This document shows positions 1-64,000 of a stretch of 64,000 nucleotides of DNA, in pieces. The translations under genes and the position numbers were made by a program. Numbering within the stretch: the first letter of the stretch is position 1; every line of letters begins with the position of its first letter. Source of the DNA: Frateuria soli (GTDB taxonomy: Bacteria > Pseudomonadota > Gammaproteobacteria > Xanthomonadales > Rhodanobacteraceae); contig NZ_CP088252.1 of NCBI RefSeq assembly GCF_021117385.1, positions 2,170,001 to 2,234,000 on the forward strand, given 5' to 3'. The notes beneath the pieces are model-generated. The model made no database searches, had not been told where the DNA came from, and was given only the letters and a program-made list of their open reading frames with translations.

Positions 1-26
1 ACGGCGGCGATAAGCAACAAGCGCAT
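1..26 (-). CDS. Start of an exported protein running off the left edge (partial)
   Basis: On the minus strand an ATG at 26 opens a frame reading MRLLLIAA, the basic-then-hydrophobic start of a signal peptide, and continues beyond the window. Only eight codons are visible, so nothing can be said about function. Purine-rich sequence upstream is weak. The next gene lies on the other strand, so 27-219 would be a divergent promoter region. Confidence 0.35.
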
Positions 27-219
27 GGTGCGAATCCAGCGGAGGGGAGACCGCGCGACTTTGCCTTGCAGCACCCCGCATCGATAAGTGCCGTTGGACA
101 CGCCCGCTGTTCGCGAAGCCCGCAAGCGGCCCCCGCGCCCGGACACCGCATCACCGCGCTCTACCCCGGATTCACGACGCGGGTGCCACAACGGCCAGGG
201 CACTGTGCGGAGCCATCGG

Positions 220-2781
220 TTGAGTCTCAGGGAATACGATCGCAAGCGGCGTTTCGATACCACGCCCGAGCCGCGGCCGGAAGGCTCCGCTGCCGCCGGC
301 GGGCGGCCGATCTTCGTGGTGCAACTGCACCACGCCAGCCGGCGGCACTACGACTTCCGCCTGCAGGTCGGCGACACGCTCAAGTCGTGGGCCTGCCCCA
401 AGGGGCCAAGCTATGACCCCGACGTCAAGCGCCTGGCCGTGGAGGTGGAGGATCACCCGATCTCCTACGCGACGTTCCAGGGCGACATCCCCGAGGGCGC
501 CTACGGCGGTGGCCACGTCGACACCTTCGACAGCGGCGTGTGGTCGACCCCGTACGATCCGGAGGCGCAACTGGAGAAGGGCCACCTGCGCTTCGAGCTG
601 TTCGGCTCGCGGCTCAAGGGCAGCTGGCACCTGGTGCGCAGCGGCAAGCCGGCGAAGCAGCCGCAGTGGTTCCTGATGCATGACAAGGACGCCTATGCCA
701 GCGACGTGGAAGCCGATGACCTGCTCGACGCGCGCATGATCGCCAGCACCCGGGCCGCCGCCGGCCGCTCCGGCGGCGCGAAGGAGGTCGCGGCGACGCT
801 GGACACGCGCAAGCGCAGGAAGGTACCGGTCGCCGGCCACCCTGCCCGCAAGGCAGGCAAGCTCGCCGCCGCCGCGGAGGGCGCGCGGAAAGCCAGGGCC
901 AGCGGCGACTTCTTCAAGCCCGAGCTGGCCACGTTGCGCGAGAACCCGCCCGTCGGCGAGCAGTGGCTGCACGAGGTGAAGTGGGACGGCTACCGCATTC
1001 TCGCCACGGTGGCCAAGGGGCAGGTCCAGCTGTGGTCGCGCAACGGCCTGTCCTGGTCCGACAAGATCCCCGACATCCGCCAGGCGATCGAGTCGCTCGG
1101 CCTGGACTCGGCCCGCCTCGACGGCGAGCTGATCGCGCTGGGCGCGGACGGCCAGGCCGACTTCAACGCGCTGCAGAAGACGCTCTCCGGCGAGGCCAGC
1201 GCACCGCTCGCCTACATGCTGTTCGACGTGCCGTTCCTGGAAGGTTACGACCTCTCCCGCACGCCGCTGCACGCGCGCAAGGCGATTCTCGAGGCGCTGC
1301 TGGAAGATCCGCCCGCGCACCTTTCCTACAGCAGCCACGTGGTAGGCAACGGCGACCAGGTATTCGCCATGGCCAGCGAGCAGAAGCTCGAGGGCATCCT
1401 CAGCAAGCGCGTGGCGTCGCACTACCGTGGCGGCCGCGGCGACGACTGGCTCAAGATCAAGCGGGTGGAGTCCGACGAGTTCGCGGTCGTCGGCTACACC
1501 GCCCCCAAGGGCGGCCGGCAGGGGTTCGGCGCGCTGCTGCTGGCAAGGCCGGCGGCGGAGGGCGGCTGGCACTTCATGGGCCAGGTCGGCAGCGGTTTCA
1601 GCCACCGGCAACTGCTCGACCTCAGCCGCACGCTGGCCACTGGTGGCGGCAGCAAGCCGACCGTGCGCAACCCTGACGACGCCCCGCGCGGCGTGAAATG
1701 GATCGAGCCCACGGCGGTGGCGGAGGTGAACTACCGCGGCATCGGCAATCAGGGCCTGCTGCGCCAGCCGAGCCTGAAGGCGATGCGTCCGGACAAGAGC
1801 CCCGCCGACCTGCGCGACAGCGACCGTCCCGCACCCGAGCCCAGGCCAACCGCCCCCGGGCGCCGGGCGTCCACGCGCAACGCGCCAGGCCCCGCATCGC
1901 CCGGCATCATCATCACCCACCCCGAACGCGTGGTGTACCCGGCGGACGGCTACACCAAGCAGGACGTGGCCGACTACTACCGCGCCGTGATGGACTGGTT
2001 CCTGCCCGGCGTGATCGGACGGCCCACTTCGATCATCCGTTACCCGGACGGCATCGACAAACCTTCGTTCTTCCAGAAGCACATCCCTTCCGGCGGCCTG
2101 AAGCACGTGGGCAGCGTGAAGCTCAAGGAGGAAACCGGCGCCGCCGCCATCTACCTGTATCCGCAGTCCGCCGACTCGGTGATGGAACTGGTGCAGTACG
2201 GCACGCTCGAATTCCATCCCTGGGGCGCCAGGGTCGACACGCCGGACCTCGCCGACCGCGTGGTGTTCGACCTGGACCCGGGCCCGGACGTGGGCTGGGA
2301 GCGCGTGGTCGCGGCCGCCCGGCTGGTGCGCAAGCTGCTGGCCGATCTGGAACTGGAGTCATTCCTGCGCACCACCGGCGGCAAGGGGCTGCACGTGGTG
2401 GTGCCGCTCGATCCGCCGTCGGACTGGGATACCGTCAAGACGTTCGCGCAGGGGTTTGCCGGCGCGCTGGCGGGCATCCATCCGCTGGAGTTCGTCGCGG
2501 TCAGCACCAAGTCGATACGCCACCGGAAGATCTTCGTGGACTACCTGCGCAACGGCCGCGGCGCCACGGCGGTCGCTTCCTACTCGCTGCGCGGCCGCCC
2601 GGGCGCACCGGTGGCAGTGCCGTTGCGATGGGAAGAACTGGGCAGGATCAGGAGCGGCGCGCAATTCGACATCCGCAGCGTGCCGGCGCGGCTCAAGCGG
2701 TTGCGCAAGGACCCGTGGGCGGGCATCGACGAGGTGAAGCAGAGCCTGGACAAGGTGATCGGAAGACTCGGCGAGGCGTGA
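220..2781 (+). CDS. ligD: Multifunctional ATP-dependent DNA ligase D (NHEJ)
   Basis: LigD repairs double-strand breaks by non-homologous end joining together with Ku. The order is phosphoesterase, ligase, polymerase/primase, as in Pseudomonas LigD. The phosphoesterase (about residues 25-140) shows QLHHASRRHYDFRL with His37 and His43. The ligase core has EVKWDGYR with nucleophilic Lys254. The primase-like polymerase domain has the metal-binding FDLDPG motif (Asp684, Asp686). I start at TTG 220 (LSLREYDRKRR), preceded by GGAG at 209-212, because the frame upstream to an ATG at 88 has no LigD similarity. The product is 853 aa, normal for the family. No Ku gene is in the window; in related genomes it often lies elsewhere. 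Confidence 0.95.
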   Translation: MSLREYDRKRRFDTTPEPRPEGSAAAGGRPIFVVQLHHASRRHYDFRLQVGDTLKSWACPKGPSYDPDVKRLAVEVEDHPISYATFQGDIPEGAYGGGHVDTFDSGVWSTPYDPEAQLEKGHLRFELFGSRLKGSWHLVRSGKPAKQPQWFLMHDKDAYASDVEADDLLDARMIASTRAAAGRSGGAKEVAATLDTRKRRKVPVAGHPARKAGKLAAAAEGARKARASGDFFKPELATLRENPPVGEQWLHEVKWDGYRILATVAKGQVQLWSRNGLSWSDKIPDIRQAIESLGLDSARLDGELIALGADGQADFNALQKTLSGEASAPLAYMLFDVPFLEGYDLSRTPLHARKAILEALLEDPPAHLSYSSHVVGNGDQVFAMASEQKLEGILSKRVASHYRGGRGDDWLKIKRVESDEFAVVGYTAPKGGRQGFGALLLARPAAEGGWHFMGQVGSGFSHRQLLDLSRTLATGGGSKPTVRNPDDAPRGVKWIEPTAVAEVNYRGIGNQGLLRQPSLKAMRPDKSPADLRDSDRPAPEPRPTAPGRRASTRNAPGPASPGIIITHPERVVYPADGYTKQDVADYYRAVMDWFLPGVIGRPTSIIRYPDGIDKPSFFQKHIPSGGLKHVGSVKLKEETGAAAIYLYPQSADSVMELVQYGTLEFHPWGARVDTPDLADRVVFDLDPGPDVGWERVVAAARLVRKLLADLELESFLRTTGGKGLHVVVPLDPPSDWDTVKTFAQGFAGALAGIHPLEFVAVSTKSIRHRKIFVDYLRNGRGATAVASYSLRGRPGAPVAVPLRWEELGRIRSGAQFDIRSVPARLKRLRKDPWAGIDEVKQSLDKVIGRLGEA

Positions 2782-2828
2782 GGGGGAGTGCCGTTCGACC
2801 GCGGTAAAACGTCCGCCCCCGGATGCGC

Positions 2829-2863
2829 CCCCTCTCCCCGCCGGGGAGAGGGCTGGGGTGAGG
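2829..2863. repeat. REP-like intergenic hairpin after ligD
   Basis: A strong inverted repeat (CCCTCTCCCC ... GGGGAGAGGG) followed by CTGGGGTGAGGG. This CCCTCTCCC/GGGAGAGGG plus GGGGTGAGG arrangement resembles a dispersed intergenic element common in Xanthomonas and Pseudomonas genomes. It lies 48 bp after ligD and could also work as a transcription terminator, although no T-tract follows. Confidence 0.6.
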
Positions 2864-2973
2864 GACCGCACTTGCGGTGGATCGCAAACCGGCGAGACCT
2901 GCGCTCTTCTTCGTGCCCGCCGGGAACCGAACGCTTCACGCACCTTTCGTGATCCCGGGACAAGGCTTGCGCC

Positions 2974-4149
2974 ATGTCGCCTCCGGACACCGCTACCGCG
3001 ATCGAACTCATGGAGCAGTTCGCGCACCGCACGGGCCTGGCCCCGGAAGCCACGCCGGTTCGCTACCTCTGGACCGATGCCTTCGCGGTCTGCACTTGCC
3101 TGGGTCTGTCCCGAGCCGGGGCGGACCCCGGGTTCCGCGCGCTCGCACGGCGCACCATCGGGCAGGTGCATGCGGTGCTGGGGCATTTCCGTCCCGACGA
3201 CGCGCGTAGCGGCTGGTTGGCAGGGCCCTGCGGGCAGGCCAGCGAGGACCACCCCACCCGCGCCGGCCTGCGGATCGGAAAACCGATGCCCGAGCGCCGC
3301 ACGGGCGAACCCTTCGACGAGCGCCTGGAGTGGGATCGCGATGGACAGTACTTCCATTACCTGACGCGCTGGATGCAGGCCCTCGACAAGGCCGCGCCGC
3401 AGCTCGGCGAACCGGCCATGAGCCGTTGGGCATGCGAACTGGCGGACACCGCGCACCGCGCCTTCACTCACCGGACGGCGAGCGGACAACGACGCCTGTA
3501 CTGGAAGATGAGCACCGATCTCTCGCGCCCGCTGGTCCCGTCGATGGGTCAGCACGACCCGCTCGATGGACTGGTCACCACGCTTGCGTTGCGTGCCACC
3601 GCCGACGCGCTGCACGTGCCGACGCCCCCGCTCGAGCAGGCCCTCGCCGACTATGCGGCCATGCTGGAGGGCAACCCGCTGGTGACCGGCGATCCACTCG
3701 GCCTGGGCGGCCTGCTGACCGATGCCCTGCGGCTCGGGCGCCTGGTGCGCCACGGTGCGGACGGCTACCGCACACTGCTCGGACACATCCTCCAGAGCGC
3801 TGCGGCCAGCCTGGAGTACTGCCGCTTGCGGCTCGACGCGCCGGCCGAGCAACGCCTGGGTTTCCGGGAGCTCGGCCTGGCCATCGGCCTCGCGGCCATC
3901 GAGCGCCTCGCCGCCGACATCGCCGGCGGGACGAGCCCCGCCAGCGCGCCCATGCGCCGGCTCGTCGAAGGCCTCGCCGCGCAGGCGCCGCTGCGCGCGG
4001 CGATCAACCGCTTCTGGCTGCAACCGGCCCACCGCGCGGCCACCTCGTGGACGGAGCATCGGGACATCAACGAAGTGATGCTCGCCACCAGCCTTGCGCC
4101 GGATGGGTGGCTCGAAAACGGAGCGCGTTCGCCGGCGCCGGCGGGCTGA
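2974..4149 (+). CDS. Uncharacterised 391-aa protein, predicted all-alpha
   Basis: I do not recognise a named family. The protein is soluble, has no signal peptide or membrane segment, and is rich in Leu/Ala helices. Conserved-looking blocks are GLRIGKPMPER near residue 100, DERLEWDRDGQYFHYLTRW near 120, and PSMGQHDPLDGLVT near 190. The spaced helical hairpins with aromatic/Asp-rich loops suggest an (alpha/alpha) toroid as in sugar-processing enzymes, but this is inference only. It follows ligD by 192 bp on the same strand with a hairpin between, so probably has its own promoter. Confidence 0.75.
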   Translation: MSPPDTATAIELMEQFAHRTGLAPEATPVRYLWTDAFAVCTCLGLSRAGADPGFRALARRTIGQVHAVLGHFRPDDARSGWLAGPCGQASEDHPTRAGLRIGKPMPERRTGEPFDERLEWDRDGQYFHYLTRWMQALDKAAPQLGEPAMSRWACELADTAHRAFTHRTASGQRRLYWKMSTDLSRPLVPSMGQHDPLDGLVTTLALRATADALHVPTPPLEQALADYAAMLEGNPLVTGDPLGLGGLLTDALRLGRLVRHGADGYRTLLGHILQSAAASLEYCRLRLDAPAEQRLGFRELGLAIGLAAIERLAADIAGGTSPASAPMRRLVEGLAAQAPLRAAINRFWLQPAHRAATSWTEHRDINEVMLATSLAPDGWLENGARSPAPAG

Positions 4150-4157
4150 CCACCCCG

Positions 4158-4895
4158 CTACCGGACGGTCGTGCGGCCGCCTGCCCGCAGCGGCTCAGGC
4201 CCTTTCCCGTCCGGCAACGGGTGCGCCAGCCAGGGCAGGCTCGCCAGCACGCCCACTGCACTGGCGAGGGTGAACAGATGCACCAGCAGCGGGGCCCCCG
4301 CCATGGACATGGCGAGGTTCCCGGCCTCGAGCAGCCGGTTGAGCATGGGCAGCACGGGCCCGGTGATGGCAATGCCGGCCACGAGCCCTGCCGCGAAAAC
4401 GGCAGGCCGTCGGGCCAGGCCGCCCAGGGCCCGCCAGGCGACCGCCAGAGCCCCGGCGCAGAGCACCAGCACCAGGCCTGCCGTCGCTGCGTGCAGCAGC
4501 GCGGGATCGACGCCCGCTCCGGCCCAGTTGCGCGCGACGAGCATCTCGTCTCCATGGCCGCTGGCCGCGGTGACCGCACGGGCCAGCGGATTGGCGGCGA
4601 AGATCAGTCCCACCGCCAGCCATCGACCCGTACGCCCTGCCCGCATGGCCAGCAACGCTCCGGCCGCCATCAACAGGTAGGAAAACAGCGGTCCCCCGGC
4701 GATCGGCAACCAGCTGTCACAGGCACCGATCGACCAGCGGTTGAAATCGCGTTCGGCCCAGCGTCCGCACGCCAGCCGACCGGTCAGCGTGTGCGCGAAC
4801 TCGTGCGCCTCGTGCACCAGCATGACCAGCGGCACCAGCGCGACCAGCCAGCGCCAGGGGAAGCGGCGGTCCTCGCTCAAGCGGGGTGTTTCCAT
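4158..4895 (-). CDS. Polytopic membrane protein with HExxH motif (M50-like)
   Basis: A 245-aa inner-membrane protein with about six hydrophobic segments. The first (about residues 15-30) carries VHEAHEFAHTLTG, which contains HEFAH, an HExxH zinc-peptidase signature placed in or beside a membrane helix as in site-2 proteases (M50). A second motif typical of M50 (NxxPxxxxDG) is not evident, although FAANPLARA near residue 115 may be a relic. I chose ATG 4895 because GGGAG stands eight bases upstream; the longer frame lacks a ribosome site. The stop lies 8 bp from the stop of the convergent gene. Peptidase activity is unproven. Confidence 0.75.
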   Translation of the reverse strand: METPRLSEDRRFPWRWLVALVPLVMLVHEAHEFAHTLTGRLACGRWAERDFNRWSIGACDSWLPIAGGPLFSYLLMAAGALLAMRAGRTGRWLAVGLIFAANPLARAVTAASGHGDEMLVARNWAGAGVDPALLHAATAGLVLVLCAGALAVAWRALGGLARRPAVFAAGLVAGIAITGPVLPMLNRLLEAGNLAMSMAGAPLLVHLFTLASAVGVLASLPWLAHPLPDGKGPEPLRAGGRTTVR

Positions 4896-5055
4896 GGTGG
4901 ACTCCCGGGTTGGAGTCCTTTCGATGCGGCCCGCGGCCGGGGGGTTGCAAGCGGTCGCCGCACCTGCCGGAGCGGGCGACGGGCATGGCCGCATCGGCGC
5001 CGATTCGCTATGGTCGCGCTCCACCTCGCGGCGCCATTGCGCCAGGAATGCTCCC

Positions 5056-5898
5056 GTGTCGCACTACGCCGGTCCCCTGCTCACGCTTACCGTCGCCGAG
5101 GCCATGCGCGGCGCGCGCGATGCCGGCGCCGAGACATGGAGCGGGTCGCTGGACCTGGGTCGCTCCTGCACGGACGTGCACCTGCAGCCGGATGCCTGGC
5201 AGTGGCAGGGCGCGCGCTACCCGTACCCGGCCATGCTGAAGGACCGCACGATCTACTACTGGGACGGCGAGGAGTTCGCGCCGGTGTCACGCTTCTCCGG
5301 CTCGCTGATCAAGCTGGTGCCGACCGTGTGGGGCGCGCCGACGTTCGAGATCGACGGCATCAAGATGCTGCCCACCGCGAAGGAGTCCCCGGTCGAGGAC
5401 GCGCGCCGCAAGGTGGCGCTGGTGGAACCGCGCGGCAAGGTGGTGCTCGATACCTGCGGCGGGCTCGGCTACTTCGCGGCCTGTTGCCTGGAAGCCGGCG
5501 TGGCGCGCATCCACTCCTTCGAGAAGAATCCGGACGTGCTGTGGCTGCGTACGCTCAATCCGTGGTCGCCCGACCCCGGTGCGCCCGCCAGCGGCGGCCG
5601 GCTGCAGCTCACGCACGCCGACGTGTCGGTCGCGATCGCGCAGGTCGCCGATGCCTCGGTGGACGCGCTGCTGCACGACCCGCCCCGCTTCGGCATCGCC
5701 GGCGAGCTCTATTCGCAGGCGTTCTACGACCAGCTCGCCCGCGTGCTGCGCCGGGGCGGGCGGCTGTTCCACTACACCGGCAGCCCGAACAGGCTCACCA
5801 GCGGCCGCGACGTGCCGCGCGAAGTGGCAAAGCGGCTGGAGAAGGCCGGCTTCAAGGCACAACTGGTGCTCGATGGCGTGCTGGCGACGCGGCGCTAG
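5056..5898 (+). CDS. SAM-dependent methyltransferase-like protein
   Basis: A 280-aa protein with a C-terminal Rossmann methyltransferase fold. VVLDTCGGLGYFA (about residues 132-144) is the SAM-binding motif I, IHSFEKNPDVLWL supplies the acidic residue of motif II, and LLHDPPRFG is a motif IV of the DPPR/NPPY kind seen in RNA or amino-group methyltransferases. The N-terminal 130 residues (RYPYPAMLKDRTIYYWDGEEF) are a separate uncharacterised domain. Start is GTG 5056 with AGGA nine bases upstream; no in-frame ATG fits better. The substrate is not predictable. It diverges from the membrane peptidase-like gene. Confidence 0.8.
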   Translation: MSHYAGPLLTLTVAEAMRGARDAGAETWSGSLDLGRSCTDVHLQPDAWQWQGARYPYPAMLKDRTIYYWDGEEFAPVSRFSGSLIKLVPTVWGAPTFEIDGIKMLPTAKESPVEDARRKVALVEPRGKVVLDTCGGLGYFAACCLEAGVARIHSFEKNPDVLWLRTLNPWSPDPGAPASGGRLQLTHADVSVAIAQVADASVDALLHDPPRFGIAGELYSQAFYDQLARVLRRGGRLFHYTGSPNRLTSGRDVPREVAKRLEKAGFKAQLVLDGVLATRR

Positions 5899-5964
5899 GC
5901 CCGCTGCGTCCGGCTGGCCTTGACCACCGGCGTGATGTCGTCGGCCGCGGTCGTCGAGGTGGCG

Positions 5965-7740
5965 TCAGGCCGGGGCCACGGCACTGGCCACTTCGATATC
6001 GCCCATGACGCAGTTGCGACCCGCGCGCTTGGCGCGATAGAGCGCCGCGTCGGCCTCCCTGCAAAGCCGCTGCACGCCGTAGCCGGACGTTGCGGTCGAG
6101 GCCAGGCCCACGCTGGCCGACACCATGATGTCGCAGCCATCCTTGATGACAGTCGATTCGACGATCGCCGCCCGGATGCGGTTGGCGATGTCCATGCCCT
6201 GCTCGCGCGAACACTCGTACAGCAGGATGCCGAATTCCTCCCCGCCCAGCCGGCCGAACAGATCGGTCGGGCGCAACTGCTGCTGGCAGGCCGCGACGGT
6301 GCGCTTGAGCACCGTGTCGCCCATGGCATGGCCATGGGTGTCATTGACAAGCTTGAAGTGGTCCAGGTCCAGCACGATCAGGCAGGCATGGCCGACCTTC
6401 TTGTCCAGCTGGTGCAGCGCGTGCTCCGCCCTGCAGATGAAGTGCTGGTGGTTGAGGATGCCGGTGAGGCCGTCCAGTCGCGAAAGCCTCTTGAAGCGCA
6501 GCTGGGATCGCTTCAGGCGGAACATCCAGAACACGATGGAAGCGATCACCACCAGCAACAGGATGTTGTAGAGCCGGCTGGTTTCGACCGCCTTGGTGTC
6601 CAGCGCCTGCTGCAGGCGGAGGATCTTGTTCTGCTTGCTCAGCCGTTCCGTTTCCATCTTCTGGGCCAGCATGTGCTGTTGCGCGGCCTGGTAGGCCAGA
6701 ACCCGCGCCCTGACATCGTCCAGATATCCCTTGTCTTCCGCTGAATAGCGCTCGAAGTACGAAAGCGCGGCAGCCGTATTCCCCGTCTTCTTTTCAACCA
6801 GGTAGAGAACTTCATAGGCCTCTGCCAGCCACTCGTCGACGGTTCCCGGTTCGACCATCGCGACCGCGGCCAGCGCGGCCTTCCGTGCCTCGTCGTAACG
6901 CCCCAGCTTCTCGTAAGCCTGTGCCCGCTCAACCTGCGCCGACAGGATGTGCGGGTAATAGGCGTTGGTGCGAATCCCCGGACCTATCTTGACGAGCAGG
7001 GCGAGCGCCCTGGCCGGCTGGTTCTCGTCCAGATAGAGGCTGCCAAGGACAAGGCGCATGGCGTTGCTGAAGACCGGCTGCCCCGCTTCATCGCATGTAT
7101 CGATCGCCTGCTTGAGCTTTTCGCTGGCCGAGGTCAGCCGTTTGCCGTTGTAGAGCGCGGCGACCTCCCGGGAGAGCGGACGGCAAAGGCTTTCCCCGGG
7201 TGGCAAAGCCTGCTCGGCCATGTGCGCGTATTGCACCGCCAGCTCGATCTGGCCCGCCAGGTTGAGCATCTGCGACAGGTCCGCCAGGAACAGGAATCGG
7301 GCCTGGGGGTCCTTGATGCGCGGCAGCTCCGCGGTCAGGCGGTTGGCCAGGCCGAAAGCCTCCTCATAGCGCCGGTTCAGCCAGAGGTTGCTCAGCAGCA
7401 GGCCGGAGGCCTTGGCCACAAGGACCTCGTTGCCCGAGCGCTCGGCGATCTCGCGCAGCCTGGCTTCCGACTTGGCGTAATCCCCCTGGAACATGGTTTC
7501 CCAGGCATCCAGATACCGTAGCTGCCATTGCTCCTCGGGAGTCAGCCTTGGTGCTTCGCGATGGATCCGGGCGAGCATCTCCACGAAACGGGGATGGTCG
7601 CTGGTGCGCAGCTTCTCGGCCTGCTCAAGGAACCGTTCGGCGTCCGTGACCGGTACGCCATCGGGACCCGCGTATGCCAGCGCGCACCAGGCCATGCCCG
7701 CTACTGCGGCACAGGCTCGGATACGGTTCGAGCGGAACAT
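5965..7740 (-). CDS. Membrane diguanylate cyclase with periplasmic TPR sensor region
   Basis: Makes cyclic di-GMP from two GTP. A signal peptide (MFRSNRIRACAAVAG ... AYA) is followed by about 360 residues of TPR-like helical repeats, a coiled coil (ETERLSKQNKILRLQQ), one transmembrane helix at about 391-408, and a cytoplasmic GGDEF domain. The active-site motif is GGEEF at 499-503. RPTD at 490-493, five residues upstream, is a complete RxxD inhibitory site, so product inhibition is expected. The architecture fits a sensor reading the periplasm. It lies 18 bp downstream of the borosin-precursor-like gene on the same strand, so read-through is possible. Confidence 0.92.
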   Translation of the reverse strand: MFRSNRIRACAAVAGMAWCALAYAGPDGVPVTDAERFLEQAEKLRTSDHPRFVEMLARIHREAPRLTPEEQWQLRYLDAWETMFQGDYAKSEARLREIAERSGNEVLVAKASGLLLSNLWLNRRYEEAFGLANRLTAELPRIKDPQARFLFLADLSQMLNLAGQIELAVQYAHMAEQALPPGESLCRPLSREVAALYNGKRLTSASEKLKQAIDTCDEAGQPVFSNAMRLVLGSLYLDENQPARALALLVKIGPGIRTNAYYPHILSAQVERAQAYEKLGRYDEARKAALAAVAMVEPGTVDEWLAEAYEVLYLVEKKTGNTAAALSYFERYSAEDKGYLDDVRARVLAYQAAQQHMLAQKMETERLSKQNKILRLQQALDTKAVETSRLYNILLLVVIASIVFWMFRLKRSQLRFKRLSRLDGLTGILNHQHFICRAEHALHQLDKKVGHACLIVLDLDHFKLVNDTHGHAMGDTVLKRTVAACQQQLRPTDLFGRLGGEEFGILLYECSREQGMDIANRIRAAIVESTVIKDGCDIMVSASVGLASTATSGYGVQRLCREADAALYRAKRAGRNCVMGDIEVASAVAPA

Positions 7741-7758
7741 CAGCGGGCAGGCCGGCGA

Positions 7759-8028
7759 CTACTTGCTGTCGGGAGCCGGAATATCGAGCGGCTCCTCTTC
7801 CAGCGGCTCCTCTTCATGGGCAGGCATCTGGGTGATCTGCGGCGCCTGGAACGGCTGCGGCTGGCCCAGTGCCGCCGAGAGCATCGAGCTGTCGCCCGCA
7901 GCCACCGCAGCCTTCAAGGCCTCGGGAGCCTTCGCCTGTTCCAGAACGCGAGCCAACTCCTCCGCCGATGCATGGCGCAGAGACGAGTCGCATCCGATCG
8001 TTTCCAGCAAATCGATGGTGTCGGTCAT
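7759..8028 (-). CDS. Putative split-borosin precursor peptide
   Basis: An 89-aa protein next to a borosin-type methyltransferase. Residues 1-55 are helical (LLETIGCDSSLRHASAEEL, then AAVAAGDSSMLSAALG at 40-55). This has the shape of the borosin-binding domain of precursors such as Shewanella SonA and the equivalent region of OphMA, both with a helical bundle and a GD-containing last helix. Residues 56-89 are unstructured, Pro/Glu-rich and contain a tandem EEEPL repeat; the methylated core should lie here (FQAPQITQMP or LDIPAPDSK). There is no signal peptide. GGGG lies six bases upstream of ATG 8028. The link is by neighbourhood and pattern; the exact core is unknown. Confidence 0.72.
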   Translation of the reverse strand: MTDTIDLLETIGCDSSLRHASAEELARVLEQAKAPEALKAAVAAGDSSMLSAALGQPQPFQAPQITQMPAHEEEPLEEEPLDIPAPDSK

Positions 8029-8128
8029 TCCAGGCCCCTGTGGTTACGCGTGTGTCGGTTAAATGGTGCGCCGCAAAGACGCGGGCGGTAGCGGTGGGAT
8101 GGTCCCAACGGAGCCGCTGCCGGCGATA

Positions 8129-8971
8129 TTATGCTGTTGTCGGAATACTCGCCGCCGCTTTCTCGCGCTCGTCCAGTTCGGCCAGCCGCGCCTGCATGGC
8201 CAGGTTGGGTTTCAAGGGCAAGGCCGGCGGCAAGACCAGGGTTTCTTCCGCCGTCATCGGGGTCAGGGCAAGATCGGCCAGGGCGACGCGCCGGACCCGC
8301 GGCATTTCGATCGGCAGGGTCGGCGCGCGGTAAATGATCACCTGGTGATCGGACGGGTAGTCGTTCAGCAACAAATCGACCAGCAACTGCCGGTATGCGG
8401 CGCCCGTGGCCAGACGCCCGAGCGAGCGATCGCCGACCAGTGCGACCTGCCAGAGCACGAGGTACCCGCTGGGGTCGATCCGCCGCTCGTAGAACAGCAG
8501 CTGGCTCGCCTCGAAATGCTGGCAACCGAAACGGCCCGGATCAATGCCCAGGTCCGCATAGAGGCAGTCCTCGGCCGAGATACCCGGCTCCATGAACGCG
8601 TCGAATCCCTCCGCGCGCGCCACCTCGATGGCCTTGTGCGGCGACCAGGCAAAGATGCCCGGATGCCCGTAGAAAACCCCGCACACGCGCTTGCCGGCGC
8701 GCACCTGGGCCATCATCAGTTCGACCCACTCGCGATAGGTCTTCAGGCGCGACTTGCCTTCCCGGTAATACGACTGGAGGCTGCGCACGTCCGGATGCAT
8801 GCGCTCCAGCCATTTCTCGACGATGCCGTCGGATAGTCCCGCGAACACCACGTCCGCCTGTTCGATGTGGCTGCGCGCCAGCGGCGTGAGGTGCGAGCCC
8901 AGCGTCATGCCCATGCCTACGCAGGCCAGGCTGCCGCGTCTTTTGTGAGCTGCCGCAGGGAATGTGTCCAT
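8129..8971 (-). CDS. Borosin-type peptide backbone N-methyltransferase (tetrapyrrole methylase fold)
   Basis: A 280-aa SAM-dependent enzyme that probably methylates backbone amides of the peptide encoded 100 bp downstream. Residues 13-22 (GSLACVGMGM) form the tetrapyrrole-methylase SAM loop. YYREGKSRLKTY (68-79), GVFYGHPG (98-105) and PGISAEDCLYADLGIDP closely match OphMA, the omphalotin methyltransferase. Tyr69, Arg75, Tyr79 and Tyr101 align with its catalytic Tyr66, Arg72, Tyr76 and Tyr98. Corrin or haem-pathway methylases of this fold lack that YY..GKSR..TY block. Unlike OphMA there is no fused core, so this is a split system. The start at ATG 8971 is tentative because no strong ribosome site precedes it; ATG 9025 is an alternative. 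Confidence 0.85.
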   Translation of the reverse strand: MDTFPAAAHKRRGSLACVGMGMTLGSHLTPLARSHIEQADVVFAGLSDGIVEKWLERMHPDVRSLQSYYREGKSRLKTYREWVELMMAQVRAGKRVCGVFYGHPGIFAWSPHKAIEVARAEGFDAFMEPGISAEDCLYADLGIDPGRFGCQHFEASQLLFYERRIDPSGYLVLWQVALVGDRSLGRLATGAAYRQLLVDLLLNDYPSDHQVIIYRAPTLPIEMPRVRRVALADLALTPMTAEETLVLPPALPLKPNLAMQARLAELDEREKAAASIPTTA

Positions 8972-9070
8972 CGCGTGATGGTAAGGCAATTGGCGATGGA
9001 TCGTGCGCTCCCCAGGCGTGTGCATGCTCCCGGCCTCGGGGACCGGGAGCATGCCGCCGTCGGATGGTCC

Positions 9071-9880
9071 TCAGTCCAGCGGGACCTTGTAATTGCCGTG
9101 GTTGTCGATCGGGCAGGCGCACTCGTTGCCGACCTGTCTCGGCGCGAAGTGGTAGCCGGGAATGCGACTGGTCAGGTAGGCCGCCGTCGCCTTGTAGGCA
9201 TTCAGTCCGTACGGGGGAGCCGCCGACCCGAAGGTGTTGCCACCGGGCGTGGTCAGCACCTGCCACAGCGTCGGCTGGGCGGGCGAAGGCGTGATGTAGA
9301 AGTTCGGGACGACGGTGTCGTTGAAGGCGGCGTACTTGTCCACGCCGACCAGGTTCCAGGCATCCTGCGAGGCGTTCTTCCAGAAGCCCGGCGAGCACCA
9401 TGCGCCCGGCGTCTTCATCGGCTGGCAGCCATGGCTGACGACCAGCTGGACGTTGCCGTTCCTGACGTCCCCCTGGTAGGTGGCGGTGACCGGCAGGCCC
9501 ACCAGCCTGCGGTAGCGGTAGTACTTGCTGGCGTACTTGAAGGTACCGCCGACCTTGATCATCTGCACCGTGCGATCGGGCAGCGTCAGCGTGGCGGACA
9601 CCGCACCGTTGGCGGTGAGCACCCAGACCAGGTAGCCCTGTCCCGTCCGGTAGGGCTGGCCCGGGCCATTCCAGTTGGCGAACAGGCCGGTGCCGCCATC
9701 GTCGGCATCGTCCTGACCGGTGAGGCCGCAGCGCTCGTCCTGGAGGTTGTGCGTGTTGCCGTCGAAACTGAAGCCCTGTCCGGTGTAGGTCACCACTGTG
9801 GCGGCCCAGGCGGGGGCTGCCCCGACCAGGGTCAGCAGCAGGGCCAGCAAAGGCATGCCGAGCAGGCGCGTTGTCTTCAT
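9071..9880 (-). CDS. Secreted protein of unknown function with CSPGFWKN motif
   Basis: A 269-aa exported protein. The signal peptide is MKTTRLLGMPLLALLL ... PAWA, with cleavage before ATVVTYTG. The N-terminal half is beta-rich (TYTGQGFSFDGNT). The C-terminal half has CSPGFWKNASQDAW, like the G-x-W-K-N motifs found near cysteines in some extracellular proteins, and four cysteines overall that could form disulfides. GGGAG precedes the chosen ATG. It diverges from the LuxR-type gene at 10064 across an interval with a perfect palindrome, so may be its target. I do not assign a function. Confidence 0.75.
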   Translation of the reverse strand: MKTTRLLGMPLLALLLTLVGAAPAWAATVVTYTGQGFSFDGNTHNLQDERCGLTGQDDADDGGTGLFANWNGPGQPYRTGQGYLVWVLTANGAVSATLTLPDRTVQMIKVGGTFKYASKYYRYRRLVGLPVTATYQGDVRNGNVQLVVSHGCQPMKTPGAWCSPGFWKNASQDAWNLVGVDKYAAFNDTVVPNFYITPSPAQPTLWQVLTTPGGNTFGSAAPPYGLNAYKATAAYLTSRIPGYHFAPRQVGNECACPIDNHGNYKVPLD

Positions 9881-9953
9881 GAGCGTGTACTCCCGGGGGA
9901 ACCGCCGCGGCGGCGGGGAGCGCAGCATGCGGCGCGCATCGTGCGCGATTGAA

Positions 9954-9969
9954 TACTCCGTTCGGAGTA
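9954..9969. promoter_or_regulatory. Perfect 16-bp palindrome in a divergent promoter region
   Basis: TACTCCGTTCGGAGTA is an inverted repeat with seven-base arms and a two-base centre. It lies 74 bp upstream of the secreted-protein start and 95 bp upstream of the LuxR-type regulator start. Size, symmetry and place fit an operator for a dimeric regulator; which protein binds is unknown. Confidence 0.45.
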
Positions 9970-10063
9970 CGCGCGGCCCTCCCGCACGGACCGGTTACAC
10001 ACCGGACTCACGCCGGCAAACCAATCCTTGCGCAGGGAAGGTGCGGGAGTGCGGGAGGGCCGC

Positions 10064-10717
10064 ATGATCAGCATCGTGCTAGGCGGACCGGACCCTGCCA
10101 CCCGGCATGCGCTGGTCGCCGACTTCGGGCGCTTCGAGGATCTGCGGGTGCTCGGCGAGAGCGGAACAGTGGAGCATCTGTCGATGCTGGCGGCCGCGCG
10201 TGGCCCCTCGGTGGCAGTGGTCGAGGCGTGCTGGGCCCAGGCCTGTCCGGGGCTGCTCGGCCATCTGCTGGCCCGCCCGGCCGCACCCAGGATCCTCGCT
10301 TTCGCCGACACGCTGGCGCGGCCGGAGGTTCTCGCCTGCGTGAAGCTGGGCGTGCACGGCTGCCTGCCTCGTCATGCGCCCGCCGCGGCATGGCACCGCG
10401 CGATCGAGGCCATCCATGCCGGCGACGCCTGGATTCCCCGCGCGCTGATGGCCGCGGCGCTGGCCGACCTCAGACACCTGTTGCAGGCGGGGCCGGCGCT
10501 GCCGGGCCCCGGGCCACTGACCGGCCGGCAGCGCGAGATCGTGCACTGGGTGGCGCAGGGCCTGAGCAACAAGGAGATCGGCCGGCACCTTGGGATCAGC
10601 CCGACCACGGTAAAGACCCACCTGCACAACATCTTCGAACGCGCCGGCATCAACGGGCGCCAGCAGCTGGCCGTGCGTGCGCTCGCCACCGGGCGCCGGG
10701 CCCCCGAGCTCAACTGA
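10064..10717 (+). CDS. LuxR/NarL-type regulator with degenerate receiver domain
   Basis: A 217-aa two-domain regulator. Residues 1-120 have the receiver fold, but the phospho-acceptor Asp is missing: the beta-3 strand reads SVAVVEACWAQ with Glu where Asp is expected. The C-terminal LuxR helix-turn-helix is complete (LTGRQREIVHWVAQGLSNK, then HLGISPTTVKTHLHNIF). Such pseudo-receivers usually work without a kinase, through constitutive dimerisation or ligand binding. The start is ATG 10064 after GGGAGGG. No histidine kinase is adjacent. It is divergent from the secreted protein gene. Confidence 0.85.
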   Translation: MISIVLGGPDPATRHALVADFGRFEDLRVLGESGTVEHLSMLAAARGPSVAVVEACWAQACPGLLGHLLARPAAPRILAFADTLARPEVLACVKLGVHGCLPRHAPAAAWHRAIEAIHAGDAWIPRALMAAALADLRHLLQAGPALPGPGPLTGRQREIVHWVAQGLSNKEIGRHLGISPTTVKTHLHNIFERAGINGRQQLAVRALATGRRAPELN

Positions 10718-10771
10718 GCTGGCCGGTGGCGATGGACGCGGCGCGCGCGCCCATCGCCGACTCGCCCGCGC

Positions 10772-12634
10772 TCAGAGACGCAGCCTGGAGATGCGCGTCG
10801 ACCAGTTGCCGAGCGCACCGCGCGTACCGCCACACTGGAACAGCGGTGGTGTCAGGTACTGGGCCAGCGTGCACGAGTGCGCGATGTACTCGGAGGCCGT
10901 CCAGATCGTGTTGCCCTCGGCCGCCGCCGCGCCGTAATCACCCCAGCGCGGCCGGTTGCCGGCCAGGTACGGGATGCCGGTGAAGCCATCCCACGGCGCC
11001 GCGCCCGCGGCGGCGATGTGCACCTCGCCGGCGCCGAGCTTCGCGTCGAAGCTGGCATAGCCGGCGCTGGGCCAGTCGTTGGGGCCGACCACGGTGAAGG
11101 CGATCACGCCGCGCCCGCTCTGGGTCACCGCCGAGGTGCCGTAGGTGAGGTTGGCATCCGGCAAGGCCAGCGTGCCGTTGGCGAACACACCGCCGGAGTT
11201 CGGGTCGATCACGAAGTAGGCTACGCCCGAACCGTGGCTGCCGTCTTCGAGCAGCACGTCGGTATCGAGCGTGCCCCACACCTTGCCGTTGGCGAAGCTG
11301 ACCTGCTGCATGCGCGAGTCGTTGACCGCCATCGGGCGCGGTGCCGGATAGACGATGTTGGGATAACCCAGGTACGTCGGCGCGCAACCGGTCAGCGCGA
11401 AACAGTCGCGCAGCGGCGCGTCACCGGGCTTCTGGCGGACGAGGCTGGTGGGCACGGCGTAGGTCTGCACGCCCACCGGCGAGACATCCAGCGCCAGCGT
11501 CATCGGCGCGCTGTCGATCGCGCTGGTGTTGGAAACCTTCCACAGCCAGATGGTTTCCGACGTGCCCTCGTCGTAGAACACCGCATCGGAACTGAGCAGG
11601 TATTCGGTGCCGCCATGCGCGCCGGCGTACTGTCCGCCACTGGAGATCGCCGGCCACACGGTGAACGCGGGAGCCGGCACGCTCGGGTCACCGGCGTTGA
11701 ACAACACCACGTTGGGCGAGGCATCCCCAGCCACCAGTGCGCGCTTGGAGATGGCGTAGATCTGCGCACCGTAGAAGCCCGGACCGAACAGCGCGAACTC
11801 GTTGGTGGTCAGGAAGATCGCGTTGGCGTCGGCGCCGATATGCGGATAGTCGCCCAGGCAGAAGCCCGCCGTGCAGCCGTGGTCGGGCGTGCCCTGCGTG
11901 CCGTTGTTCTGCACCGGCAAGCGGTAGACGGTCCAGGCGCCGGTCGGATCGGCCGTCTGGCTGACCGCGATGTCCAGGTGGTTGGTGCCCGAGAGCGCCG
12001 AGCTGATGCCGACCCGGTCGAGCGTCAGCACGACGTGGAACCAGCGGCGCGTGTCCGCGTCGTAGTAGCACGAGGGGTCGGTAATGTCCGGGCCGTAGGC
12101 ACCGGTCGTGCGATTGATCGCCGCGGGATAGCCGTAGAACGTGTTCAGGTCGACCGGTCCGACCAGCTCGTTGCCGGAGCGGTCGTAGATCGCCAGCACG
12201 TCGTTGACGCTTTCGACGACGAACCCGTTGCCGGCGCACAGGCCCTGGTCCGGCGGCTCCAGCGAGAACTGGTTGCCGTTGTTCGCGTAGCGCTGGTCGT
12301 GGAAATTCAGGCCCTCGAAGCCGCCTGCCAGCTGCGGATGCGACTTGGCGCGCGTAGCATGGCCCATCACGTTCAGGCCATTGTGGTGGCCATGGCTGAT
12401 GGTGCGGTTCACCACCGGCTCTGCGCCCAGTTCGTCCTCGCCGTCGCCCGAGTCGGCATCGCCGGCGGACATGGCCGGATCCTGCTCCAGGCTGGTGATC
12501 GGCGCGCCGCCGACGGGCGTGGTCTGGGGCGTCGTGGTTGCGCCTTTCTGCAGCTTCAGCGTGGCGGGGGTGGTCCCCAGCGCACAGGTGGCAAAGGTCA
12601 TCGCCGCCAGGGCGATGAGCAGTCGAGTCTTCAT
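10772..12634 (-). CDS. Large exported protein, probably beta-propeller-like, function unknown
   Basis: 620 aa with a signal peptide (MKTRLLIALAAMTFATCALG). After a low-complexity linker, the body has repeated beta-strand/Asp-loop units (VNDVLAIYDRSGNELVGPV, HLDIAVSQTADPTGAWTVY, GDYPHIGADANAIFLTTNE), suggesting a propeller-like extracellular domain. Six or more cysteines in pairs (CTAGFC, CFALTGC) suggest disulfides. AGGAG lies eight bases before ATG 12634. I recognise no catalytic motif. It is divergent from the subtilase at 13088 and may be co-expressed, but no shared operator is clear. Confidence 0.8.
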   Translation of the reverse strand: MKTRLLIALAAMTFATCALGTTPATLKLQKGATTTPQTTPVGGAPITSLEQDPAMSAGDADSGDGEDELGAEPVVNRTISHGHHNGLNVMGHATRAKSHPQLAGGFEGLNFHDQRYANNGNQFSLEPPDQGLCAGNGFVVESVNDVLAIYDRSGNELVGPVDLNTFYGYPAAINRTTGAYGPDITDPSCYYDADTRRWFHVVLTLDRVGISSALSGTNHLDIAVSQTADPTGAWTVYRLPVQNNGTQGTPDHGCTAGFCLGDYPHIGADANAIFLTTNEFALFGPGFYGAQIYAISKRALVAGDASPNVVLFNAGDPSVPAPAFTVWPAISSGGQYAGAHGGTEYLLSSDAVFYDEGTSETIWLWKVSNTSAIDSAPMTLALDVSPVGVQTYAVPTSLVRQKPGDAPLRDCFALTGCAPTYLGYPNIVYPAPRPMAVNDSRMQQVSFANGKVWGTLDTDVLLEDGSHGSGVAYFVIDPNSGGVFANGTLALPDANLTYGTSAVTQSGRGVIAFTVVGPNDWPSAGYASFDAKLGAGEVHIAAAGAAPWDGFTGIPYLAGNRPRWGDYGAAAAEGNTIWTASEYIAHSCTLAQYLTPPLFQCGGTRGALGNWSTRISRLRL

Positions 12635-13087
12635 AAACGGTCTCCTGTTCGTCCGCAAACCGGTTAGGTGACCGCGTCCCCCTGCAGGACGCTGCGGTCG
12701 ATCGGGTCGACCAGCGTCTACGCATGCACGCACACGGGAGTGTGCGCGCGCCACGATACGCCCGAGCCCGGCGGTTTGCCACGACCTTTATGGAAGAGCC
12801 CGCCAGCAGGCGCGAGCGGGTTTCCGGTGTTGCCGGGGGGCCCTGGCGTGCGCTCCGCTGGCGTTCGAACGGGTCGCCGTGCACCGTGCCCCGCCTTGCC
12901 GATTTCACGACTGCGCTACAACCGTATGCCTAGTGTCTGCGCCAGTTGCCCGCGGGAGGCTGCGGCAACGGCTGGCTGGAGGCGGGGGCTCTCCGGCACC
13001 GAGTGTTCCGATGACAAGGCGGCGCCGACCGGCGCTGTCGTCTCTTCATGCGCCGCATGACCGGCGCCCACCACGGAGGATCACCGC
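12635..13087. other. 453-bp divergent intergenic region
   Basis: Lies between the start of the large exported protein and the start of the subtilase. It must hold both promoters. I see no conserved reading frame, no strong palindrome and no RNA gene. The only clear element is GGAGG at 13076-13080, the subtilase ribosome site. Confidence 0.6.
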
Positions 13088-14716
13088 ATGACACACCGTT
13101 ACGCGATCAAGGCGTTGCTTGGCGCCTCCATCGCCCTCGCCCTGTCCCTGTCCGCCCACGCTGCCACGCCACCGGGGCCGACCGACACGCACTTCGACCT
13201 GAGCGGCGTGACGCCCGGCGGGCAGTACGACCGGTTCATCGTCACCTACCGCGATGGCAGCACCGAGCGCCGCGACCATGCCGCGTTGTTGCAGAACGTC
13301 GCCGCGGCGATCAGCCGCGCCGGGTTGAACCGCGCCACCGCGGTCGGCCGCGCCGCCGGCGTGCAGCCGGCGTACCAGCGCAAACTCGCCACGGGCGCGG
13401 ACCTGGTGCGCACCTCGCGCAAACTCGACAGCAGCGAAGCGGCCAGCCTGGTGCGCCAGATCGCGACCGATCCGGCGGTGGCTTTCGTGGCGCCTGACGT
13501 GATGTTGCACCGCGTGCGCGACATCCAGGCGCCGGCGAGCCTCTTGCCGACCACCTTCAGTCCCAGCGACACCTACTACCCGTACTACCAGTGGGACCTG
13601 AAGGCACCCGACGGCAGCATCACCTACTTCGGCGATGCCAACCACGGCGGCACGCGCGTCAACGATGCCTGGGACCTGGCCGACGGCAAGGGTGTCGTCA
13701 TCGCCGTGCTGGACACTGGCATCACCCGCCACGTGGACGTCAACACCAGCCTGGCCGACAAGGGCTACGACTTCATCACCGACGCCCTGGTTTCCGGCCG
13801 CCCGACGGACGACCGCGTCCCCGGCGGCTGGGACCTCGGCGACTGGACCACCACCGAGCCGTGGCTGTCCGCCTGCACCAACGCCGACAACCCGCCGGAG
13901 TCGAGTTCCTGGCACGGCACCCACGTGGCCAGCACCGCCGGCGCGGAAATCACCGACAACGCGCAGGGCATGGCCGGCATCGCCTTCCACGCCAGGGTGC
14001 TGCCGGTACGCGTGCTCGGCCACTGCGGCGGCTACACCAGCGACATTGCCGATGCGATCGTCTGGGCGGCCGGCGGCAAGGTGGAGGGCGTGCCGCGCAA
14101 CCGTCATCCTGCGCAGGTGATCAACCTGAGCCTGGGCGGCAAGGGTCGCTGCAACCCCCACGACGTGACCGCCAAGGCCGTGGCCGAGGCGAACGCGCTC
14201 GGCGCGGTGGTGGTGGTCTCGGCCGGCAACAGCGGCGACGACGCGGCGAAGTACACACCCGCCGGATGTCCCGGCGTGATCACCGTGGCGGCCACCGGCA
14301 TCACCAGCCAGCGCACCTACTATTCCAACTATGGCCACTCGGTGGAGATCGCCGCGCCCGGCGGCGGCGTCTACCAGGACGACGATCCGAACACCGGCAC
14401 GGTCTCCTACGACGGCTTCATCTGGCAGGCGCTCAACAACGGCGACACCACGCCGGTGCCCGAAGGCACCTCCTACGGCGGCTACGCCGGCACCTCGCAG
14501 GCAGCTCCGCACGTCACCGGCACGGTCGCGCTGATGCAGAGCGCACGCAAGGAACTGTGCCTGCCGCCGCTCAAGCCCAAGCAGGTGCTGAAGCTGCTGC
14601 AGAAGACCGCCTACGAGCCGATGATCCGACCCAAGGGCAAGTACTCCATCGGTGCGGGCATCGTTGATTCGGCCGCCGCCGTGGAAGCTGCGGTCGCCTT
14701 CAAGCCGCACAAGTAA
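13088..14716 (+). CDS. Secreted subtilisin-family serine protease (S8)
   Basis: A 542-aa secreted endopeptidase. Signal peptide MTHRYAIKALLGASIAL ... AHA; a propeptide of about 120 residues (FIVTYRDGSTERRDH, inhibitor-I9-like); then the catalytic domain. The triad is Asp209 (AVLDTGIT), His276 (SWHGTHVAST) and Ser470 (GYAGTSQAAPHVTG), with the oxyanion Asn in SAGNSGDDA. Unlike many xanthomonad proteases it has no C-terminal P domain or pre-peptidase domain; it ends soon after the last helix. A GGAGG site precedes ATG 13088. It probably degrades external protein; autoprocessing is expected. Confidence 0.95.
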   Translation: MTHRYAIKALLGASIALALSLSAHAATPPGPTDTHFDLSGVTPGGQYDRFIVTYRDGSTERRDHAALLQNVAAAISRAGLNRATAVGRAAGVQPAYQRKLATGADLVRTSRKLDSSEAASLVRQIATDPAVAFVAPDVMLHRVRDIQAPASLLPTTFSPSDTYYPYYQWDLKAPDGSITYFGDANHGGTRVNDAWDLADGKGVVIAVLDTGITRHVDVNTSLADKGYDFITDALVSGRPTDDRVPGGWDLGDWTTTEPWLSACTNADNPPESSSWHGTHVASTAGAEITDNAQGMAGIAFHARVLPVRVLGHCGGYTSDIADAIVWAAGGKVEGVPRNRHPAQVINLSLGGKGRCNPHDVTAKAVAEANALGAVVVVSAGNSGDDAAKYTPAGCPGVITVAATGITSQRTYYSNYGHSVEIAAPGGGVYQDDDPNTGTVSYDGFIWQALNNGDTTPVPEGTSYGGYAGTSQAAPHVTGTVALMQSARKELCLPPLKPKQVLKLLQKTAYEPMIRPKGKYSIGAGIVDSAAAVEAAVAFKPHK

Positions 14717-14727
14717 GCCGCCGCGCT

Positions 14728-14757
14728 CCGCGCCCTCTCTCCCGGGAGAGGGCGCGG
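14728..14757. terminator. Hairpin directly after the subtilase (REP-like)
   Basis: A 12-bp perfect stem (CCGCGCCCTCTC / GAGAGGGCGCGG) with a six-base loop, 11 bp after the subtilase stop. It shares the CCCTCTC/GAGAGGG core with the element at 2829, so may be a member of the same repeat family. There is no U-tract. Confidence 0.5.
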
Positions 14758-14821
14758 AATGAGCCGTCCGGGCTTGCGGGAAACCACGTCGCTCCCGCCG
14801 CGATCCTCCCGCGGGAAAACC

Positions 14822-14848
14822 GGAAAGGCGGGCATGCCCCGCCTTTCC
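14822..14848. terminator. Bidirectional terminator between convergent genes
   Basis: GGAAAGGCGGG and CCCGCCTTTCC form an 11-bp stem around a five-base loop, 20 bp from the end of the convergent peroxiredoxin-like gene. The A and T runs at the stem base serve as a tract in either direction. Confidence 0.75.
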
Positions 14849-14867
14849 TTTGCCCCGGCGCTTGTCT

Positions 14868-15446
14868 TCAGGAGTGCACCGCCGCCTGTGCCGGCTTCAT
14901 CCCGGCCCGGGCGAGCATGCCGCGCGCCAGGAACAGTTCCACGCGCTCGAGCGGAATGCGATCGCCCGCGTCGGAGCCGTAGTAGGCCTCCACGATGTTG
15001 CCCTCCTCGTCGATCAGGAAATCGGCCGGCATCAGGTTCGTGGTGTTGAGGCCGGCCAGCCCGACGATGCGCAACCCCTTGATCAGCGCGGGCACGCGCG
15101 TGACGATCGCCTTGAGTTTGCGCCAGAGCGAGCGCTCGATTCCGTAGGTCTCGTGCGCGTGCGAGGTGGGATCGGCCACCACGCTGAAGGGTCGTGGCTT
15201 GCGGGCGACGAAACGCTGCACCGCCTCGGGCGTGGAGGTGAAAACCGCCACGATGTCCAGGCCCAGCGACGACAGCGCCGCATGGTGGCTGGTCAGTTCG
15301 TAGATGCGCAGATTGCAGAATGGACACGCCGCGTCGCGAAAGAAGCACAGCAGCGTGCGCCGACCCGAACCGCCGATGTCGACGCGGCGCCCATAGATGT
15401 CGACGAAGTGCAGCTGCGGTGCTCTGGATGGTGCAGTCAGTCTCAT
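14868..15446 (-). CDS. AhpC/TSA-like thioredoxin-fold protein (CPFC)
   Basis: A 192-aa cytoplasmic peroxiredoxin-like protein. The thioredoxin-fold active site is CFFRDAACPFCNLR, with Cys41 and Cys44 as a redox-active CxxC. The conserved PADFLIDEEGNIVEAYYGSD block near residue 150 is typical of the AhpC/TSA-Redoxin superfamily. A CxxC pair rather than the TxxC peroxidatic motif suggests disulfide exchange or an atypical peroxidase. ATG 15446 follows AGGGGG; the frame extends far upstream, but without similarity or a ribosome site. It converges on the subtilase. Confidence 0.8.
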   Translation of the reverse strand: MRLTAPSRAPQLHFVDIYGRRVDIGGSGRRTLLCFFRDAACPFCNLRIYELTSHHAALSSLGLDIVAVFTSTPEAVQRFVARKPRPFSVVADPTSHAHETYGIERSLWRKLKAIVTRVPALIKGLRIVGLAGLNTTNLMPADFLIDEEGNIVEAYYGSDAGDRIPLERVELFLARGMLARAGMKPAQAAVHS

Positions 15447-15969
15447 CGGATTCCCCCTGTTGCCTGCCTGATTCGATCCGCCGACAAGCGTGAGCGCCTC
15501 GAGCCGCTGGCGGTATCGGCAACCGTTGGCGGATCGGTCGCCCCCGATGACCACTGCCGACCATGCCCCTGTCCCGCGTGGCTCGATGCGGCCCGACGCG
15601 GCGTTCCGGCACCGCGGATCGCGGCCCCTCGCGGAGGTTGCTCGCAGCGCGGTCGCGCCCGGCAAGGTACCACCAGTGCCCATCCCGTGTTCGGACGCCG
15701 CGCGGCGCCATCCGCAACGCCGTGATGCCTTGCGCCGGAGCCCGCGCGGTGCGACGGCTCGCGCGCCCTTGCGGCACCTGCTCCATGCGGGCTCGATACG
15801 CCTTCGCACCGGTGGCCGGTCAACCTGGACCGTCGGCAGGAAGCCCCCCGGGACCGGGCAAACCTGGGCGGCTGGCCCCCGGCCCTCGTGCCTCGCCACC
15901 CCGCGAGGCATCCGTTGGCGCGTTTGTGGCGTATAACCGGCAGACCTTTCCCTTCCCTGGAGTCCCGCC
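15447..15969. other. 523-bp divergent intergenic region
   Basis: Between the starts of the CPFC protein and the exported peroxiredoxin. Several frames are open here on both strands, but none has a convincing ribosome site, recognisable protein or low-complexity-free composition. I read them as GC-driven open frames. I see no palindrome or RNA gene. Confidence 0.5.
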
Positions 15970-16512
15970 ATGAAGTCTCCGCTCAAGCTCGCCGCGCTCG
16001 CCCTGGCCGGCACCCTGCTGGCCGCTCCGGCCCTGGCCGCGCTGAAGGAAGGCACGCAGGCACCGGATTTCACCGCACCGGCCTATCTCGCCGGCAAGGC
16101 CTTCACGTTCAACCTGTCGGAGGCCCTGAAGAAGGGACCGGTGGTGGTGTACTTCTTCCCGGCCGCACACACCGCCGGCTGCAATCTGGAAGCGCACCTG
16201 TTCTCCCAGGCGATCGACCAGTTCAAGGCGCAGCACGCCACGGTCATCGGCGTGACCGCCGGCAACACCGACGAGCTGGCCGATTTCTCGAAGGAAACCG
16301 AACACTGCAGCGGCAAGTTCCCGGTGGCGGCCGACGCCGGCGCCAGGATCGCAAAGGAGTACGACGCCCTGCTCCCGATGCGCCCCGGCTGGTCGGACCG
16401 CACCTCCTACGTGATCGCCCCCTCGGGCAAGATCGTCCACGTCTATTCCAGCCTCAAGCCGAACAGGCACGTGCAGGAAACGCTCGACGCGGTCAAGGCG
16501 ATCGAAAAGTAG
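15970..16512 (+). CDS. Exported peroxiredoxin (PrxQ/BCP-like)
   Basis: A 180-aa thiol peroxidase reducing hydroperoxides, here with a signal peptide (MKSPLKLAALALAGTLLAAPALA) and thus periplasmic. The peroxidatic motif is FPAAHTAGC with Cys71, matching PxxxTxxC. A second cysteine in ETEHCSGKF could be resolving, as in 1-Cys/2-Cys PrxQ variants. The exported form of this normally cytoplasmic family is common in Xanthomonadales. The start follows CTGGAG. It converges on the ScyD-like gene with a strong hairpin between. Confidence 0.9.
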   Translation: MKSPLKLAALALAGTLLAAPALAALKEGTQAPDFTAPAYLAGKAFTFNLSEALKKGPVVVYFFPAAHTAGCNLEAHLFSQAIDQFKAQHATVIGVTAGNTDELADFSKETEHCSGKFPVAADAGARIAKEYDALLPMRPGWSDRTSYVIAPSGKIVHVYSSLKPNRHVQETLDAVKAIEK

Positions 16513-16521
16513 ACCGCCGAT

Positions 16522-16550
16522 GGAAGCGGCCCGTCATGCGGGCCGCTTCC
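16522..16550. terminator. Bidirectional hairpin between convergent genes
   Basis: A perfect 12-bp stem (GGAAGCGGCCCG / CGGGCCGCTTCC) with loop TCATG sits in the 47-bp gap between two convergent stop codons. It has no long T-tract but its place indicates termination for both genes. Confidence 0.7.
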
Positions 16551-16559
16551 AGCTTGCCA

Positions 16560-17723
16560 TCAATGCGGATGGCGCCAGCCGTCGAGGTCGAAGCGCAGCA
16601 CCTGCCCCATGCCCGGCGGGAAGCCGAAGCCCACGTTGGACACGTACAGCGCTCCGTCCGGACCGAACGTCATCGCCGAGGGCAAGACCAGCCCGGTGAT
16701 CACGGTGCGGCGCGCACCTGAAGGATCGATGCGCACCACCTTGCCGGTACCCGGCGTCGGTCCAAGGTTGTCCTTGCCGGTGGTGTTCTCCAGCACGTAC
16801 ATGCGCCCGTGGTGGAAGGCGATCCCCAGTACGGTCGTCAGCCGGTCCGCCACCGGCCACAGCTGCCCGTTGCCGGTCAGCCGCAGCACCTTCTCCGAGC
16901 CCGCCGTGATCGGGAACGTGCCAAGGTTGCCGATGAAGAAGCGGCCGTGGTACGCCAGCGCGGTCGGCACGATATGCCCCTGGCTGGCCGAGACATCGAC
17001 CACGCGCCGGACCTTGCCGTCGAGGCTCACCTTCACCAGCTCGCCGTGGTTGGGTTCGAGCGCGTACAGGTGGCCGTGCAGCGCCACCATGCTGTACCAG
17101 GTGCCGTCCGGCTCGAAGTCTTCCTCTTCCGCGTTCTGCACCGGGTGGTGCTTCTGGTAGCGGCTGAGGTTGGCGATCCAGTGGATCGACCCGTCGGCGT
17201 CCACCCGGGCGATGCCGTTGTGGGTGCCCTTGAGCCCGTGCGAGCAGCCGGCACCGGCGGTAATGGCATACAGCGTGTGGCCGATGAAGGCGACGTCCGC
17301 CACGCCGCTGACCAGTGAGCCGGTCTCGGCGCTGGTCTGGCTCGAGGGGAACCTGTTGGTGACCGTGACGCGCTTGCCGTGGTGGCCGATCCGGGAAATA
17401 CGCCCACCGGTGAAGCTGCCGCTGTACGGCCCGACCTCCGGCACCTGCGTGCAGTCCATGGCGGTCGTCGTATGGGTGCCGCCACGGCCGCCCTCGGCCA
17501 CGTAGAGATAGCCGTCGGGCCCGAATTTCAGGCCGCGGGGGTTGTTCAGTCCCGTGGCATAGACCGACACCTTCACCGGATAGCCGGTGTGCGTCTGCAC
17601 CAGGCTGACGATGTCCTGCGTGCTGGGCGTCGCGGCGGCATCGGCGGCAAGCGCCGGTGTGGCGACGACGAGGGAAAGGCCAAGCGCCAGCGCGCCGACC
17701 AGAAGTCGCTTACGAGGAGTCAT
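16560..17723 (-). CDS. Exported ScyD/ScyE-like beta-propeller protein
   Basis: A 387-aa protein with a signal peptide (MTPRKRLLVGALALGLSLVVA ... ALA). Six-bladed NHL/glucose-dehydrogenase-like propeller repeats are visible: GLNNPRGLKFGPDGYLYVAE, then GISRVD-like strands, then LPSAMTFGPDGALYVSN. This pattern matches the ScyD/ScyE family, named from cyanobacterial scytonemin clusters but widespread as exported propellers of unknown activity; no quinone-binding evidence is visible. ATG 17723 has GGAGGG eight bases upstream. It stands alone, with a hairpin after it. Confidence 0.85.
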   Translation of the reverse strand: MTPRKRLLVGALALGLSLVVATPALAADAAATPSTQDIVSLVQTHTGYPVKVSVYATGLNNPRGLKFGPDGYLYVAEGGRGGTHTTTAMDCTQVPEVGPYSGSFTGGRISRIGHHGKRVTVTNRFPSSQTSAETGSLVSGVADVAFIGHTLYAITAGAGCSHGLKGTHNGIARVDADGSIHWIANLSRYQKHHPVQNAEEEDFEPDGTWYSMVALHGHLYALEPNHGELVKVSLDGKVRRVVDVSASQGHIVPTALAYHGRFFIGNLGTFPITAGSEKVLRLTGNGQLWPVADRLTTVLGIAFHHGRMYVLENTTGKDNLGPTPGTGKVVRIDPSGARRTVITGLVLPSAMTFGPDGALYVSNVGFGFPPGMGQVLRFDLDGWRHPH

Positions 17724-18102
17724 GGGGAGACCCTCCAGGGAAAGTGCGGCAGGATCGGGCGGTGCCGCGTGCGCCTCGCAGGTCGCGGGCCACCGGACGT
17801 GGCCCGCCATGGCCTGCCGCCGGCCCTTTTCCGGCCGGCATGCGCGAAGTCGTTGGCCGGACGCTGCCGCCGCGGCCTCGCACATGGGAAATCCCGGGAG
17901 TGCCGCGGCGCGCCTTGCGCCTGCACCTGGACAGCTCAGCCGTTGCCTCGCCGCTCCCGCACCAGGGCGGCGATCCTACTCGGCGACGGTAAGCCGCGCG
18001 TGAGATCGGCGTGGCAATGGGTGAAGCCGTGCTCGGCATCAATTCGCGGACCGCAGGGGCACCGGCCCACCGTTGCGGGCGCGGCCGCTGCGGCGGTGAA
18101 CC
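17724..18102. other. 379-bp intergenic region
   Basis: Upstream of the ScyD-like gene and downstream of the VOC gene. It should contain the ScyD-like promoter. I found no convincing reading frame, hairpin with T-tract or RNA gene. Confidence 0.5.
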
Positions 18103-18516
18103 CTACTTCGCCCGCTCCTGCACGCGCAGCAGGTTGCCCGCCGGATCGCGCACCGCGCAGTCGCGCACGCCATAGGGTTGCCGGGTGGGTTCCTCGACGA
18201 TCTCGGCACCGCTGGCCTGGATCCGTTCGAACGCGGCATCGAGGCTCGGGGTGGCCAGCAGCATGATGGCGTAGGTGCCCTTGGCCATCATCCCGGCGAT
18301 GGTCTGTTTTTCCTCGTCGGTTACGCCCGGGCTCGCCGCCGGCGGGAACAGCACGATGGAGGTGCCCGGCTGGTCGCGCGGGCCGACGGTGATCCAGCGC
18401 ATGCCGTTGTAGCCGACGTCGTTGCGCACCTCGAAGCCCAGCGTGTCGCGGTAGAACGCCAGCGAGGCGTCCGGGTCGTCGTGCGGAAGAAAACTGGCGT
18501 GGATGGTGATGTCCAT
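18103..18516 (-). CDS. VOC-family (glyoxalase/bleomycin-resistance) protein
   Basis: A 137-aa single-domain VOC protein. Paired beta-alpha-beta-beta-beta modules start with FLPHDDPDASLAFYRDTLGFE and end with YGVRDCAVRDPAGNLLRVQE, the family ending where Glu is a metal ligand. His7 and Glu135 are likely ligands. VOC proteins bind or isomerise small molecules or act in resistance; the substrate is unknown. It sits 28 bp after a frameshifted AraC regulator on the same strand, a common regulator-VOC pair, and was probably co-transcribed with it. Confidence 0.9.
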   Translation of the reverse strand: MDITIHASFLPHDDPDASLAFYRDTLGFEVRNDVGYNGMRWITVGPRDQPGTSIVLFPPAASPGVTDEEKQTIAGMMAKGTYAIMLLATPSLDAAFERIQASGAEIVEEPTRQPYGVRDCAVRDPAGNLLRVQERAK

Positions 18517-18544
18517 GGCGCTGGTGCCCGGTGTGAAGGAGCGG

Positions 18545-19005
18545 TCATGCTAGGTCCGGTTCCCGCTCCGGCGCTTCTCGATTCCTGACCGGCCGCGTCA
18601 CCTGCCGCGCGACGCACGAGGGCATGCCGGCGGTCGCGCCGGCCGTCTCGCGCCGGTAGGCACCCGGCGAGCGACCGACCAGCTCGGTGAAGCGCGTACT
18701 GAATGTCCCGAGCGAGGCGCACCCGACGGTGAAGCAGACCTCGGTGACGCTGAGGTCGCCCCGGCGCAGCAGCGCCATCGCGCGCTCGATGCGCCGGGTC
18801 ATCAGGTAGCTGTAGGCGATTCGCCGAACGCGGCCTTGAACTGGCGGCTGAGGTGCCCGCCGGACATGTGCACGCCGCGCGCCAGCGCCTCGACGTTGAG
18901 CGGCTGCGCGTATTCGCGGTCGATGCGGTCGCGCACGCGCCGCAGCCGGGCGAGGTCGCGCCAGTGACGGGACGAAGGCGGGCTGCCGATCACCGGATCG
19001 TCCAT
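18545..19005 (-). pseudogene. AraC-family regulator broken by a 1-bp deletion
   Basis: Two overlapping frames make one AraC/XylS regulator of about 153 aa. The first (19005 to about 18816) reads DREYAQPLNVEALARGVHMS then GGHLSRQFKAAFGESP. The second (to 18545) continues YSYLMTRRIERAMALLRRGD and CFTVGCASLGTFSTRFTELVG, the second helix-turn-helix. The join needs one extra C in the run around 18815-18818 (CGCCTACAGC should be CGCCCTACAGC on the minus strand). As read, translation stops after FGESPTAT and loses the second DNA-binding helix. It could be a true inactivation or an indel error. It precedes the VOC gene. Confidence 0.85.
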
Positions 19006-19226
19006 TCCATGCCGTGGAGCGGGAACTCATAGCAGATGGCCGGGCGGAAGTGAACGCCCGAACGCCCGCGCACCGCGGCAGGTCGCCGCCGGTCAATAGT
19101 GGAGTTCGCTCACCGCGATGACACGACCATTTTACCGCCGGCTTCCTAGCGTGGCCCTCCGGCCCAAGCCATCGCCGCAGCCGGAGAGCGGGCCGTCCCC
19201 GCATGGCGACCAACGAGGAGGAACGC

Positions 19227-19676
19227 ATGAAACCCGCATTGCCCAGACCCCTGGCCGTGGGCGTGTTTGCAGCGCTCGCGGCAAGTACCGGCGCGTTCGC
19301 GCAACAGGCCACGCCCATGCAGTCGCCACCGGCGTCCAGCCAGCAGGCCGGTGGCGTGACCGGCGAGGATGCCGACAACACCCGCCTCAACCGGCGCGAC
19401 CGCAACGATGCCACCACCACGCCGATGGACCAGTCCAACAGCTCGTCCGCAATCGACCTGGTCGCGGGCGTGCGTAAGGCCATCGTGGACGACGGCAAGC
19501 TTTCGGTGAAGGCCCGCAACGTCAAGGTGGTGGCCAGCAACGGCGTGGTGACCCTGCGCGGGCCGGTGGCCAGCGCGCAGGAAAAGGCGCGCGTGGAGCA
19601 GGACGCCGCCAGCGTGCGCGGCGTGATCCGCGTCGACAACCAGCTCGACATCGAAACCGATTCCGATCCGGAGTGA
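19227..19676 (+). CDS. Exported BON-domain protein
   Basis: A 149-aa protein with a signal peptide (MKPALPRPLAVGVFAALAASTGAFA), a Gln/Ser/Asp-rich linker, and a BON domain at about residues 70-145 (DDGKLSVKARNVKVVASNGV, then VTLRGPVASAQEKARVEQ). BON domains, as in OsmY, bind phospholipid or stabilise the envelope under osmotic stress. The start is ATG 19227 with GAGGAGG seven bases upstream. The stop is 11 bp before the next gene, so the two form an operon likely used in envelope stress. A lipoprotein BON paralogue lies at 58160. Confidence 0.88.
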   Translation: MKPALPRPLAVGVFAALAASTGAFAQQATPMQSPPASSQQAGGVTGEDADNTRLNRRDRNDATTTPMDQSNSSSAIDLVAGVRKAIVDDGKLSVKARNVKVVASNGVVTLRGPVASAQEKARVEQDAASVRGVIRVDNQLDIETDSDPE

Positions 19677-19687
19677 GGAGACCATCC

Positions 19688-20257
19688 ATGTACGCATCCG
19701 TGTATTGCACCGTTCCCAACCGGGACAAGGCCGAGGCCATCGTCGACGATCTGAAGGAGGCCGGCTTCTCCAGCAGCGACATCTCCGTACTGATGCAGGA
19801 CCGCAGCGGCACGCGCGAATTCGCCACCGAGCACCACACCAAGGCGCCCGAGGGCGCGACCACGGGTGGCGTGATCGGCATGGGCGCCGGCGCGGGGCTG
19901 GGCTGGCTGGTCGGCATCGGCACCCTGGCCATTCCAGGCCTGGGCCCGTTCATCGCCGCCGGACCGATCATGGCCGCGCTCGGTGGCGCGGCGGTCGGCG
20001 GCGCGACCGGCGGCATCGTCGGCGCGCTCATCGGCATGGGCATTCCCGAGATCGAAGCCAGGCATTACGACGAGCGCCTGCGCGACGGCCATACGCTGAT
20101 CACCGTGCACACCGAGGACATGGTCGAGCGCGACCGCGCCCGCGCGGTCTTCGAGCGCCACGGCGCCGCCGATATCGCCACCGGCACCGGCGCGGGACTG
20201 AACGCCACGGGACGCGGCGCCACCGGCGCCAACCTCCCCAACGGACCTCGTTTCTGA
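19688..20257 (+). CDS. Glycine-zipper stress protein (YflT/GS17M-like N-terminus)
   Basis: 189 aa. Residues 1-45 (YASVYCTVPNRDKAEAIVDD ... GFSSSDISVLMQD) are the alpha/beta domain of general-stress-protein 17M/YflT-like proteins. Residues 60-125 are a Gly/Ala-rich hydrophobic glycine zipper (GGVIGMGAGAGLGWLVGIGT) that can insert in membranes. The last part (HTLITVHTEDMVERDRAR) repeats the first fold. It is typically linked to osmotic or desiccation stress. GAGGAG precedes ATG 19688; operon with the BON gene upstream. A terminator follows at 20278. Confidence 0.82.
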   Translation: MYASVYCTVPNRDKAEAIVDDLKEAGFSSSDISVLMQDRSGTREFATEHHTKAPEGATTGGVIGMGAGAGLGWLVGIGTLAIPGLGPFIAAGPIMAALGGAAVGGATGGIVGALIGMGIPEIEARHYDERLRDGHTLITVHTEDMVERDRARAVFERHGAADIATGTGAGLNATGRGATGANLPNGPRF

Positions 20258-20277
20258 TTCGCTGACTTCAGCGCCAG

Positions 20278-20303
20278 GGCCGGGCCTCGCGCCCGGCCTT
20301 CTC
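20278..20303 (+). terminator. Rho-independent terminator after the BON/zipper operon
   Basis: GGCCGGGC and GCCCGGCC pair around CTCGC, followed by TTCTCC. It lies 21 bp after the stop of the glycine-zipper gene. Confidence 0.7.
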
Positions 20304-20518
20304 CTGCCTGCACGCGCCGAGCGGTTCCCCACCGCTGCCCGCGGGTGCCTGGCTTCCACGTCCCCCGGCAGCCGATTCTTCCACCGGGCGCCAGTTCAGT
20401 GCGGAGGCAACAGCCCCCCGCCCGCGCGCCAGCCCAGCGCGACCCGCGCGCGTCGCATGCGGTATCGAAGGCGACCCGTGTCGAAGGCGACCGGGCCGTC
20501 CTGCCCTTACGCCGCCCG

Positions 20519-22489
20519 CTACCGGGTGTGCGGCGCGATGATCTCGCCAAGGTAGTCCGGCGTGCCCTCGACGCGTGCCAGGTGCGGGTACTGCAGGCCA
20601 CCGCTGTAGTCCACCGGCACGCTGCGGTAGCCCCCCTGGAATTTCAGCAGGAGCCGGATCGGTGTGCTGCCGCCCTTGGTGGCGGTGATCGCCTGCTTGA
20701 GCACGTCGGTCGTGTAGTCGTGGCCGTTCACGGCCACAAGCGTGGCACCGGTACTGACGCCCGCCCTGAAGGCCGGCCCATCCCAGCGCACGTCGTTGAT
20801 CTGTCCGTGCTCGTCCAGTGTCAGGCCGATCGACCAGGCGAAGTTGTACAGGTGCCGGGGCGACTGCGGCCGGCTGTCGTACTGCTTTTCGTAGGCACTT
20901 GGCTGGTCGGTGTAGACCAGCTTCCAGCCGGTGCCTGCCAGGCCGTCGAGCAGCGGCGGATCGAGCGTGTCGACGCGCGCGTGCAGGAAGCCCGCCCAAT
21001 CGTACGGCGCCACCCCGTTCAGGGCCGCGGCCACGTCGTCGAAGGTGTAGGTCCTGGTCACGAAGCTGCCGTTGTCGACGCCGAAGAACGCGCGCGCGAA
21101 GTCGTCCAGCGACTTCCTGTCGTGCGTCAGCGCGCGCAGCTTGGCATCGACCTCCAGCCAGATCATCTGGCCGGCGCTGTAATACTCCTCGCTCATCTGC
21201 CAGCTGCGGTACGGCAGGCCGGCGCGATGCGCAGCGGTCGGGTCATTGGTGGTGTCCTCCAGCGTGCGCCAGTGGAAGCCTTCGCGGTTGCGTTCGTAGT
21301 TCGCCGCCGTCATGGCCAGCGCATCGCGGAACTGTTCCGGTGTCCACAGTCCGGCGCGCGCGGTCAGCACGAAGCCCCAGTACTGGGTCTGCCCCTCGTA
21401 GACCCATAGCAGCGAGTCGCCCATCGGCACGTTGAAGTTGGGCGTCCACAGGTCTGCCGGCCGGCGGAACTTGCCGTTCCAGGAGTGGGTGTACTCGTGC
21501 GCGAGCAGGTCGCGTCCCGGTGCGGCCTCCTTCCATGCGGTGAAGTAGTCCGCCTCCAGCCCGTTCTCGCTGGACTGGTGATGTTCCAGGCCGTTGCCGC
21601 CGAGCTGGTCGGACAGCGAGAACAGGAAATCGTAGTGGTCGTAATGGTGCGAGCCGAACAGCGTCGTCGCCTCCGCCACCAGCGCGCGATGCGCCTGCAA
21701 CTGCTCCGGCGTGATCTCCAGGTACCTGGGCGCGTCCGCCACGACGTCCAGGTGCACCGGTGCGCCGCCCTTGGGCGTGAGGTCGACGCGCTTGAAATAC
21801 CGGCCCGCATAGATCGGCGAATCGACCAGCGTGTTGAACGCCACCGGCTTGAAGGTGGTGGTGTCGCCCGAGGAAGACAGCTTCGCCTGGCCGTCCGGTT
21901 CCAGCGCGCTGCCGAACTGCCAGCCGTGCGGCAGGGTCACGCGAGGCGCGAAGGTGATGTTCCTCGAGAAGTGGCCGGCCGGGTACAGCGCCACCTTGTT
22001 CCATTCCAGGTCCAGCATGCGGTCGGTCATCTCGTAGCCGCCATCGCGACTGGAGAGGTACTGGAAGTCCGCATCGATGCTGGACACGCCGGCAGGCACG
22101 TTCAGGTGGAACGCGTACACGTCATATTCATCGCGCGTCCACTTGAGCGGCTTGCCGTCGGCGCTCAGCTTCAGGCCGGCAAGCATGGCCACCGGGCCGC
22201 TCGGCGAATGGTCGCCGGGGATCCATTTCGGATACAGCAGCGTCAGCGCGCCGGCCTGCACCGGCAGGGTCTCGTGGACGCGGAAGATGCCCTGGCGCGT
22301 ATCGCTGGCATCCACGTGGATCGCCACGGTGCCCGGATAGGGCGTGTCCTGCGGCGGCGGCACACGCGCGTCCGCGGACGCCTGGGCGCCGGCCGTGCCG
22401 CCCGCGAGAGCCATCGATACGGCCAGGGCGAGGCGCCAGGGCCCGCGGCGCGCGGCGGCCGATGAACCAGCGAAAGCGACACGGGACAT
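20519..22489 (-). CDS. Exported M61 glycyl aminopeptidase-like peptidase with PDZ domain
   Basis: A 656-aa zinc peptidase. Signal peptide at 1-37 (ending GGTAGAQA), an N-terminal beta-sandwich (M61_N) to about residue 220, then the thermolysin-like catalytic domain with HEYTH at 331-335 (LLAHEYTHSWNGKFRRP) and downstream Glu in WVYEGQTQYWG as third ligand. A PDZ domain follows at about 550-640 (GLTLDEHGQINDVRWDGPAF). This order matches the M61 family seen in Xanthomonadales and Sphingomonads. GGAGG lies six bases before ATG 22489. It is a free-standing gene acting in periplasm or medium. Confidence 0.93.
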   Translation of the reverse strand: MSRVAFAGSSAAARRGPWRLALAVSMALAGGTAGAQASADARVPPPQDTPYPGTVAIHVDASDTRQGIFRVHETLPVQAGALTLLYPKWIPGDHSPSGPVAMLAGLKLSADGKPLKWTRDEYDVYAFHLNVPAGVSSIDADFQYLSSRDGGYEMTDRMLDLEWNKVALYPAGHFSRNITFAPRVTLPHGWQFGSALEPDGQAKLSSSGDTTTFKPVAFNTLVDSPIYAGRYFKRVDLTPKGGAPVHLDVVADAPRYLEITPEQLQAHRALVAEATTLFGSHHYDHYDFLFSLSDQLGGNGLEHHQSSENGLEADYFTAWKEAAPGRDLLAHEYTHSWNGKFRRPADLWTPNFNVPMGDSLLWVYEGQTQYWGFVLTARAGLWTPEQFRDALAMTAANYERNREGFHWRTLEDTTNDPTAAHRAGLPYRSWQMSEEYYSAGQMIWLEVDAKLRALTHDRKSLDDFARAFFGVDNGSFVTRTYTFDDVAAALNGVAPYDWAGFLHARVDTLDPPLLDGLAGTGWKLVYTDQPSAYEKQYDSRPQSPRHLYNFAWSIGLTLDEHGQINDVRWDGPAFRAGVSTGATLVAVNGHDYTTDVLKQAITATKGGSTPIRLLLKFQGGYRSVPVDYSGGLQYPHLARVEGTPDYLGEIIAPHTR

Positions 22490-22701
22490 GGGGAACCTCC
22501 GGCAGGCGTATGGGCAGCCTGGGAACTTAGCAGCAATCAGGGCCCCGGGCCCCCTGCCGGTCGACGGCGCGACGGCCGCGCGTCGCGGCGTTCGCCTTGC
22601 CGGCATGGCGATCGACGGCCCGTGGGCGCCGCCCGGGGTTGCGCGGATCGGAACCGCACGCGGGTCTCCGTTGTGTACTGGCCGCCCCGGGGGGCGACCA
22701 C

Positions 22702-24228
22702 CTACTGGCGATGCGCGTCCTGCATCGCGGGCTGGTCGAACGTCTGCCGGGGCAAGGTCACCGGCGACTCTTCCGCGCGCGGCCGGGGAACTGCAGGGAA
22801 CGCCGCGCTGCTTTTCTCCAGCGGCGTGGCAACCGCTTGCAGGATGTCCACGCTCGCGAACCGCCTGAACGGCGAATCAAGCTCCCCCTGCACGGCAAAC
22901 GCCCGCGTGGCGTTCTCACCCAGCACCACGTGGTCGATGCGGGCAAGCCCGCGCGCCTGTGCCGCCGTGGCCAGTGAACCGGCCAGATTGCTCGACAGCG
23001 GGTCAGGCGTCCGCCCGCACCTGGCGTCGATGAGGTGAACCTTCTCCAGCGCCTGGCAGAACAGCGGATGTCCGGCATGAGCGCGATCGGCCAGGCTCGC
23101 GGGTTGCCTGCGGATGGCATCGTCCAAAGCCTCGAGCGTCTTCGGGCCTGCGCGGCCGTCAGCCTCCAGGCCATGGGTGTGCTGGAACGCCGCCACGGCT
23201 TGCCGTGTGCTCGGGCCAAAATCGCCGTCCGGCTTCAACGCATGGCCCTGGGTGTCGGTGACACCCAATCTGGCCAGACGGGCCTGGAGAGAGACGACCT
23301 CCTCCCCATGGGAGCCCTGGCGGAGAACGTGGATCGGCCTCCCCTGGCCTATGGCCCTCAATCCCTCCTGCAGGTCCTGATCACTGGCAAAGGTCGCTGG
23401 ATTGAAGTCCTCGCGTCCCACTTCGGCTTGTGCGCGAGCAAGCGCAGCGGCTTTTTCCGGATCATCGTAGGCCCTGAGGTAGCGGCCGGCGGCTTGGACA
23501 GCCGCCACACCCGCGTAACCACGGTGGTGGATCGCCATTTCTTGCGCTTTGGCCACCACGTCTTCGTAATCGCCACCGCCCGAGAGGACCTTGCGAAACT
23601 CGGCCATCCCGGATGGCCTTTGGTTCGCTGTCTTGGTGAGGAGCGCCAAGGTTTCGAACCGGCGGTCCTCGGGAATGTTCTTGCCGACGGAGTCCAGCAT
23701 ATCCAGCGCTTGCCGGGCCGCATTGCGAACCTGCGGATAGTCGATTTTCGCGTGGATCCATCGTTCACCTTCTTCGGACCCTGCCCATGCGTTGAAGCTG
23801 TCACGGGTTGCAGAATCGATGAACTTGAGCGCACTGTGGCGTCCCTTTCCATTGCCATGCGTCAGGAGGTCGCCACGAAGTTGCGCCCTGTCCGAAGGGA
23901 ACTCCAGGTGGTGCGCTTCGGCGTACTTCGCCACCTGCGCGACAAGGGCGTCCACGTAAGTGGCCTGGCCAGGCTTGGGCGGCACATCTTCCGTTGCACC
24001 CAACGGCCACGTCCCACGTTGGCCAAGGTCGACCTGGATAGTCCCTAGCGAGTAACCGCTATTGGCGATGACTTCTTCCACCTTTCCCCAATCCCGGTCG
24101 CCTCCTTGTCGCGTAATGCCCGCGATGGACAGCCGGTAGGGATCGGGGCCGCCTTCGGTGGCGCGCCCAACGACGAAATACATGGCGCCGGCGACGGCAT
24201 CAATGTCGTGCGTATCAGGTCCGCGCAT
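22702..24228 (-). CDS. Predicted antibacterial T4SS effector: cell-wall hydrolase with PG-binding and XVIPCD domains
   Basis: 508 aa with no signal peptide. The N-terminal region (about 30-290) has GYSLGTIQVDLGQ, reminiscent of lysozyme-like phage and effector hydrolases. About 300-372 is a peptidoglycan-binding type 1 domain (LRQGSHGEEVVSLQARLARL; FGPSTRQAVAAFQHTHGLEA). About 383-475 matches the XVIPCD (AHAGHPLFCQALEKVHLID; IDHVVLGENATRAFAVQGEL), the signal that recruits toxins to VirD4 in Xanthomonas. The tail is Gln-rich. The gene upstream encodes an exported LprI-like protein, the probable immunity factor. GGAG lies eight bases before ATG 24228. The catalytic class is inferred. Confidence 0.85.
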   Translation of the reverse strand: MRGPDTHDIDAVAGAMYFVVGRATEGGPDPYRLSIAGITRQGGDRDWGKVEEVIANSGYSLGTIQVDLGQRGTWPLGATEDVPPKPGQATYVDALVAQVAKYAEAHHLEFPSDRAQLRGDLLTHGNGKGRHSALKFIDSATRDSFNAWAGSEEGERWIHAKIDYPQVRNAARQALDMLDSVGKNIPEDRRFETLALLTKTANQRPSGMAEFRKVLSGGGDYEDVVAKAQEMAIHHRGYAGVAAVQAAGRYLRAYDDPEKAAALARAQAEVGREDFNPATFASDQDLQEGLRAIGQGRPIHVLRQGSHGEEVVSLQARLARLGVTDTQGHALKPDGDFGPSTRQAVAAFQHTHGLEADGRAGPKTLEALDDAIRRQPASLADRAHAGHPLFCQALEKVHLIDARCGRTPDPLSSNLAGSLATAAQARGLARIDHVVLGENATRAFAVQGELDSPFRRFASVDILQAVATPLEKSSAAFPAVPRPRAEESPVTLPRQTFDQPAMQDAHRQ

Positions 24229-24269
24229 TCCGTTACTCCTTTAACGGGATCATTTCGAGAAGCAGTGCA

Positions 24270-24713
24270 TCAAAGGCCGCTGGCGACCGCCAGGTACTCG
24301 TCCAGCTGGTCGGCTCGACGTGCGATGGCAAAAAGTTCGTTCTGCGCCAATTGGAGGTTGTCGATGATCTCGCGACCGTAAAGCCCCTCCTCGAATGGGC
24401 CCGTCGCGTCTTGCAACTTGATCCAAGCGCGCTCCGCTTCGACGAGGCGCTTTTTCTGCCCATCGTCCAGTTTGCGCAACAAGGCCTGATAAGTCGTGTT
24501 GAGCCGTTTTTCCTGCTGCGCACGCTCTTGCGACGTGCAATAGGCTTCTTCGATTTCGTTGAAGTTCGCCCTGTCGACGCACGAATAGAACGCGTCGGTA
24601 ATTCCCCTTGGGGCGGTGTGTCGGATGGGATCGCTAGGGCGCTCGGCCGCGCTTGCCGCCGAGGCGCAGGCGAGAAGGGCGAAGGCGATGACGGTCATCC
24701 TGATGTGGTCCAT
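24270..24713 (-). CDS. Exported LprI/DUF1311 protein, predicted immunity protein
   Basis: 147 aa. The leader MDHIRMTVIAFALLACASA could be cut by signal peptidase I after ASA, or lipidated at Cys16 (LLAC, a weak lipobox). The mature part has the LprI pattern: paired cysteines (YSCVDRANFNEIEEAYC) then EKRLNTTYQALLRKLDD and RLVEAERAWIKLQD. LprI proteins include lysozyme inhibitors. It lies 41 bp upstream of the effector gene on the same strand, the usual layout of T4SS effector-immunity pairs in Xanthomonas and Stenotrophomonas, so it probably blocks the hydrolase in the periplasm. AGGAG precedes ATG 24713. Confidence 0.82.
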   Translation of the reverse strand: MDHIRMTVIAFALLACASAASAAERPSDPIRHTAPRGITDAFYSCVDRANFNEIEEAYCTSQERAQQEKRLNTTYQALLRKLDDGQKKRLVEAERAWIKLQDATGPFEEGLYGREIIDNLQLAQNELFAIARRADQLDEYLAVASGL

Positions 24714-24946
24714 GGCGGCTCCTGGCTTGGATACGAAAGCCGAGCTTGCCGCGGCCCGGTGCGCCTGTCTGTCGGCCGATGACTACGCCTTGCGGCCGGG
24801 AGACCGACCAGCTTCGAGGCGCGCCACCGGCTCCGTCCTTCCACCCCGGGCGGAACCACATGTGCTGCGGTGACGCGTGGCTTCCGGCACTGCGACGACC
24901 GCACGCAGCCCGCTACCCTGCGCACCCGACACTACGGAAGCGTGCC

Positions 24947-25666
24947 ATGCGTTGGTGGATGCTCGTCACTGCCTGGCTGGCCCTGCCGATGGCGGCAATG
25001 GCGCAAACCACGCCGGCGACGGTGGTCGTGCTGGACACGCTGCACCAGATGCACGCCACCGTGCCGGCCTACGACAACGCGACGCTCGGCCGCGCCATCG
25101 AACGGCTCAGACCGGACGTTCTGTGCGTCGAACTGCAGCCGGGCGATCTCGCGGCGCGGCCGCCGGAAGAGACCAAGCAGGAGTATCCGGCTGTCATCTA
25201 TCCGCTGATCGATCGCCACCATTACCGCGTCTACGCGATGGAGCCGGCCGAGCCGCTGTACGGCGCGCTGCTTGCGCCCTACCGCGCCAACACCGTGGCA
25301 TTCAGCAGCCGCGAGCCGGCGCTGGCCAGGGCGCTCGGCCAGTACGTCGATGGGTTGTACGCGGTGCTCAAGGCCCGCTGGACCTCGCCGGCGGCGGTCA
25401 ACGACGAGATCACCGACACCGCACTGCGGGGCAAGCACGCGCTGCAGGAGGCGCTGATGGGCCCGGCCGAGCGCACCGGCTGGGAGGCCTGGAATGGGCA
25501 CTTGCTGGAGGTCGTCGAGCGTGCGGCGCGGGAGAACCCGGGCCGGCGCGTCGTCGTCCTGGTGGGCGCCGAGCACGGTTACTGGCTGCGCGGGCATCTG
25601 CGCGCCGCGCCGGGCGTGACCTTGCTGGATACGCCCGCGGCGCTGGACGGCCTTGGCACGGATTGA
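24947..25666 (+). CDS. Exported protein of unknown function
   Basis: 239 aa with a signal peptide (MRWWMLVTAWLALPMAAMAQ). The mature protein is alpha/beta: VVVLDTLHQMHATVPAYDN at the start, RLRPDVLCVELQPGD, VVLVGAEHGYWLRGHL near the end. The HxxH-like TLHQMH, VELQPGD and GAEHGYW placement resembles the EreA/ChaN/TraB-like fold with spaced Glu/His residues, but this is a weak guess and I do not assign it. The ribosome site is poor (GGAAG). It diverges from the immunity gene. Confidence 0.7.
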   Translation: MRWWMLVTAWLALPMAAMAQTTPATVVVLDTLHQMHATVPAYDNATLGRAIERLRPDVLCVELQPGDLAARPPEETKQEYPAVIYPLIDRHHYRVYAMEPAEPLYGALLAPYRANTVAFSSREPALARALGQYVDGLYAVLKARWTSPAAVNDEITDTALRGKHALQEALMGPAERTGWEAWNGHLLEVVERAARENPGRRVVVLVGAEHGYWLRGHLRAAPGVTLLDTPAALDGLGTD

Positions 25667-25676
25667 TCGAGGTCAA
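25663..25676. promoter_or_regulatory. FNR/ANR-like box overlapping a stop codon (weak)
   Basis: TTGAT-CGAG-GTCAA fits TTGAT-N4-ATCAA with one mismatch. It overlaps the stop of the preceding gene and no clear gene begins downstream on the plus strand, so it may be chance or serve an unseen transcript. Confidence 0.2.
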
Positions 25677-26101
25677 TATGGGGCCGTTGGCGCGGGCCCA
25701 TAAACACCACAGTGGAAGAGGGGATGGTGCCGGCAGCGCGCCGCGGATGCGCGCGATGACCTGCCCACCATGTCGATGGCAAGCGAGACCCCCGCCCCAT
25801 CCGCCAGCCGGAGCGCTGCCCCTCTTCCACCCTCTTGCCCTCGCGTGATGTCCCGGACAGCCCACGTGGGTCAGTCCCCGCCCGAAACCACCCACGCCCT
25901 GCGCCAGCCGGTCCATTGGTGGCTGCCGGCACTTCGCCGCAGGCACCGAGGCGGGGCCCGGTCGCGGCATGCCAGCGGCACGAGCGCTCGCACCGCGTAC
26001 AACCGGGCGCAGCCTGTGTTCACCACCATGGCTGCTGGCAGGCTGCGGGATCCGGCCCGCCATGTTCCAGGCGCCAATGACTGGCGGCTGGAGCCACTGC
26101 G
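25667..26101. other. 435-bp region between convergent genes, no gene seen
   Basis: Short open frames exist on both strands, but none has both a ribosome site and protein-like content. The segment GGGGCCGTTGGCGCGGGCCC at 25681-25700 has some symmetry. No T-tract hairpin is clear. Confidence 0.5.
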
Positions 26102-26341
26102 CTAGCCGCAGTGGCCGCAGCAGGTGCTCCCGCCGCTGATGTGCACCTCTTTCTCCAGCAGCGTGGCCGCGCATCCGATGCCCTGCAGCGCGTCGAGGAT
26201 CTGGGCGCTGCTTGCGCTGGCCAACACCTCCAGGCGACCGCGGCTGGCATCCAGGACGACCCTGGCCTGGGGATCCAGCGCGTGGATGGCGGCGGTGATC
26301 GGGGCCGCATCCTTGTGGGCGGTGGACAGTTCGAATTGCAT
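26102..26341 (-). CDS. Small HMA-like protein with Cys-rich tail
   Basis: 79 aa. The fold pattern (MQFELSTAHKDAAPITAAIH, then VVLDASRGRLEVLASASSAQ, ILDALQGIGCAATLLE) is the beta-alpha-beta-beta-alpha-beta of heavy-metal-associated domains, but the usual N-terminal CxxC is absent. Instead the protein ends STCCGHCG, which could bind copper or zinc. ATG 26341 has GGAG eight bases upstream. A good FNR/ANR-type box lies about 77 bp before the start, so expression is probably induced at low oxygen, consistent with a copper- or haem-related role. The family assignment is moderate. Confidence 0.72.
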   Translation of the reverse strand: MQFELSTAHKDAAPITAAIHALDPQARVVLDASRGRLEVLASASSAQILDALQGIGCAATLLEKEVHISGGSTCCGHCG

Positions 26342-26410
26342 CGGGGGCTCCGTCGACGATTCCGGCACATGCCGGCCCGCGCATGGTCGAGGCACGTCCC
26401 GGCCGCCGCC

Positions 26411-26424
26411 TTGATCCGGGTCAA
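26411..26424. promoter_or_regulatory. FNR/ANR box upstream of the HMA-like gene
   Basis: TTGAT-CCGG-GTCAA matches the FNR/ANR consensus TTGAT-N4-ATCAA at nine of ten positions. Its centre is 77 bp upstream of ATG 26341, suitable for an activator site near -40 if the leader is about 35 bases. Confidence 0.5.
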
Positions 26425-26452
26425 CCGCACGGGCATGAGGCACACCAGCGCC

Positions 26453-27271
26453 TCAGCGGGCGATACCCACCACCAGCGCCTGGATCCTGCCGGTCACGCG
26501 GCCGGTTCCAAACCGTGCGGCGATGGCTGCGATGGCCGCTTCGGTCGCGGCCTCGAGCCGCGTCGCGTCACGGGCCACGATCTCGTTGCGAAGCGGCGTG
26601 CCCTGGCAATAGGCCGCGGCGGGGATGGCGGGCGTTGCGGCGGCACTTTCGGCGACGACGGTGCGGATCGCCGGCGGCCCGCGGAAACCACCCTGGGCCA
26701 GGTCGCGCGCGATCGCATCCCGCGCGCAGTACCCATGTGGCAGGCGCTCCAGAAAGCGTGGCGGGTCTTCCGGGAAGACGCCGGCGACGGCTTCCTGGAT
26801 GACCCACGCGAAGTCATTGGTTTCGATCCGGTCCCACACGCTGAACAACAGCGTGCCGCCGGGTCGCAGCACCCGCCGCGCCTCGGCAAACGCCTGTGCC
26901 TTGTCGGGAAAGAACATCGTGCCGAACTGGCAGGCGACGGCGTCGAACGAGGCATCGTCAAACGGCAAAGCCATCGCGTCGGCCTGTTGCCAGACCACGG
27001 GCCCGGGTGTCCCCTGCCTCTGCGCCACCGCCAGCATGGTCTCGTTGAGGTCGGTCGCCACGATTTCCGCGCCGGGCGGCAGCCGCGCGCTCAGTTCGCG
27101 CGTCACCGCGCCGGTGCCCGCCGCCAGTTCCAGTACACGCCCCGCCGGCAGGGATGCAAGCCGGCTGGCAAGGTCCCGGGCGTAAGGCGCGAAGATCAGC
27201 GGTACCAGCAGGTCCTGATACAGCGTGGCGATGTCCTCGCCGAACCGTCTGTCGCTCCCGTGCGTCTGCAT
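26453..27271 (-). CDS. Class I SAM methyltransferase (UbiE/Methyltransf_11-like)
   Basis: A 272-aa soluble methyltransferase. Motif I is VLELAAGTGAVTREL, motif II EIVATDLNETML, motif III WQQADAMALPFDDASFD, and post-I EARRVLRPGGTLLFSVWD, the standard UbiE-type series. The C-terminal 110 residues are the variable substrate part. ATG 27271 has GGAG eight bases upstream; a longer frame upstream lacks similarity. The substrate is not known. It is upstream of the HMA-like gene on the same strand, but 111 bp and the FNR box separate them. Confidence 0.85.
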   Translation of the reverse strand: MQTHGSDRRFGEDIATLYQDLLVPLIFAPYARDLASRLASLPAGRVLELAAGTGAVTRELSARLPPGAEIVATDLNETMLAVAQRQGTPGPVVWQQADAMALPFDDASFDAVACQFGTMFFPDKAQAFAEARRVLRPGGTLLFSVWDRIETNDFAWVIQEAVAGVFPEDPPRFLERLPHGYCARDAIARDLAQGGFRGPPAIRTVVAESAAATPAIPAAAYCQGTPLRNEIVARDATRLEAATEAAIAAIAARFGTGRVTGRIQALVVGIAR

Positions 27272-27396
27272 GATGCGCACTCCAGCCACCGGATGTGCGA
27301 AGCCTACGCCGTTCGCGACCGCGTGCAGCGCCTGGCGGTGATTTGCGGGCCTGGCGAGAGTCCCGCGAAAGGTGGCGTGCTGCCCCGGCGCCCGGA

Positions 27397-27951
27397 TTAC
27401 GGCTCGTCTGCCGGCTCCGGCGCCGCGAACGCCTTGCTGTAATGGCCGGACGGGTCGAAGCAGCACACCCGTCGCTTGCCCGACGCGAGCATGTCGCAGG
27501 CGTCGGCGATGCGCTTGGCGCGGGTGGCGGTCTGCCTGGCCGAGGTCATCCAGTGGATCCAGTCCACGCGCGCCAAGGTGGTGGTGGCTTCCCACGTCGC
27601 CAATGCCCCGGGCGCGCCGTCCAGCGCCTGGCGCAGGTCCGGCGGAAGTTCCGGCTCGGGCTCCCTGGCCACCGGTGCGATCTCCAGCGCGACGCTGTCG
27701 CCGACCGTTGCGCCGGCAGCTTCGCACAGCGCCGCGTCGACCTTGAACCAGTGGCTCAGTCGGCCGTCCGGCTCCAGCATGGCCTGGAACGGCTGGCCAT
27801 TGATCGTGCCCTCGGCGCTCGTCCTCCCCCGCCGTGGGAACCGGGCGCTGACATCCTCGGGGAGGACCACGAACGCCCAGGACGCGTCACGCGGCTGCGC
27901 CGGGCGCAGCAGTTTCGCCTCGAATCGGGAGGTACCTTTTTGCTTGGCCAT
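27397..27951 (-). CDS. DUF1905/YdeI (OmpD-associated) family protein
   Basis: 184 aa. Residues 1-95 form a DUF1905 beta-barrel (FEAKLLRPAQPRDASWAFVV; GTINGQPFQAMLEPDGRLSH). Residues 100-165 are the YdeI/OmpD-associated C-terminal helical domain (LPPDLRQALDGAPGALATWE; WIHWMTSARQTATRAKRI). In E. coli YdeI is linked to resistance to cationic peptides, but the mechanism is unclear. It is cytoplasmic and well separated from neighbours. The ribosome site is weak. Confidence 0.85.
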   Translation of the reverse strand: MAKQKGTSRFEAKLLRPAQPRDASWAFVVLPEDVSARFPRRGRTSAEGTINGQPFQAMLEPDGRLSHWFKVDAALCEAAGATVGDSVALEIAPVAREPEPELPPDLRQALDGAPGALATWEATTTLARVDWIHWMTSARQTATRAKRIADACDMLASGKRRVCCFDPSGHYSKAFAAPEPADEP

Positions 27952-28047
27952 GTCGACGAGTCCTCGGGAATCCGGAGGGTACCGGCCCCGAGCCGGAACA
28001 GGTAGCCGCCGCGCGCTTCCTCGTGGCGGCCTCCGCGCCGCCGCCGA

Positions 28048-28605
28048 CTACCCGCGCCAGTTGGCGTGCATGCGCCAGAACTCCACGCTGCGGCGGTAGG
28101 CTTCGCGCTCCAGCGGCACGCCGGAGCCACCCTCGCCCACGCCCAGCGCGTTGCGCATCATGGTGATCGGCGCCATCGGCGTCTCCTCCGGCTCGGCGGT
28201 GTACATGCAGCCGACCACCCCCCAGTCGGCCTCGATGGAGGTGCCTTCTCTGGCCAGTTGCTCCCGGCTGTAGAGGATCGGGATCAGGTAGCCCGCCACC
28301 GGCGGCTCGAGCCCCTCGAACCAGCGCACCAGCACCGGCAGCTCGTCGCGCGTGCGCGCTTCGTAGTCCGAGCGCAGCAGGTGCCGGTTCGCGTCGGTGA
28401 TCGGCACGGCCAGGCATCGCGTGGAGGTCCAGTTGCGATGCACGTGCAGCTTGCAGAACGACGCGTAGCCGTCGAGCACCTTCAGCGGCGGCACCTCGTT
28501 GAGGTGGCGCTCGAAGGCCTCGGGCGTACAGTCCTGGATGGTGTTGCGGCGCGGCTCGCGTGGAAAAAGACGAGGTAGTGCGAAGTCGGTGAGGACGATG
28601 GACAT
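28048..28605 (-). CDS. DUF3228 family protein
   Basis: 185 aa, soluble. It fits DUF3228: an N-terminal RNTIQDCTPEAFERHLN block, CKLHVHRNWTSTRCLAVPIT, and the late TSIEADWGVVGCMYTAEPEE, PMAPITMMRNALGVGEGGSG and REAYRRSVEFWRMHA. Size matches the family. No biochemical role is known. It precedes the YdeI-like gene on the same strand by 96 bp. No clear Shine-Dalgarno site is seen. Confidence 0.85.
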   Translation of the reverse strand: MSIVLTDFALPRLFPREPRRNTIQDCTPEAFERHLNEVPPLKVLDGYASFCKLHVHRNWTSTRCLAVPITDANRHLLRSDYEARTRDELPVLVRWFEGLEPPVAGYLIPILYSREQLAREGTSIEADWGVVGCMYTAEPEETPMAPITMMRNALGVGEGGSGVPLEREAYRRSVEFWRMHANWRG

Positions 28606-28821
28606 ACAGCGTGAACCAGGGCGTGGGAGCCAGGCATTATCGCGTCATCGCGCTCCGTCCTCACGATCGATGCCCGCGCACTGGCACGAGAGACGGCACC
28701 CTCACCTTCCGTCCCTCTCGGCGAAGGTGTCAGCCCACTGTCGTCGTCAGTTCGTGGGCAGCCGGAGCGGCGTGGGATACTGCTGCCCGCACGCCGATTC
28801 CTGGACCTCCCGCCGCGCTCT

Positions 28822-31800
28822 TCAGAACGCTACGTTCAAGCGAGTCGACCACGCCTGCGCGCTATGGCGCTGACCGACTTCATAGTCGTATCCGAACTGC
28901 AGTGTCGTACGGGACGACAACGCCGCATCGAGATTGAAGCCGAGCACACCGCTGTAGCGCGACAGGCCGATGCCGACCAAAGGCTGCCACTGCTCAAGAC
29001 CAACGAAGCTGGCATCGAACACATCGCCGTGCGATGCCAGGGTCCGTTGCCACTGCGCATGCGCGCTGAAGTCCAGGGCGCGGCTGCCGCTGAAGTCCCA
29101 GCGACGGCCCGCGCGCACGCCGAGCCCGGCCTGCCAGCGATCCAGCGTCTGCGCATGTGCGCGAAGACCGAAGCCACCCGCGCCCTGCTCCGCAAAGGAA
29201 CCGCGATCGACACGGGCGTACTGCACACTGATGAACGGCACCACATAGCCGCGGGCCTGGCCGAGATGCAGACCACTCTCGCCGTAGGCCACGCCATAGC
29301 TGCCGTTGTACCGGGTCGACACGCCATGCGTGCGGTATCCCAGCAGAACCTGTCGGCTGACGTCCTGCTGGAAGCGGCCGAACCCGACACGGCCCAGCAC
29401 GTACCGGTTGCCGTCGAGCCAGCCCGAGTACACCATCGCCTCCGTGCCGAGGCTGTCCTCGTGGTCGAAGCTCCGGTCCAGCCGCTGCTGGCCACGGCTC
29501 TGGCCGAGCGCGAAGCCGGCGATGCCCGATCGACCGATCGTCCGGTCGCTGCCGACCAGCCAGCCGTTCACCTGGAAATCGACCGCACCATAGCCGGCGC
29601 GCGCCATGTCGCCACCGATGCTCAGGTCATGCGTCCACATGCCGGCGCCGGCGCCCCGTTCGAGCAAGGCGTCGAGGCGATCGGACAGCACCCGGTCGGC
29701 CGCGTCGATCGCCTTGAAAGTCATCGCCGCGCTGATCGCATGCAACTCGCCGGACAGGCTCCGCAGCGAGGCCTGCGCGGCGAGCAGCGAGGGCGCCTGC
29801 TGGAACTCGCCCGCGGAGTCCAGGAAGTCCATCGACACGTCGGAAAGACTGCCGGTGGCGAACCTGTCGTCCAGTTGCGTGAACGTGCTCTGCACACGCA
29901 CGGCGCTGCCCATGGACACCGGGGTATAGCTCACGCCCGCGCCCGCCGCGGCGGTGGTCACATCCAGGCCGGTGGTATCCAGCCACACGCTGTTGGCGTC
30001 GTAGTTGATGGTCGTGGCGGTGAACACCACGCCGGCGTCCTTGACCAGCTGGTCGAAGGTGCCGCTGACGCCACCGGCGGCGGTGAGCACGTCGGTGCGG
30101 CTGCTGGCGACATAGCTGCTGTCGGCACCGGTGATTTCCAGCGTGCCGCCGTCGAGCGTGGCGGTGCCGGCCACGTCGAGCTTGCTGCCCAGGCTGACGG
30201 CCAGGGTGCCGGTCGCCGCGTTGACATAGCTGCCGCCAATGCGGGCATTGCCCCGACCGACCGCCACGCGGCCACCGTTGGAGAGGTCGCCGACGGTGCC
30301 CGGCAGACCCGGGGGTGCTCCGTTGTAGGTGGCCCCCTGGAGCACGGCCCCCGCGTTCACGGTCACGTTGCCGGGAAGAACCTCCATGGCGCGCAACGTG
30401 CCCTCCGCGACGGTGGTGCCACCGGTGTAAGTGTTGGCCTCATCCAGGCTCAACATGCCCGGCCCCCGCTTGATCAGCGAGCCGCTGCCTGAAATCACGC
30501 TCTCGAGATAGACCTGGCCGTCGTTGTCGAACGTGAGCGTGCCATGGTTGGTCACGCTGACCGGGCGCAGGTAGTCGTTCTGGAAGGATCCGTCTCCCAG
30601 GGTGACACTGCCTTGTTCGACGACCACGTCGAGAAAGTCGATCACCCTCAGGTCCGGGAACGTGAGGTCGCCCGTGCCCTTCTGGACCAGGGACGCTCCC
30701 CCGTCAGCACCGGGGCCAGCCAGGTATCCCCAATAGACCACGTCGTCACTGCGGTTGAATACCAGCTTGCCGCCTGAATAGATCTGTATATCGACCGGGC
30801 CGTAGGAGCCGCTCGTGGCCGATCCCACCTGGCCAAGCGTGCCGCCGTCACCGATCTGCAGCGTGCCGGCCTCGACGCGGGCCGTGGCGACGTGATCGAG
30901 GTCGTCGCCGTCGATGACCCAGGAGCCGCCTCCCTTCTTGATGAGCAAGCCGCCGAAGGTGGTGGTCCCGGTCACCGCATCGCTGTACCGCTGCACCGTA
31001 CCCGCGCCGCCATCCAGGGTGAGGAACGAGCCCTGGTTGGTGCCCATGGCGAGGTTGCCCTGGATCGAGCTTCCGGCGGACAAGGTGGCACTGTTATAGG
31101 CCGTCGGAATCATCTGCACGTCACCGATGATGATGCCCGCGTTGCTCACGTCCAGCCCGCCGTCGGCCGTGGAATCGGTACTCGCGCCCGAGGCGACGAA
31201 AATGGCGCACGGGGTGGAGGCGCCGCAATCCCCGGCAGTCGCGCCGGTCGATTCGATGGTCGACCCGCGGCCATTCGTGACCTTGCCTCCATGCTCCAGG
31301 TAGATGGCCGTCGAACCACTCGTGATCGTGGCTCCGCCTGTGTTCTCCACCTTGCCCGTCTCGCCCAGCACGCGGATGGCGGTGCCGCCCGGCGACCGGA
31401 TGATGCTGCCCGCGCCGTCGTTGCTGACCACGCCCCCTCGCCCGAACGACAGGGCGAGACTGCCACCCTCGATGATGCCCCCGGTACCGTTGTCCACGGT
31501 GCCGAGATCGTCGGTGACCAGGGCGGATTCCGTTCCATGGATGTGTCCGCCGTCGTGGTTCAGCACGGTCACGCGAGGTCCTGGGGCTGCCAGGGCGTTG
31601 TCGCGCGTCCCTCCGATGTCTCCCGCGTTGTCCAGCGTTCCGAAGCCGCCCAACTCGATCACGTTGAATAGCGTGACGCCACTGTCCACTTTCAGGATGT
31701 GGTCGTCGAAGAAATAGGGGCCATACGATCCGACGGCGATCCTGCCCGGACCGAGCGAGGCGCCCCGTGCAATTTCCAGGGTGCCTCCGGCGACCGTGGT

Positions 31801-33114
31801 ACCGCCGCTGTAGGTGCTCGCGCCGGTCAGGACAAGCGTGCCATCGCCCGTCTTGGTCAGCGTTCCATCGCCGCTGACGATGCCGTCGAAGCGCAGCTTG
31901 CCGCCCGGGGCGAATACCAGCGATCCCTTGTCGACCACGTCGCCGACGATCGATCCGGTGGTGCCGTAGTTGCCGATCTGGAGCGTGCCGCTGTTGATCG
32001 TCGTGCCGCCCGTATAGGTGTTGGCGCCCGTCAGGATCAACGTATCGGAGCCCGCTTGCGTCAGCGACCCGCTACCGCTGATGGCGCCACCGACGACGCC
32101 GTAGAAGGTCGGATCGCTGCGGCGATTGAAAACCAGGGAGCCGTTGTCGATCACATTGCCGGTAATCGAGCCGCTGTTGCCACCGTTACCGATCTGCAGG
32201 GTGGTACCCAGGGTGATCGTCGTGCCGCCCTTGTACGAATTCTCGCCCGTCAGGATCAAGGTGCCGGCACCGGACTGCACCAGCGCTCCGGTGCCGGTGA
32301 TGGCCCCGGCAAAGGTCACCTGGTCACCGCGATCGAAAACCAGCGTCCCGTTGTCCGTGACGTCGCCGACGATCCAGCCCGTCGTGCCGCCATTGCCCAG
32401 TTGCAACGTGCCGCGACTGATCGTGGTGCCGCCGGCGTAGGTGTTGTTGCCGGTAAGGGTGAGTCGCCCCGTGCCGGCCTGCTCCAGGGACCCCGTGCCG
32501 CTCACCTCGCCGCCGAAGATCACGTCGTCGCTGCGATCGAACACCAGTGCCCCGTTGTCCGTGACGTCGCCGACGATCCAGCCGGTCGTGCCGCCGTTGC
32601 CGAGCTGCAGCGTGCCGCGACTGATGGTGGTGCCGCCGGTGTAGGTGTTGTTGCCGGTCAGGATGAGTCGACCCGTGCCAGCCTGCTCCAGGGATCCCGG
32701 GCCGCTCACCTCGCCGCTGAAGATCACGTCGTCGCTGCGGTTGAACACCAGATTGCCGCTGTCCTTCACGTCACCCACGATCGAACCGACGGCGCCGCCG
32801 TCGCCGATCTGCAGCGTGCCCTGGTTGATCGTGGTGCCGCCGGTGTAGGTGTTGGTGCCGACGAGCACCAGCGTGCCGGTTCCGTCCTTGATCAGGCCAC
32901 CGGTGCCGCTGATGTTGTCGGACCAGGTGGCGGATTTGCTGCTGTCGTATGTGACGTCCTGGTCGGCCGTGCCGCCCGATCCATTGCCCGGCGGTGGCGC
33001 GGGATTCGACGGTCGCACGTTCGACCCGCCGCCTCCGCATCCCGATAGCCCCGACACCAATGCAATGGCAAACGCCACGGCAGACAGCCGCGGCACTGCT
33101 CGATCGTCCATCAT
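28822..33114 (-). CDS. Giant autotransporter with lipoprotein signal and beta-strand repeats
   Basis: A 1430-aa type Va secretion protein. The N-terminus (VAFAIALVSGLSGCGGGG) has a perfect lipobox LSGC with Cys26, unusual for autotransporters but known in NalP- and SphB1-like proteases. The passenger has at least eight autotransporter-associated beta-strand repeats (GTGRLILTGNNTYTGGTTIS pattern), predicting a beta-helix. About residues 1160-1430 form the 12-strand translocator barrel, ending in Phe (STRLNVAF), the signal for BAM assembly. No protease or lipase triad is visible in the passenger, so adhesion or biofilm is the best guess. A purine-rich AGGGGA precedes ATG 33114. Confidence 0.93.
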   Translation of the reverse strand: MMDDRAVPRLSAVAFAIALVSGLSGCGGGGSNVRPSNPAPPPGNGSGGTADQDVTYDSSKSATWSDNISGTGGLIKDGTGTLVLVGTNTYTGGTTINQGTLQIGDGGAVGSIVGDVKDSGNLVFNRSDDVIFSGEVSGPGSLEQAGTGRLILTGNNTYTGGTTISRGTLQLGNGGTTGWIVGDVTDNGALVFDRSDDVIFGGEVSGTGSLEQAGTGRLTLTGNNTYAGGTTISRGTLQLGNGGTTGWIVGDVTDNGTLVFDRGDQVTFAGAITGTGALVQSGAGTLILTGENSYKGGTTITLGTTLQIGNGGNSGSITGNVIDNGSLVFNRRSDPTFYGVVGGAISGSGSLTQAGSDTLILTGANTYTGGTTINSGTLQIGNYGTTGSIVGDVVDKGSLVFAPGGKLRFDGIVSGDGTLTKTGDGTLVLTGASTYSGGTTVAGGTLEIARGASLGPGRIAVGSYGPYFFDDHILKVDSGVTLFNVIELGGFGTLDNAGDIGGTRDNALAAPGPRVTVLNHDGGHIHGTESALVTDDLGTVDNGTGGIIEGGSLALSFGRGGVVSNDGAGSIIRSPGGTAIRVLGETGKVENTGGATITSGSTAIYLEHGGKVTNGRGSTIESTGATAGDCGASTPCAIFVASGASTDSTADGGLDVSNAGIIIGDVQMIPTAYNSATLSAGSSIQGNLAMGTNQGSFLTLDGGAGTVQRYSDAVTGTTTFGGLLIKKGGGSWVIDGDDLDHVATARVEAGTLQIGDGGTLGQVGSATSGSYGPVDIQIYSGGKLVFNRSDDVVYWGYLAGPGADGGASLVQKGTGDLTFPDLRVIDFLDVVVEQGSVTLGDGSFQNDYLRPVSVTNHGTLTFDNDGQVYLESVISGSGSLIKRGPGMLSLDEANTYTGGTTVAEGTLRAMEVLPGNVTVNAGAVLQGATYNGAPPGLPGTVGDLSNGGRVAVGRGNARIGGSYVNAATGTLAVSLGSKLDVAGTATLDGGTLEITGADSSYVASSRTDVLTAAGGVSGTFDQLVKDAGVVFTATTINYDANSVWLDTTGLDVTTAAAGAGVSYTPVSMGSAVRVQSTFTQLDDRFATGSLSDVSMDFLDSAGEFQQAPSLLAAQASLRSLSGELHAISAAMTFKAIDAADRVLSDRLDALLERGAGAGMWTHDLSIGGDMARAGYGAVDFQVNGWLVGSDRTIGRSGIAGFALGQSRGQQRLDRSFDHEDSLGTEAMVYSGWLDGNRYVLGRVGFGRFQQDVSRQVLLGYRTHGVSTRYNGSYGVAYGESGLHLGQARGYVVPFISVQYARVDRGSFAEQGAGGFGLRAHAQTLDRWQAGLGVRAGRRWDFSGSRALDFSAHAQWQRTLASHGDVFDASFVGLEQWQPLVGIGLSRYSGVLGFNLDAALSSRTTLQFGYDYEVGQRHSAQAWSTRLNVAF
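32341..32748. repeat. Two adjacent 204-bp in-phase repeats in the autotransporter passenger
   Basis: Two 68-codon units (32748-32545 and 32544-32341, minus strand) differ at only six of 68 residues. A third, more diverged unit follows at 32340-32134. The near identity implies recent duplication and makes unit number prone to change by recombination or replication slippage. Confidence 0.85.
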
Positions 33115-33192
33115 GCCAAGTCCCCTTCGTCCGTTTGGCAGCAGCTTCCGAGCGAAGCGTACCCCAAGGGAAGGGCAAATACGCCGCCCGGC

Positions 33193-33843
33193 TTACGCGG
33201 CCGGATGGCCGGCAGCCACCGCCGCCTGGGCGGCATAGGCGCGCTGGTAGGCAGGCCGCGCTTCGCCACGGGCAACATAGGCGGCCAGGTTCGGGAATTC
33301 GTCCAGCATGCCCGACGGTTTCACGCGCAGCAGCACCGAAACCATCAGCAGGTCGCCCGCGCTGAAGGCGCCGTCGAGCCACTCGCACTCGCCCAGATAG
33401 GCGGAAAGCTGGCGCAGCCGGGTGCGGATGCGCTCCATGACCAGCGGCAGGCGGTCCTGCGCCCAGGCTCGATCGCCCTCCACGAACTTCGCGACCGTGA
33501 GTTCCAGGATCGGCGGTTCCACGGAATTGAGGGCGGCGAACATCCAGGTGATCGCCCGCGCCCGGGCATCGCCGTCGAACGGCAACAGGCCCACATGGCG
33601 CTCGGCGATGTGCAGGACGATCGCACCGGTTTCGAACAGCGCCAGGCCGCCTTCCTCGTAGGTCGGGATCTGGCCGAACGGTTGCAGGCGCACGTGCGCC
33701 GCTTCCTTCATCGCCCGGAACGACACCAGGCGCACTTCGTAGGGTTGGCCCACTTCCTCCAGCGCCCAGCGCACGCGGGTATCGCGCGCCAGTCCCTTGC
33801 CGCCGTCGGGCGAGCGTTCGAAGGCAGTGATGGTGACGGGCAT
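33193..33843 (-). CDS. Glutathione S-transferase family protein
   Basis: A 216-aa cytosolic GST. The N-terminal thioredoxin-like domain has PFGQIPTYEEGGLALFETGA, with the cis-Pro and the Glu-Thr (ET) glutathione-contact pair. The C-terminal helical domain has FSAGDLLMVSVLLR, the conserved N-capping box with Asp. The first-strand catalytic Ser/Cys is not evident (FERSPDGGKGLARD), so the class is uncertain. AGGAG stands eight bases before ATG 33843. It is divergent from mtfA. Confidence 0.9.
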   Translation of the reverse strand: MPVTITAFERSPDGGKGLARDTRVRWALEEVGQPYEVRLVSFRAMKEAAHVRLQPFGQIPTYEEGGLALFETGAIVLHIAERHVGLLPFDGDARARAITWMFAALNSVEPPILELTVAKFVEGDRAWAQDRLPLVMERIRTRLRQLSAYLGECEWLDGAFSAGDLLMVSVLLRVKPSGMLDEFPNLAAYVARGEARPAYQRAYAAQAAVAAGHPAA

Positions 33844-34016
33844 CGCGGGGCTCCTGGTTGTCCTGGGGTCGGTGTGTGCCGGCGCGCGGCCCGGCACTTG
33901 CACGACGATCCGACCACCGCCGGATCGACACGGACCGTGACGATGGTCCCTCAGCTTGCAAAATGCACATACCGCCCCGATTGCCTGGAGGCCGATACTT
34001 CTCTCCCGCAGGGGCC

Positions 34017-34772
34017 ATGCTCGACAGGATCCGGAACTGGCGCGTGCGCCGCATCGTCGCCCGCCGTCCCATCGCCGAACCCCTGTGGCGGGACGCGCTG
34101 CGCCGCTGCGCCCCGGCCCGTCGCCTGGGCGCATCCGACCAGGCGGCGCTGCGCGTGCTGGCCACGCTGTTCCTGGAAAAGAAGTCGCTGGAGCCGGTCC
34201 AGGGGCTGGTGCTGGACGACGCGGACCGTGTCCTGCTCGCGGTCCACGCCTGCGTACCGATCCTGAAGCTGGGACTGGACTGGTACGAGGGCTGGCACAG
34301 CGTCATCGTCTATCCGGACGCGTTCATTCCGCGCCGGACCTACACCGACGAGGCGGGCGTGGTCCACGAGACCCGCGACGTGATGGCCGGCGAGGCGTGG
34401 GGGCGCGGGCCGGTGATCCTGTCTTGGGCGGACGTGCTCGATGCCGGCAAGATCCCGGGACACAACGTGGTCATCCATGAAATGGCGCACAAGCTCGACA
34501 TGCTCAACGGCGAGGCCAATGGCTTCCCGCCGCTGCACCGGCGCATGGACCGCCGCGCTTGGACGCGGGCCTTCTCCGGCGCCTGGGACCGCCTGCGCGA
34601 GGATGATCGCCACGGCCTGTCCCTGCCGATCGACCCGTACAGCCTGGAGAACGAGGCCGAGTTCTTCGCGGTGGTGAGCGAGGCGTTCTTCGAATCACCG
34701 GCCGCGTTGCGCCACGATCTGCCCGAGGTCTACCGGCAGCTCGAGCTGTTCTACCGGCAGCATCCGTACTGA
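34017..34772 (+). CDS. mtfA: MtfA-type zinc peptidase
   Basis: 251 aa. In E. coli MtfA binds the glucose repressor Mlc and has aminopeptidase activity. Here HEMAHKLDMLNGEANG gives the HExxH site and downstream Asp; the third ligand is expected in NEAEFFAVVSEAFFE (Glu). PVQGLVLDDADRVLLAVHAC and WHSVIVYPDAF match conserved N-terminal strands. ATG 34017 follows AGGGG; an in-frame ATG at 33963 would add 18 residues and cannot be excluded. It is 88 bp upstream of the ClC gene. Confidence 0.92.
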   Translation: MLDRIRNWRVRRIVARRPIAEPLWRDALRRCAPARRLGASDQAALRVLATLFLEKKSLEPVQGLVLDDADRVLLAVHACVPILKLGLDWYEGWHSVIVYPDAFIPRRTYTDEAGVVHETRDVMAGEAWGRGPVILSWADVLDAGKIPGHNVVIHEMAHKLDMLNGEANGFPPLHRRMDRRAWTRAFSGAWDRLREDDRHGLSLPIDPYSLENEAEFFAVVSEAFFESPAALRHDLPEVYRQLELFYRQHPY

Positions 34773-34860
34773 GCACCCGATGGGTCCCCATGGCGCATCC
34801 CGCGCAGCTGGGCGGCCTACGCTGCTATCCTGAGCGGCTTACGCGTATCCGATCAGGCCC

Positions 34861-36240
34861 ATGCGCCAGTCCTACCTGACCGAACCCCTGGTGATGCTGG
34901 CAACGGTGCTGCAGTGGCTCGTGCTGGCCACTCTCGCCGGTGCGCTGGTCGGCACCGGCTGCAGCGCCTTCCTGCGCATCCTGTTCGCCACCTCCGACCA
35001 CATCTACGCCGCGCCCTTGTGGGTGCAGATGGCGGTGCTGCCGATCGGTGGCCTGGCCAATGGCCTGCTGCTGCAGTACGGCAAGCGCCTCAACCGCACC
35101 GGCCTCAAGGATTCGGTGATCATCGCCGTCAATGACCAGCACGGCGCGCTGCCGTGGAAGACGCTGTGGGTCAAGCCGGTCGCCACGCTGATCACGCTCG
35201 GCTGCGGCGGTTCGGCGGGCAAGGAGGGGCCCTGCTCGCACCTGGGCGCGAGCATCGCCTCGGGCCTGGGCGAGCTGCTCAAACTCAACTCGGAATTGCG
35301 CCGGCGCATGGTCGCCTGCGGCGTCAGCGCGGGCTTCGCCAGCGTGTTCGGCACGCCGATCGCCGGCGCGATCTACGGCGTGGAAATGCTGGCAATCGGC
35401 CGCATCCGCCACAACTTCCTGTTCCCGGCGATCGTCGCCAGCGTGACCTCCTACGAGGTCAGCCGCTTCTGGGGCGTGCCCTACCCGCGCATCGCCGTAT
35501 CCTTCGTGGGCGACTTCACCGAGCTTCTGTTCCTCAAGACGGTTGCGATCGGCATCCTGTGCGGCGCGGTGGCGTGGGTGTTCATCGAGCTGCTGCACGG
35601 GGCACGCCGGCAGTTCGCCCGGCTGCGCGATCGCTTCGACATCCCGCAGCCACTGATGCCCGCCATCGGCGGCGTGGTGCTGGCGCTGCTGATCCTGGTG
35701 ATTCCCTACGACTACATGGGCCTCAGCCTGCCGCTGATGGACCGCGCGCTGCAAGGCGAGCCGATGCCCTACCTGGGCTTCCTGTGGAAGGCGCTGCTGG
35801 TCGCGGTCACGCTGGGCTCGGGCTTCTACGGCGGGCTGATCACCGAGCAGTTCGTGATGGGCGCGGTGGTCGGCGGCGCCTTCGCCCACCTGTTCGCCCT
35901 GCAGCCGGCGCTGGGCGCGGCGGTCGGGCTCGTGGCGGTGGTCGCGGCCGCCTCCAACACGCCGATCGCCGCGATCCTGATGGGGGTCGAACTGCTGGGC
36001 GGCGACAGCACGCTCTACGTCGCCGGCGCCTGCATCGCCGCCTACCTCATCGTCGGCCACCGCAGCGTGTATCCGGAACAGCAGATTGCCGGCACCAAGA
36101 GCTCGTGGATGACCGCCCGCGCCGACGTGCTGGTGAGCGAGGAAAAGGTGCGGCTCTCGCGCGAGCTGGTGCGCTGGTGGCACGATCGCCGCCCCGGTGT
36201 GCCGCCCGCGCCGACCGAGCCGCCGGAGGACAAGCTCTGA
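34861..36240 (+). CDS. ClC-family chloride channel/transporter
   Basis: A 459-aa polytopic inner-membrane protein with about ten to twelve hydrophobic segments. The ClC signature GSAGKEGPCSHLGASIAS is present, with Glu in GKEGP corresponding to the gating glutamate of E. coli ClcA (GREGP). ASVFGTPIAGAIYGVEM and AAASNTPIAAILMGVELLGG provide the ion-binding loops. The first-helix serine motif (GSGIP) is altered. There is no CBS domain. Role: chloride or fluoride efflux and acid tolerance are possible; the ion is not fixed by sequence. pyrC follows 42 bp later, so co-transcription is possible. Confidence 0.9.
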   Translation: MRQSYLTEPLVMLATVLQWLVLATLAGALVGTGCSAFLRILFATSDHIYAAPLWVQMAVLPIGGLANGLLLQYGKRLNRTGLKDSVIIAVNDQHGALPWKTLWVKPVATLITLGCGGSAGKEGPCSHLGASIASGLGELLKLNSELRRRMVACGVSAGFASVFGTPIAGAIYGVEMLAIGRIRHNFLFPAIVASVTSYEVSRFWGVPYPRIAVSFVGDFTELLFLKTVAIGILCGAVAWVFIELLHGARRQFARLRDRFDIPQPLMPAIGGVVLALLILVIPYDYMGLSLPLMDRALQGEPMPYLGFLWKALLVAVTLGSGFYGGLITEQFVMGAVVGGAFAHLFALQPALGAAVGLVAVVAAASNTPIAAILMGVELLGGDSTLYVAGACIAAYLIVGHRSVYPEQQIAGTKSSWMTARADVLVSEEKVRLSRELVRWWHDRRPGVPPAPTEPPEDKL

Positions 36241-36282
36241 GATGCCACGCCCGGAAAACGGCAACCCGCTAGACTCTTGCCA

Positions 36283-37323
36283 ATGAGCACGACCCACCTC
36301 ACCCTGACCCGTCCCGACGACTGGCACCTGCACCTGCGCGACGGCGCCATGCTGGCCGCCGTGCTGCCGCATACCGCCCGCTGCTTCGCGCGCGCCATCG
36401 TGATGCCGAACCTGAAGCCGCCGGTGGCCACCGTGGCGCTGGCCCGCGCCTACCGCGAACGCATCCTGGCCGCGCTGCCCGCGGGCGCGCAGTTCGAGCC
36501 GTTGATGACGCTGTACCTGACCGAGGCGACCACGCCGGAGGACATCGCCGAAGCACGCGCCAGCGGCTTCGTGCACGCCATCAAGTACTACCCGGCCGGG
36601 GCCACCACCAACGCGGCCAGCGGCGTCACCGACCTGCGCCGCTGCTACCGGGTGTTCGAAGCCATGGAGAAGCACGGGCTGCCATTGCTGATGCACGGCG
36701 AGGTCACCGATCCGGCCGTGGACGTGTTCGACCGCGAACCGGTGTTCGTGGAACGCCATCTGACCACGCTGCAGCGCGACTTCCCGGCGCTGCGCATGGT
36801 GCTCGAACACATCACCACGCGCGAGGCGGCCCAGTTCGTGCGCGAGGCACCGGCGCACGTCGGCGCCACCATCACGCCGCAGCACCTGCTCATGAACCGC
36901 AACGCCATCTTCGCCGGCGGCCTGCGCCCGCACAGCTACTGCCTGCCGGTACTCAAGCGCGAAAGCCATCGCCAGGCGCTGGTCGAGGTCGCCACCAGCG
37001 GCGACCCGAGTTTTTTCCTGGGCACCGACAGCGCCCCGCATCCGCGCCATGCGAAGGAGAGCAGCTGCGGCTGCGCCGGCATCTATTCCGCGCATGCGGC
37101 CATCGAGCTTTATGCCGAGGCCTTCGAGGCCGCCGGCGCGCTGGACAGGCTGGAGGCCTTCGCCAGCTTCCACGGCGCCGACTTCTACGGCCTGCCCCGC
37201 AATACCGGCACGATCACCTTGCTCAGGCAGCCGTGGACGGTACCGGAGGAAGTCGATTTCGGCGGCGTGCCCGGGGTGCCGATGCGCGCGGGCGAAACCC
37301 TCGCCTGGCGGCTGGAGGCCTGA
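36283..37323 (+). CDS. pyrC: Dihydroorotase
   Basis: A 346-aa enzyme that cyclises carbamoyl-aspartate to dihydroorotate in pyrimidine synthesis. The zinc ligands are in [10 protein letters not shown] (His15, His17), with the carboxylated Lys in [13 protein letters not shown], His in MHGEVTD and LEHITT, and the catalytic Asp in FLGTDSAPH. Length equals E. coli PyrC (type II DHOase, 348 aa). I start at the second ATG (MSTTHLTL). It closely follows the ClC gene. Confidence 0.97.
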
Positions 37324-37486
37324 CCGCCTTCGGCCCGGTCGGGGTCGACACCGGCTCGAGCGGCAGCAGCCCCGGGCTTGCAGGCGCCGTGCCTCGCCTC
37401 GATGGCATGAGCCGTGGCATGTGACCCGGATTCGCCAGCTCGCGCGGAGCATCCTTGTCACCTGCCTTTCCCGGAGGAGCCGCTCC

Positions 37487-38353
37487 ATGCACCTGTTGCC
37501 ACGCGTTTTCCTGCTTTGCGGCCTTGCGCTCGCATCGACCACCGCCGGCGCCGCGCCTGCAACGGACAACCACGACCTTCGCGTCATGACGTTCAACGTG
37601 CGCTACGGCGAGGCCGACGACGGCATCAACGCCTGGCCGCGACGCCGTGACCTGATGGTCCAGGTGATCCGGCAGGAACACCCCGACATCCTGGGCACGC
37701 AGGAACTGCTCAGGCCACAGGCCGACTACCTGCAGCGGCACCTGCCGGGCTACACGTGGTTCGGCATGGGTCGCAACGGCAACGAGATCGACCGCAACGG
37801 CAATGAGCACATGGGCGTCTTCTACGACGAGGCGCGCCTGGAAGTGCTCGGGTCCGGCAATTTCTGGTTCTCGGATACCCCGGACAAGCCCGGAAGCATT
37901 GGCGCCGGCCTGTTGATGCCGCGCATGGTCACCTGGGCGAAGTTCCGCGACCGACGCAGCGGCAGGGAGTTCTACTTCTACGACACGCACTTTCCCTACC
38001 GCGACGGCGAGGAGGCGGAGGCGACCCGCGCGCGCTGTGCGGAGGAGATCCGCCGGCGCCTGGCAGAACTGCCCGCGTCACTGCCGTTCATCCTGACCGG
38101 CGACTTCAACGCCACGCCAGGCAGCAGGACGCATGCCGTCCTGACCGATGTCCTGCACGATGCGCGCACGTCGGCGCCACGGCACGAGGGCCCCGACGGC
38201 ACCTTCCACGACTTCACCGGCCAGGCGACCCGCCGCATCGACTGGATCCTCTATCGCGGCCTGAAGGCCGACGACGTCCGCACGATCACCACGCACGACG
38301 GCAAGGTCTATCCGTCGGACCACTTCCCGGTGGTGGCCGATTTCGACTGGTAG
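37487..38353 (+). CDS. Exported endonuclease/exonuclease/phosphatase-family hydrolase
   Basis: 288 aa with a signal peptide (MHLLPRVFLLCGLALASTTAGA). The EEP fold motifs are all present: LRVMTFNVRYGE (Asn), ILGTQELL (metal Glu), FYFYDTHFPY (His), FILTGDFNATPGS (Asp and Asn) and YPSDHFPVVADF (Asp-His). Related exported proteins cleave phosphodiesters in nucleic acids, sphingomyelin or inositol lipids; the substrate is not defined. GGAGGAG lies eight bases before ATG 37487. Confidence 0.92.
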   Translation: MHLLPRVFLLCGLALASTTAGAAPATDNHDLRVMTFNVRYGEADDGINAWPRRRDLMVQVIRQEHPDILGTQELLRPQADYLQRHLPGYTWFGMGRNGNEIDRNGNEHMGVFYDEARLEVLGSGNFWFSDTPDKPGSIGAGLLMPRMVTWAKFRDRRSGREFYFYDTHFPYRDGEEAEATRARCAEEIRRRLAELPASLPFILTGDFNATPGSRTHAVLTDVLHDARTSAPRHEGPDGTFHDFTGQATRRIDWILYRGLKADDVRTITTHDGKVYPSDHFPVVADFDW

Positions 38354-38625
38354 CCGACGGCAACGACTGTCGTCCGCCGCGACGCCATCGCCGGACGGGT
38401 CCATGCACGAGGCCGGCACGCGCCGACCCGTCGCGTCTGGCACGGCACCGCGATATGCGCGGGGGGTGCAAAGGCTGCCGCGGCAGAGCGCCTTGCTGCA
38501 TGCCGCAGTCACCGGCCTGGCGGCGCATCGGCAGGCTGCCGCCCACCCGCATGACCGTCAGGTCAGGCGGCGCGCGCTCCGCCCCCGGTCACCGTCGGAC
38601 CGTGACAGGCCGCGCGCCGGTGCCG

Positions 38626-41010
38626 TTAACGGCTAACGTCGAAGTCGGCTTTCTCGGTCGCCTGCGAGCTGCCGCCGACCCAGACCGTGTAGTGCGTGGG
38701 CTCCACCACCTGGCGGCTGTGCACGTTATAGAACGACAACTCCGGGAAGCCGAGTTCGAAGCGCAACTGCCGCGACTCGCCCGGCTTCAGTGTCACGCGC
38801 TGGAAGCCCTTCAGGCTGCGCACCGGTTGCTCGACGCTCGCGCCGAGGTTGCGCACGTAGAGCTGGGCCACTTCCGTGCCTTCGCGCCTGCCGGTGTTGG
38901 TCAGCGTGGCGGTGACCGTCACCAGCGATCCGGCGCCCGGGCGGTTGGCTTCGGCGAGCGGCAGCGTGCCGCGCGACACGCGCACGTTGGAATAGGCGAA
39001 GCTCGTGTAGCCGAGCCCATGGCCGAACGGGAACAGCGCATCGTTCGGCACGTCGATGTAGCGCGAGACGAAGCGCGTCTCGCCGCCGTCCGGCGGCTTG
39101 CTCAGGTCGGCGTCGCCGGCCGGACGGCCGGTCGGGAACTGGTTGTAGTACAGCGGCTCCTGTCCCACCGCCCGCGGGAAGCTCATCGGCAGCTTGCCGC
39201 TGGGCGCCGCGTCGCCGAACAGCACGTTGGCCAGCGCGTTGCCTGCCTCGGTGCCGGGAAACCACACCGCCATGATCGCCGGCACGTGCCTGGCGGCCCA
39301 GTCCAGCACCAGCGGGCGGCCGGAGAACACCAGCAGCACGACCGGCTTGCCGGCGGCCACGACCTTCTCCAGCAGTGCCTGCTGGTTCCCCGGCAGATCC
39401 AGGTGGGCGCGCGAGCCGGCCTCGCCGCTCATCGCCGAGGATTCACCCAGCGCCATCACCACGACGTCGGCCTGGCGCGCCGCCTCGAGCGCGGCATCGA
39501 AGCCCGCGGTCGAATCACTGTCGATGTCGGTCCCATGCGCGAACCGCAGATGTCCGCCGCGCTCCTGCATGCGCCGCTCCAGCGCCTGTCGCAGCGTCAC
39601 CACGTCGGACGCCTGCGTGCCCCCGCCCCAGGCGCCCTGCATCTCGTTGGCGGCATCGGCGAGCGGTCCGACGAGCGCTACGGTCTTTACCTCCCCGCCC
39701 AGCGGCAGCACCGCCTTGCCGCCGGCCGACGCGTTGCGCAACAGCACGAACGACTCCTCGGCGGCGCGGCGCACCAGCGGGCGATGCCCCGGCACCGCAT
39801 GGGTCACCTCGGTGCCATGCGCGTAGGGGTGCTCGAACAGACCCAGCGCGAACTTCACCCGCAGCACGCGCCGCACCGCCTCGTCCACGGTAGCCATCGA
39901 CAGCCTGTCTTCGGCCAGCAGCCTGGGGATCTGCGTGTCGTAGAAGTGGGACATCATGTCCACGTCCACGCCCGCCTCCAGCGCCTTCTCGGTCGCGGTG
40001 GCGGCGTCGAGCGCGATGCCGTGGTGGGTCAGTTCCATCACCGCCGTGTAATCGCTGACCACGAAGCCGTTGAAGCCCCATTCCTGACGCAGGATCTCGT
40101 CCATCAGGTAGGGGTCGGCGGTGGCGGGCACGCCGTTGAGCGCGTTGAACGAGCTCATCATCGTTGCCGCGCCGGCCTCGACCGCCGCCTTGTACGGCGG
40201 CAGGTAGACCTGGCGCAGACGGATGTCGGACATGTCGGTGGTGTTGTACTCGCGCCCGGCCTCGGCTGCGCCGTAGGCGGCGAAGTGCTTGACCGAGGCG
40301 GCCACGCTGTCCGGCCGGGACAGGTCGGTGCCCTGGTAGCCGCGCACGTAGGCGCGCGCCATCGCCGCGCCGAGGTACGGGTCCTCGCCGGCGCCTTCGG
40401 TCGAGCGGCCCCAGCGCGCATCGCGCGAGATGTCCACCATCGGCGAATAGAACCACTTCACGCCGGCGGTGGTGGCCTCCGTCGCGGCCATGTGCGAGAG
40501 CTCCCGGACCAGCGCTGGATCCCACGAAGCGGCCAGACCCAGCGGCACCGGGTAGATCGTGCGGTAGCCGTGGATCACGTCCGCGCCGAACAGGATCGGA
40601 ATGTGCAGGCGGCTGTGCACCGCCGCCTCCTGGAAGGCACGCGTCTTCTGTGCGCCGATCACGTTGAGCATCGAGCCGAGCCGGCCCTGCTTCGCCAGCG
40701 CCATGGCGTCGACCTGGGTCCTGGTCTCCGGGTTGGCGGCCAGCGCCTGCTCGCCATTGGCGGGCGTCGGCGCGCTGAAGCCCTGATCGTTGTACTGCAC
40801 GAGCTGGCCGATCTTCTCCTCCAGTGTCATTTGCCCGAGCAGCGCCTCGACGCGCCGCTCGATCTCGGGCGATGCCAGTTGCGCGTTCGACGGCGCGGCG
40901 GCGCGCGGCAAGGCGGCGGCCTCCTCCCTGGCGTGCGCAGGTGCAAAGGACACCGTGGCTGCAAGCAGCAACGCGGCAGGAGGCAGGCAGGAGATCGATG
41001 ATCGTTTCAT
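38626..41010 (-). CDS. bglX: Exported GH3 beta-glucosidase (BglX-like)
   Basis: A 794-aa periplasmic beta-glycosidase. Signal peptide MKRSSISCLPPAALLLAATVS ends at AHA. The TIM barrel has IPILFGADVIHG, VKHFAAYGAAE and the nucleophile Asp320 in GFVVSDYTAVMEL. The alpha/beta sandwich has VVMALGESSAMSGEAGSRAH with the likely acid/base region. A C-terminal fibronectin-III-like domain follows (GTEVAQLYVRN; LKGFQRVTLKPGES). Length and order match E. coli BglX. It is divergent from the GH43 gene with a LacI-type operator between, suggesting joint sugar control. Confidence 0.95.
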   Translation of the reverse strand: MKRSSISCLPPAALLLAATVSFAPAHAREEAAALPRAAAPSNAQLASPEIERRVEALLGQMTLEEKIGQLVQYNDQGFSAPTPANGEQALAANPETRTQVDAMALAKQGRLGSMLNVIGAQKTRAFQEAAVHSRLHIPILFGADVIHGYRTIYPVPLGLAASWDPALVRELSHMAATEATTAGVKWFYSPMVDISRDARWGRSTEGAGEDPYLGAAMARAYVRGYQGTDLSRPDSVAASVKHFAAYGAAEAGREYNTTDMSDIRLRQVYLPPYKAAVEAGAATMMSSFNALNGVPATADPYLMDEILRQEWGFNGFVVSDYTAVMELTHHGIALDAATATEKALEAGVDVDMMSHFYDTQIPRLLAEDRLSMATVDEAVRRVLRVKFALGLFEHPYAHGTEVTHAVPGHRPLVRRAAEESFVLLRNASAGGKAVLPLGGEVKTVALVGPLADAANEMQGAWGGGTQASDVVTLRQALERRMQERGGHLRFAHGTDIDSDSTAGFDAALEAARQADVVVMALGESSAMSGEAGSRAHLDLPGNQQALLEKVVAAGKPVVLLVFSGRPLVLDWAARHVPAIMAVWFPGTEAGNALANVLFGDAAPSGKLPMSFPRAVGQEPLYYNQFPTGRPAGDADLSKPPDGGETRFVSRYIDVPNDALFPFGHGLGYTSFAYSNVRVSRGTLPLAEANRPGAGSLVTVTATLTNTGRREGTEVAQLYVRNLGASVEQPVRSLKGFQRVTLKPGESRQLRFELGFPELSFYNVHSRQVVEPTHYTVWVGGSSQATEKADFDVSR

Positions 41011-41046
41011 GGCGACCCGTAATGCAGGCGGCAGCGTCCGCTCGAA

Positions 41047-41064
41047 CGTGAAGACGTTTACACG
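41047..41064. promoter_or_regulatory. LacI-family-like operator between divergent GH3 and GH43 genes
   Basis: CGTGAAGACGTTTACACG is an 18-bp imperfect palindrome in which seven of nine half-site positions pair, with a central CG as in LacI/GalR/CcpA-type operators. It stands 37 bp before the GH3 start and 55 bp before the GH43 start. No LacI-family gene is in the window. Confidence 0.5.
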
Positions 41065-41118
41065 ACCGGGTGTGAAAAGATCCGGATCTCACCGGCGTCC
41101 ATCCGATCGAGGCCCGCC

Positions 41119-42963
41119 ATGCCGCTCGCCCGCCCCCGCCCCTGCCTCGCCCTGCTGGTGGTCGGCGCCCTCGCGGCCCCCGCTGCCGCCGCCGCGGTGA
41201 ACCCGCATGGGCGCACCTGGGCCAATCCGGTCGACCTCGATTACCGCTACAACTACGAGCAGATGAACCAGGGCATCTCCTACCGCACCGGTGCCGACCC
41301 GGCGGTAGTGCGCTTTGGCGAGGCGTATTACCTGTTCCTGACCCTGGCCGACGGCTACTGGCGATCCACCGACCTGCTGCATTGGGACTTCGTCAAGCCG
41401 GATCGCTGGCCGTTCGACGGCCCGGTGGCGCCGGCGACGCTGGTCGCCGACGGCAAGCTGTTCCTGATGCAGTCGGCAATGCAACCGGTGCCGCTGCTGT
41501 ATTCCACCGACCCCGCGCACGGCCACTGGGATTTCTGGACCCGCCTGCTGCCACCGGTGCCCGGCGCGGTCTGGGCCGGGCACGAAAGCGAGATGAAACC
41601 CGGCGACCTGCCGCCCGGACCGTGGGATCCGGGCCTGTTCCGCGACGAGGACGGCAAGACCTACCTGTACTGGAATTCCTCGAACGTCTTTCCGCTCTAC
41701 GGCGCACGGATCGACCTGGCGCTGGACCACGAGGATCAGGGCGAGGGCAAGCGCGTCACCTTCGCCAGCAAACCGCAGGCCCTGCTGCGCCTGCATCCGG
41801 ACCGGCACGGCTGGGAGCGCTTCGGCCGGGACCACACCGACGAGAGCATCGATCCCTACGTCGAAGGCGCCTGGATGAACCGCCATGGCGATACCTACTA
41901 CCTGCAGTACGGCGCGCCCGGCACCGAGTTCAACGTCTATGCCACCGGCGTCTACACCAGCGACAAGCCGCTGGGCCCGTTCCACTACGCGCGCTACAAC
42001 CCGGTCGGCTACAAGCCCGGCGGCTTCGTGGTCGGCGCCGGCCACGGCTCCACCTTCGACGATGCCTACGGCAACACCTGGAACACCGGCACCATGTGGG
42101 TGGGCGTGAACTGGCGCTTCGAGCGCCGCATCGATCTGTTCCCCGCCGGCTACCACGACGACGGCCAGATGTGGCTCGACACCCGCTTCGGCGATTTCCC
42201 GCAGCGCATGCCCGACCACAAGCTCAGGCCTGGCGAGAGCACGTTCACCGGCTGGATGCTGCTGTCCTGGCGCAAGCCTGCCACCGCCTCGTCGCAGTTG
42301 CCCGGTCACGGCCCGGCCGAGGTCACCGACGAGAACCCGCGCACGTACTGGGTCGCCGCACGGGACAACCCGGGCCAGACGCTGACCGTCGATCTCGGCG
42401 CCACGCGGACCGTGCGCGCGGTGCAAATCAACTTCGCCGACTACAAGGCCGGCCGCTACGGCGATGCGCCGGACATCGTCACGCAGTTCAAGCTCGAAGG
42501 ATCCAACGACGGCACGCACTGGACCCTGCTTGCCGATCTCTCGCACGAACAGCGCGACCGGCCCGATGCCTACCTGGAACTGAACCAGCCCGCGCGCATC
42601 CGCTACGTACGCTACGTGCACGGGCACGTTGGCGCCAGGCACCTGGCGATCTCCGACCTGCGCGTGTTCGGCAATGCCGACGGTGCGCCGCCACCGGCGC
42701 CGGAGCTGGTTTCCGCCACTCGCGATGCGGACACGCGCAACGCCGAAATCGTCTGGAAGCCGGTGCCGGGCGCCGTGGGCTACAACGTGCGCTGGGGACT
42801 GTCCGCCGATCGCCTGCACGAGACCTACCAGCGCTTCGCCGACCGGCCCACGCACCTGGAACTTCGCGCGCTCAGCAAGGGAGTGCGTTACGCGGTGGCG
42901 GTCGAGGCGTTCGACGAACGGGGGGTGTCGAAGCTGTCGCGGGTGGCCTGGCTCGAACCCTGA
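41119..42963 (+). CDS. Exported GH43-like glycosidase with discoidin and Fn3 domains
   Basis: A 614-aa secreted enzyme. Signal peptide to AAAA at about residue 26. The five-bladed propeller of GH43 carries the triad: base Asp60 (TGADPAVVRF), pKa-setting Asp170 (GPWDPGLFRDEDG) and acid Glu249 (YVEGAWMNRHG). A discoidin-type F5/8 domain (about 385-520; ASSQLPGHGPAEVTDENPRT) and an Fn3 domain (about 525-614; VWKPVPGAVGYNVRWG) follow, for sugar binding. Activity is likely on arabinose-, xylose- or galactose-containing glycans. It is divergent from the GH3 gene. Confidence 0.92.
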   Translation: MPLARPRPCLALLVVGALAAPAAAAAVNPHGRTWANPVDLDYRYNYEQMNQGISYRTGADPAVVRFGEAYYLFLTLADGYWRSTDLLHWDFVKPDRWPFDGPVAPATLVADGKLFLMQSAMQPVPLLYSTDPAHGHWDFWTRLLPPVPGAVWAGHESEMKPGDLPPGPWDPGLFRDEDGKTYLYWNSSNVFPLYGARIDLALDHEDQGEGKRVTFASKPQALLRLHPDRHGWERFGRDHTDESIDPYVEGAWMNRHGDTYYLQYGAPGTEFNVYATGVYTSDKPLGPFHYARYNPVGYKPGGFVVGAGHGSTFDDAYGNTWNTGTMWVGVNWRFERRIDLFPAGYHDDGQMWLDTRFGDFPQRMPDHKLRPGESTFTGWMLLSWRKPATASSQLPGHGPAEVTDENPRTYWVAARDNPGQTLTVDLGATRTVRAVQINFADYKAGRYGDAPDIVTQFKLEGSNDGTHWTLLADLSHEQRDRPDAYLELNQPARIRYVRYVHGHVGARHLAISDLRVFGNADGAPPPAPELVSATRDADTRNAEIVWKPVPGAVGYNVRWGLSADRLHETYQRFADRPTHLELRALSKGVRYAVAVEAFDERGVSKLSRVAWLEP

Positions 42964-43002
42964 TGCCGTTCCGGGCGCCGCATGCCGGAGAGTCCGCCCC
43001 GG

Positions 43003-45072
43003 TCAGTTTTCCTCGCGCGACCGGGAAACGACTGCGCTCGACTCGGGCAGGGGGAGCTGCGCGGCACGCCCGTAGGCGGTCGCACCCGCACGCCCCCAGG
43101 GATCGGAAGAAACGAGGTTCTCCAGCGGCACCTCGAAGGCCGCCGCGGCTTGTGACGAACCCAGCGGGCTCAAGTGCTGCCGATCGCGGTAGTAGGTCCG
43201 CCCATCCAGCGCGATGCGACAACCGGACGCGTCGCAGAACCGGGCACGCGGATCGACCAGGGACGCGCCGGTCTCCCGCGCCACCCGTGCCAGGACGGCC
43301 AGGGCGGGGGCGTCCGAAACCGTATTGGCGCGGTCGACCCGTCCGCAACTGCCTGGCTCGCCTTGCCCCGGCCAGAGATGGCGCCACCAGCTGGCGCAGG
43401 CCGCCAGGAGGGAGCGCGGTTCGAGCCGGAGGAACGGGATGTCGCGGGCGATGACCACCCGCTTGCCGGCCTCTTCAAGCGTCCGTACCGCCCTGGCCAG
43501 TCCTTGCGCGAACAGCTCGTCGGACGGCCGCGCGGGGCCGTCGAGCGCGACGTAGTGGGTCGGGCGCATCGAACCGGCGCGCCAGGCGCCGGCGATGATG
43601 ACGCCACCCACCCGCGGATCGTCCAGCAGCATGGTCATCACGCGTCGGTTGAAGCTCGAACAGTCGTGCAGCAGTTCCGGGTGCCTGGCCACTTTCGGTC
43701 CCGCTCCCACCAGGAACTGGCACGAGGCCTTGGCCAGCACGACAAGTCCCCACCCCTCGCGAGCCGCCACCGCACGCAGGCCCGCGGCGAGTGCGGCAGC
43801 ATGGCTGTCGCCGACCAGCGCGATCAGCTTTTCGCCCTCGGGGTAGCAGAGCCGGGAGGTTTCGGGCGTGGGGTCGTGATGCACGGCCAGGCAGGGGTTG
43901 TGGTGCGAATCGAATTGCCGGGCTTCGACCACGAACTGCCCGGGCCAGCGCCGCGGAAATCCCTGCATGACCACGGCCGAGCCGACCATCACCAGCGCAA
44001 CGCCCAATACCGCCGCATAGCGCTTGAGCGACACGCGCGCCGGGGACGCTCCGCGTCGGAACGGCGTTTCCACAAAGCGGTAGCTGGCGGCAGCCAGCAG
44101 GCCCGAAAGCGCCAGCAGCGCGATGCGCGCCCAGAGCGATGGCTCCCTCCCCTCCACCAGCCGGGCCATGCTTATCAACGGCCAATGCCACAGGTACAGC
44201 GAATAGGACACCAGTCCGATCGCCCGCAGCGGAGGAAGCGCCAGCACCCGCCGGTTCAACGCCGCCTGGGGCGTACTCAACAACAGCGCGCTGCCGAGCA
44301 CCGGCGGCACTGCCGTCCAGCCGGGAAACACGGTGTCCCTGCCATAGGACATGACCGGCAAGGCGATCAGCAGCAGGCCGGCCCATGCCAAGGCCTCGGC
44401 TGCCGGGCCTCGGACACGCAGGCCGATCCGGTGGATCTCGAGCACCCCGACCAGCACGCCCGCGGCCAACTCCCACGCGCGCGTCGGCAGCAAATAGAAC
44501 GCTGCCCCGGGCTGGATCCGAACGGCCCACACCGCCAACCCCAGCGAACCGACGATCAGGCCGCCAAGCACCATCGGTCGGGCGCATAGCGCAAGCCGCG
44601 GAAGCAGCAGCATCACCAGCGGCGCAACCAGGTAGAACTGCTCTTCGACGCCCAGCGACCACGTCATCAACAGCGGATTCAAGTCGGCGGTCGGGTGGAA
44701 GTAATCGAGCGACTGCCACAACTGGACGTTGGAGAGCGACAGCAACGTGGCCACCGCCGTGTGCCCGTAGGATTCGAGGTCCGAGGGCGTGGCGACTACC
44801 AGCATGACCGCATAGGTCACGGCCAGCACCGCCAGCAACGCCGGCAGGATGCGCCGCGCACGGCGGGCGTAGAACGCCAGGTAGGAGAACGTTCCCCAGG
44901 TTGCCTGTTCGTAAAGCAGGCTGCCGATCAGATAACCGGAGATGACGAAGAACACGTCTACGCCGACGAAGCCGCCCGGGGCAGAGAGCCCGTAGTGATA
45001 GGCCAGCACGCTCAGCACGGCGACGGCGCGCATGCCGTCGATGTCGGGCCGATAGGCATTCATCGAGGCCAT
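43003..45072 (-). CDS. OafA/YrhL-type O-acyltransferase with SGNH domain
   Basis: A 689-aa membrane enzyme that O-acylates envelope glycans. The N-terminal acyltransferase-3 domain (about 1-350) has ten hydrophobic segments, starting YRPDIDGMRAVAVLSVLAYH, with catalytic His in LAYHYG and the RARRILPAL motif. The C-terminal SGNH domain (about 400-670) has LVGDSHAAALA (Ser nucleophile) and DRQHLSPLG (Asp-x-x-His). Such fusions modify O-antigen, as in Salmonella OafA. It is alone; no O-antigen cluster is adjacent. The start is 45072, although ATG 45063 is also possible. Confidence 0.93.
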   Translation of the reverse strand: MASMNAYRPDIDGMRAVAVLSVLAYHYGLSAPGGFVGVDVFFVISGYLIGSLLYEQATWGTFSYLAFYARRARRILPALLAVLAVTYAVMLVVATPSDLESYGHTAVATLLSLSNVQLWQSLDYFHPTADLNPLLMTWSLGVEEQFYLVAPLVMLLLPRLALCARPMVLGGLIVGSLGLAVWAVRIQPGAAFYLLPTRAWELAAGVLVGVLEIHRIGLRVRGPAAEALAWAGLLLIALPVMSYGRDTVFPGWTAVPPVLGSALLLSTPQAALNRRVLALPPLRAIGLVSYSLYLWHWPLISMARLVEGREPSLWARIALLALSGLLAAASYRFVETPFRRGASPARVSLKRYAAVLGVALVMVGSAVVMQGFPRRWPGQFVVEARQFDSHHNPCLAVHHDPTPETSRLCYPEGEKLIALVGDSHAAALAAGLRAVAAREGWGLVVLAKASCQFLVGAGPKVARHPELLHDCSSFNRRVMTMLLDDPRVGGVIIAGAWRAGSMRPTHYVALDGPARPSDELFAQGLARAVRTLEEAGKRVVIARDIPFLRLEPRSLLAACASWWRHLWPGQGEPGSCGRVDRANTVSDAPALAVLARVARETGASLVDPRARFCDASGCRIALDGRTYYRDRQHLSPLGSSQAAAAFEVPLENLVSSDPWGRAGATAYGRAAQLPLPESSAVVSRSREEN

Positions 45073-45281
45073 TTCGACGTCCTGTCGATTCAGTCAGCGC
45101 CCGAACCTTGCAGCCCCCGCGTTGAAGACGCGTGAATGGAGAAGCTTGCCGCGCGAGCCTGACTCGCGCGCATCGCCGGAGCCCTGCCTCGAGGCCCCTG
45201 GGCCACGTCGCGGAATCGGCTCGGCGCGATCCGTGGCCGGATCGCATACCCGGCCACCACCCGCGCTCGGCGCAGGCCCGG

Positions 45282-45627
45282 TCAGGCCTTGCGCAGGAAG
45301 CAGGTCTTCGGGACCAACCCCTTGATCCTGTCGGAGTTGCCATCGACGTGTTCGGCATCGTCCGCAACCAGGCGGATGTTGCGGATCGGGCTGCCCTGCT
45401 TGAGCGGGATCGCGCTGCCGTGAACCTTCAGATCCTTGATGACGACCACGCTGTCTCCCTTTGCGGGCGGGTTGCCGTTGCAGTCGCGCACGACGGGCTC
45501 TGCCGCGGCCGAGCTTCCGGCCTCCTCGCCCGCCACCCACTCGTGCGCGCAGTGCGGGCAGACGAACTGGCTGCCATCCGGGCAGGTGTCGTCGAGCGCA
45601 ACGGGGGCAGGAAGGAAAGGCAGGCAT
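45282..45627 (-). pseudogene. phnA: PhnA/YjdM zinc-ribbon protein split by a 2-bp deletion
   Basis: PhnA-family proteins have an N-terminal zinc ribbon and an SH3-like C-terminal domain. The frame from ATG 45627 (GGAG nine bases upstream) reads MPAFPSCPRCA, the first zinc Cys pair. The rest lies in another frame: LDDTCPDGSQFVCPHCAHEW, then GDSVVVIKDLKVHGSA to the stop at 45282. The two join if a GC dinucleotide is restored in the run at 45594-45599 (TGCGCTCGAC to TGCGCGCTCGAC). The full product would be about 115 aa, the family size. As read, the first zinc pair is lost. True mutation or sequencing indel is undecided. Confidence 0.8.
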
Positions 45628-45889
45628 GGCCAGCCACTCCAGGAAGTCGTCGTCGCTGCAGGCCTGCCTGCGCTTCGATGACGCACCCGACGCGGCGGCC
45701 CCGTTCCTCTCGATGCGGATGCCTATACCGGGGACCGACGTTCTCGTCGACGCCGCGCACCCGAAGGTGCCCGGCGCGGCCGTGACTCCGCCGCGGCCAC
45801 GGCCCGGGGCGACCATGCGACGCAGTGGAACCGGGGCAGGCTGGGCGTGCGCCCGGTGCTCGCCCTGCCCTTCCGCCGCGTGCCGTTGC

Positions 45890-47194
45890 TCAGCCGAACG
45901 GCTGCTCGATGGACGGGCTTTGCGGCGTGAACCAGCGCGCGCCGTCGGCGGTGACGTGCATGTCGTCCTCCAGCCGCACGCCGAACTCGCCGGGAATGTA
46001 GATTCCCGGCTCGTCGCTGAAGGTCATGCCCGGTTCGATCCGGCGCGTATTGCCCTGCACGAGGTAATACCACTCGTGCATGTCCATCCCGATGCCGTGG
46101 CCGAGGCGGTGCGAGAAATACGTGTAGCCGGGTCCGTACCCGGCATCCACGATCACCTTGCGCGCCGCGGCGTCGACCGACTCCATCGTCGCCCCCGGAC
46201 GCGCGGCGGCGAGCGCCGCCTGCTGCGCCTTGCGCACGATGTCGAACACCCGCTTCATCTTGTCGCTGGCCTTGCCCAGCGTGAAGGTGCGGGTGAGGTC
46301 GCTCATGTAGCCCTCCACGTAGCAGCCATCGTCCAGCATCACCGGCGTGCCCTCGCGGATCACCTGCGGCTCGCGCGAGCCATGCGGCTGCGCGGTGTAG
46401 CTGCCGACGTTGATGCTGGCATCGCCACGCAGGCCCATGCGCGCGTAGCCGGCGTCCACCCACGAGGCGATGTGCTGCTGGGTCATGCCCGGCTCCAGCC
46501 CCTGCCAGATCGCCTTGTACAGCGCCAGCGTGGCGTTGCACGCCACCTGCATCAGCGCCAGTTCCGCGGGGCTCTTGATCGCGCGGCAGCCGGCCGTGAC
46601 CGGCGTGGCCGGAACCAGCCGGGCCTGCGGCATGGCCTGCGCGAGGCCGGTGCTCCGGAAGAACGGCACCTTGTCCCCGACACCCAGCACGCCGGTGCCG
46701 GCGCGCTTCTCGCGCATCACCTGCGCGACCAGCGCATAGGGGCTCTCGTTCTCCTGCCAGGTGCGCACGTCGTGGCCGAAGCGGATCTGCTCCAGCGCGC
46801 GAGCGCGCTCGAACGCCGGCACGATGTACACCGGGTCGCCCGAGCGCGGCAGCAACATTCCCATCAGGCGCTCGCTGGTCCACCAGCGCATGCCGGTGAA
46901 GTAGTCCAGCGTGGTGCCGCCGTCGAGGTAGATCGCATCCATCCCGGCCCGGCCCATCAGCTCCTGCGCCTTCGCCAGCCGGGCGCGGCGCTCGTCGTCC
47001 GTGATCGGCACGATCTGCGACGTGACCGACTCGAGGGCAAGGATGGAAGGCGGCAGCTTGATGCCGCCCGGTCCCGCTCCGGATGCGGCGGCGCCCGTGC
47101 CCAGCACCGCCACCGGCAAGGCCGCGGCACCGAGCGCCGTGGTCTGCAGGAAGCGGCGGCGGCCGGGGTGCATCACGTCGTCAGGGGAACTCAT
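45890..47194 (-). CDS. Tat-exported M24 aminopeptidase (Xaa-Pro-like)
   Basis: 434 aa. The N-terminus has a twin-arginine signal (PGRRRFLQTTALGAAALPVA), so the enzyme folds, probably with metals, before export. A creatinase-like N-domain follows (to about 200), then the pita-bread M24 domain with LDDGCYVEGYMSDLTRTF (two Asp), GHGIGMDMHE (His), FSDEPGIYIPGEF (Glu) and VRLEDDMHV (Glu): all five metal ligands. The substrate is probably an Xaa-Pro peptide. It diverges from the M14 carboxypeptidase gene (242 bp), suggesting linked peptide use. Confidence 0.92.
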   Translation of the reverse strand: MSSPDDVMHPGRRRFLQTTALGAAALPVAVLGTGAAASGAGPGGIKLPPSILALESVTSQIVPITDDERRARLAKAQELMGRAGMDAIYLDGGTTLDYFTGMRWWTSERLMGMLLPRSGDPVYIVPAFERARALEQIRFGHDVRTWQENESPYALVAQVMREKRAGTGVLGVGDKVPFFRSTGLAQAMPQARLVPATPVTAGCRAIKSPAELALMQVACNATLALYKAIWQGLEPGMTQQHIASWVDAGYARMGLRGDASINVGSYTAQPHGSREPQVIREGTPVMLDDGCYVEGYMSDLTRTFTLGKASDKMKRVFDIVRKAQQAALAAARPGATMESVDAAARKVIVDAGYGPGYTYFSHRLGHGIGMDMHEWYYLVQGNTRRIEPGMTFSDEPGIYIPGEFGVRLEDDMHVTADGARWFTPQSPSIEQPFG

Positions 47195-47436
47195 GGGCTC
47201 GATCTCGTCCAGGGCAAGAGGCCCAATTCAGCACGATGACGGGGTGGTTCGCCACTGGCAAAAGGCAGGGCCCGACGCCGATCGCCCGATTCACCCGTTC
47301 CACACGGCGACGCGCGCAGTTTCGCGCCACCGTCGCCGCAGGGCGGCACCGGGCCCGACACGATCCGCGGAGTGCGGCGTCCCATGCCGCCCGGATCGCG
47401 GAACGCCAGGCCCCGCTGCGCAGGCAGGAGTCCATC

Positions 47437-49116
47437 ATGCGCAAGGCACTCGCACTTCTCGCGGCGGCCACGCTGGCCACGAACGCGCCGGCCGCGACAT
47501 CGGCCGACGAGACGCTGTTCTTCGTCACGATTCATTACGCCAGCCGCGCGCAGCTGCAGGAAATCGCCTCTCGCTTCCAGCACCTGGCCGTCAACGAAAA
47601 GACGCACACGATCGGCGTGGAAGCGACACAGGAGGAACTGGACGAACTGCGCCTCGACGGCTTCGAGGCGTCGATCGACGAGCGCGCGACACGCCGCATG
47701 CGCCAGTCCGAGGCGAACTTGCCGGGGAGAGGTCCCGGCATCGGACCGGCCACCATTCCCGGCTACTCCTGCTACCGGACGGTCGAGGAAACCTACGCGA
47801 CGATGGACCAGTTGGCGCAGGCGCATCCGTCGCTGGCGGAGGTCGTCGACATCGGCCCGAGCTGGCTGGAGAACGCGGTCCCGGGCACCGGCCACCGGAT
47901 GCGCGCACTGGAACTGGGCAACCGCGCGGCCGGGTCGGCCAGCAAGCCGGCGATGGTGGTGGTCGCGTCGATCCACGCGCGCGAATACACCCCGGCCGAG
48001 CTGCTGACGCGTTTCGCCGAAGGCCTGGTCAACGGCTACGGGACCGATCCCGAAGCGACGTGGCTGCTGGACAACTTCCGTTTCCACCTCGTGATGCAGG
48101 GCAACCCCGATGGCCGGGTCAAGGCCGAGAGCGGGCTGTCCTGGCGCAAGAACGTCGACGACACCAACGGCAACTGCAGCGCGACCAGCTACGGCGTCGA
48201 CCTCAACCGCAACTTTCCGTTCCTGTGGCACGGCGCGCCGGGCGGCTCCACCGGCGACGCCTGCGCCGGCTCCTATCGCGGCCCGTCGAGCCTGTCCGAA
48301 GCCGAATCGCAGGCGCTGCTGCGCTACGTTGCCGGCACGCCCGACCCGAACGGCGTGTACCGCGGCGGCGCGCTCGCCGACCGGCGCGAGGACACGACAG
48401 GCAGCGTCGCACCAGCCGATTACCAGGGCCTGTTCCTGGACCTGCACAGCTACAGCAAGGCGGTGATGTGGCCCTGGTCCTACACGACCGGCAAGCCGCC
48501 CAACCTCGCCGCCCTGCGGACGTTCGGCCGGCGACTGGCCTGGTACAACGGCTACACGCCCAAGCAGTGGTCGCGTCTGTACCTCGCGGACGGCACCGAC
48601 ACGGACGCGATGTACGGCCTGCTGGGCGCGCCGAGCTACACGATCGAGATGGGCGTGGCGTTCTTCGAGAGCTGCGCGACGTTCGAAAGCTCGACGCTGC
48701 CGAAGAACCTGCAGGCGCTGCGCTTCGCCGCGCGCAACCTCTGGGCGCCCTACCGCTACCCGTCCGGCCCGACCACCACCAGGCTGAGCGTGTCGCCAAC
48801 GTTGGTCGCGGCGGGCACGCCGGTCACGATCAGCGCGGCGCTCAACGACAAGCGCTTCAGCCAGAGCAATGGCACCGAAGCCGTGCAGGCGATCCGCTCC
48901 GCCGCCGCCTTCCTCGACCAGGCGCCATGGGCCGACGACGCCAGCGGCCACCCCATGAAGCCCAGCGACGGCCGCTACGACGAAACCATCGAGCCGACCA
49001 CCCTGCGCCTGGCCACTGACGGACTGGCACCAGGCCGCCACGTCGTCTTCGTGCAGGGCACCGATGCGAGCGGGAGCGCGGGCACACCGCAGGCGGTCTA
49101 TTTCACCGTGCAGTAG
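47437..49116 (+). CDS. Secreted M14 zinc carboxypeptidase
   Basis: 559 aa. Signal peptide MRKALALLAAATLATNAPA; a small propeptide-like domain; then the M14 catalytic domain with zinc ligands His180 and Glu183 (SIHAREYTPAEL) and His337 (LDLHSYSKAVMWPW), and catalytic Glu404 (YTIEMGVAFFE). GVDLNRNFPF is the conserved substrate-binding Asn-Arg. A C-terminal beta domain (about 450-559) may bind substrate or the cell surface. AGGAG precedes ATG 47437. It probably releases C-terminal amino acids from external peptides, beside the divergent M24 enzyme. Confidence 0.95.
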   Translation: MRKALALLAAATLATNAPAATSADETLFFVTIHYASRAQLQEIASRFQHLAVNEKTHTIGVEATQEELDELRLDGFEASIDERATRRMRQSEANLPGRGPGIGPATIPGYSCYRTVEETYATMDQLAQAHPSLAEVVDIGPSWLENAVPGTGHRMRALELGNRAAGSASKPAMVVVASIHAREYTPAELLTRFAEGLVNGYGTDPEATWLLDNFRFHLVMQGNPDGRVKAESGLSWRKNVDDTNGNCSATSYGVDLNRNFPFLWHGAPGGSTGDACAGSYRGPSSLSEAESQALLRYVAGTPDPNGVYRGGALADRREDTTGSVAPADYQGLFLDLHSYSKAVMWPWSYTTGKPPNLAALRTFGRRLAWYNGYTPKQWSRLYLADGTDTDAMYGLLGAPSYTIEMGVAFFESCATFESSTLPKNLQALRFAARNLWAPYRYPSGPTTTRLSVSPTLVAAGTPVTISAALNDKRFSQSNGTEAVQAIRSAAAFLDQAPWADDASGHPMKPSDGRYDETIEPTTLRLATDGLAPGRHVVFVQGTDASGSAGTPQAVYFTVQ

Positions 49117-49226
49117 GCGAAGGGCGATCGATGCGCACGTTGCCGAGCCGGGCTCGCACCGGTGCCTGCCCGGCGTTGGCGTACCACGCTTCCGACCGCA
49201 CCGATCACCGGCACCGCCCGCAACCG

Positions 49227-50357
49227 TCAGCCCTCCTGCACGCGCCCCGGGTTCGGATGGGACAACCTGAGCAGCCTGCCCACCAGGTCCGCCTGGCGGC
49301 GGGTCTGCGTCTTGTCGAACAGGGCGCGCAGCTGGGTGCGCACCGTGTTGCGCGTGACGCCGAGGCTGTCGGCCGCCTCCGACAGCGACAGGCCCTCCAG
49401 CAGGCGATTGGCCAGCAGCGCCTCGGCCGGCGTGAAGTCCCATTGCCACTGAAGCGCGCGCGGGTCCGCGACAGGCAGCGAGACCGCTTTCACGAAGCCG
49501 ATGGTGCAGGCCTGCGGTTCGGCCCACTGCTCGGCAGCCATGGGCGCGGCGGAGCACAGCCGGAGCATGCCCTGCAGCACGCCGCCGCGGTCGTGCAGCG
49601 CCATCACCGCCGGGGAAGCCTCGTCATCGAGCGTCGCCAGGAGCCGTTGCAGCCGGCGGTGGTCGGCCGGCCATGGAAGACGCACGCGGGCGTCCGGCTG
49701 GACGCGGAACAGGCGTTGCGCCTGCAGCGCCTGCGCCGCCAGGTTGGCGAACAGCACACGCCCGGACCGGCCGAGCAGCAGCACGCCATCGTGCATCAGG
49801 TCCAGCGCCTGCCGGAACTGCCGCGCAAGGCCGGGCGGAGGCCCGAGACGCCGCGCGAGCGCGTGTACCCGCTGCAGGTGCGGCAGCAGGCGGCGGGCGG
49901 CGGCAAGCTCGGCCTGGTCGTAGTAGCCGCCGGCCCAGTCGCGGTTCACGGTAAGCACCGCCACCTCGCCGGATGCGCCGCGTTCCATGCACAGCGCGAA
50001 ACCATGGCCGATACGCGCGTGCTGCATGAACTCGGCATGGAAGCGCGTGGCCCGCAGTTCCCGCTCCGCCATCAGGCCGCGGTCATCGGCCACGCCGCGC
50101 GCCACCAGCACGGTCGATCCCCGTTCGAACCAGGGGTGCTCCCCAGCCAGGGACTCGTAGCGCTCGAGCAGCCCCGGCTCGACTCCGATCGCCGCGCTGA
50201 CCTGGCCATGGCGCTGCGCCGGGTCGTGCGCCTGCACGGCGACGACGTGCGAGCGGAACACGCTGGCCAGGCTCTGCAGGAAGGGCGCCCAGTCCGGTGC
50301 CGCCAGGTCCATCCCGTACAACGCATCGAGGGCGGGTCGCAGATCGCAACGGTCCAT
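49227..50357 (-). CDS. LuxR-family regulator divergent from the PNGase A gene
   Basis: A 376-aa one-component regulator. The C-terminal LuxR helix-turn-helix is complete (FTPAEALLANRLLEGLSLSE; SLGVTRNTVRTQLRALFDKT). The N-terminal 290 residues contain two sensor-like modules; the second (LMHDGVLLLGRSGRVLFANL) is PAS-like. The ligand is unknown. Similar LuxR proteins in xanthomonads and rhizobia are orphan regulators. It is transcribed away from the PNGase A homologue with a 191-bp gap, so that gene is a likely target. GGAAGCGAG precedes ATG 50357. Confidence 0.9.
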   Translation of the reverse strand: MDRCDLRPALDALYGMDLAAPDWAPFLQSLASVFRSHVVAVQAHDPAQRHGQVSAAIGVEPGLLERYESLAGEHPWFERGSTVLVARGVADDRGLMAERELRATRFHAEFMQHARIGHGFALCMERGASGEVAVLTVNRDWAGGYYDQAELAAARRLLPHLQRVHALARRLGPPPGLARQFRQALDLMHDGVLLLGRSGRVLFANLAAQALQAQRLFRVQPDARVRLPWPADHRRLQRLLATLDDEASPAVMALHDRGGVLQGMLRLCSAAPMAAEQWAEPQACTIGFVKAVSLPVADPRALQWQWDFTPAEALLANRLLEGLSLSEAADSLGVTRNTVRTQLRALFDKTQTRRQADLVGRLLRLSHPNPGRVQEG

Positions 50358-50548
50358 CTCGCTTCCCCACGGCGGACTCGGCCGCCGGATGGCTCAGAGC
50401 GGCGCGACAGATAACGCACGCCGCCTGTGGATCGCGTGAAACGCGTCCGGACTTCATCCGTTCGGGTGATGCGATGCCGTGGCCCGCGGCGTACATCGCC
50501 ATGCCGGGTGGCCGCTGCGCGCCGCCCACCGGATCGAAGGAGTATCCC

Positions 50549-52402
50549 ATGGACAAGAAGAACACTCCCGTCCCGCTGCCGGCCGCCGCCGCTTCGCCCC
50601 CGGCCCTGCGCTGCGCGGCGACGCCAAACGGCATGGCAATGGCGAGCGGCGCCCGTGCAGGGCGCCGTGCTCTCGCGCGAGGCATCGCGTTGCTGATGCT
50701 GGCCCTGCCGCTTGCCGCGCCCGGCGCACCGCAGGCGGATACCACGCCGGTCGCGAGCGTCGACCCCGCGGTACCCACGCCCGCCGGTCGCCCCTGCGTG
50801 GTCGAGCTGTTCCGCAACCGCTCGCTGACGATCAGCTACGAGACGGTCGACTACACCTACGCGCCGCCGCCCGGATGCCCTGGCCCCTGGGCCAAGGTCG
50901 TGCTCAAGATGGATTTTGCCGGCAGCCGCGAGGACTACGCCGCCACGACCACCCTGCGGCTGGCAGGCGTGCCGCTGTTCCAGGGGGCCATGCCCGACTT
51001 CGACACCACCGCCACCTGGCACGCCCAGCGCGACGTGACCGACCAGTCCTTCCTGTTCACCCGGCCGCGCCACGGCCAGCTTTCCGGCCGGGAGGTGGAG
51101 TGGAACGGAGAGCGCCAGCCGCTGGTCGCCACCGCGCGCCTGTTCTTCTACCGTGCCACCGCCGCTGCGCCCGCGCCGGCCCATCCCGACGCGGTCTACG
51201 GCCTTGGCAGCGATACCGGCGGGGAGCTGCGCCTGCCGCACAACATCGTGCGCGCCTACCTCGACGTCTACAACGCGGCGCCCTGGTGGTTCACCTGCGT
51301 GCCCGACGCCGATCTGGCCCGCCGATGGCAGCTCGACTCGTCGCTGGCGCCAGGCGATGAGCGCAAACTCGGCATCTTCCCGCCCTCGCAGGGGTGCGGC
51401 GGTGGCAGCTTCGCGGAGGTCCGCGTGAGCATCGACGGCACCCCCGCGGGCGTGGCTCCGTACTTCCCGCGCCACGCACCCGACGCCAACTACATGTTCA
51501 CCACCGTGCTCGACCGGCCCGCACCGGCCCTGCAGATGCTGGACATCACGCCCTACCGCGTGGACCTGACCCCGTTCGCCGCCATCCTCAACGAGGCCGG
51601 TCCGCACCGGATCACGCTGCGCGGACGCGACCCGGTGGACGCACAGCTGCTGGTCTACCTGGACAAGAACCGCGCCCGCGTCGGCGGCGCGGTGACCCTC
51701 AACACGCTGGCCGGCAACCCGGCGCGACCGCGGGTGCGTGACACGCTGGCCGCCGCGAGCGACACGCTGGACGGCCGCATCGACACCCGCCACGACCGCA
51801 GCTTCCGGATCCGCGGCTACGTGGACACTTCCCGCGGCCGGCTCGTCACCACCGTCACCCAGGGCAGCCATTTCCGCAACACGCAGGACTTCCACCTGGT
51901 CGGCCTGGACAATGCGCGCTTCTACCGCCAGCACCTGCGCCTGCTCAGCACCGTCGACCGGCACAGCCGCACCATCCGCGGCGACACCGTGCTGCGCGAC
52001 GAGCGCCACCACGCAAGCTACCCGCTGACCTGGCAGTACGACATGGCCGGCGACGTGATCGTCGAAGACGGCGTGGAGAGCATCCCGCGCAAGGGAACGT
52101 TGAGCATCGACCAGGCGCGCAACGAGGACAGCACCCAGGCCCGCGCCGGCATGTCCTACGCCAGCCACCTGCGCGACAGCTTCACGGGTATCCACACCCG
52201 CAACATCGCCAAGGGCCGCGACCTCCAGTGGAACACGCTCATCCAGCGCAGCTTCCGCGACGACCAAGGCAGCTGTCGCGAAGCGACGCTGGGCACGGAA
52301 GGCGGAACCGTAGCCGCCAGGACCCGCGGCGAAGGGTGTCCGGGGAACACCAACCGCGTGCGCTGGTTTGCGCACCCGGATGGGTCGGCCAGGAGTTGGT
52401 GA
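50549..52402 (+). CDS. Exported peptide-N4-asparagine amidase A homologue (PNGase A)
   Basis: A 617-aa exported protein of the PNGase A family, best known from plants and fungi, where it removes N-glycans from glycopeptides. The leader is long (GRRALARGIALLMLALPLAA) and cleavage is likely near residue 60. Family blocks visible are CVVELFRNRSLTISYETVDY-like start, PGPWAKVVLKMDFAGSRE, FDTTATWHAQRDVTDQS, LPHNIVRAYLDVYNAA and FPPSQGCGGGSFAEVRVSI. GGAG lies seven bases before ATG 50549. A perfect terminator follows. With the M14 and GH enzymes it suits digestion of glycoproteins. Confidence 0.88.
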   Translation: MDKKNTPVPLPAAAASPPALRCAATPNGMAMASGARAGRRALARGIALLMLALPLAAPGAPQADTTPVASVDPAVPTPAGRPCVVELFRNRSLTISYETVDYTYAPPPGCPGPWAKVVLKMDFAGSREDYAATTTLRLAGVPLFQGAMPDFDTTATWHAQRDVTDQSFLFTRPRHGQLSGREVEWNGERQPLVATARLFFYRATAAAPAPAHPDAVYGLGSDTGGELRLPHNIVRAYLDVYNAAPWWFTCVPDADLARRWQLDSSLAPGDERKLGIFPPSQGCGGGSFAEVRVSIDGTPAGVAPYFPRHAPDANYMFTTVLDRPAPALQMLDITPYRVDLTPFAAILNEAGPHRITLRGRDPVDAQLLVYLDKNRARVGGAVTLNTLAGNPARPRVRDTLAAASDTLDGRIDTRHDRSFRIRGYVDTSRGRLVTTVTQGSHFRNTQDFHLVGLDNARFYRQHLRLLSTVDRHSRTIRGDTVLRDERHHASYPLTWQYDMAGDVIVEDGVESIPRKGTLSIDQARNEDSTQARAGMSYASHLRDSFTGIHTRNIAKGRDLQWNTLIQRSFRDDQGSCREATLGTEGGTVAARTRGEGCPGNTNRVRWFAHPDGSARSW

Positions 52403-52780
52403 GGCCAACGGACTGGCGCGGCACGGAAGCCACCAACGGGAAAGCCCCGCAACTGCGGGGCTTTTCCTCATGCACGCCACCACGCCAGCGCCAGGCCCGA
52501 ACCGGATTCCCCGGGCTCGCTTGTCATCACTCGCAACGAACCGCAGCAACCCGCAGGAACTCGCGCGCCATTGCCGCTGGCTAGACGCCGGCATCGCGCC
52601 GGATCCCCTACAAAAGCCACTGTCCTCGCCGCCCCAGGGGCGGGTCTTCGGCGATGACCGAACCCAGCGTGGCGGGCGGGAGCCGTTGCGGAATACCCTG
52701 TCGCCTGCCGCCCCGCGCGGCCCGGCCGGCACACCTTCGTTCGCTTGCCAGATGAGCTGACTTGCTAGGGACGGGTAGTC
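52403..52780. other. 378-bp intergenic region with terminator
   Basis: It begins with the PNGase A terminator at 52441 and then holds about 315 bp before the phosphoethanolamine transferase. I see no reading frame with a ribosome site. GCCGGCATCGCGCCGG near 52588 is a modest hairpin. The last part should hold the promoter of the next gene. Confidence 0.5.
52441..52465 (+). terminator. Rho-independent terminator of the PNGase A gene
   Basis: AAAGCCCCGC and GCGGGGCTTT form a perfect 10-bp stem with an AACT loop and end in TTTT, 38 bp after the PNGase A stop. This is the best intrinsic terminator in the window. Confidence 0.92.
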
Positions 52781-54529
52781 ATGAAACGACACGCGCTCGC
52801 TTCCGTGGTCGTGCTGGGCTTGCTGCTGATTGCGCCCAATATCGCCCTGGTATTCGCTAGCACGCAGATCACGAAGCTCCAGACGATGGCCGCCAGCCTC
52901 ATGGTGCCTGCGGCCCTCCTGCTGGGTTATTTCGCGATCCTGGGACATCGCCCCTGGCTGGCATGCCTGCTGATGGCGCCCTTCGCTGCGCTCGTTCCCG
53001 TCGTCACCCTCTATATCCTTCGCTATCGAACGCCGATTACCGATGCGGTACTGGGCACCGTGGCGGCAACCAACCCCGAGGAGGCCGCCGCCTTCCTCGG
53101 CCCCTGGCTGTGGGCCCTGATCGTCCTGTCCCTGGTCGCGGGCGTGCTCGCGGTCGTCGCCGGCCGGCTGAGCGTGCGCGCCGGCCTGCAGCTGGCCACC
53201 TCGCGGCGCCTGCGTGCCGCGCTGACCGCACTGGCATTGGCCCTGGCCATAACGCTCATGGGCTTGCAGGCTGCCGCCGACCGCGTCCCGCCCGAATCAG
53301 GCACGGCAGCGGCAGGTGGCGTCGGGGCGAGCGTGCTCCAGCTCGTGCGCAACAGCTATCCGTTCGGGATCCCCCTCGCGCTGCGCGCCTGGTGGGACGA
53401 CCACGTTCGCCTGCAGGTCGCCATGGCGGAAACGCAGGATTTCAGCTTCCATCCCCGCCGCGCCGCCCATGCAGCCCAACGACAGATATACGTGCTGGTG
53501 ATCGGCGAAAGCAGCCGGCGCGACCATTGGCAACTGTTCGGCTACGACCGCCCCACCAACCCCGAGCTGTCACGGACCAGGCACCTGATTCCGATCTCCG
53601 ACATGGTTTCGGCATGGCCGATAACGATCGGTGCGGTACCTTCCATGCTGACACGCACGCCGGCGCAACGGGGGCTGTCCGATCCCATTCCCGAGCGCTC
53701 GGTAGTCGGGCTCATGCGGGAAGCCGGCTTCGATACCTGGTGGATTTCGACGCAGAGTTCGGCAGGCCAATGGAGTTCGCCCGTCACCCGCTACGCCCAT
53801 GAGGCACGGCATGTCGACTGGCTCTACCTGCAAAGGTACGACAGCAGCCTCACCCGGACGCTTGCCACGGTGGTGCGCCAATCGAGCGGCGACCTCTTCG
53901 TGGTCCTGCACATGATGGGAAGCCACGCCACTTACGCCAGCCGGTATCCGCGGGACTTCGCGTATTTCGGGACGCCGGTCCGCAATCGCGAAGCGCTCGA
54001 ACCGGGTTACCGGCAGATCATCGACAGCTACGACAACAGCGTCCGCTACACCGACCACATACTGCGCCGGGTGATCGACATCCTCGACCAGTCCCATTCG
54101 ATTGCGGCCATGTGGTACCAGTCCGACCACGGTGAAACGCTGCCCACGGCAACCTGCCCCCTGTCCGAACACGGCCACGGCTCTCGCCACGAGTTTCCGG
54201 TGCCGGCGCTCTTCTGGTACTCGGACGCCTATGCGCGGGCCTTTCCGCAGCACGTTGCGACGCTGCGGAGCAACGCGGACAAGCGCGCGAGCAGCGCCGA
54301 TACCTTCGCCACGCTTGCCGACATGGCCGGTGTCGATTTCCCGACCCACGACCGCTCGCGCAGCCTGTTCAGCCCGGCATGGCGGTACCAGCCGCGCCTT
54401 GTGCATCCCGAATGGCAGGGGCCGAACACCTGGGTCGACTACGACGACGCCGACCTGGGCAACGGTTGCGAAGCGGTGCGGAGCCGGGCCCGCCCCGGCT
54501 CAGGCCGGATCGGGGCGAGACCCGACTGA
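52781..54529 (+). CDS. Phosphoethanolamine transferase (EptA/CptA-like)
   Basis: A 582-aa inner-membrane enzyme that moves phosphoethanolamine to lipid A or core sugars, lowering negative charge and sensitivity to cationic peptides. Five N-terminal hydrophobic segments (to about 175) precede the periplasmic sulfatase-fold domain with VLVIGESSRRDHWQLFGYDR (metal Glu), nucleophile Thr282 in WPITIGAVPSML, and MWYQSDHGETLP (Asp-His). The cysteine count is lower than in EptA, so some disulfides differ. Lipid A or another target cannot be separated by sequence. It is a single gene. Confidence 0.92.
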   Translation: MKRHALASVVVLGLLLIAPNIALVFASTQITKLQTMAASLMVPAALLLGYFAILGHRPWLACLLMAPFAALVPVVTLYILRYRTPITDAVLGTVAATNPEEAAAFLGPWLWALIVLSLVAGVLAVVAGRLSVRAGLQLATSRRLRAALTALALALAITLMGLQAAADRVPPESGTAAAGGVGASVLQLVRNSYPFGIPLALRAWWDDHVRLQVAMAETQDFSFHPRRAAHAAQRQIYVLVIGESSRRDHWQLFGYDRPTNPELSRTRHLIPISDMVSAWPITIGAVPSMLTRTPAQRGLSDPIPERSVVGLMREAGFDTWWISTQSSAGQWSSPVTRYAHEARHVDWLYLQRYDSSLTRTLATVVRQSSGDLFVVLHMMGSHATYASRYPRDFAYFGTPVRNREALEPGYRQIIDSYDNSVRYTDHILRRVIDILDQSHSIAAMWYQSDHGETLPTATCPLSEHGHGSRHEFPVPALFWYSDAYARAFPQHVATLRSNADKRASSADTFATLADMAGVDFPTHDRSRSLFSPAWRYQPRLVHPEWQGPNTWVDYDDADLGNGCEAVRSRARPGSGRIGARPD

Positions 54530-54588
54530 GGACCACGGCAAAGCAGGCCAGAGTGCCCGCGCACCGCACCGCCGCCGGAGGACTCTTG

Positions 54589-54602
54589 TTGACCTGCATC
54601 AA
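54589..54602. promoter_or_regulatory. FNR/ANR-like box upstream of the flavodoxin gene
   Basis: TTGAC-CTGC-ATCAA matches TTGAT-N4-ATCAA at nine of ten positions. Its centre lies about 75 bp before the start of the flavodoxin-like gene, close to the spacing seen for the box upstream of the HMA-like gene. Confidence 0.42.
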
Positions 54603-54670
54603 CTGCGCAGGCACGCCGCCGTCCCAGCATGGCCGCCAAGACCACCTCGCCAGACGCAGAGGAGCGCGCC

Positions 54671-55279
54671 ATGCAAGCTTCCAGCCCCCTGCTCGTCGTC
54701 TACTACAGCCGCAGCGGCAAGACCGCACGGGTAGCCCAGGCCCTGGCCCAGCGCCTGGGGGCGGACCAGGTGGCGATCCGTGACAGGAGGACCGAGGGTC
54801 GCGTGTCCATCTGGCGGGCGACGCTCGATCGGCTGCTCAACACCCTGCCGCCCATCGCGCCGGTCGCGGTGCCGCTGGCAAGCTATGACCTGGTCGTGCT
54901 CGGCACGCCGGTCTGGGGTGGACGGGCCGCATCCCCGATGCGCCGGTTCCTGAGCGACTATGCAACGGGCCTGCCACCGGTGGCCTTCTTCTGCACGATG
55001 GGCGGCAGCGGCGCCGAGGGCACGTTCACGGACATGCAGGCGCGGCTGGGCAAGCCCCCGCGCGCAAGCTGCGCGTTCGACGCAAAGACGCTGGACAACG
55101 ACAGTTACCTGGACAAGCTGGACCACTTCGCTTCGCAACTGGCCGACGCCGTGCGCCCGCCGCTTCGACGCCAGCCGGCATCCGACGCCCAGGTACATCC
55201 GATCGGCGATGCCGCGCGCGCGCCACGGGACTCGCGGCCGGCGACAGTCAGTCCCCCGCGGCCTCGATCAGCACGGTGA
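54671..55279 (+). CDS. Flavodoxin-like/NAD(P)H oxidoreductase-type flavoprotein
   Basis: 202 aa. The FMN phosphate loop VVYYSRSGKTARVAQALA at the N-terminus and LVVLGTPVWGGRAASPMRRF near residue 75 are the flavodoxin signature. FFCTMGGSGAEGTFTDM gives the second isoalloxazine loop. The last 40 residues are Pro/Arg-rich and probably unstructured. Role: electron transfer or quinone reduction; an upstream FNR-like box suggests low-oxygen use. The start is ATG 54671 after GAGGAG. Its end overlaps the OmpA-like remnant on the opposite strand. Confidence 0.85.
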   Translation: MQASSPLLVVYYSRSGKTARVAQALAQRLGADQVAIRDRRTEGRVSIWRATLDRLLNTLPPIAPVAVPLASYDLVVLGTPVWGGRAASPMRRFLSDYATGLPPVAFFCTMGGSGAEGTFTDMQARLGKPPRASCAFDAKTLDNDSYLDKLDHFASQLADAVRPPLRRQPASDAQVHPIGDAARAPRDSRPATVSPPRPRSAR

Positions 55280-55430
55280 CGCGCCGGTAGCGCTGGCGGC
55301 CGGCCGGATCGTCGCTGCCATCGGGGCGGATGTCGGGCACCACCGGATCGCTCCCGGCGCCCTGCACGTCCTGCACCAGCGGCTCCGGCACCCCGCGCGC
55401 GAGCAGGGCCTCGCGCGCAGTCGCGGTCCC
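55248..55430 (-). pseudogene. Remnant of an OmpA-family C-terminal domain
   Basis: A minus-strand frame reads REALLARGVPEPLVQDVQG, then GSDPVVPDIRPDGSDDPAGR and QRYRRVTVLIEAAGD before the stop. This is the last third of an OmpA peptidoglycan-binding domain (AL..RGV...... GxxxPV..... GR..NRRV.V). The upstream TDxxG part is absent in all three frames, so only a fragment remains. It overlaps the flavodoxin end by 32 bp. It is likely a decayed gene; the evidence is pattern only. Confidence 0.45.
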
Positions 55431-55567
55431 TGTGGTCGCCCGGCACCGCCGGCGAGCAGCGTGCAACCCCGCGGCGGTATCGGCACGTCAGGCCGACGGC
55501 GCGGCCAGCGTTGCATCCAGCCGCGGGCCAGGCACGTACAGAAGCGGTTATCCGTCGGAAGACCGCC

Positions 55568-56134
55568 ATGCCGGACCTGGTCCAGATCATCTACATCAGC
55601 CGCTCGACCTTTGCCCCCATGCCCGCCGAGCGCGGGATCGAGCCGAGCGTGGCGCGGATCCTCGCGCAGTCGCGCATCAATAACGCCCGGCGCGGACTGG
55701 TCGGCGCGCTGTACTTCGGCGACGGCTGCTTTTTCCAGTGCCTGGAAGGCCGCGCCGATGCGGTCGACGCGCTGTGCGCGGCCCTGCTGCGCGACCCGCG
55801 CCACACCGACCTGCGGGTCCTCGAGCGGCGCGCCATCGAGCGCACCAGCTTCAGCGAGTGGTCGATGAAGTACGTGCCGCTGGACGCGCCGATGCGCGCG
55901 CTGCTGCGTCGGCGCGGCCTGGCCCGGTTCGATCCCTACCAGTTCGACCGGGCTGCGGTCGCGATGGTGCTGGACATGCTGCGCACCGGCAGCGATGTCG
56001 CGACGGAGCCGGCGTCGGGCATGCATCACGGCCCTGCCGCCCCCGGCCGCTGGATCGCCCGCCGCGCGCCCTGGGCGCTCGCCCTGCTGGCGGCGGCGGT
56101 GGCAGCCGGCCTCGCGTGGATGCAGCGACCCTGA
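55568..56134 (+). CDS. BLUF blue-light sensor with C-terminal membrane helix
   Basis: 188 aa. The BLUF domain covers residues 3-95: Tyr9 (QIIYISRS), Asn38/Asn39 (SRINNARRGLVGALYF) and Gln57 (CFFQCLEG) are the flavin hydrogen-bond residues of the photocycle. There is no GGDEF, EAL or other output domain; a hydrophobic helix near 168-185 (APWALALLAAAVAAGLAW) may tether it to the membrane. Such short BLUF proteins signal by protein contact. It is 41 bp upstream of a DUF2256/photolyase pair, so light response is shared. Confidence 0.93.
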   Translation: MPDLVQIIYISRSTFAPMPAERGIEPSVARILAQSRINNARRGLVGALYFGDGCFFQCLEGRADAVDALCAALLRDPRHTDLRVLERRAIERTSFSEWSMKYVPLDAPMRALLRRRGLARFDPYQFDRAAVAMVLDMLRTGSDVATEPASGMHHGPAAPGRWIARRAPWALALLAAAVAAGLAWMQRP

Positions 56135-56174
56135 GGGCACGCAGCCCCGCGTCTCCGATCCGGACCGACCGAGC

Positions 56175-56324
56175 ATGCCCCGCAAAGCGCATCTGCCTTC
56201 ACGGACCTGCCCGGCATGCGGGCGCCCGTTCGCGTGGCGCAGGAAGTGGGCGCGCGTGTGGGACCAGGTCCGCTACTGCAGCGAGCGTTGTCGTCGCCGC
56301 AAGGTCGCGCGGCCGTCGGCATGA
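56175..56324 (+). CDS. DUF2256 small zinc-finger protein
   Basis: 49 aa. TCPACGRPFAWRRKWAR and VRYCSERCRR give the CxxC...CxxxC zinc pattern of DUF2256, a tiny family that nearly always neighbours cryptochrome/photolyase genes. The stop overlaps the photolyase start in ATGA (56321-56324), implying translational coupling. Its function is unknown; a role in photolyase assembly is plausible. Confidence 0.9.
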   Translation: MPRKAHLPSRTCPACGRPFAWRRKWARVWDQVRYCSERCRRRKVARPSA

Positions 56325-57847
56325 CTTGCCTGCGCCTGGTCCTGGGCGACCAGTTGAACGCCCGCCACCCCTGGTTCGGCCGCGTCGACGATGCGGTGGC
56401 CTACGTGTTGATGGAGCTCCGCAGCGAAACCGACTACGTGCGCCACCACGCGCAGAAGGTGTTGGGCATCTTCGCGGCCATGCGCCGCTTCGGCGAGGCG
56501 CTGGCCAGCGCCGGCCACCGGGTGGTCTACCTGCGCATCGGCGACCCGCGCAACCGGCAGGCCTTCGGCGCCAACCTGCGCTGGCTGATCGACGAGCTGC
56601 AGGCGACCCGGCTGGAACGGATGGAAGCGGATGAATGGCGCGTGGAGCAGGCGCTGGGCGAGGCGTTCGACGCCAGCGGCCTGCCGCATGCGGTGGTGAG
56701 TGCCGGCCATTTCCTGCTCGAGCGCGACGAGGCGGCGCGACGCTTCGCAGGCAAGGTGTCGCGCATGGAGGTCTTCTATCGCGAGCTGCGCCGTCGCCAT
56801 CGCATCCTGATCGAGCCCGATGGCGAGCCGCGCGGCGGCCGCTGGAACTTCGACGCGGACAACCGCGCCCGGTGGCCCGGCGATCCGCCGGCTCCGGCGT
56901 GGCCGTGGCAGCGGCACGACCTGGGCACGCTATGGGCGGAGATCGAAGCTGCGGGCGTGCAGACGATCGGCAAGCCGGACGCCGACGCCTTCGGCTGGCC
57001 GCTGACACGGCGCGAGGCACAGGCGTGGCTGGCCGATTTCGTGGCACGCCGGCTGGCACACTTCGGTCGCTACCAGGATGCGATCAGTGGTCGCTCGCGC
57101 ACGCTGTTCCACGCCGGCCTGTCGTTCGCGCTGAACCTGAAGATGCTGCATCCGCGCGAGGTGATCGATGCCGCGCTGGGTGCGTTCGGGCGCGGCGAGG
57201 CCACGCTGGCGGCGACCGAGGGCTTCGTGCGGCAGATCCTCGGCTGGCGCGAATACGTGCGTGGCATCTACTGGGCGCGCATGCCCGGCTACGCGCGGCT
57301 GAACGCGCTCGCCGCACGCCGCCCGCTGCCGGGGTGGTACTGGAGCGGCGACACCCGCATGGCCTGCCTGCACGCGGCGATCGGGCAGTCGCTGGCACTC
57401 GGCTACGCGCACCACATCCAGCGGCTCATGCTGACCGGCAACTTCGCACTGCTGGCCGGCTGCGACCCGGACGAGGTGGACGCCTGGTACCTGGGCATCT
57501 ACGTCGACGCGTTCGAATGGGTCGAGCTGCCCAACACGCGCGGCATGAGCCAGTTCGCCGACGGCGGGGTCGTCGGCAGCAAGCCCTACAGCGGCTCGGC
57601 GGCCTACGTGAACCGGCAGTCGGATCTCTGCCGTGGTTGCCATTACCGGCACACCCGCCGCCATGGCGAACGCGCCTGCCCGCTCAACAGCCTGTACTGG
57701 CACTTCCACGTGCGCCATCGCGCCCGGTTCGAGCGCAACCCGCGGCTGGCGATGACCTATCGCGGTTGGGACCGGATGGAGGCGGCCGAGCGCGCGGCGA
57801 CCCTGGCCCAGGCGGAGCGGTACCTCGAGCAGCTGGACTCGCTGTAG
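56321..57847 (+). CDS. Iron-sulfur bacterial cryptochrome/(6-4) photolyase (FeS-BCP)
   Basis: A 508-aa flavoprotein repairing (6-4) photoproducts by light. The N-terminal antenna domain begins LRLVLGDQLNARHPWF, the FeS-BCP signature. The catalytic helical domain has FVRQILGWREYVRGIYW and GYAHHIQRLMLTGNFALLAG. Four cysteines (Cys349, Cys437, Cys440, Cys453) match the [4Fe-4S] ligands of Agrobacterium PhrB (350, 438, 441, 454) in number and spacing. It is coupled to DUF2256 and follows the BLUF gene. Confidence 0.95.
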   Translation: MTCLRLVLGDQLNARHPWFGRVDDAVAYVLMELRSETDYVRHHAQKVLGIFAAMRRFGEALASAGHRVVYLRIGDPRNRQAFGANLRWLIDELQATRLERMEADEWRVEQALGEAFDASGLPHAVVSAGHFLLERDEAARRFAGKVSRMEVFYRELRRRHRILIEPDGEPRGGRWNFDADNRARWPGDPPAPAWPWQRHDLGTLWAEIEAAGVQTIGKPDADAFGWPLTRREAQAWLADFVARRLAHFGRYQDAISGRSRTLFHAGLSFALNLKMLHPREVIDAALGAFGRGEATLAATEGFVRQILGWREYVRGIYWARMPGYARLNALAARRPLPGWYWSGDTRMACLHAAIGQSLALGYAHHIQRLMLTGNFALLAGCDPDEVDAWYLGIYVDAFEWVELPNTRGMSQFADGGVVGSKPYSGSAAYVNRQSDLCRGCHYRHTRRHGERACPLNSLYWHFHVRHRARFERNPRLAMTYRGWDRMEAAERAATLAQAERYLEQLDSL

Positions 57848-58159
57848 CGGCGAAGACGACCCATGCGTCCGGGCGGCGAAGCGGCGGCCTGCTTCGCCGG
57901 TTCCGATCCGCCGCCGGGCAACCCCCGCCACCCGCACGTGCCGGTTGGCGGTCCGGGCGTTCCAGGGCTGGTCGGCCAATGGCACGACCGGCTGCCCCGG
58001 ACTCGCCCGATCGTGCGGGAATCCGCTGGCCAGGCGTGGCGCCCGAAAGCGCAAGGCACACGCCTGCTCGACCCGCGCTTGCCGGCGAGTTCACTGCGGG
58101 CCTGTCAAGTTGGCGTCGAGCCCGTTTGCCGGGCCTGCACCCCAGCCAAGGAGACTTCC
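57848..58159. other. 312-bp intergenic region, nothing recognised
   Basis: Between photolyase and the BON lipoprotein. An in-frame extension of the BON gene runs across it but has no signal-peptide sense or ribosome site. No hairpin with T-tract is clear. GGAGA at 58150-58154 is the ribosome site of the next gene. Confidence 0.5.
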
Positions 58160-58507
58160 ATGAAAGCCGATTCGATCTCTCGCATGTCCCGTTCCACCAT
58201 GTTGGGCCTGGCATTGGCGCTGGGAACCGCCACCATGGCAGCGGGCTGCGCCAGCGTCGACCAGGGCGTTGCCGGTTCCACCGAGCCGGCCCAGGACACC
58301 TGGATCACGACCAAGGTCAAGACCGACATCGCCACCCTGAAGGACATCGACTCCACCGATATCAGCGTTGAAACCAACAACGGCGTGGTGACCCTGAGCG
58401 GTAGCGTCGATTCGGCCGAGAAGCGCGACCGGGTCGTCTCCACGGTACGCAACGTCGAGGGTGTCAAGGACGTCGACACCTCCAGGCTGAGCATCACCGG
58501 CCAGTAA
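58160..58507 (+). CDS. BON-domain lipoprotein
   Basis: 115 aa. The leader ends MAAGC (Cys30), a usable though not ideal lipobox. Residues 45-112 form one BON domain (TDIATLKDIDSTDISVETNN, then GVVTLSGSVDSAEKRDRVVS). It is a short relative of OsmY and of the exported BON protein at 19227. It probably sits in the outer membrane leaflet and helps against osmotic stress. GGAG lies before ATG 58160. Confidence 0.9.
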   Translation: MKADSISRMSRSTMLGLALALGTATMAAGCASVDQGVAGSTEPAQDTWITTKVKTDIATLKDIDSTDISVETNNGVVTLSGSVDSAEKRDRVVSTVRNVEGVKDVDTSRLSITGQ

Positions 58508-58939
58508 AGCCGCGCCGGCAGGGCGTGGGCGGCGGGCGCGGGAGGGGCCACGAGCGGCCCTCCTGCGCCCCGCCCGTTGCCCACGCGGGCCCGCCTGCCC
58601 GGTGAACGGGTGGCTGATCCGCACGGGACTCAAGGAAGCGATGCAGGGACCACACGCCGCGTGGGGGACCGGCGCTTGCGCACGCAGGTCCGGGCGGACC
58701 GCGTGCGGCCGTCGATCGTCGCGCCAGCCACCGGAGACATCATGATCTCCCTGGTGGTCGGCCGGGTGGATCGGGAGCCATGGCATGCCCGGCTCCGTGC
58801 GCGAAGCCTCGCCGCGACACACCGGCCTCGCCGAAGGATCGGCGCTTCGCGATGCCGCGGCGACACGCCGCTCGACCCCGCTCCGCGATGCTCCGCAGGA
58901 GCGGGGTCAAAGGCGGAATACCCAGGCGCGGATTCCCGC
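58508..58939. other. 432-bp region between convergent genes with an inverted repeat
   Basis: Contains the inverted repeat at 58874-58908 and other GC-rich short repeats (CGCGATGCCGCGG beside CGCGATGCTCCGC). No reading frame is convincing on either strand. GCGCGGATTCCCGCC near the end is a further small hairpin. Confidence 0.55.
58874..58908. repeat. Perfect 11-bp inverted repeat, terminator or REP-like
   Basis: GACCCCGCTCC and GGAGCGGGGTC pair around a 13-base loop, 32 bp beyond the stop of the convergent minus-strand gene. It has no T-tract on the minus strand, so it could be a REP-type element rather than an intrinsic terminator. Confidence 0.55.
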
Positions 58940-59449
58940 CTAGCGGCGCGGTTGCACCTGCGCGAGCTGCAGGGTTTCCATCCCGATCGACGCCACGCGC
59001 CCGGAGGCGCCGCTGGCCCGCAGGGTCCGGGGAGCCAACTGGCAATGCGGGCCTCCCGAGGGCACCGCCCGCTTGCAATACACGTTCACGATGGCGACCG
59101 TCTCGCGGTTCGCGTCGATCAGCTGGATCTGCCGCGCCACCCCGGCGCCGGAGGAGTTGTCGATGGCCACGGAGACGACCGGCTGCTGGGTGAAGCCCTG
59201 CAAGCGCAAGGCTTCCGACCGGTCGGCCTTCCGCAGTGCCTGCATGTAGTGCCTGTGTGTATTGCCGACAAGCGCCTGCAGCTTGTAGCCCGTGTGCAGG
59301 TCGGCGACATAGGTTTCGTAGGAGTCCGGAAACGCGGTAACGACCACGTTCTGCAGCTGGGTGGTCTGCGCCTGTTCCTGGGCGATGCTGACGCCGACGA
59401 CGCTCGCCAGGCCGAGTGCGGTGGCCGTGGCAATGAGGAGCTTGTTCAT
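58940..59449 (-). CDS. Small exported protein of unknown function
   Basis: 169 aa with a signal peptide (MNKLLIATATALGLASVVGVSIA). The mature protein reads VVVTAFPDSYETYVADLHTG, KLQALVGNTHRHYMQALRKA and CKRAVPSGGPHCQLAP, with one cysteine pair near the C-terminus. I do not recognise a family. GGAGG precedes ATG 59449. It is divergent from the winged-helix/TPR regulator and may be its target. Confidence 0.75.
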   Translation of the reverse strand: MNKLLIATATALGLASVVGVSIAQEQAQTTQLQNVVVTAFPDSYETYVADLHTGYKLQALVGNTHRHYMQALRKADRSEALRLQGFTQQPVVSVAIDNSSGAGVARQIQLIDANRETVAIVNVYCKRAVPSGGPHCQLAPRTLRASGASGRVASIGMETLQLAQVQPRR

Positions 59450-59751
59450 GAGGACCTCCATGCGGACGCCAGTGTCCGCGGAATGATCCTGGACGGGAGC
59501 GCCTCCTCTTGCTTGAGGGATTCCGGTGGAATGTGCGTGGATCCATTGAGGGTTTTCCCTTCCGTTGCGCGAAGCCGGCGCGGCGGACCGGATGCTCTCG
59601 AACGCGACATGGGACCAGGCCACCCGTCGGTGCTGCTGGCGCTGCCGGAGCAGACCGGACCTCGCCGGAAAACTCCGGTCCGCGCCGACGACGACACGCT
59701 TCGTTCGCCGTTTTCATCGCTCCTCATCCGACGTTGTGATAAGGCCCCGCC
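59450..59751. other. 302-bp divergent promoter region
   Basis: Between the small exported protein and the winged-helix/TPR gene. It should contain both promoters. I see no strong palindrome. Some AT-richer sequence near 59510-59545 and 59700-59745 may hold the promoters. Confidence 0.45.
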
Positions 59752-61431
59752 GTGGCCCCGGAATCGAACAGCCCACGGGTGGACTACGCGTTCGGCGACA
59801 TCCGCGTCGAGCCGGTGGCTCACCGCGTGCTGCGCGACGGACGCGAACTCGAGCTGGAGCCCAAGGCCTACGCCGTGCTGCTGCAGTTCCTGACCCGTCC
59901 GGGCGAACTGATCAAGCACGACGACCTGCTGGAACGGGTATGGGGGCACAAGTACGTCACGCCGGCCACGCTGAGCCGGGTGATCTCGCAGTTGCGGCAG
60001 AAGCTCGGCGACGAGGCGGCCGAGCCCCGCTACATCCAGACCGTGCACGGGCTGGGTTATCGCCTGATCGCCAGCGTCGCGGCCGACCCGGCCGATCCCG
60101 CCCCCAGGGCGGGCATGCCTGCCCCACCCCGCCCGCCCGACAGCGACCGGCACAGCATCGCCGTGCTGCCGTTCGTCAACATGAGCGGCGAGGTGGAGAA
60201 CGAGTACTTCAGCGACGGCATCGCCGAGGAAATCCTCAGCCTGCTGAGCAAGCTGCCCCAGCTCAAGGTCTCCTCGCGCACCTCCTCGTTCTTCTTCAAG
60301 GGCAAGGAGGCCGACCTGCAGACGATCGCGGCCAAGCTGGACGTCGGCACCGTGCTCGAGGGCAGCGTGCGCCGCGCGGGCAACCGCGTGCGCATCACCG
60401 CGCAGCTGATCGATGTGGCGTCCGACGCGACCCTCTGGGCGGAGACCTACGACCGCGAACTTCGCGACGTGTTCGCCATCCAGGACGACATCGCCCAGAG
60501 CATCGTCGATGCGCTGAAGGTGACGCTGTCACCGAAGGAACGCCGCGCGATCCAGTACGTCGCCACCGCCGACGTGCAGGCGTACGACTACTACCTGCGC
60601 GGGCGCAGGTTCTTCTATGCCTGGAACCGCCGCGACTCGCTGCGCGCCATCGAGATGTACGAGCGCGCCATCGCGCGCGATCCGAAATACGCGGCGGCCT
60701 GGGCCGGCCTGTCGGATGCGTACGTCATGCGCCACCGCTTCCTGGACCGCAATCCCGAACACGTCGCGCGCGCCATGGAGGCCAGCGAGCGGGCCCTGCA
60801 GATGGATCCGGACTCGGCCGAAGCGCATGCCTCGCGCGGCCTGGCGCTGTTCATCAGCCAGCGCTACCAGGAGGCCGAGCGGCAGTTCGAGACGGCCATG
60901 ATGCTCAACCCGAACCTGCTCGAAGGCTGCTTCATGTACGGCATGATCTGCAGCTCGATGGGCAACTTCGAGAAAGCCGCCTGGCTGTACCTGCGCGCCG
61001 CCGAAGTCAGCCCCACCGACTACCTGCCGCTGGTCTACCTGGCCCAGGCGTACAGCGAGATGGGCCGCAAGGACGACGAGACGAAGACGCGCCACCGCGC
61101 GCTCGAACTGATCGAGCGCGCCCTCGGCACGAACCCCGACGACGCGCGCGCCCGCTACATGGGTGCCGCGAGCTTCGCCGCGCTGGGCGAGAAAGCCAAG
61201 GCGATCGAGTGGGCCAACCTGGCGCTGCGATCGAGCCAGGACGAGCCGATGGTGTTCTACAACGCCGCGTGCACCTTCGCGGTGCTGGGCGAACACGAGC
61301 GGGCGATCGACCTGCTCGAGCGCGCGGTGGCGCTCGGCTGGGGCGATCGGGCGTGGATGGAGAACGACAGCGACCTCGCGTCGCTGCGTGGCGAGCGACG
61401 GTTCCAGGCGCTGCTGGACAGCCTCAACTGA
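59752..61431 (+). CDS. Winged-helix (OmpR/CadC-type) regulator with TPR domain
   Basis: 559 aa. Residues 12-105 are an OmpR-type winged helix (VEPVAHRVLRDGRELELEPK; YVTPATLSRVISQLRQKLGD; YIQTVHGLGYRL). Residues 130-260 hold the domain common to adenylate-cyclase-like TPR regulators (SIAVLPFVNMSGEVENEYFS; VLEGSVRRAGNRVRITAQLI). TPR repeats fill 270-555. There is no transmembrane helix between the parts, unlike CadC, so it is a soluble regulator. The start is GTG 59752 after AAGG. The signal is unknown; the neighbouring exported gene is a possible target. Confidence 0.88.
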   Translation: MAPESNSPRVDYAFGDIRVEPVAHRVLRDGRELELEPKAYAVLLQFLTRPGELIKHDDLLERVWGHKYVTPATLSRVISQLRQKLGDEAAEPRYIQTVHGLGYRLIASVAADPADPAPRAGMPAPPRPPDSDRHSIAVLPFVNMSGEVENEYFSDGIAEEILSLLSKLPQLKVSSRTSSFFFKGKEADLQTIAAKLDVGTVLEGSVRRAGNRVRITAQLIDVASDATLWAETYDRELRDVFAIQDDIAQSIVDALKVTLSPKERRAIQYVATADVQAYDYYLRGRRFFYAWNRRDSLRAIEMYERAIARDPKYAAAWAGLSDAYVMRHRFLDRNPEHVARAMEASERALQMDPDSAEAHASRGLALFISQRYQEAERQFETAMMLNPNLLEGCFMYGMICSSMGNFEKAAWLYLRAAEVSPTDYLPLVYLAQAYSEMGRKDDETKTRHRALELIERALGTNPDDARARYMGAASFAALGEKAKAIEWANLALRSSQDEPMVFYNAACTFAVLGEHERAIDLLERAVALGWGDRAWMENDSDLASLRGERRFQALLDSLN

Positions 61432-61700
61432 AAGGAGGGGCGAAGCCTTTGGTGCGCTGACGAGCCGGCGTCGGCAGCGCGTCGTCGTTCTTGGACGGCG
61501 GCGCGGTCACGCCGAGGACCTGTGCCACGCGCGCGGCGGCCTCGGCGCGCCACGCATCCGGCTTCTCCACCGGATGACTCGGCGGGCGCCTGGCGCGCAA
61601 CCCGGGGCCTGCCCGCTGCCGTTCGCGGCTGTCGGCCGGGCCACTTGCGGCCGGTCGCCAACCGGATGGAAGGTCAGCAGGCCCGCCGTTCCCTTCGTTG

Positions 61701-63065
61701 CTAGAGCGCCAGCCAGGCGTAGAGGAACAGCGTGTCGTTGTCCCCCGCCCGGCGACCGGCGTCATCGATGTTGCGCACCCGGCCGGCGAAACGGCTGTAG
61801 TGGGTGTACTGCGCGCCCAGGCGCAGGTTGGCCCACGGTGCCAGCCACGAATCGGCCTGGCCGAAGGGGTTCCAGTCCAGTTCCAGCGTCTGGCCGCGGG
61901 TGTCCGGGCGGCCGGAGGGCGCATACAGCAGCACATCGCGACTGCCGTCGTCGGCAAACACCGCCAGCGTCGCGCCCCAGCGGTTGCGGTACCAGTAGCT
62001 TCCGTTGACATGCAGCGCGTCCAGGCTGCCGTGCAGGTGCTCGGCATCGCCCGCCGCGAAGGTCGCATCCAGCCGCTGGCGCTCGTGCACGTACAGCGCG
62101 CCGGCGGTCAACAGGTGGTCGCCGCGCGTCCATTGCCAGGCGACATCGAGGCCGAGGTCGCGCAAGCGGTCGTCGGGCCCGGGCAACGCCACCGCATGCC
62201 CGGCGGCATCCTCGCCGACGAGTCCGCGCCGGACGTCCAGCCCGAACGCGCCGAGCGTGACGCTGCCGGCCGCCAGGTTCCAGCTGTAGGCCACCCGCGC
62301 ATACGGCGTGATTCCCGCCAGCCGGCCGTCGAAGTCGGCATTCACCTTGCGCAGGAACGACGGCGAGAGCGAGCGGTAGCCGCCGGCTTCCGCATACAGC
62401 GCGCCGCCGAGCTGCACGTAGCCGGTGATGCCCACCACCTGCCCGCCGAGTGCGCCGAACAGCGCCGGTTGCGCCGGAGACGAGGGCGCCAGGTCGGCCG
62501 CGATGTACGGGTATTGCCAGGCCGGCGCGGTATTGAACACGTCGCTGACGGTGGGGTTGTTGTTGAGCGAGATGCCCCAGATGCCGGCACGCCGCCGGGC
62601 GGAAAACATGCGGGCGTAGCGCAGGTCGATGTTGTCCCAGCCCAGCGCGCCGCCGTTCTGCGAATAAGTGGCCTGGGCGAAGACCCCCAGGTGTTCGGAC
62701 AGGCGTCCGGCGAGGAACGCCGATGCCTGCTGCATCTCGACGTTGTCGTTGCGCGAGAAGTGGTCCGCCGGCCGCTCGCCCTGCGCCTTGCGCGTATGGG
62801 TGAAGGATTCGACCAGCATCGCCGACAGCGGCAAGCTCGGCGCGTCGCTGGTCTTCAACGTGTAGCCGAGCAGCTTGAACTGGCGACCGAAGGCAGTCAG
62901 TTGCGGGCCGAAGGCGCCGACGTGGCAGGCCACGCAGGGTTGTCCGGTCTGCCGGGCGAACGACGGCACCGCGTGCACTTGCCAGGGCAGCAATAGACCG
63001 GCCCACCACAGCAGGCGAACGCCGCGCCAGGGACGCGGCCGGGGGATCGGGATACTCCATCGCAT
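61701..63065 (-). CDS. Outer-membrane beta-barrel protein with a CxxCH haem site
   Basis: 454 aa. A signal peptide (RGVRLLWWAGLLLPWQVHA) is followed by GQPCVACHVGAFGPQL, a c-type haem site with Cys-x-x-Cys-His near the mature start. The remainder is a run of amphipathic beta-strands (LGGALYAEAGGYRSL; GITPYARVAYSWNLAAGSV) ending in Leu after YAWL, typical of an outer-membrane barrel. Single-haem barrel proteins of this kind are known but poorly studied; electron export is possible. GGAGGAG precedes ATG 63065. A perfect FNR box lies 63 bp upstream, so low-oxygen induction is likely. Confidence 0.85.
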   Translation of the reverse strand: MRWSIPIPRPRPWRGVRLLWWAGLLLPWQVHAVPSFARQTGQPCVACHVGAFGPQLTAFGRQFKLLGYTLKTSDAPSLPLSAMLVESFTHTRKAQGERPADHFSRNDNVEMQQASAFLAGRLSEHLGVFAQATYSQNGGALGWDNIDLRYARMFSARRRAGIWGISLNNNPTVSDVFNTAPAWQYPYIAADLAPSSPAQPALFGALGGQVVGITGYVQLGGALYAEAGGYRSLSPSFLRKVNADFDGRLAGITPYARVAYSWNLAAGSVTLGAFGLDVRRGLVGEDAAGHAVALPGPDDRLRDLGLDVAWQWTRGDHLLTAGALYVHERQRLDATFAAGDAEHLHGSLDALHVNGSYWYRNRWGATLAVFADDGSRDVLLYAPSGRPDTRGQTLELDWNPFGQADSWLAPWANLRLGAQYTHYSRFAGRVRNIDDAGRRAGDNDTLFLYAWLAL

Positions 63066-63121
63066 GGCGCGCACTCCTCCGCATCGGCGCTGAAAGCATG
63101 CGCACCCGCGCGAGGCAGGGG

Positions 63122-63135
63122 TTGATTTCAATCAA
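63122..63135. promoter_or_regulatory. Perfect FNR/ANR box
   Basis: TTGAT-TTCA-ATCAA is the exact FNR/CRP-family anaerobic consensus TTGAT-N4-ATCAA. Its centre is about 63 bp upstream of the haem-barrel start on the minus strand and about 142 bp upstream of the hydrolase start on the plus strand. It fits class II activation of the haem-barrel gene. Confidence 0.75.
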
Positions 63136-63270
63136 CGATCGTTATGGTTGGCGCGGCCGGTTCCGCCTTTCGACCTGGACAGCGGCCCCGGCGGAAGCGT
63201 CGGTGGGACGCCAGGTGAGCGAAGCCCGCAGGAGCATTACCATCGCCCCACCCCACACGGAGCGACCGCC

Positions 63271-64000
63271 ATGCCTGCCCGGACCCCGCGCCTGATCGGA
63301 CGTTGCCTGACCCTGCTGGCGATCGTGATGCTGCCGCTGGCCGCCCGGGCCGGCGAGCCGGTGACACTCAAGGCCAGCGACGGCGGCACGGTATACGGCA
63401 CGCTGAATCGGGCCGGCGGCCACGCCGGCGCGATCCTGCTGCTCTTCCACCAGGCCGGCGCCAGCCGGCACGAATACGATCCGCTGGTCCCCGTGTTCAC
63501 GAAGATGGGCTACGACACGCTGGCGATCGACCAGCGCTCCGGCGACGGCCTGTTCGGTGGCCGCAACGAAACCGTGGACAAGCGCGGCGGTTCGACCGGC
63601 TACCTGGATGCGCTGCCGGACCTGGAAGGCGCGCTCGCCTGGGCCAAGGCGCACCACTACGCGCGCATCGCGCTGGTGGGAAGCTCCTACTCCTCGTCGC
63701 TGGCCATCGTGCTGGCGGCCAGGCACCCTCGGGACGTCGCCGCCGTGGCCAGCTTCTCGCCCGGCGAGTACTTCGACGACGACAAGAACCTGGTCAAACG
63801 CGCCGCCGCGAAAGTCGCGGTGCCGTTCTACATCACCACCCCGCCGGAGGAAGAGGACAGGGTGGGCGAGGTACTGCGCGACGCCCACGGTGCCGACATC
63901 ACGCACTTCCGCCAGGCGCATGGCGTGCACGGCGCCTCGACCCTGGTGCAGTCACGCGACCCGCGGGGCTACGCCGCCAACCTGCGCAGCTTCAGCGACT
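63271..64000 (+). CDS. Exported alpha/beta hydrolase (partial, cut by window end)
   Basis: At least 243 residues; the stop lies beyond the window. A signal peptide (RCLTLLAIVMLPLAARA) leads to an alpha/beta-hydrolase fold: AILLLFHQAGASRHEYDPLV (oxyanion HQAG), YDTLAIDQRSGDG, and nucleophile Ser in LVGSSYSSSLA (GxSxS). The C-terminal HGVHGASTL may hold the catalytic His. It resembles dienelactone hydrolase/DUF-type exported esterases. GGAG lies nine bases before ATG 63271. It is divergent from the haem-barrel gene. Confidence 0.85.
   Translation, partial: MPARTPRLIGRCLTLLAIVMLPLAARAGEPVTLKASDGGTVYGTLNRAGGHAGAILLLFHQAGASRHEYDPLVPVFTKMGYDTLAIDQRSGDGLFGGRNETVDKRGGSTGYLDALPDLEGALAWAKAHHYARIALVGSSYSSSLAIVLAARHPRDVAAVASFSPGEYFDDDKNLVKRAAAKVAVPFYITTPPEEEDRVGEVLRDAHGADITHFRQAHGVHGASTLVQSRDPRGYAANLRSFSD

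Follow-up and report, generated by a model that had tools for sequence, protein, structure and literature searches.

A SonM-type split borosin locus of Frateuria soli is genomically linked to a predicted periplasmic-TPR diguanylate cyclase

The window analysed here, a stretch of 64,000 nucleotides from the genome of Frateuria soli (contig NZ_CP088252.1), contains a methyltransferase gene and, beside it, an open reading frame for an 89-residue protein, which the original prediction had taken together for a split borosin system, with a peptide and a separate enzyme that methylates its backbone. The locus raises the question of whether this assignment holds and, if so, what such a peptide might be for. 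Both genes are present on the minus strand where they had been placed (Table 1), with the methyltransferase beginning at an ATG at 8971 within an open frame that extends to 9052.

Table 1. Predicted features of the Frateuria soli borosin locus, in window coordinates.
Feature	Coordinates	Strand	Extent	Basis
SonM-type (type IV split borosin) peptide backbone alpha-N-methyltransferase, predicted	8129..8971	minus	280 aa	phmmer, PF00590, conserved residues
Likely borosin precursor peptide	7759..8028	minus	89 aa	83-member alignment, SonA profile matches, presence at methyltransferase loci
Predicted borosin binding domain (leader), five helices	7864..8028	minus	residues 1-55	AlphaFold2, Foldseek
Proposed methylated core, APQITQMP	7822..7845	minus	residues 62-69	inferred
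Acidic Pro/Glu tail, proposed follower	7762..7821	minus	residues 70-89	tandem EEEPL
Predicted periplasmic-TPR sensor diguanylate cyclase	5965..7740	minus	591 aa	GGDEF and TPR models, AlphaFold2
TPR-like helical solenoid, predicted periplasmic, with C186 and C216	6787..7641	minus	residues 34-318	AlphaFold2
Transmembrane segment	6514..6570	minus	residues 391-409	hydropathy
GGDEF domain, GGEEF signature and RxxD inhibitory site	6013..6477	minus	residues 422-576	Pfam

The top solved relative of the methyltransferase is SonM (phmmer E 5.5e-73), compared with about 1e-45 for the fused fungal borosin or OphMA-type chains and 0.0039 for the best tetrapyrrole methylase. The enzyme matches PF00590 at 7.8e-20, which was the profile check suggested with the original prediction, and tetrapyrrole methylase models score on it far below their own cut-offs. 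The four residues earlier picked out as a retained catalytic set, Y69, R75, Y79 and Y101, align with SonM Y58, R67, Y71 and Y93, and their equivalents are kept in 47, 47, 47 and 46, respectively, of the 47 rows of a diverse alignment; mutation of these SonM residues lowers activity, according to the available text of PMC8429565. In a methyltransferase tree, which has a midpoint root only and several long rows elsewhere, the sensor-linked rows and SonM form one 41-row group (97/80) that also includes L082 and L096. The enzyme thus groups with SonM rather than with CobA or CbiF, the clustering that had been named as contrary to a borosin assignment, and a tetrapyrrole methylase is ruled out by the phmmer E-values, the sub-cut-off model scores and the residue alignment and tree.

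Searches of Pfam, NCBIfam and, with the single sequence, the PDB gave no significant match for the 89-residue protein, and no signal peptide is evident on inspection. The protein aligns as one family with the other precursors of an 83-member set, drawn from the best 80 of 385 loci (named records, mostly Dyella, Rhodanobacter, Luteibacter and Frateuria), and 76 of these 80 yielded a precursor alongside the methyltransferase; the family and its recurrence rule out a chance open reading frame. When the 83-precursor profile was compared with PDB sequences, the seven top matches were all SonA chains (E 0.026-0.085); as a control, the precursor of locus L147 matches SonA at 6.7e-26, and the window precursor alone matches no SonA chain. 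The AlphaFold2 model (mean pLDDT 65.6) has helices at residues 3-13, 15-18, 22-31, 36-44 and 47-53 followed by an unstructured tail, and Foldseek places SonA at ranks 1-5 (E 1.5-4.8, TM about 0.55 by target length). Profile, fold model and Foldseek, each weak alone, agree in ranking SonA, whose binding domain comprises five helices within residues 1-53 (PMC8429565, available text). The window leader has the same five-helix layout as SonA with only distantly similar sequence, in keeping with the SonA-like helical domain originally described. With methyltransferase and precursor on separate genes, a SonM/OphMA homologue that carries the catalytic Tyr/Arg set and is not a tetrapyrrole methylase, and a leader that corresponds to the borosin binding domain by individually weak top ranks, the pair has the features of a type IV split borosin. 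Its assignment as a SonM-type enzyme and precursor, for which methylation is predicted, is well supported by the SonM match, the precursor family and the SonA ranks, and the original reading of the two proteins is upheld to this extent.

The position of the core calls for a different reading. The Pro/Glu-rich tail with tandem EEEPL is present as described (residues 72-81), and it had been proposed as the core. Acidic residues occupy columns 72-74 in 69-78% of the aligned precursors, so that an acidic run is commoner across the family than the PQxxQ stretch (window residues 63, 64 and 67: P in 52%, Q in 53% and Q in 51%), which is absent from the second precursor of the window genome. Luteibacter sp. 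dw_328 (L078, 6489-9108) has a single methyltransferase and a single TPR-GGDEF gene flanking an array of seven tandem precursors with varying cores. Six of the seven stop 3-11 residues past PQxxQ without an acidic tail, which is found solely on the precursor adjoining the sensor. Because these six end so soon after PQxxQ, and because window residues 62-69 are about as distant from the leader as the SonA methylation sites L63 and I65 are from theirs (PMC8429565, available text), residues 62-69 are the candidate core. Since the same six precursors lack the tail, the acidic EEEPL segment is probably a follower, and we consider it unlikely to be the methylated core. A further arrangement is seen at L096 (6888-7438), with two neighbouring precursors beside the methyltransferase, tails that are Gly-rich rather than acidic, and no TPR sensor found in the 6 kb flank.

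The original prediction described a two-gene system. The pair itself stands, but not its isolation, as a third gene begins 18 bases downstream of the precursor and encodes a sensor with a GGDEF domain (Pfam, 1.4e-37) and matches to TPR models, most of them under the Pfam cut-offs. The AlphaFold2 model (pLDDT 88.4) comprises helices at residues 5-22 and 34-318, a long helix at 322-421 and a GGDEF fold, and this 100-residue helix contains the membrane segment. Among 87 full-length homologues, GGEEF is found in 87, RxxD in 86, a membrane segment in the matching zone in 86 and, by a simple rule, a signal-like start in 72. Residues C186 and C216 are invariant in 46 of 46 rows, and in 16 of 16 rows spanning several families, which would fit a periplasmic disulfide. 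The GGDEF domain retains its active-site signature, and diguanylate cyclase activity is predicted on this basis. By sequence, no solved relative of the TPR part is significant, the best being RapF (E 0.2), and the 50 matches listed from a fold search of the sensor model are all GGDEF-type, none informing on the TPR part. Scans of the locus for RNA families and promoters found no RNA family and no promoter-like site.

The association of the three genes is a regular one. Methyltransferase, precursor and TPR sensor are all found in 75 of the 80 named loci (best 80 of 385), a gene being counted wherever it lay on the plus strand of its locus. The five incomplete loci comprise two at a contig end (L098 and L101, the latter with a precursor detected by tblastn that the gene count missed), one with the sensor only (L080), one with two precursors and no sensor (L096) and one with neither (L082). 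A precursor lies no more than 700 bases upstream in 79 of the 89 TPR genes of the named loci (best 80 of 385). The window genome (G000; 3.49 Mb, one contig) contains 22 GGDEF matches in all; the TPR query matches two genes, both of which directly follow one of the genome's two borosin methyltransferases, and in the second system a separate 89-aa precursor lies between methyltransferase and sensor. None of the three cassette genes encodes an exporter or a leader peptidase. Shewasin A is said to cut a Shewanella borosin precursor; the pepsin-like peptidase model PF00026 has no match in the window genome, and its control likewise matched nowhere.

Gene content across genomes gives a similar picture. 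In the 147 genomes of the family, the sensor (E <= 1e-10) occurs in 91 of 94 with the methyltransferase and in 0 of 53 without it (Fisher 7e-37, kinship ignored), six genomes with weak methyltransferase matches (E 1e-6 to 4e-4) being left out of the 94; in genera such as g8 and g17, genomes without the enzyme are also without the sensor. Of the best 150 sensor places, down to E 5e-65, 124 have a methyltransferase within 8 kb, in every case on the same strand, and 118 of them are downstream of it; the other 26 lie farther away. Among the sensor places listed, at least 108 of 138 methyltransferases have a sensor within 8 kb; the 30 without a listed sensor include three fusions, and four that were inspected comprise three with sensor and precursor and one with the precursor only. 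Sixteen of the 26 distant sensors, chosen non-randomly, were also inspected; none has a listed methyltransferase within 8 kb, and 11 have their own precursor directly upstream. At the remaining five (L159, L160, L161, L169 and L170) no precursor was recognised among the small upstream ORFs.

Across 398 genomes of the phylum, the methyltransferase (E <= 1e-30) is found in 15 and the TPR domain (E <= 1e-8), by a profile that includes rows from five of the genomes counted, also in 15, with both in 12. Leaving aside the window's family, 9 genomes share the two, 3 have the sensor only (G691, a strong match at 7.5e-45, and G723 and G479, at about 1e-9; none with a methyltransferase match at 1e-5) and 3 the methyltransferase only (G440, and G431 and G778, in which a TPR hybrid kinase adjoins it). 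G745 was scored as having both through a weak match elsewhere, and has a TPR hybrid kinase at its borosin locus. In G691, the TPR-GGDEF gene (L179, 3363-6029) is found in a genome with no borosin methyltransferase detected, and has about 750 bases upstream a small ORF containing a double-glycine-leader-like stretch.

Beyond the family, 13 SonM-clade loci (L145-L157) from 11 genomes were examined, and in 10 of these a TPR-GGDEF gene (TPR profile E 3e-60 to 4e-9) stands beside the methyltransferase, in divergent orientation in L148 and upstream in L154. In the other three, L155-L157, a TPR hybrid histidine kinase takes the sensor's place. Searches found precursor-like small ORFs at the outside loci, except in L148, L150, L151 and L155, where inspection alone revealed them. 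The methyltransferases of L147, L152 and L153, which are 67-77% identical to SonM and found together with a TPR-GGDEF gene and a precursor resembling SonA, are taken, on this sequence evidence, to mark Shewanella-type loci. Three genomes of the family without a separate sensor (G097, G129 and G108) encode a single TPR-GGDEF-methyltransferase protein (analysed with Pfam in one of them), which on inspection begins with a signal-like stretch and is preceded by a SonA-like precursor. Among more distant borosin-type loci (L120-L123, L127 and L158), tblastn detected no such sensor in the flanks examined. Family genome G103 encodes, at L127 (7601-8853, reverse complement), a further, divergent methyltransferase of borosin type; a 108-aa ORF lies upstream of it, no TPR sensor was found in its vicinity, and it may represent another type of split borosin. 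The product of L158 (4466-7987), 1174 aa long, carries a borosin-like methyltransferase close to the N-terminus, and at 0.01 Pfam recognises nothing else in it.

These computations show the families to which enzyme and precursor belong, together with a coupling to the sensor that is both genomic and evolutionary, and the genomic link is strong. A three-gene unit that includes a predicted diguanylate cyclase speaks for signalling rather than a free-standing natural product, and we consider it probable that the locus is a peptide-signalling cassette feeding c-di-GMP. As we infer its steps, from the sites of methylation through cleavage, export and binding to the direction of control, the methyltransferase would bind the five-helix leader of the precursor and N-methylate backbone amides in a short core past the leader, whose most likely place is at or near residues 62-69. 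The precursor, or a methylated peptide freed from it, would then act with the periplasmic-TPR GGDEF protein encoded next, in which the membrane helix would join the periplasmic TPR sensor to the cytosolic GGDEF diguanylate cyclase. The matured peptide may be secreted into the periplasm or arrive there from other cells, and its binding to the TPR solenoid would alter c-di-GMP production. Several observations count against this model, namely the lack of an exporter, leader peptidase or signal peptide in the cassette, the five inspected sensors at which no precursor was recognised, the presence of PQxxQ in only about half of the precursors, the three sensor-only and three methyltransferase-only genomes of the phylum sample, and the absence of a significant solved TPR homologue.

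Control could also run the opposite way, with the TPR domain detecting an external cue and methylation being switched through c-di-GMP or by direct contact, so that the peptide would be a secreted or intracellular effector rather than the sensor's ligand. The conserved gene order and the natural fusions in three genomes agree with this; the fusions presumably set methyltransferase and GGDEF on the same, cytosolic side, an arrangement that also fits a sensor controlling the methyltransferase. We nevertheless regard it as unlikely, as a precursor is kept by 11 of the 16 inspected sensors with no listed methyltransferase nearby, and as the precursor diverges more in step with the TPR domain than with the enzyme. 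At 60 single-triad loci, the partial correlation of precursor and TPR distances is 0.56 (p 0.0005) with the methyltransferase held, compared with 0.21 (p 0.007) for precursor and methyltransferase with TPR held. A TPR domain that is longer and evolves faster could simply keep better time and so inflate the partial correlation; co-divergence is used here as supporting evidence only. Set against the GGDEF domain in the same way, the precursor follows TPR (0.57, GGDEF held) and not GGDEF (0.08, p 0.14, TPR held). This difference bears on a further proposal, in which the precursor, methylated or not, is an intracellular adaptor on the cytosolic part of the cyclase and methylation a regulatory switch with no peptide released. 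Such an adaptor would explain why none of the three genes brings a signal peptide, exporter or peptidase, and would suit fusions that place the methyltransferase beside GGDEF, but it is TPR, not GGDEF, that remains as the common part when the output is a histidine kinase, and we consider this quite unlikely.

Most doubtful, and in our judgement very unlikely, is that the locus is an ordinary split-borosin natural-product pair whose sensor is merely co-inherited and whose peptide has an unrelated role. Heterologous co-expression of SonM and SonA is enough for methylation (PMC8429565, available text), and the six more distant borosin-type loci show no such sensor in their examined flanks. Set against this are the recurrence of the sensor coupling across several families, the parallel absence of enzyme and sensor within genera, the existence of fusions and TPR hybrid kinases, and the lack of comparable conservation among seven other flanking window proteins, one of which is matched in 18 of the 80 loci and the rest in 0-2 (6 kb flanks; best 80 of 385). 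The TPR sensor is the regular company of the borosin pair, and many precursor-sensor pairs stand without an adjoining methyltransferase; both points favour a pair of ligand and receptor, or a regulator pair, that the methyltransferase matures. Extended to SonM-type split borosins at large, this becomes a tentative proposal, with a little less than an even chance of being correct, that these systems would serve mainly peptide signalling rather than supply toxins or antibiotics. Each precursor would be recognised as ligand by its own periplasmic TPR receptor (a diguanylate cyclase, or in some lineages a hybrid kinase), and one methyltransferase could mature several such pairs in trans.

Compared with SonM-SonA of Shewanella oneidensis, which has a homologous enzyme with the same active-site residues and a separate precursor with a five-helix leader, the window system differs in its proposed core, where PQxxQ precedes an acidic tail, and in the presence of two systems in one genome. 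The fused fungal borosins OphMA, dbOphMA and MroMA belong to the same methyltransferase family, but the window core is separate from the enzyme; we know of no signalling partner for the fungal proteins. TPR-type peptide receptors of Gram-positive bacteria, the Rap/RRNPP family, are likewise paired with a small peptide gene. The likeness to the window locus is one of genetic pairing, as the RapF match (E 0.2) is not significant, and the window TPR domain is predicted to be periplasmic and joined to GGDEF, with a peptide predicted to be backbone-methylated. Genetic pairing and co-divergence together suggest that the TPR domain may be a peptide receptor here as well.

Enzyme and precursor belong, as new members, to an already known type, and any novelty would lie in the sensor link, subject to the scope of the literature covered. 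The main text of PMC8429565 makes no mention of GGDEF, tetratricopeptide, cyclase or histidine kinase, and the available text of PMC11285071 none of GGDEF. No description of a borosin-diguanylate cyclase link was found in the literature searched, the main split-borosin surveys lying outside that search, so an earlier mention is possible. The conserved sensor partner, the fusions and the precursor-sensor pairs without an adjoining methyltransferase give borosins a concrete, testable function. The pairing with a second-messenger sensor suggests that borosin peptides take part in cell signalling, and, if the proposal is true, a backbone-methylated peptide would be tied to c-di-GMP signalling.
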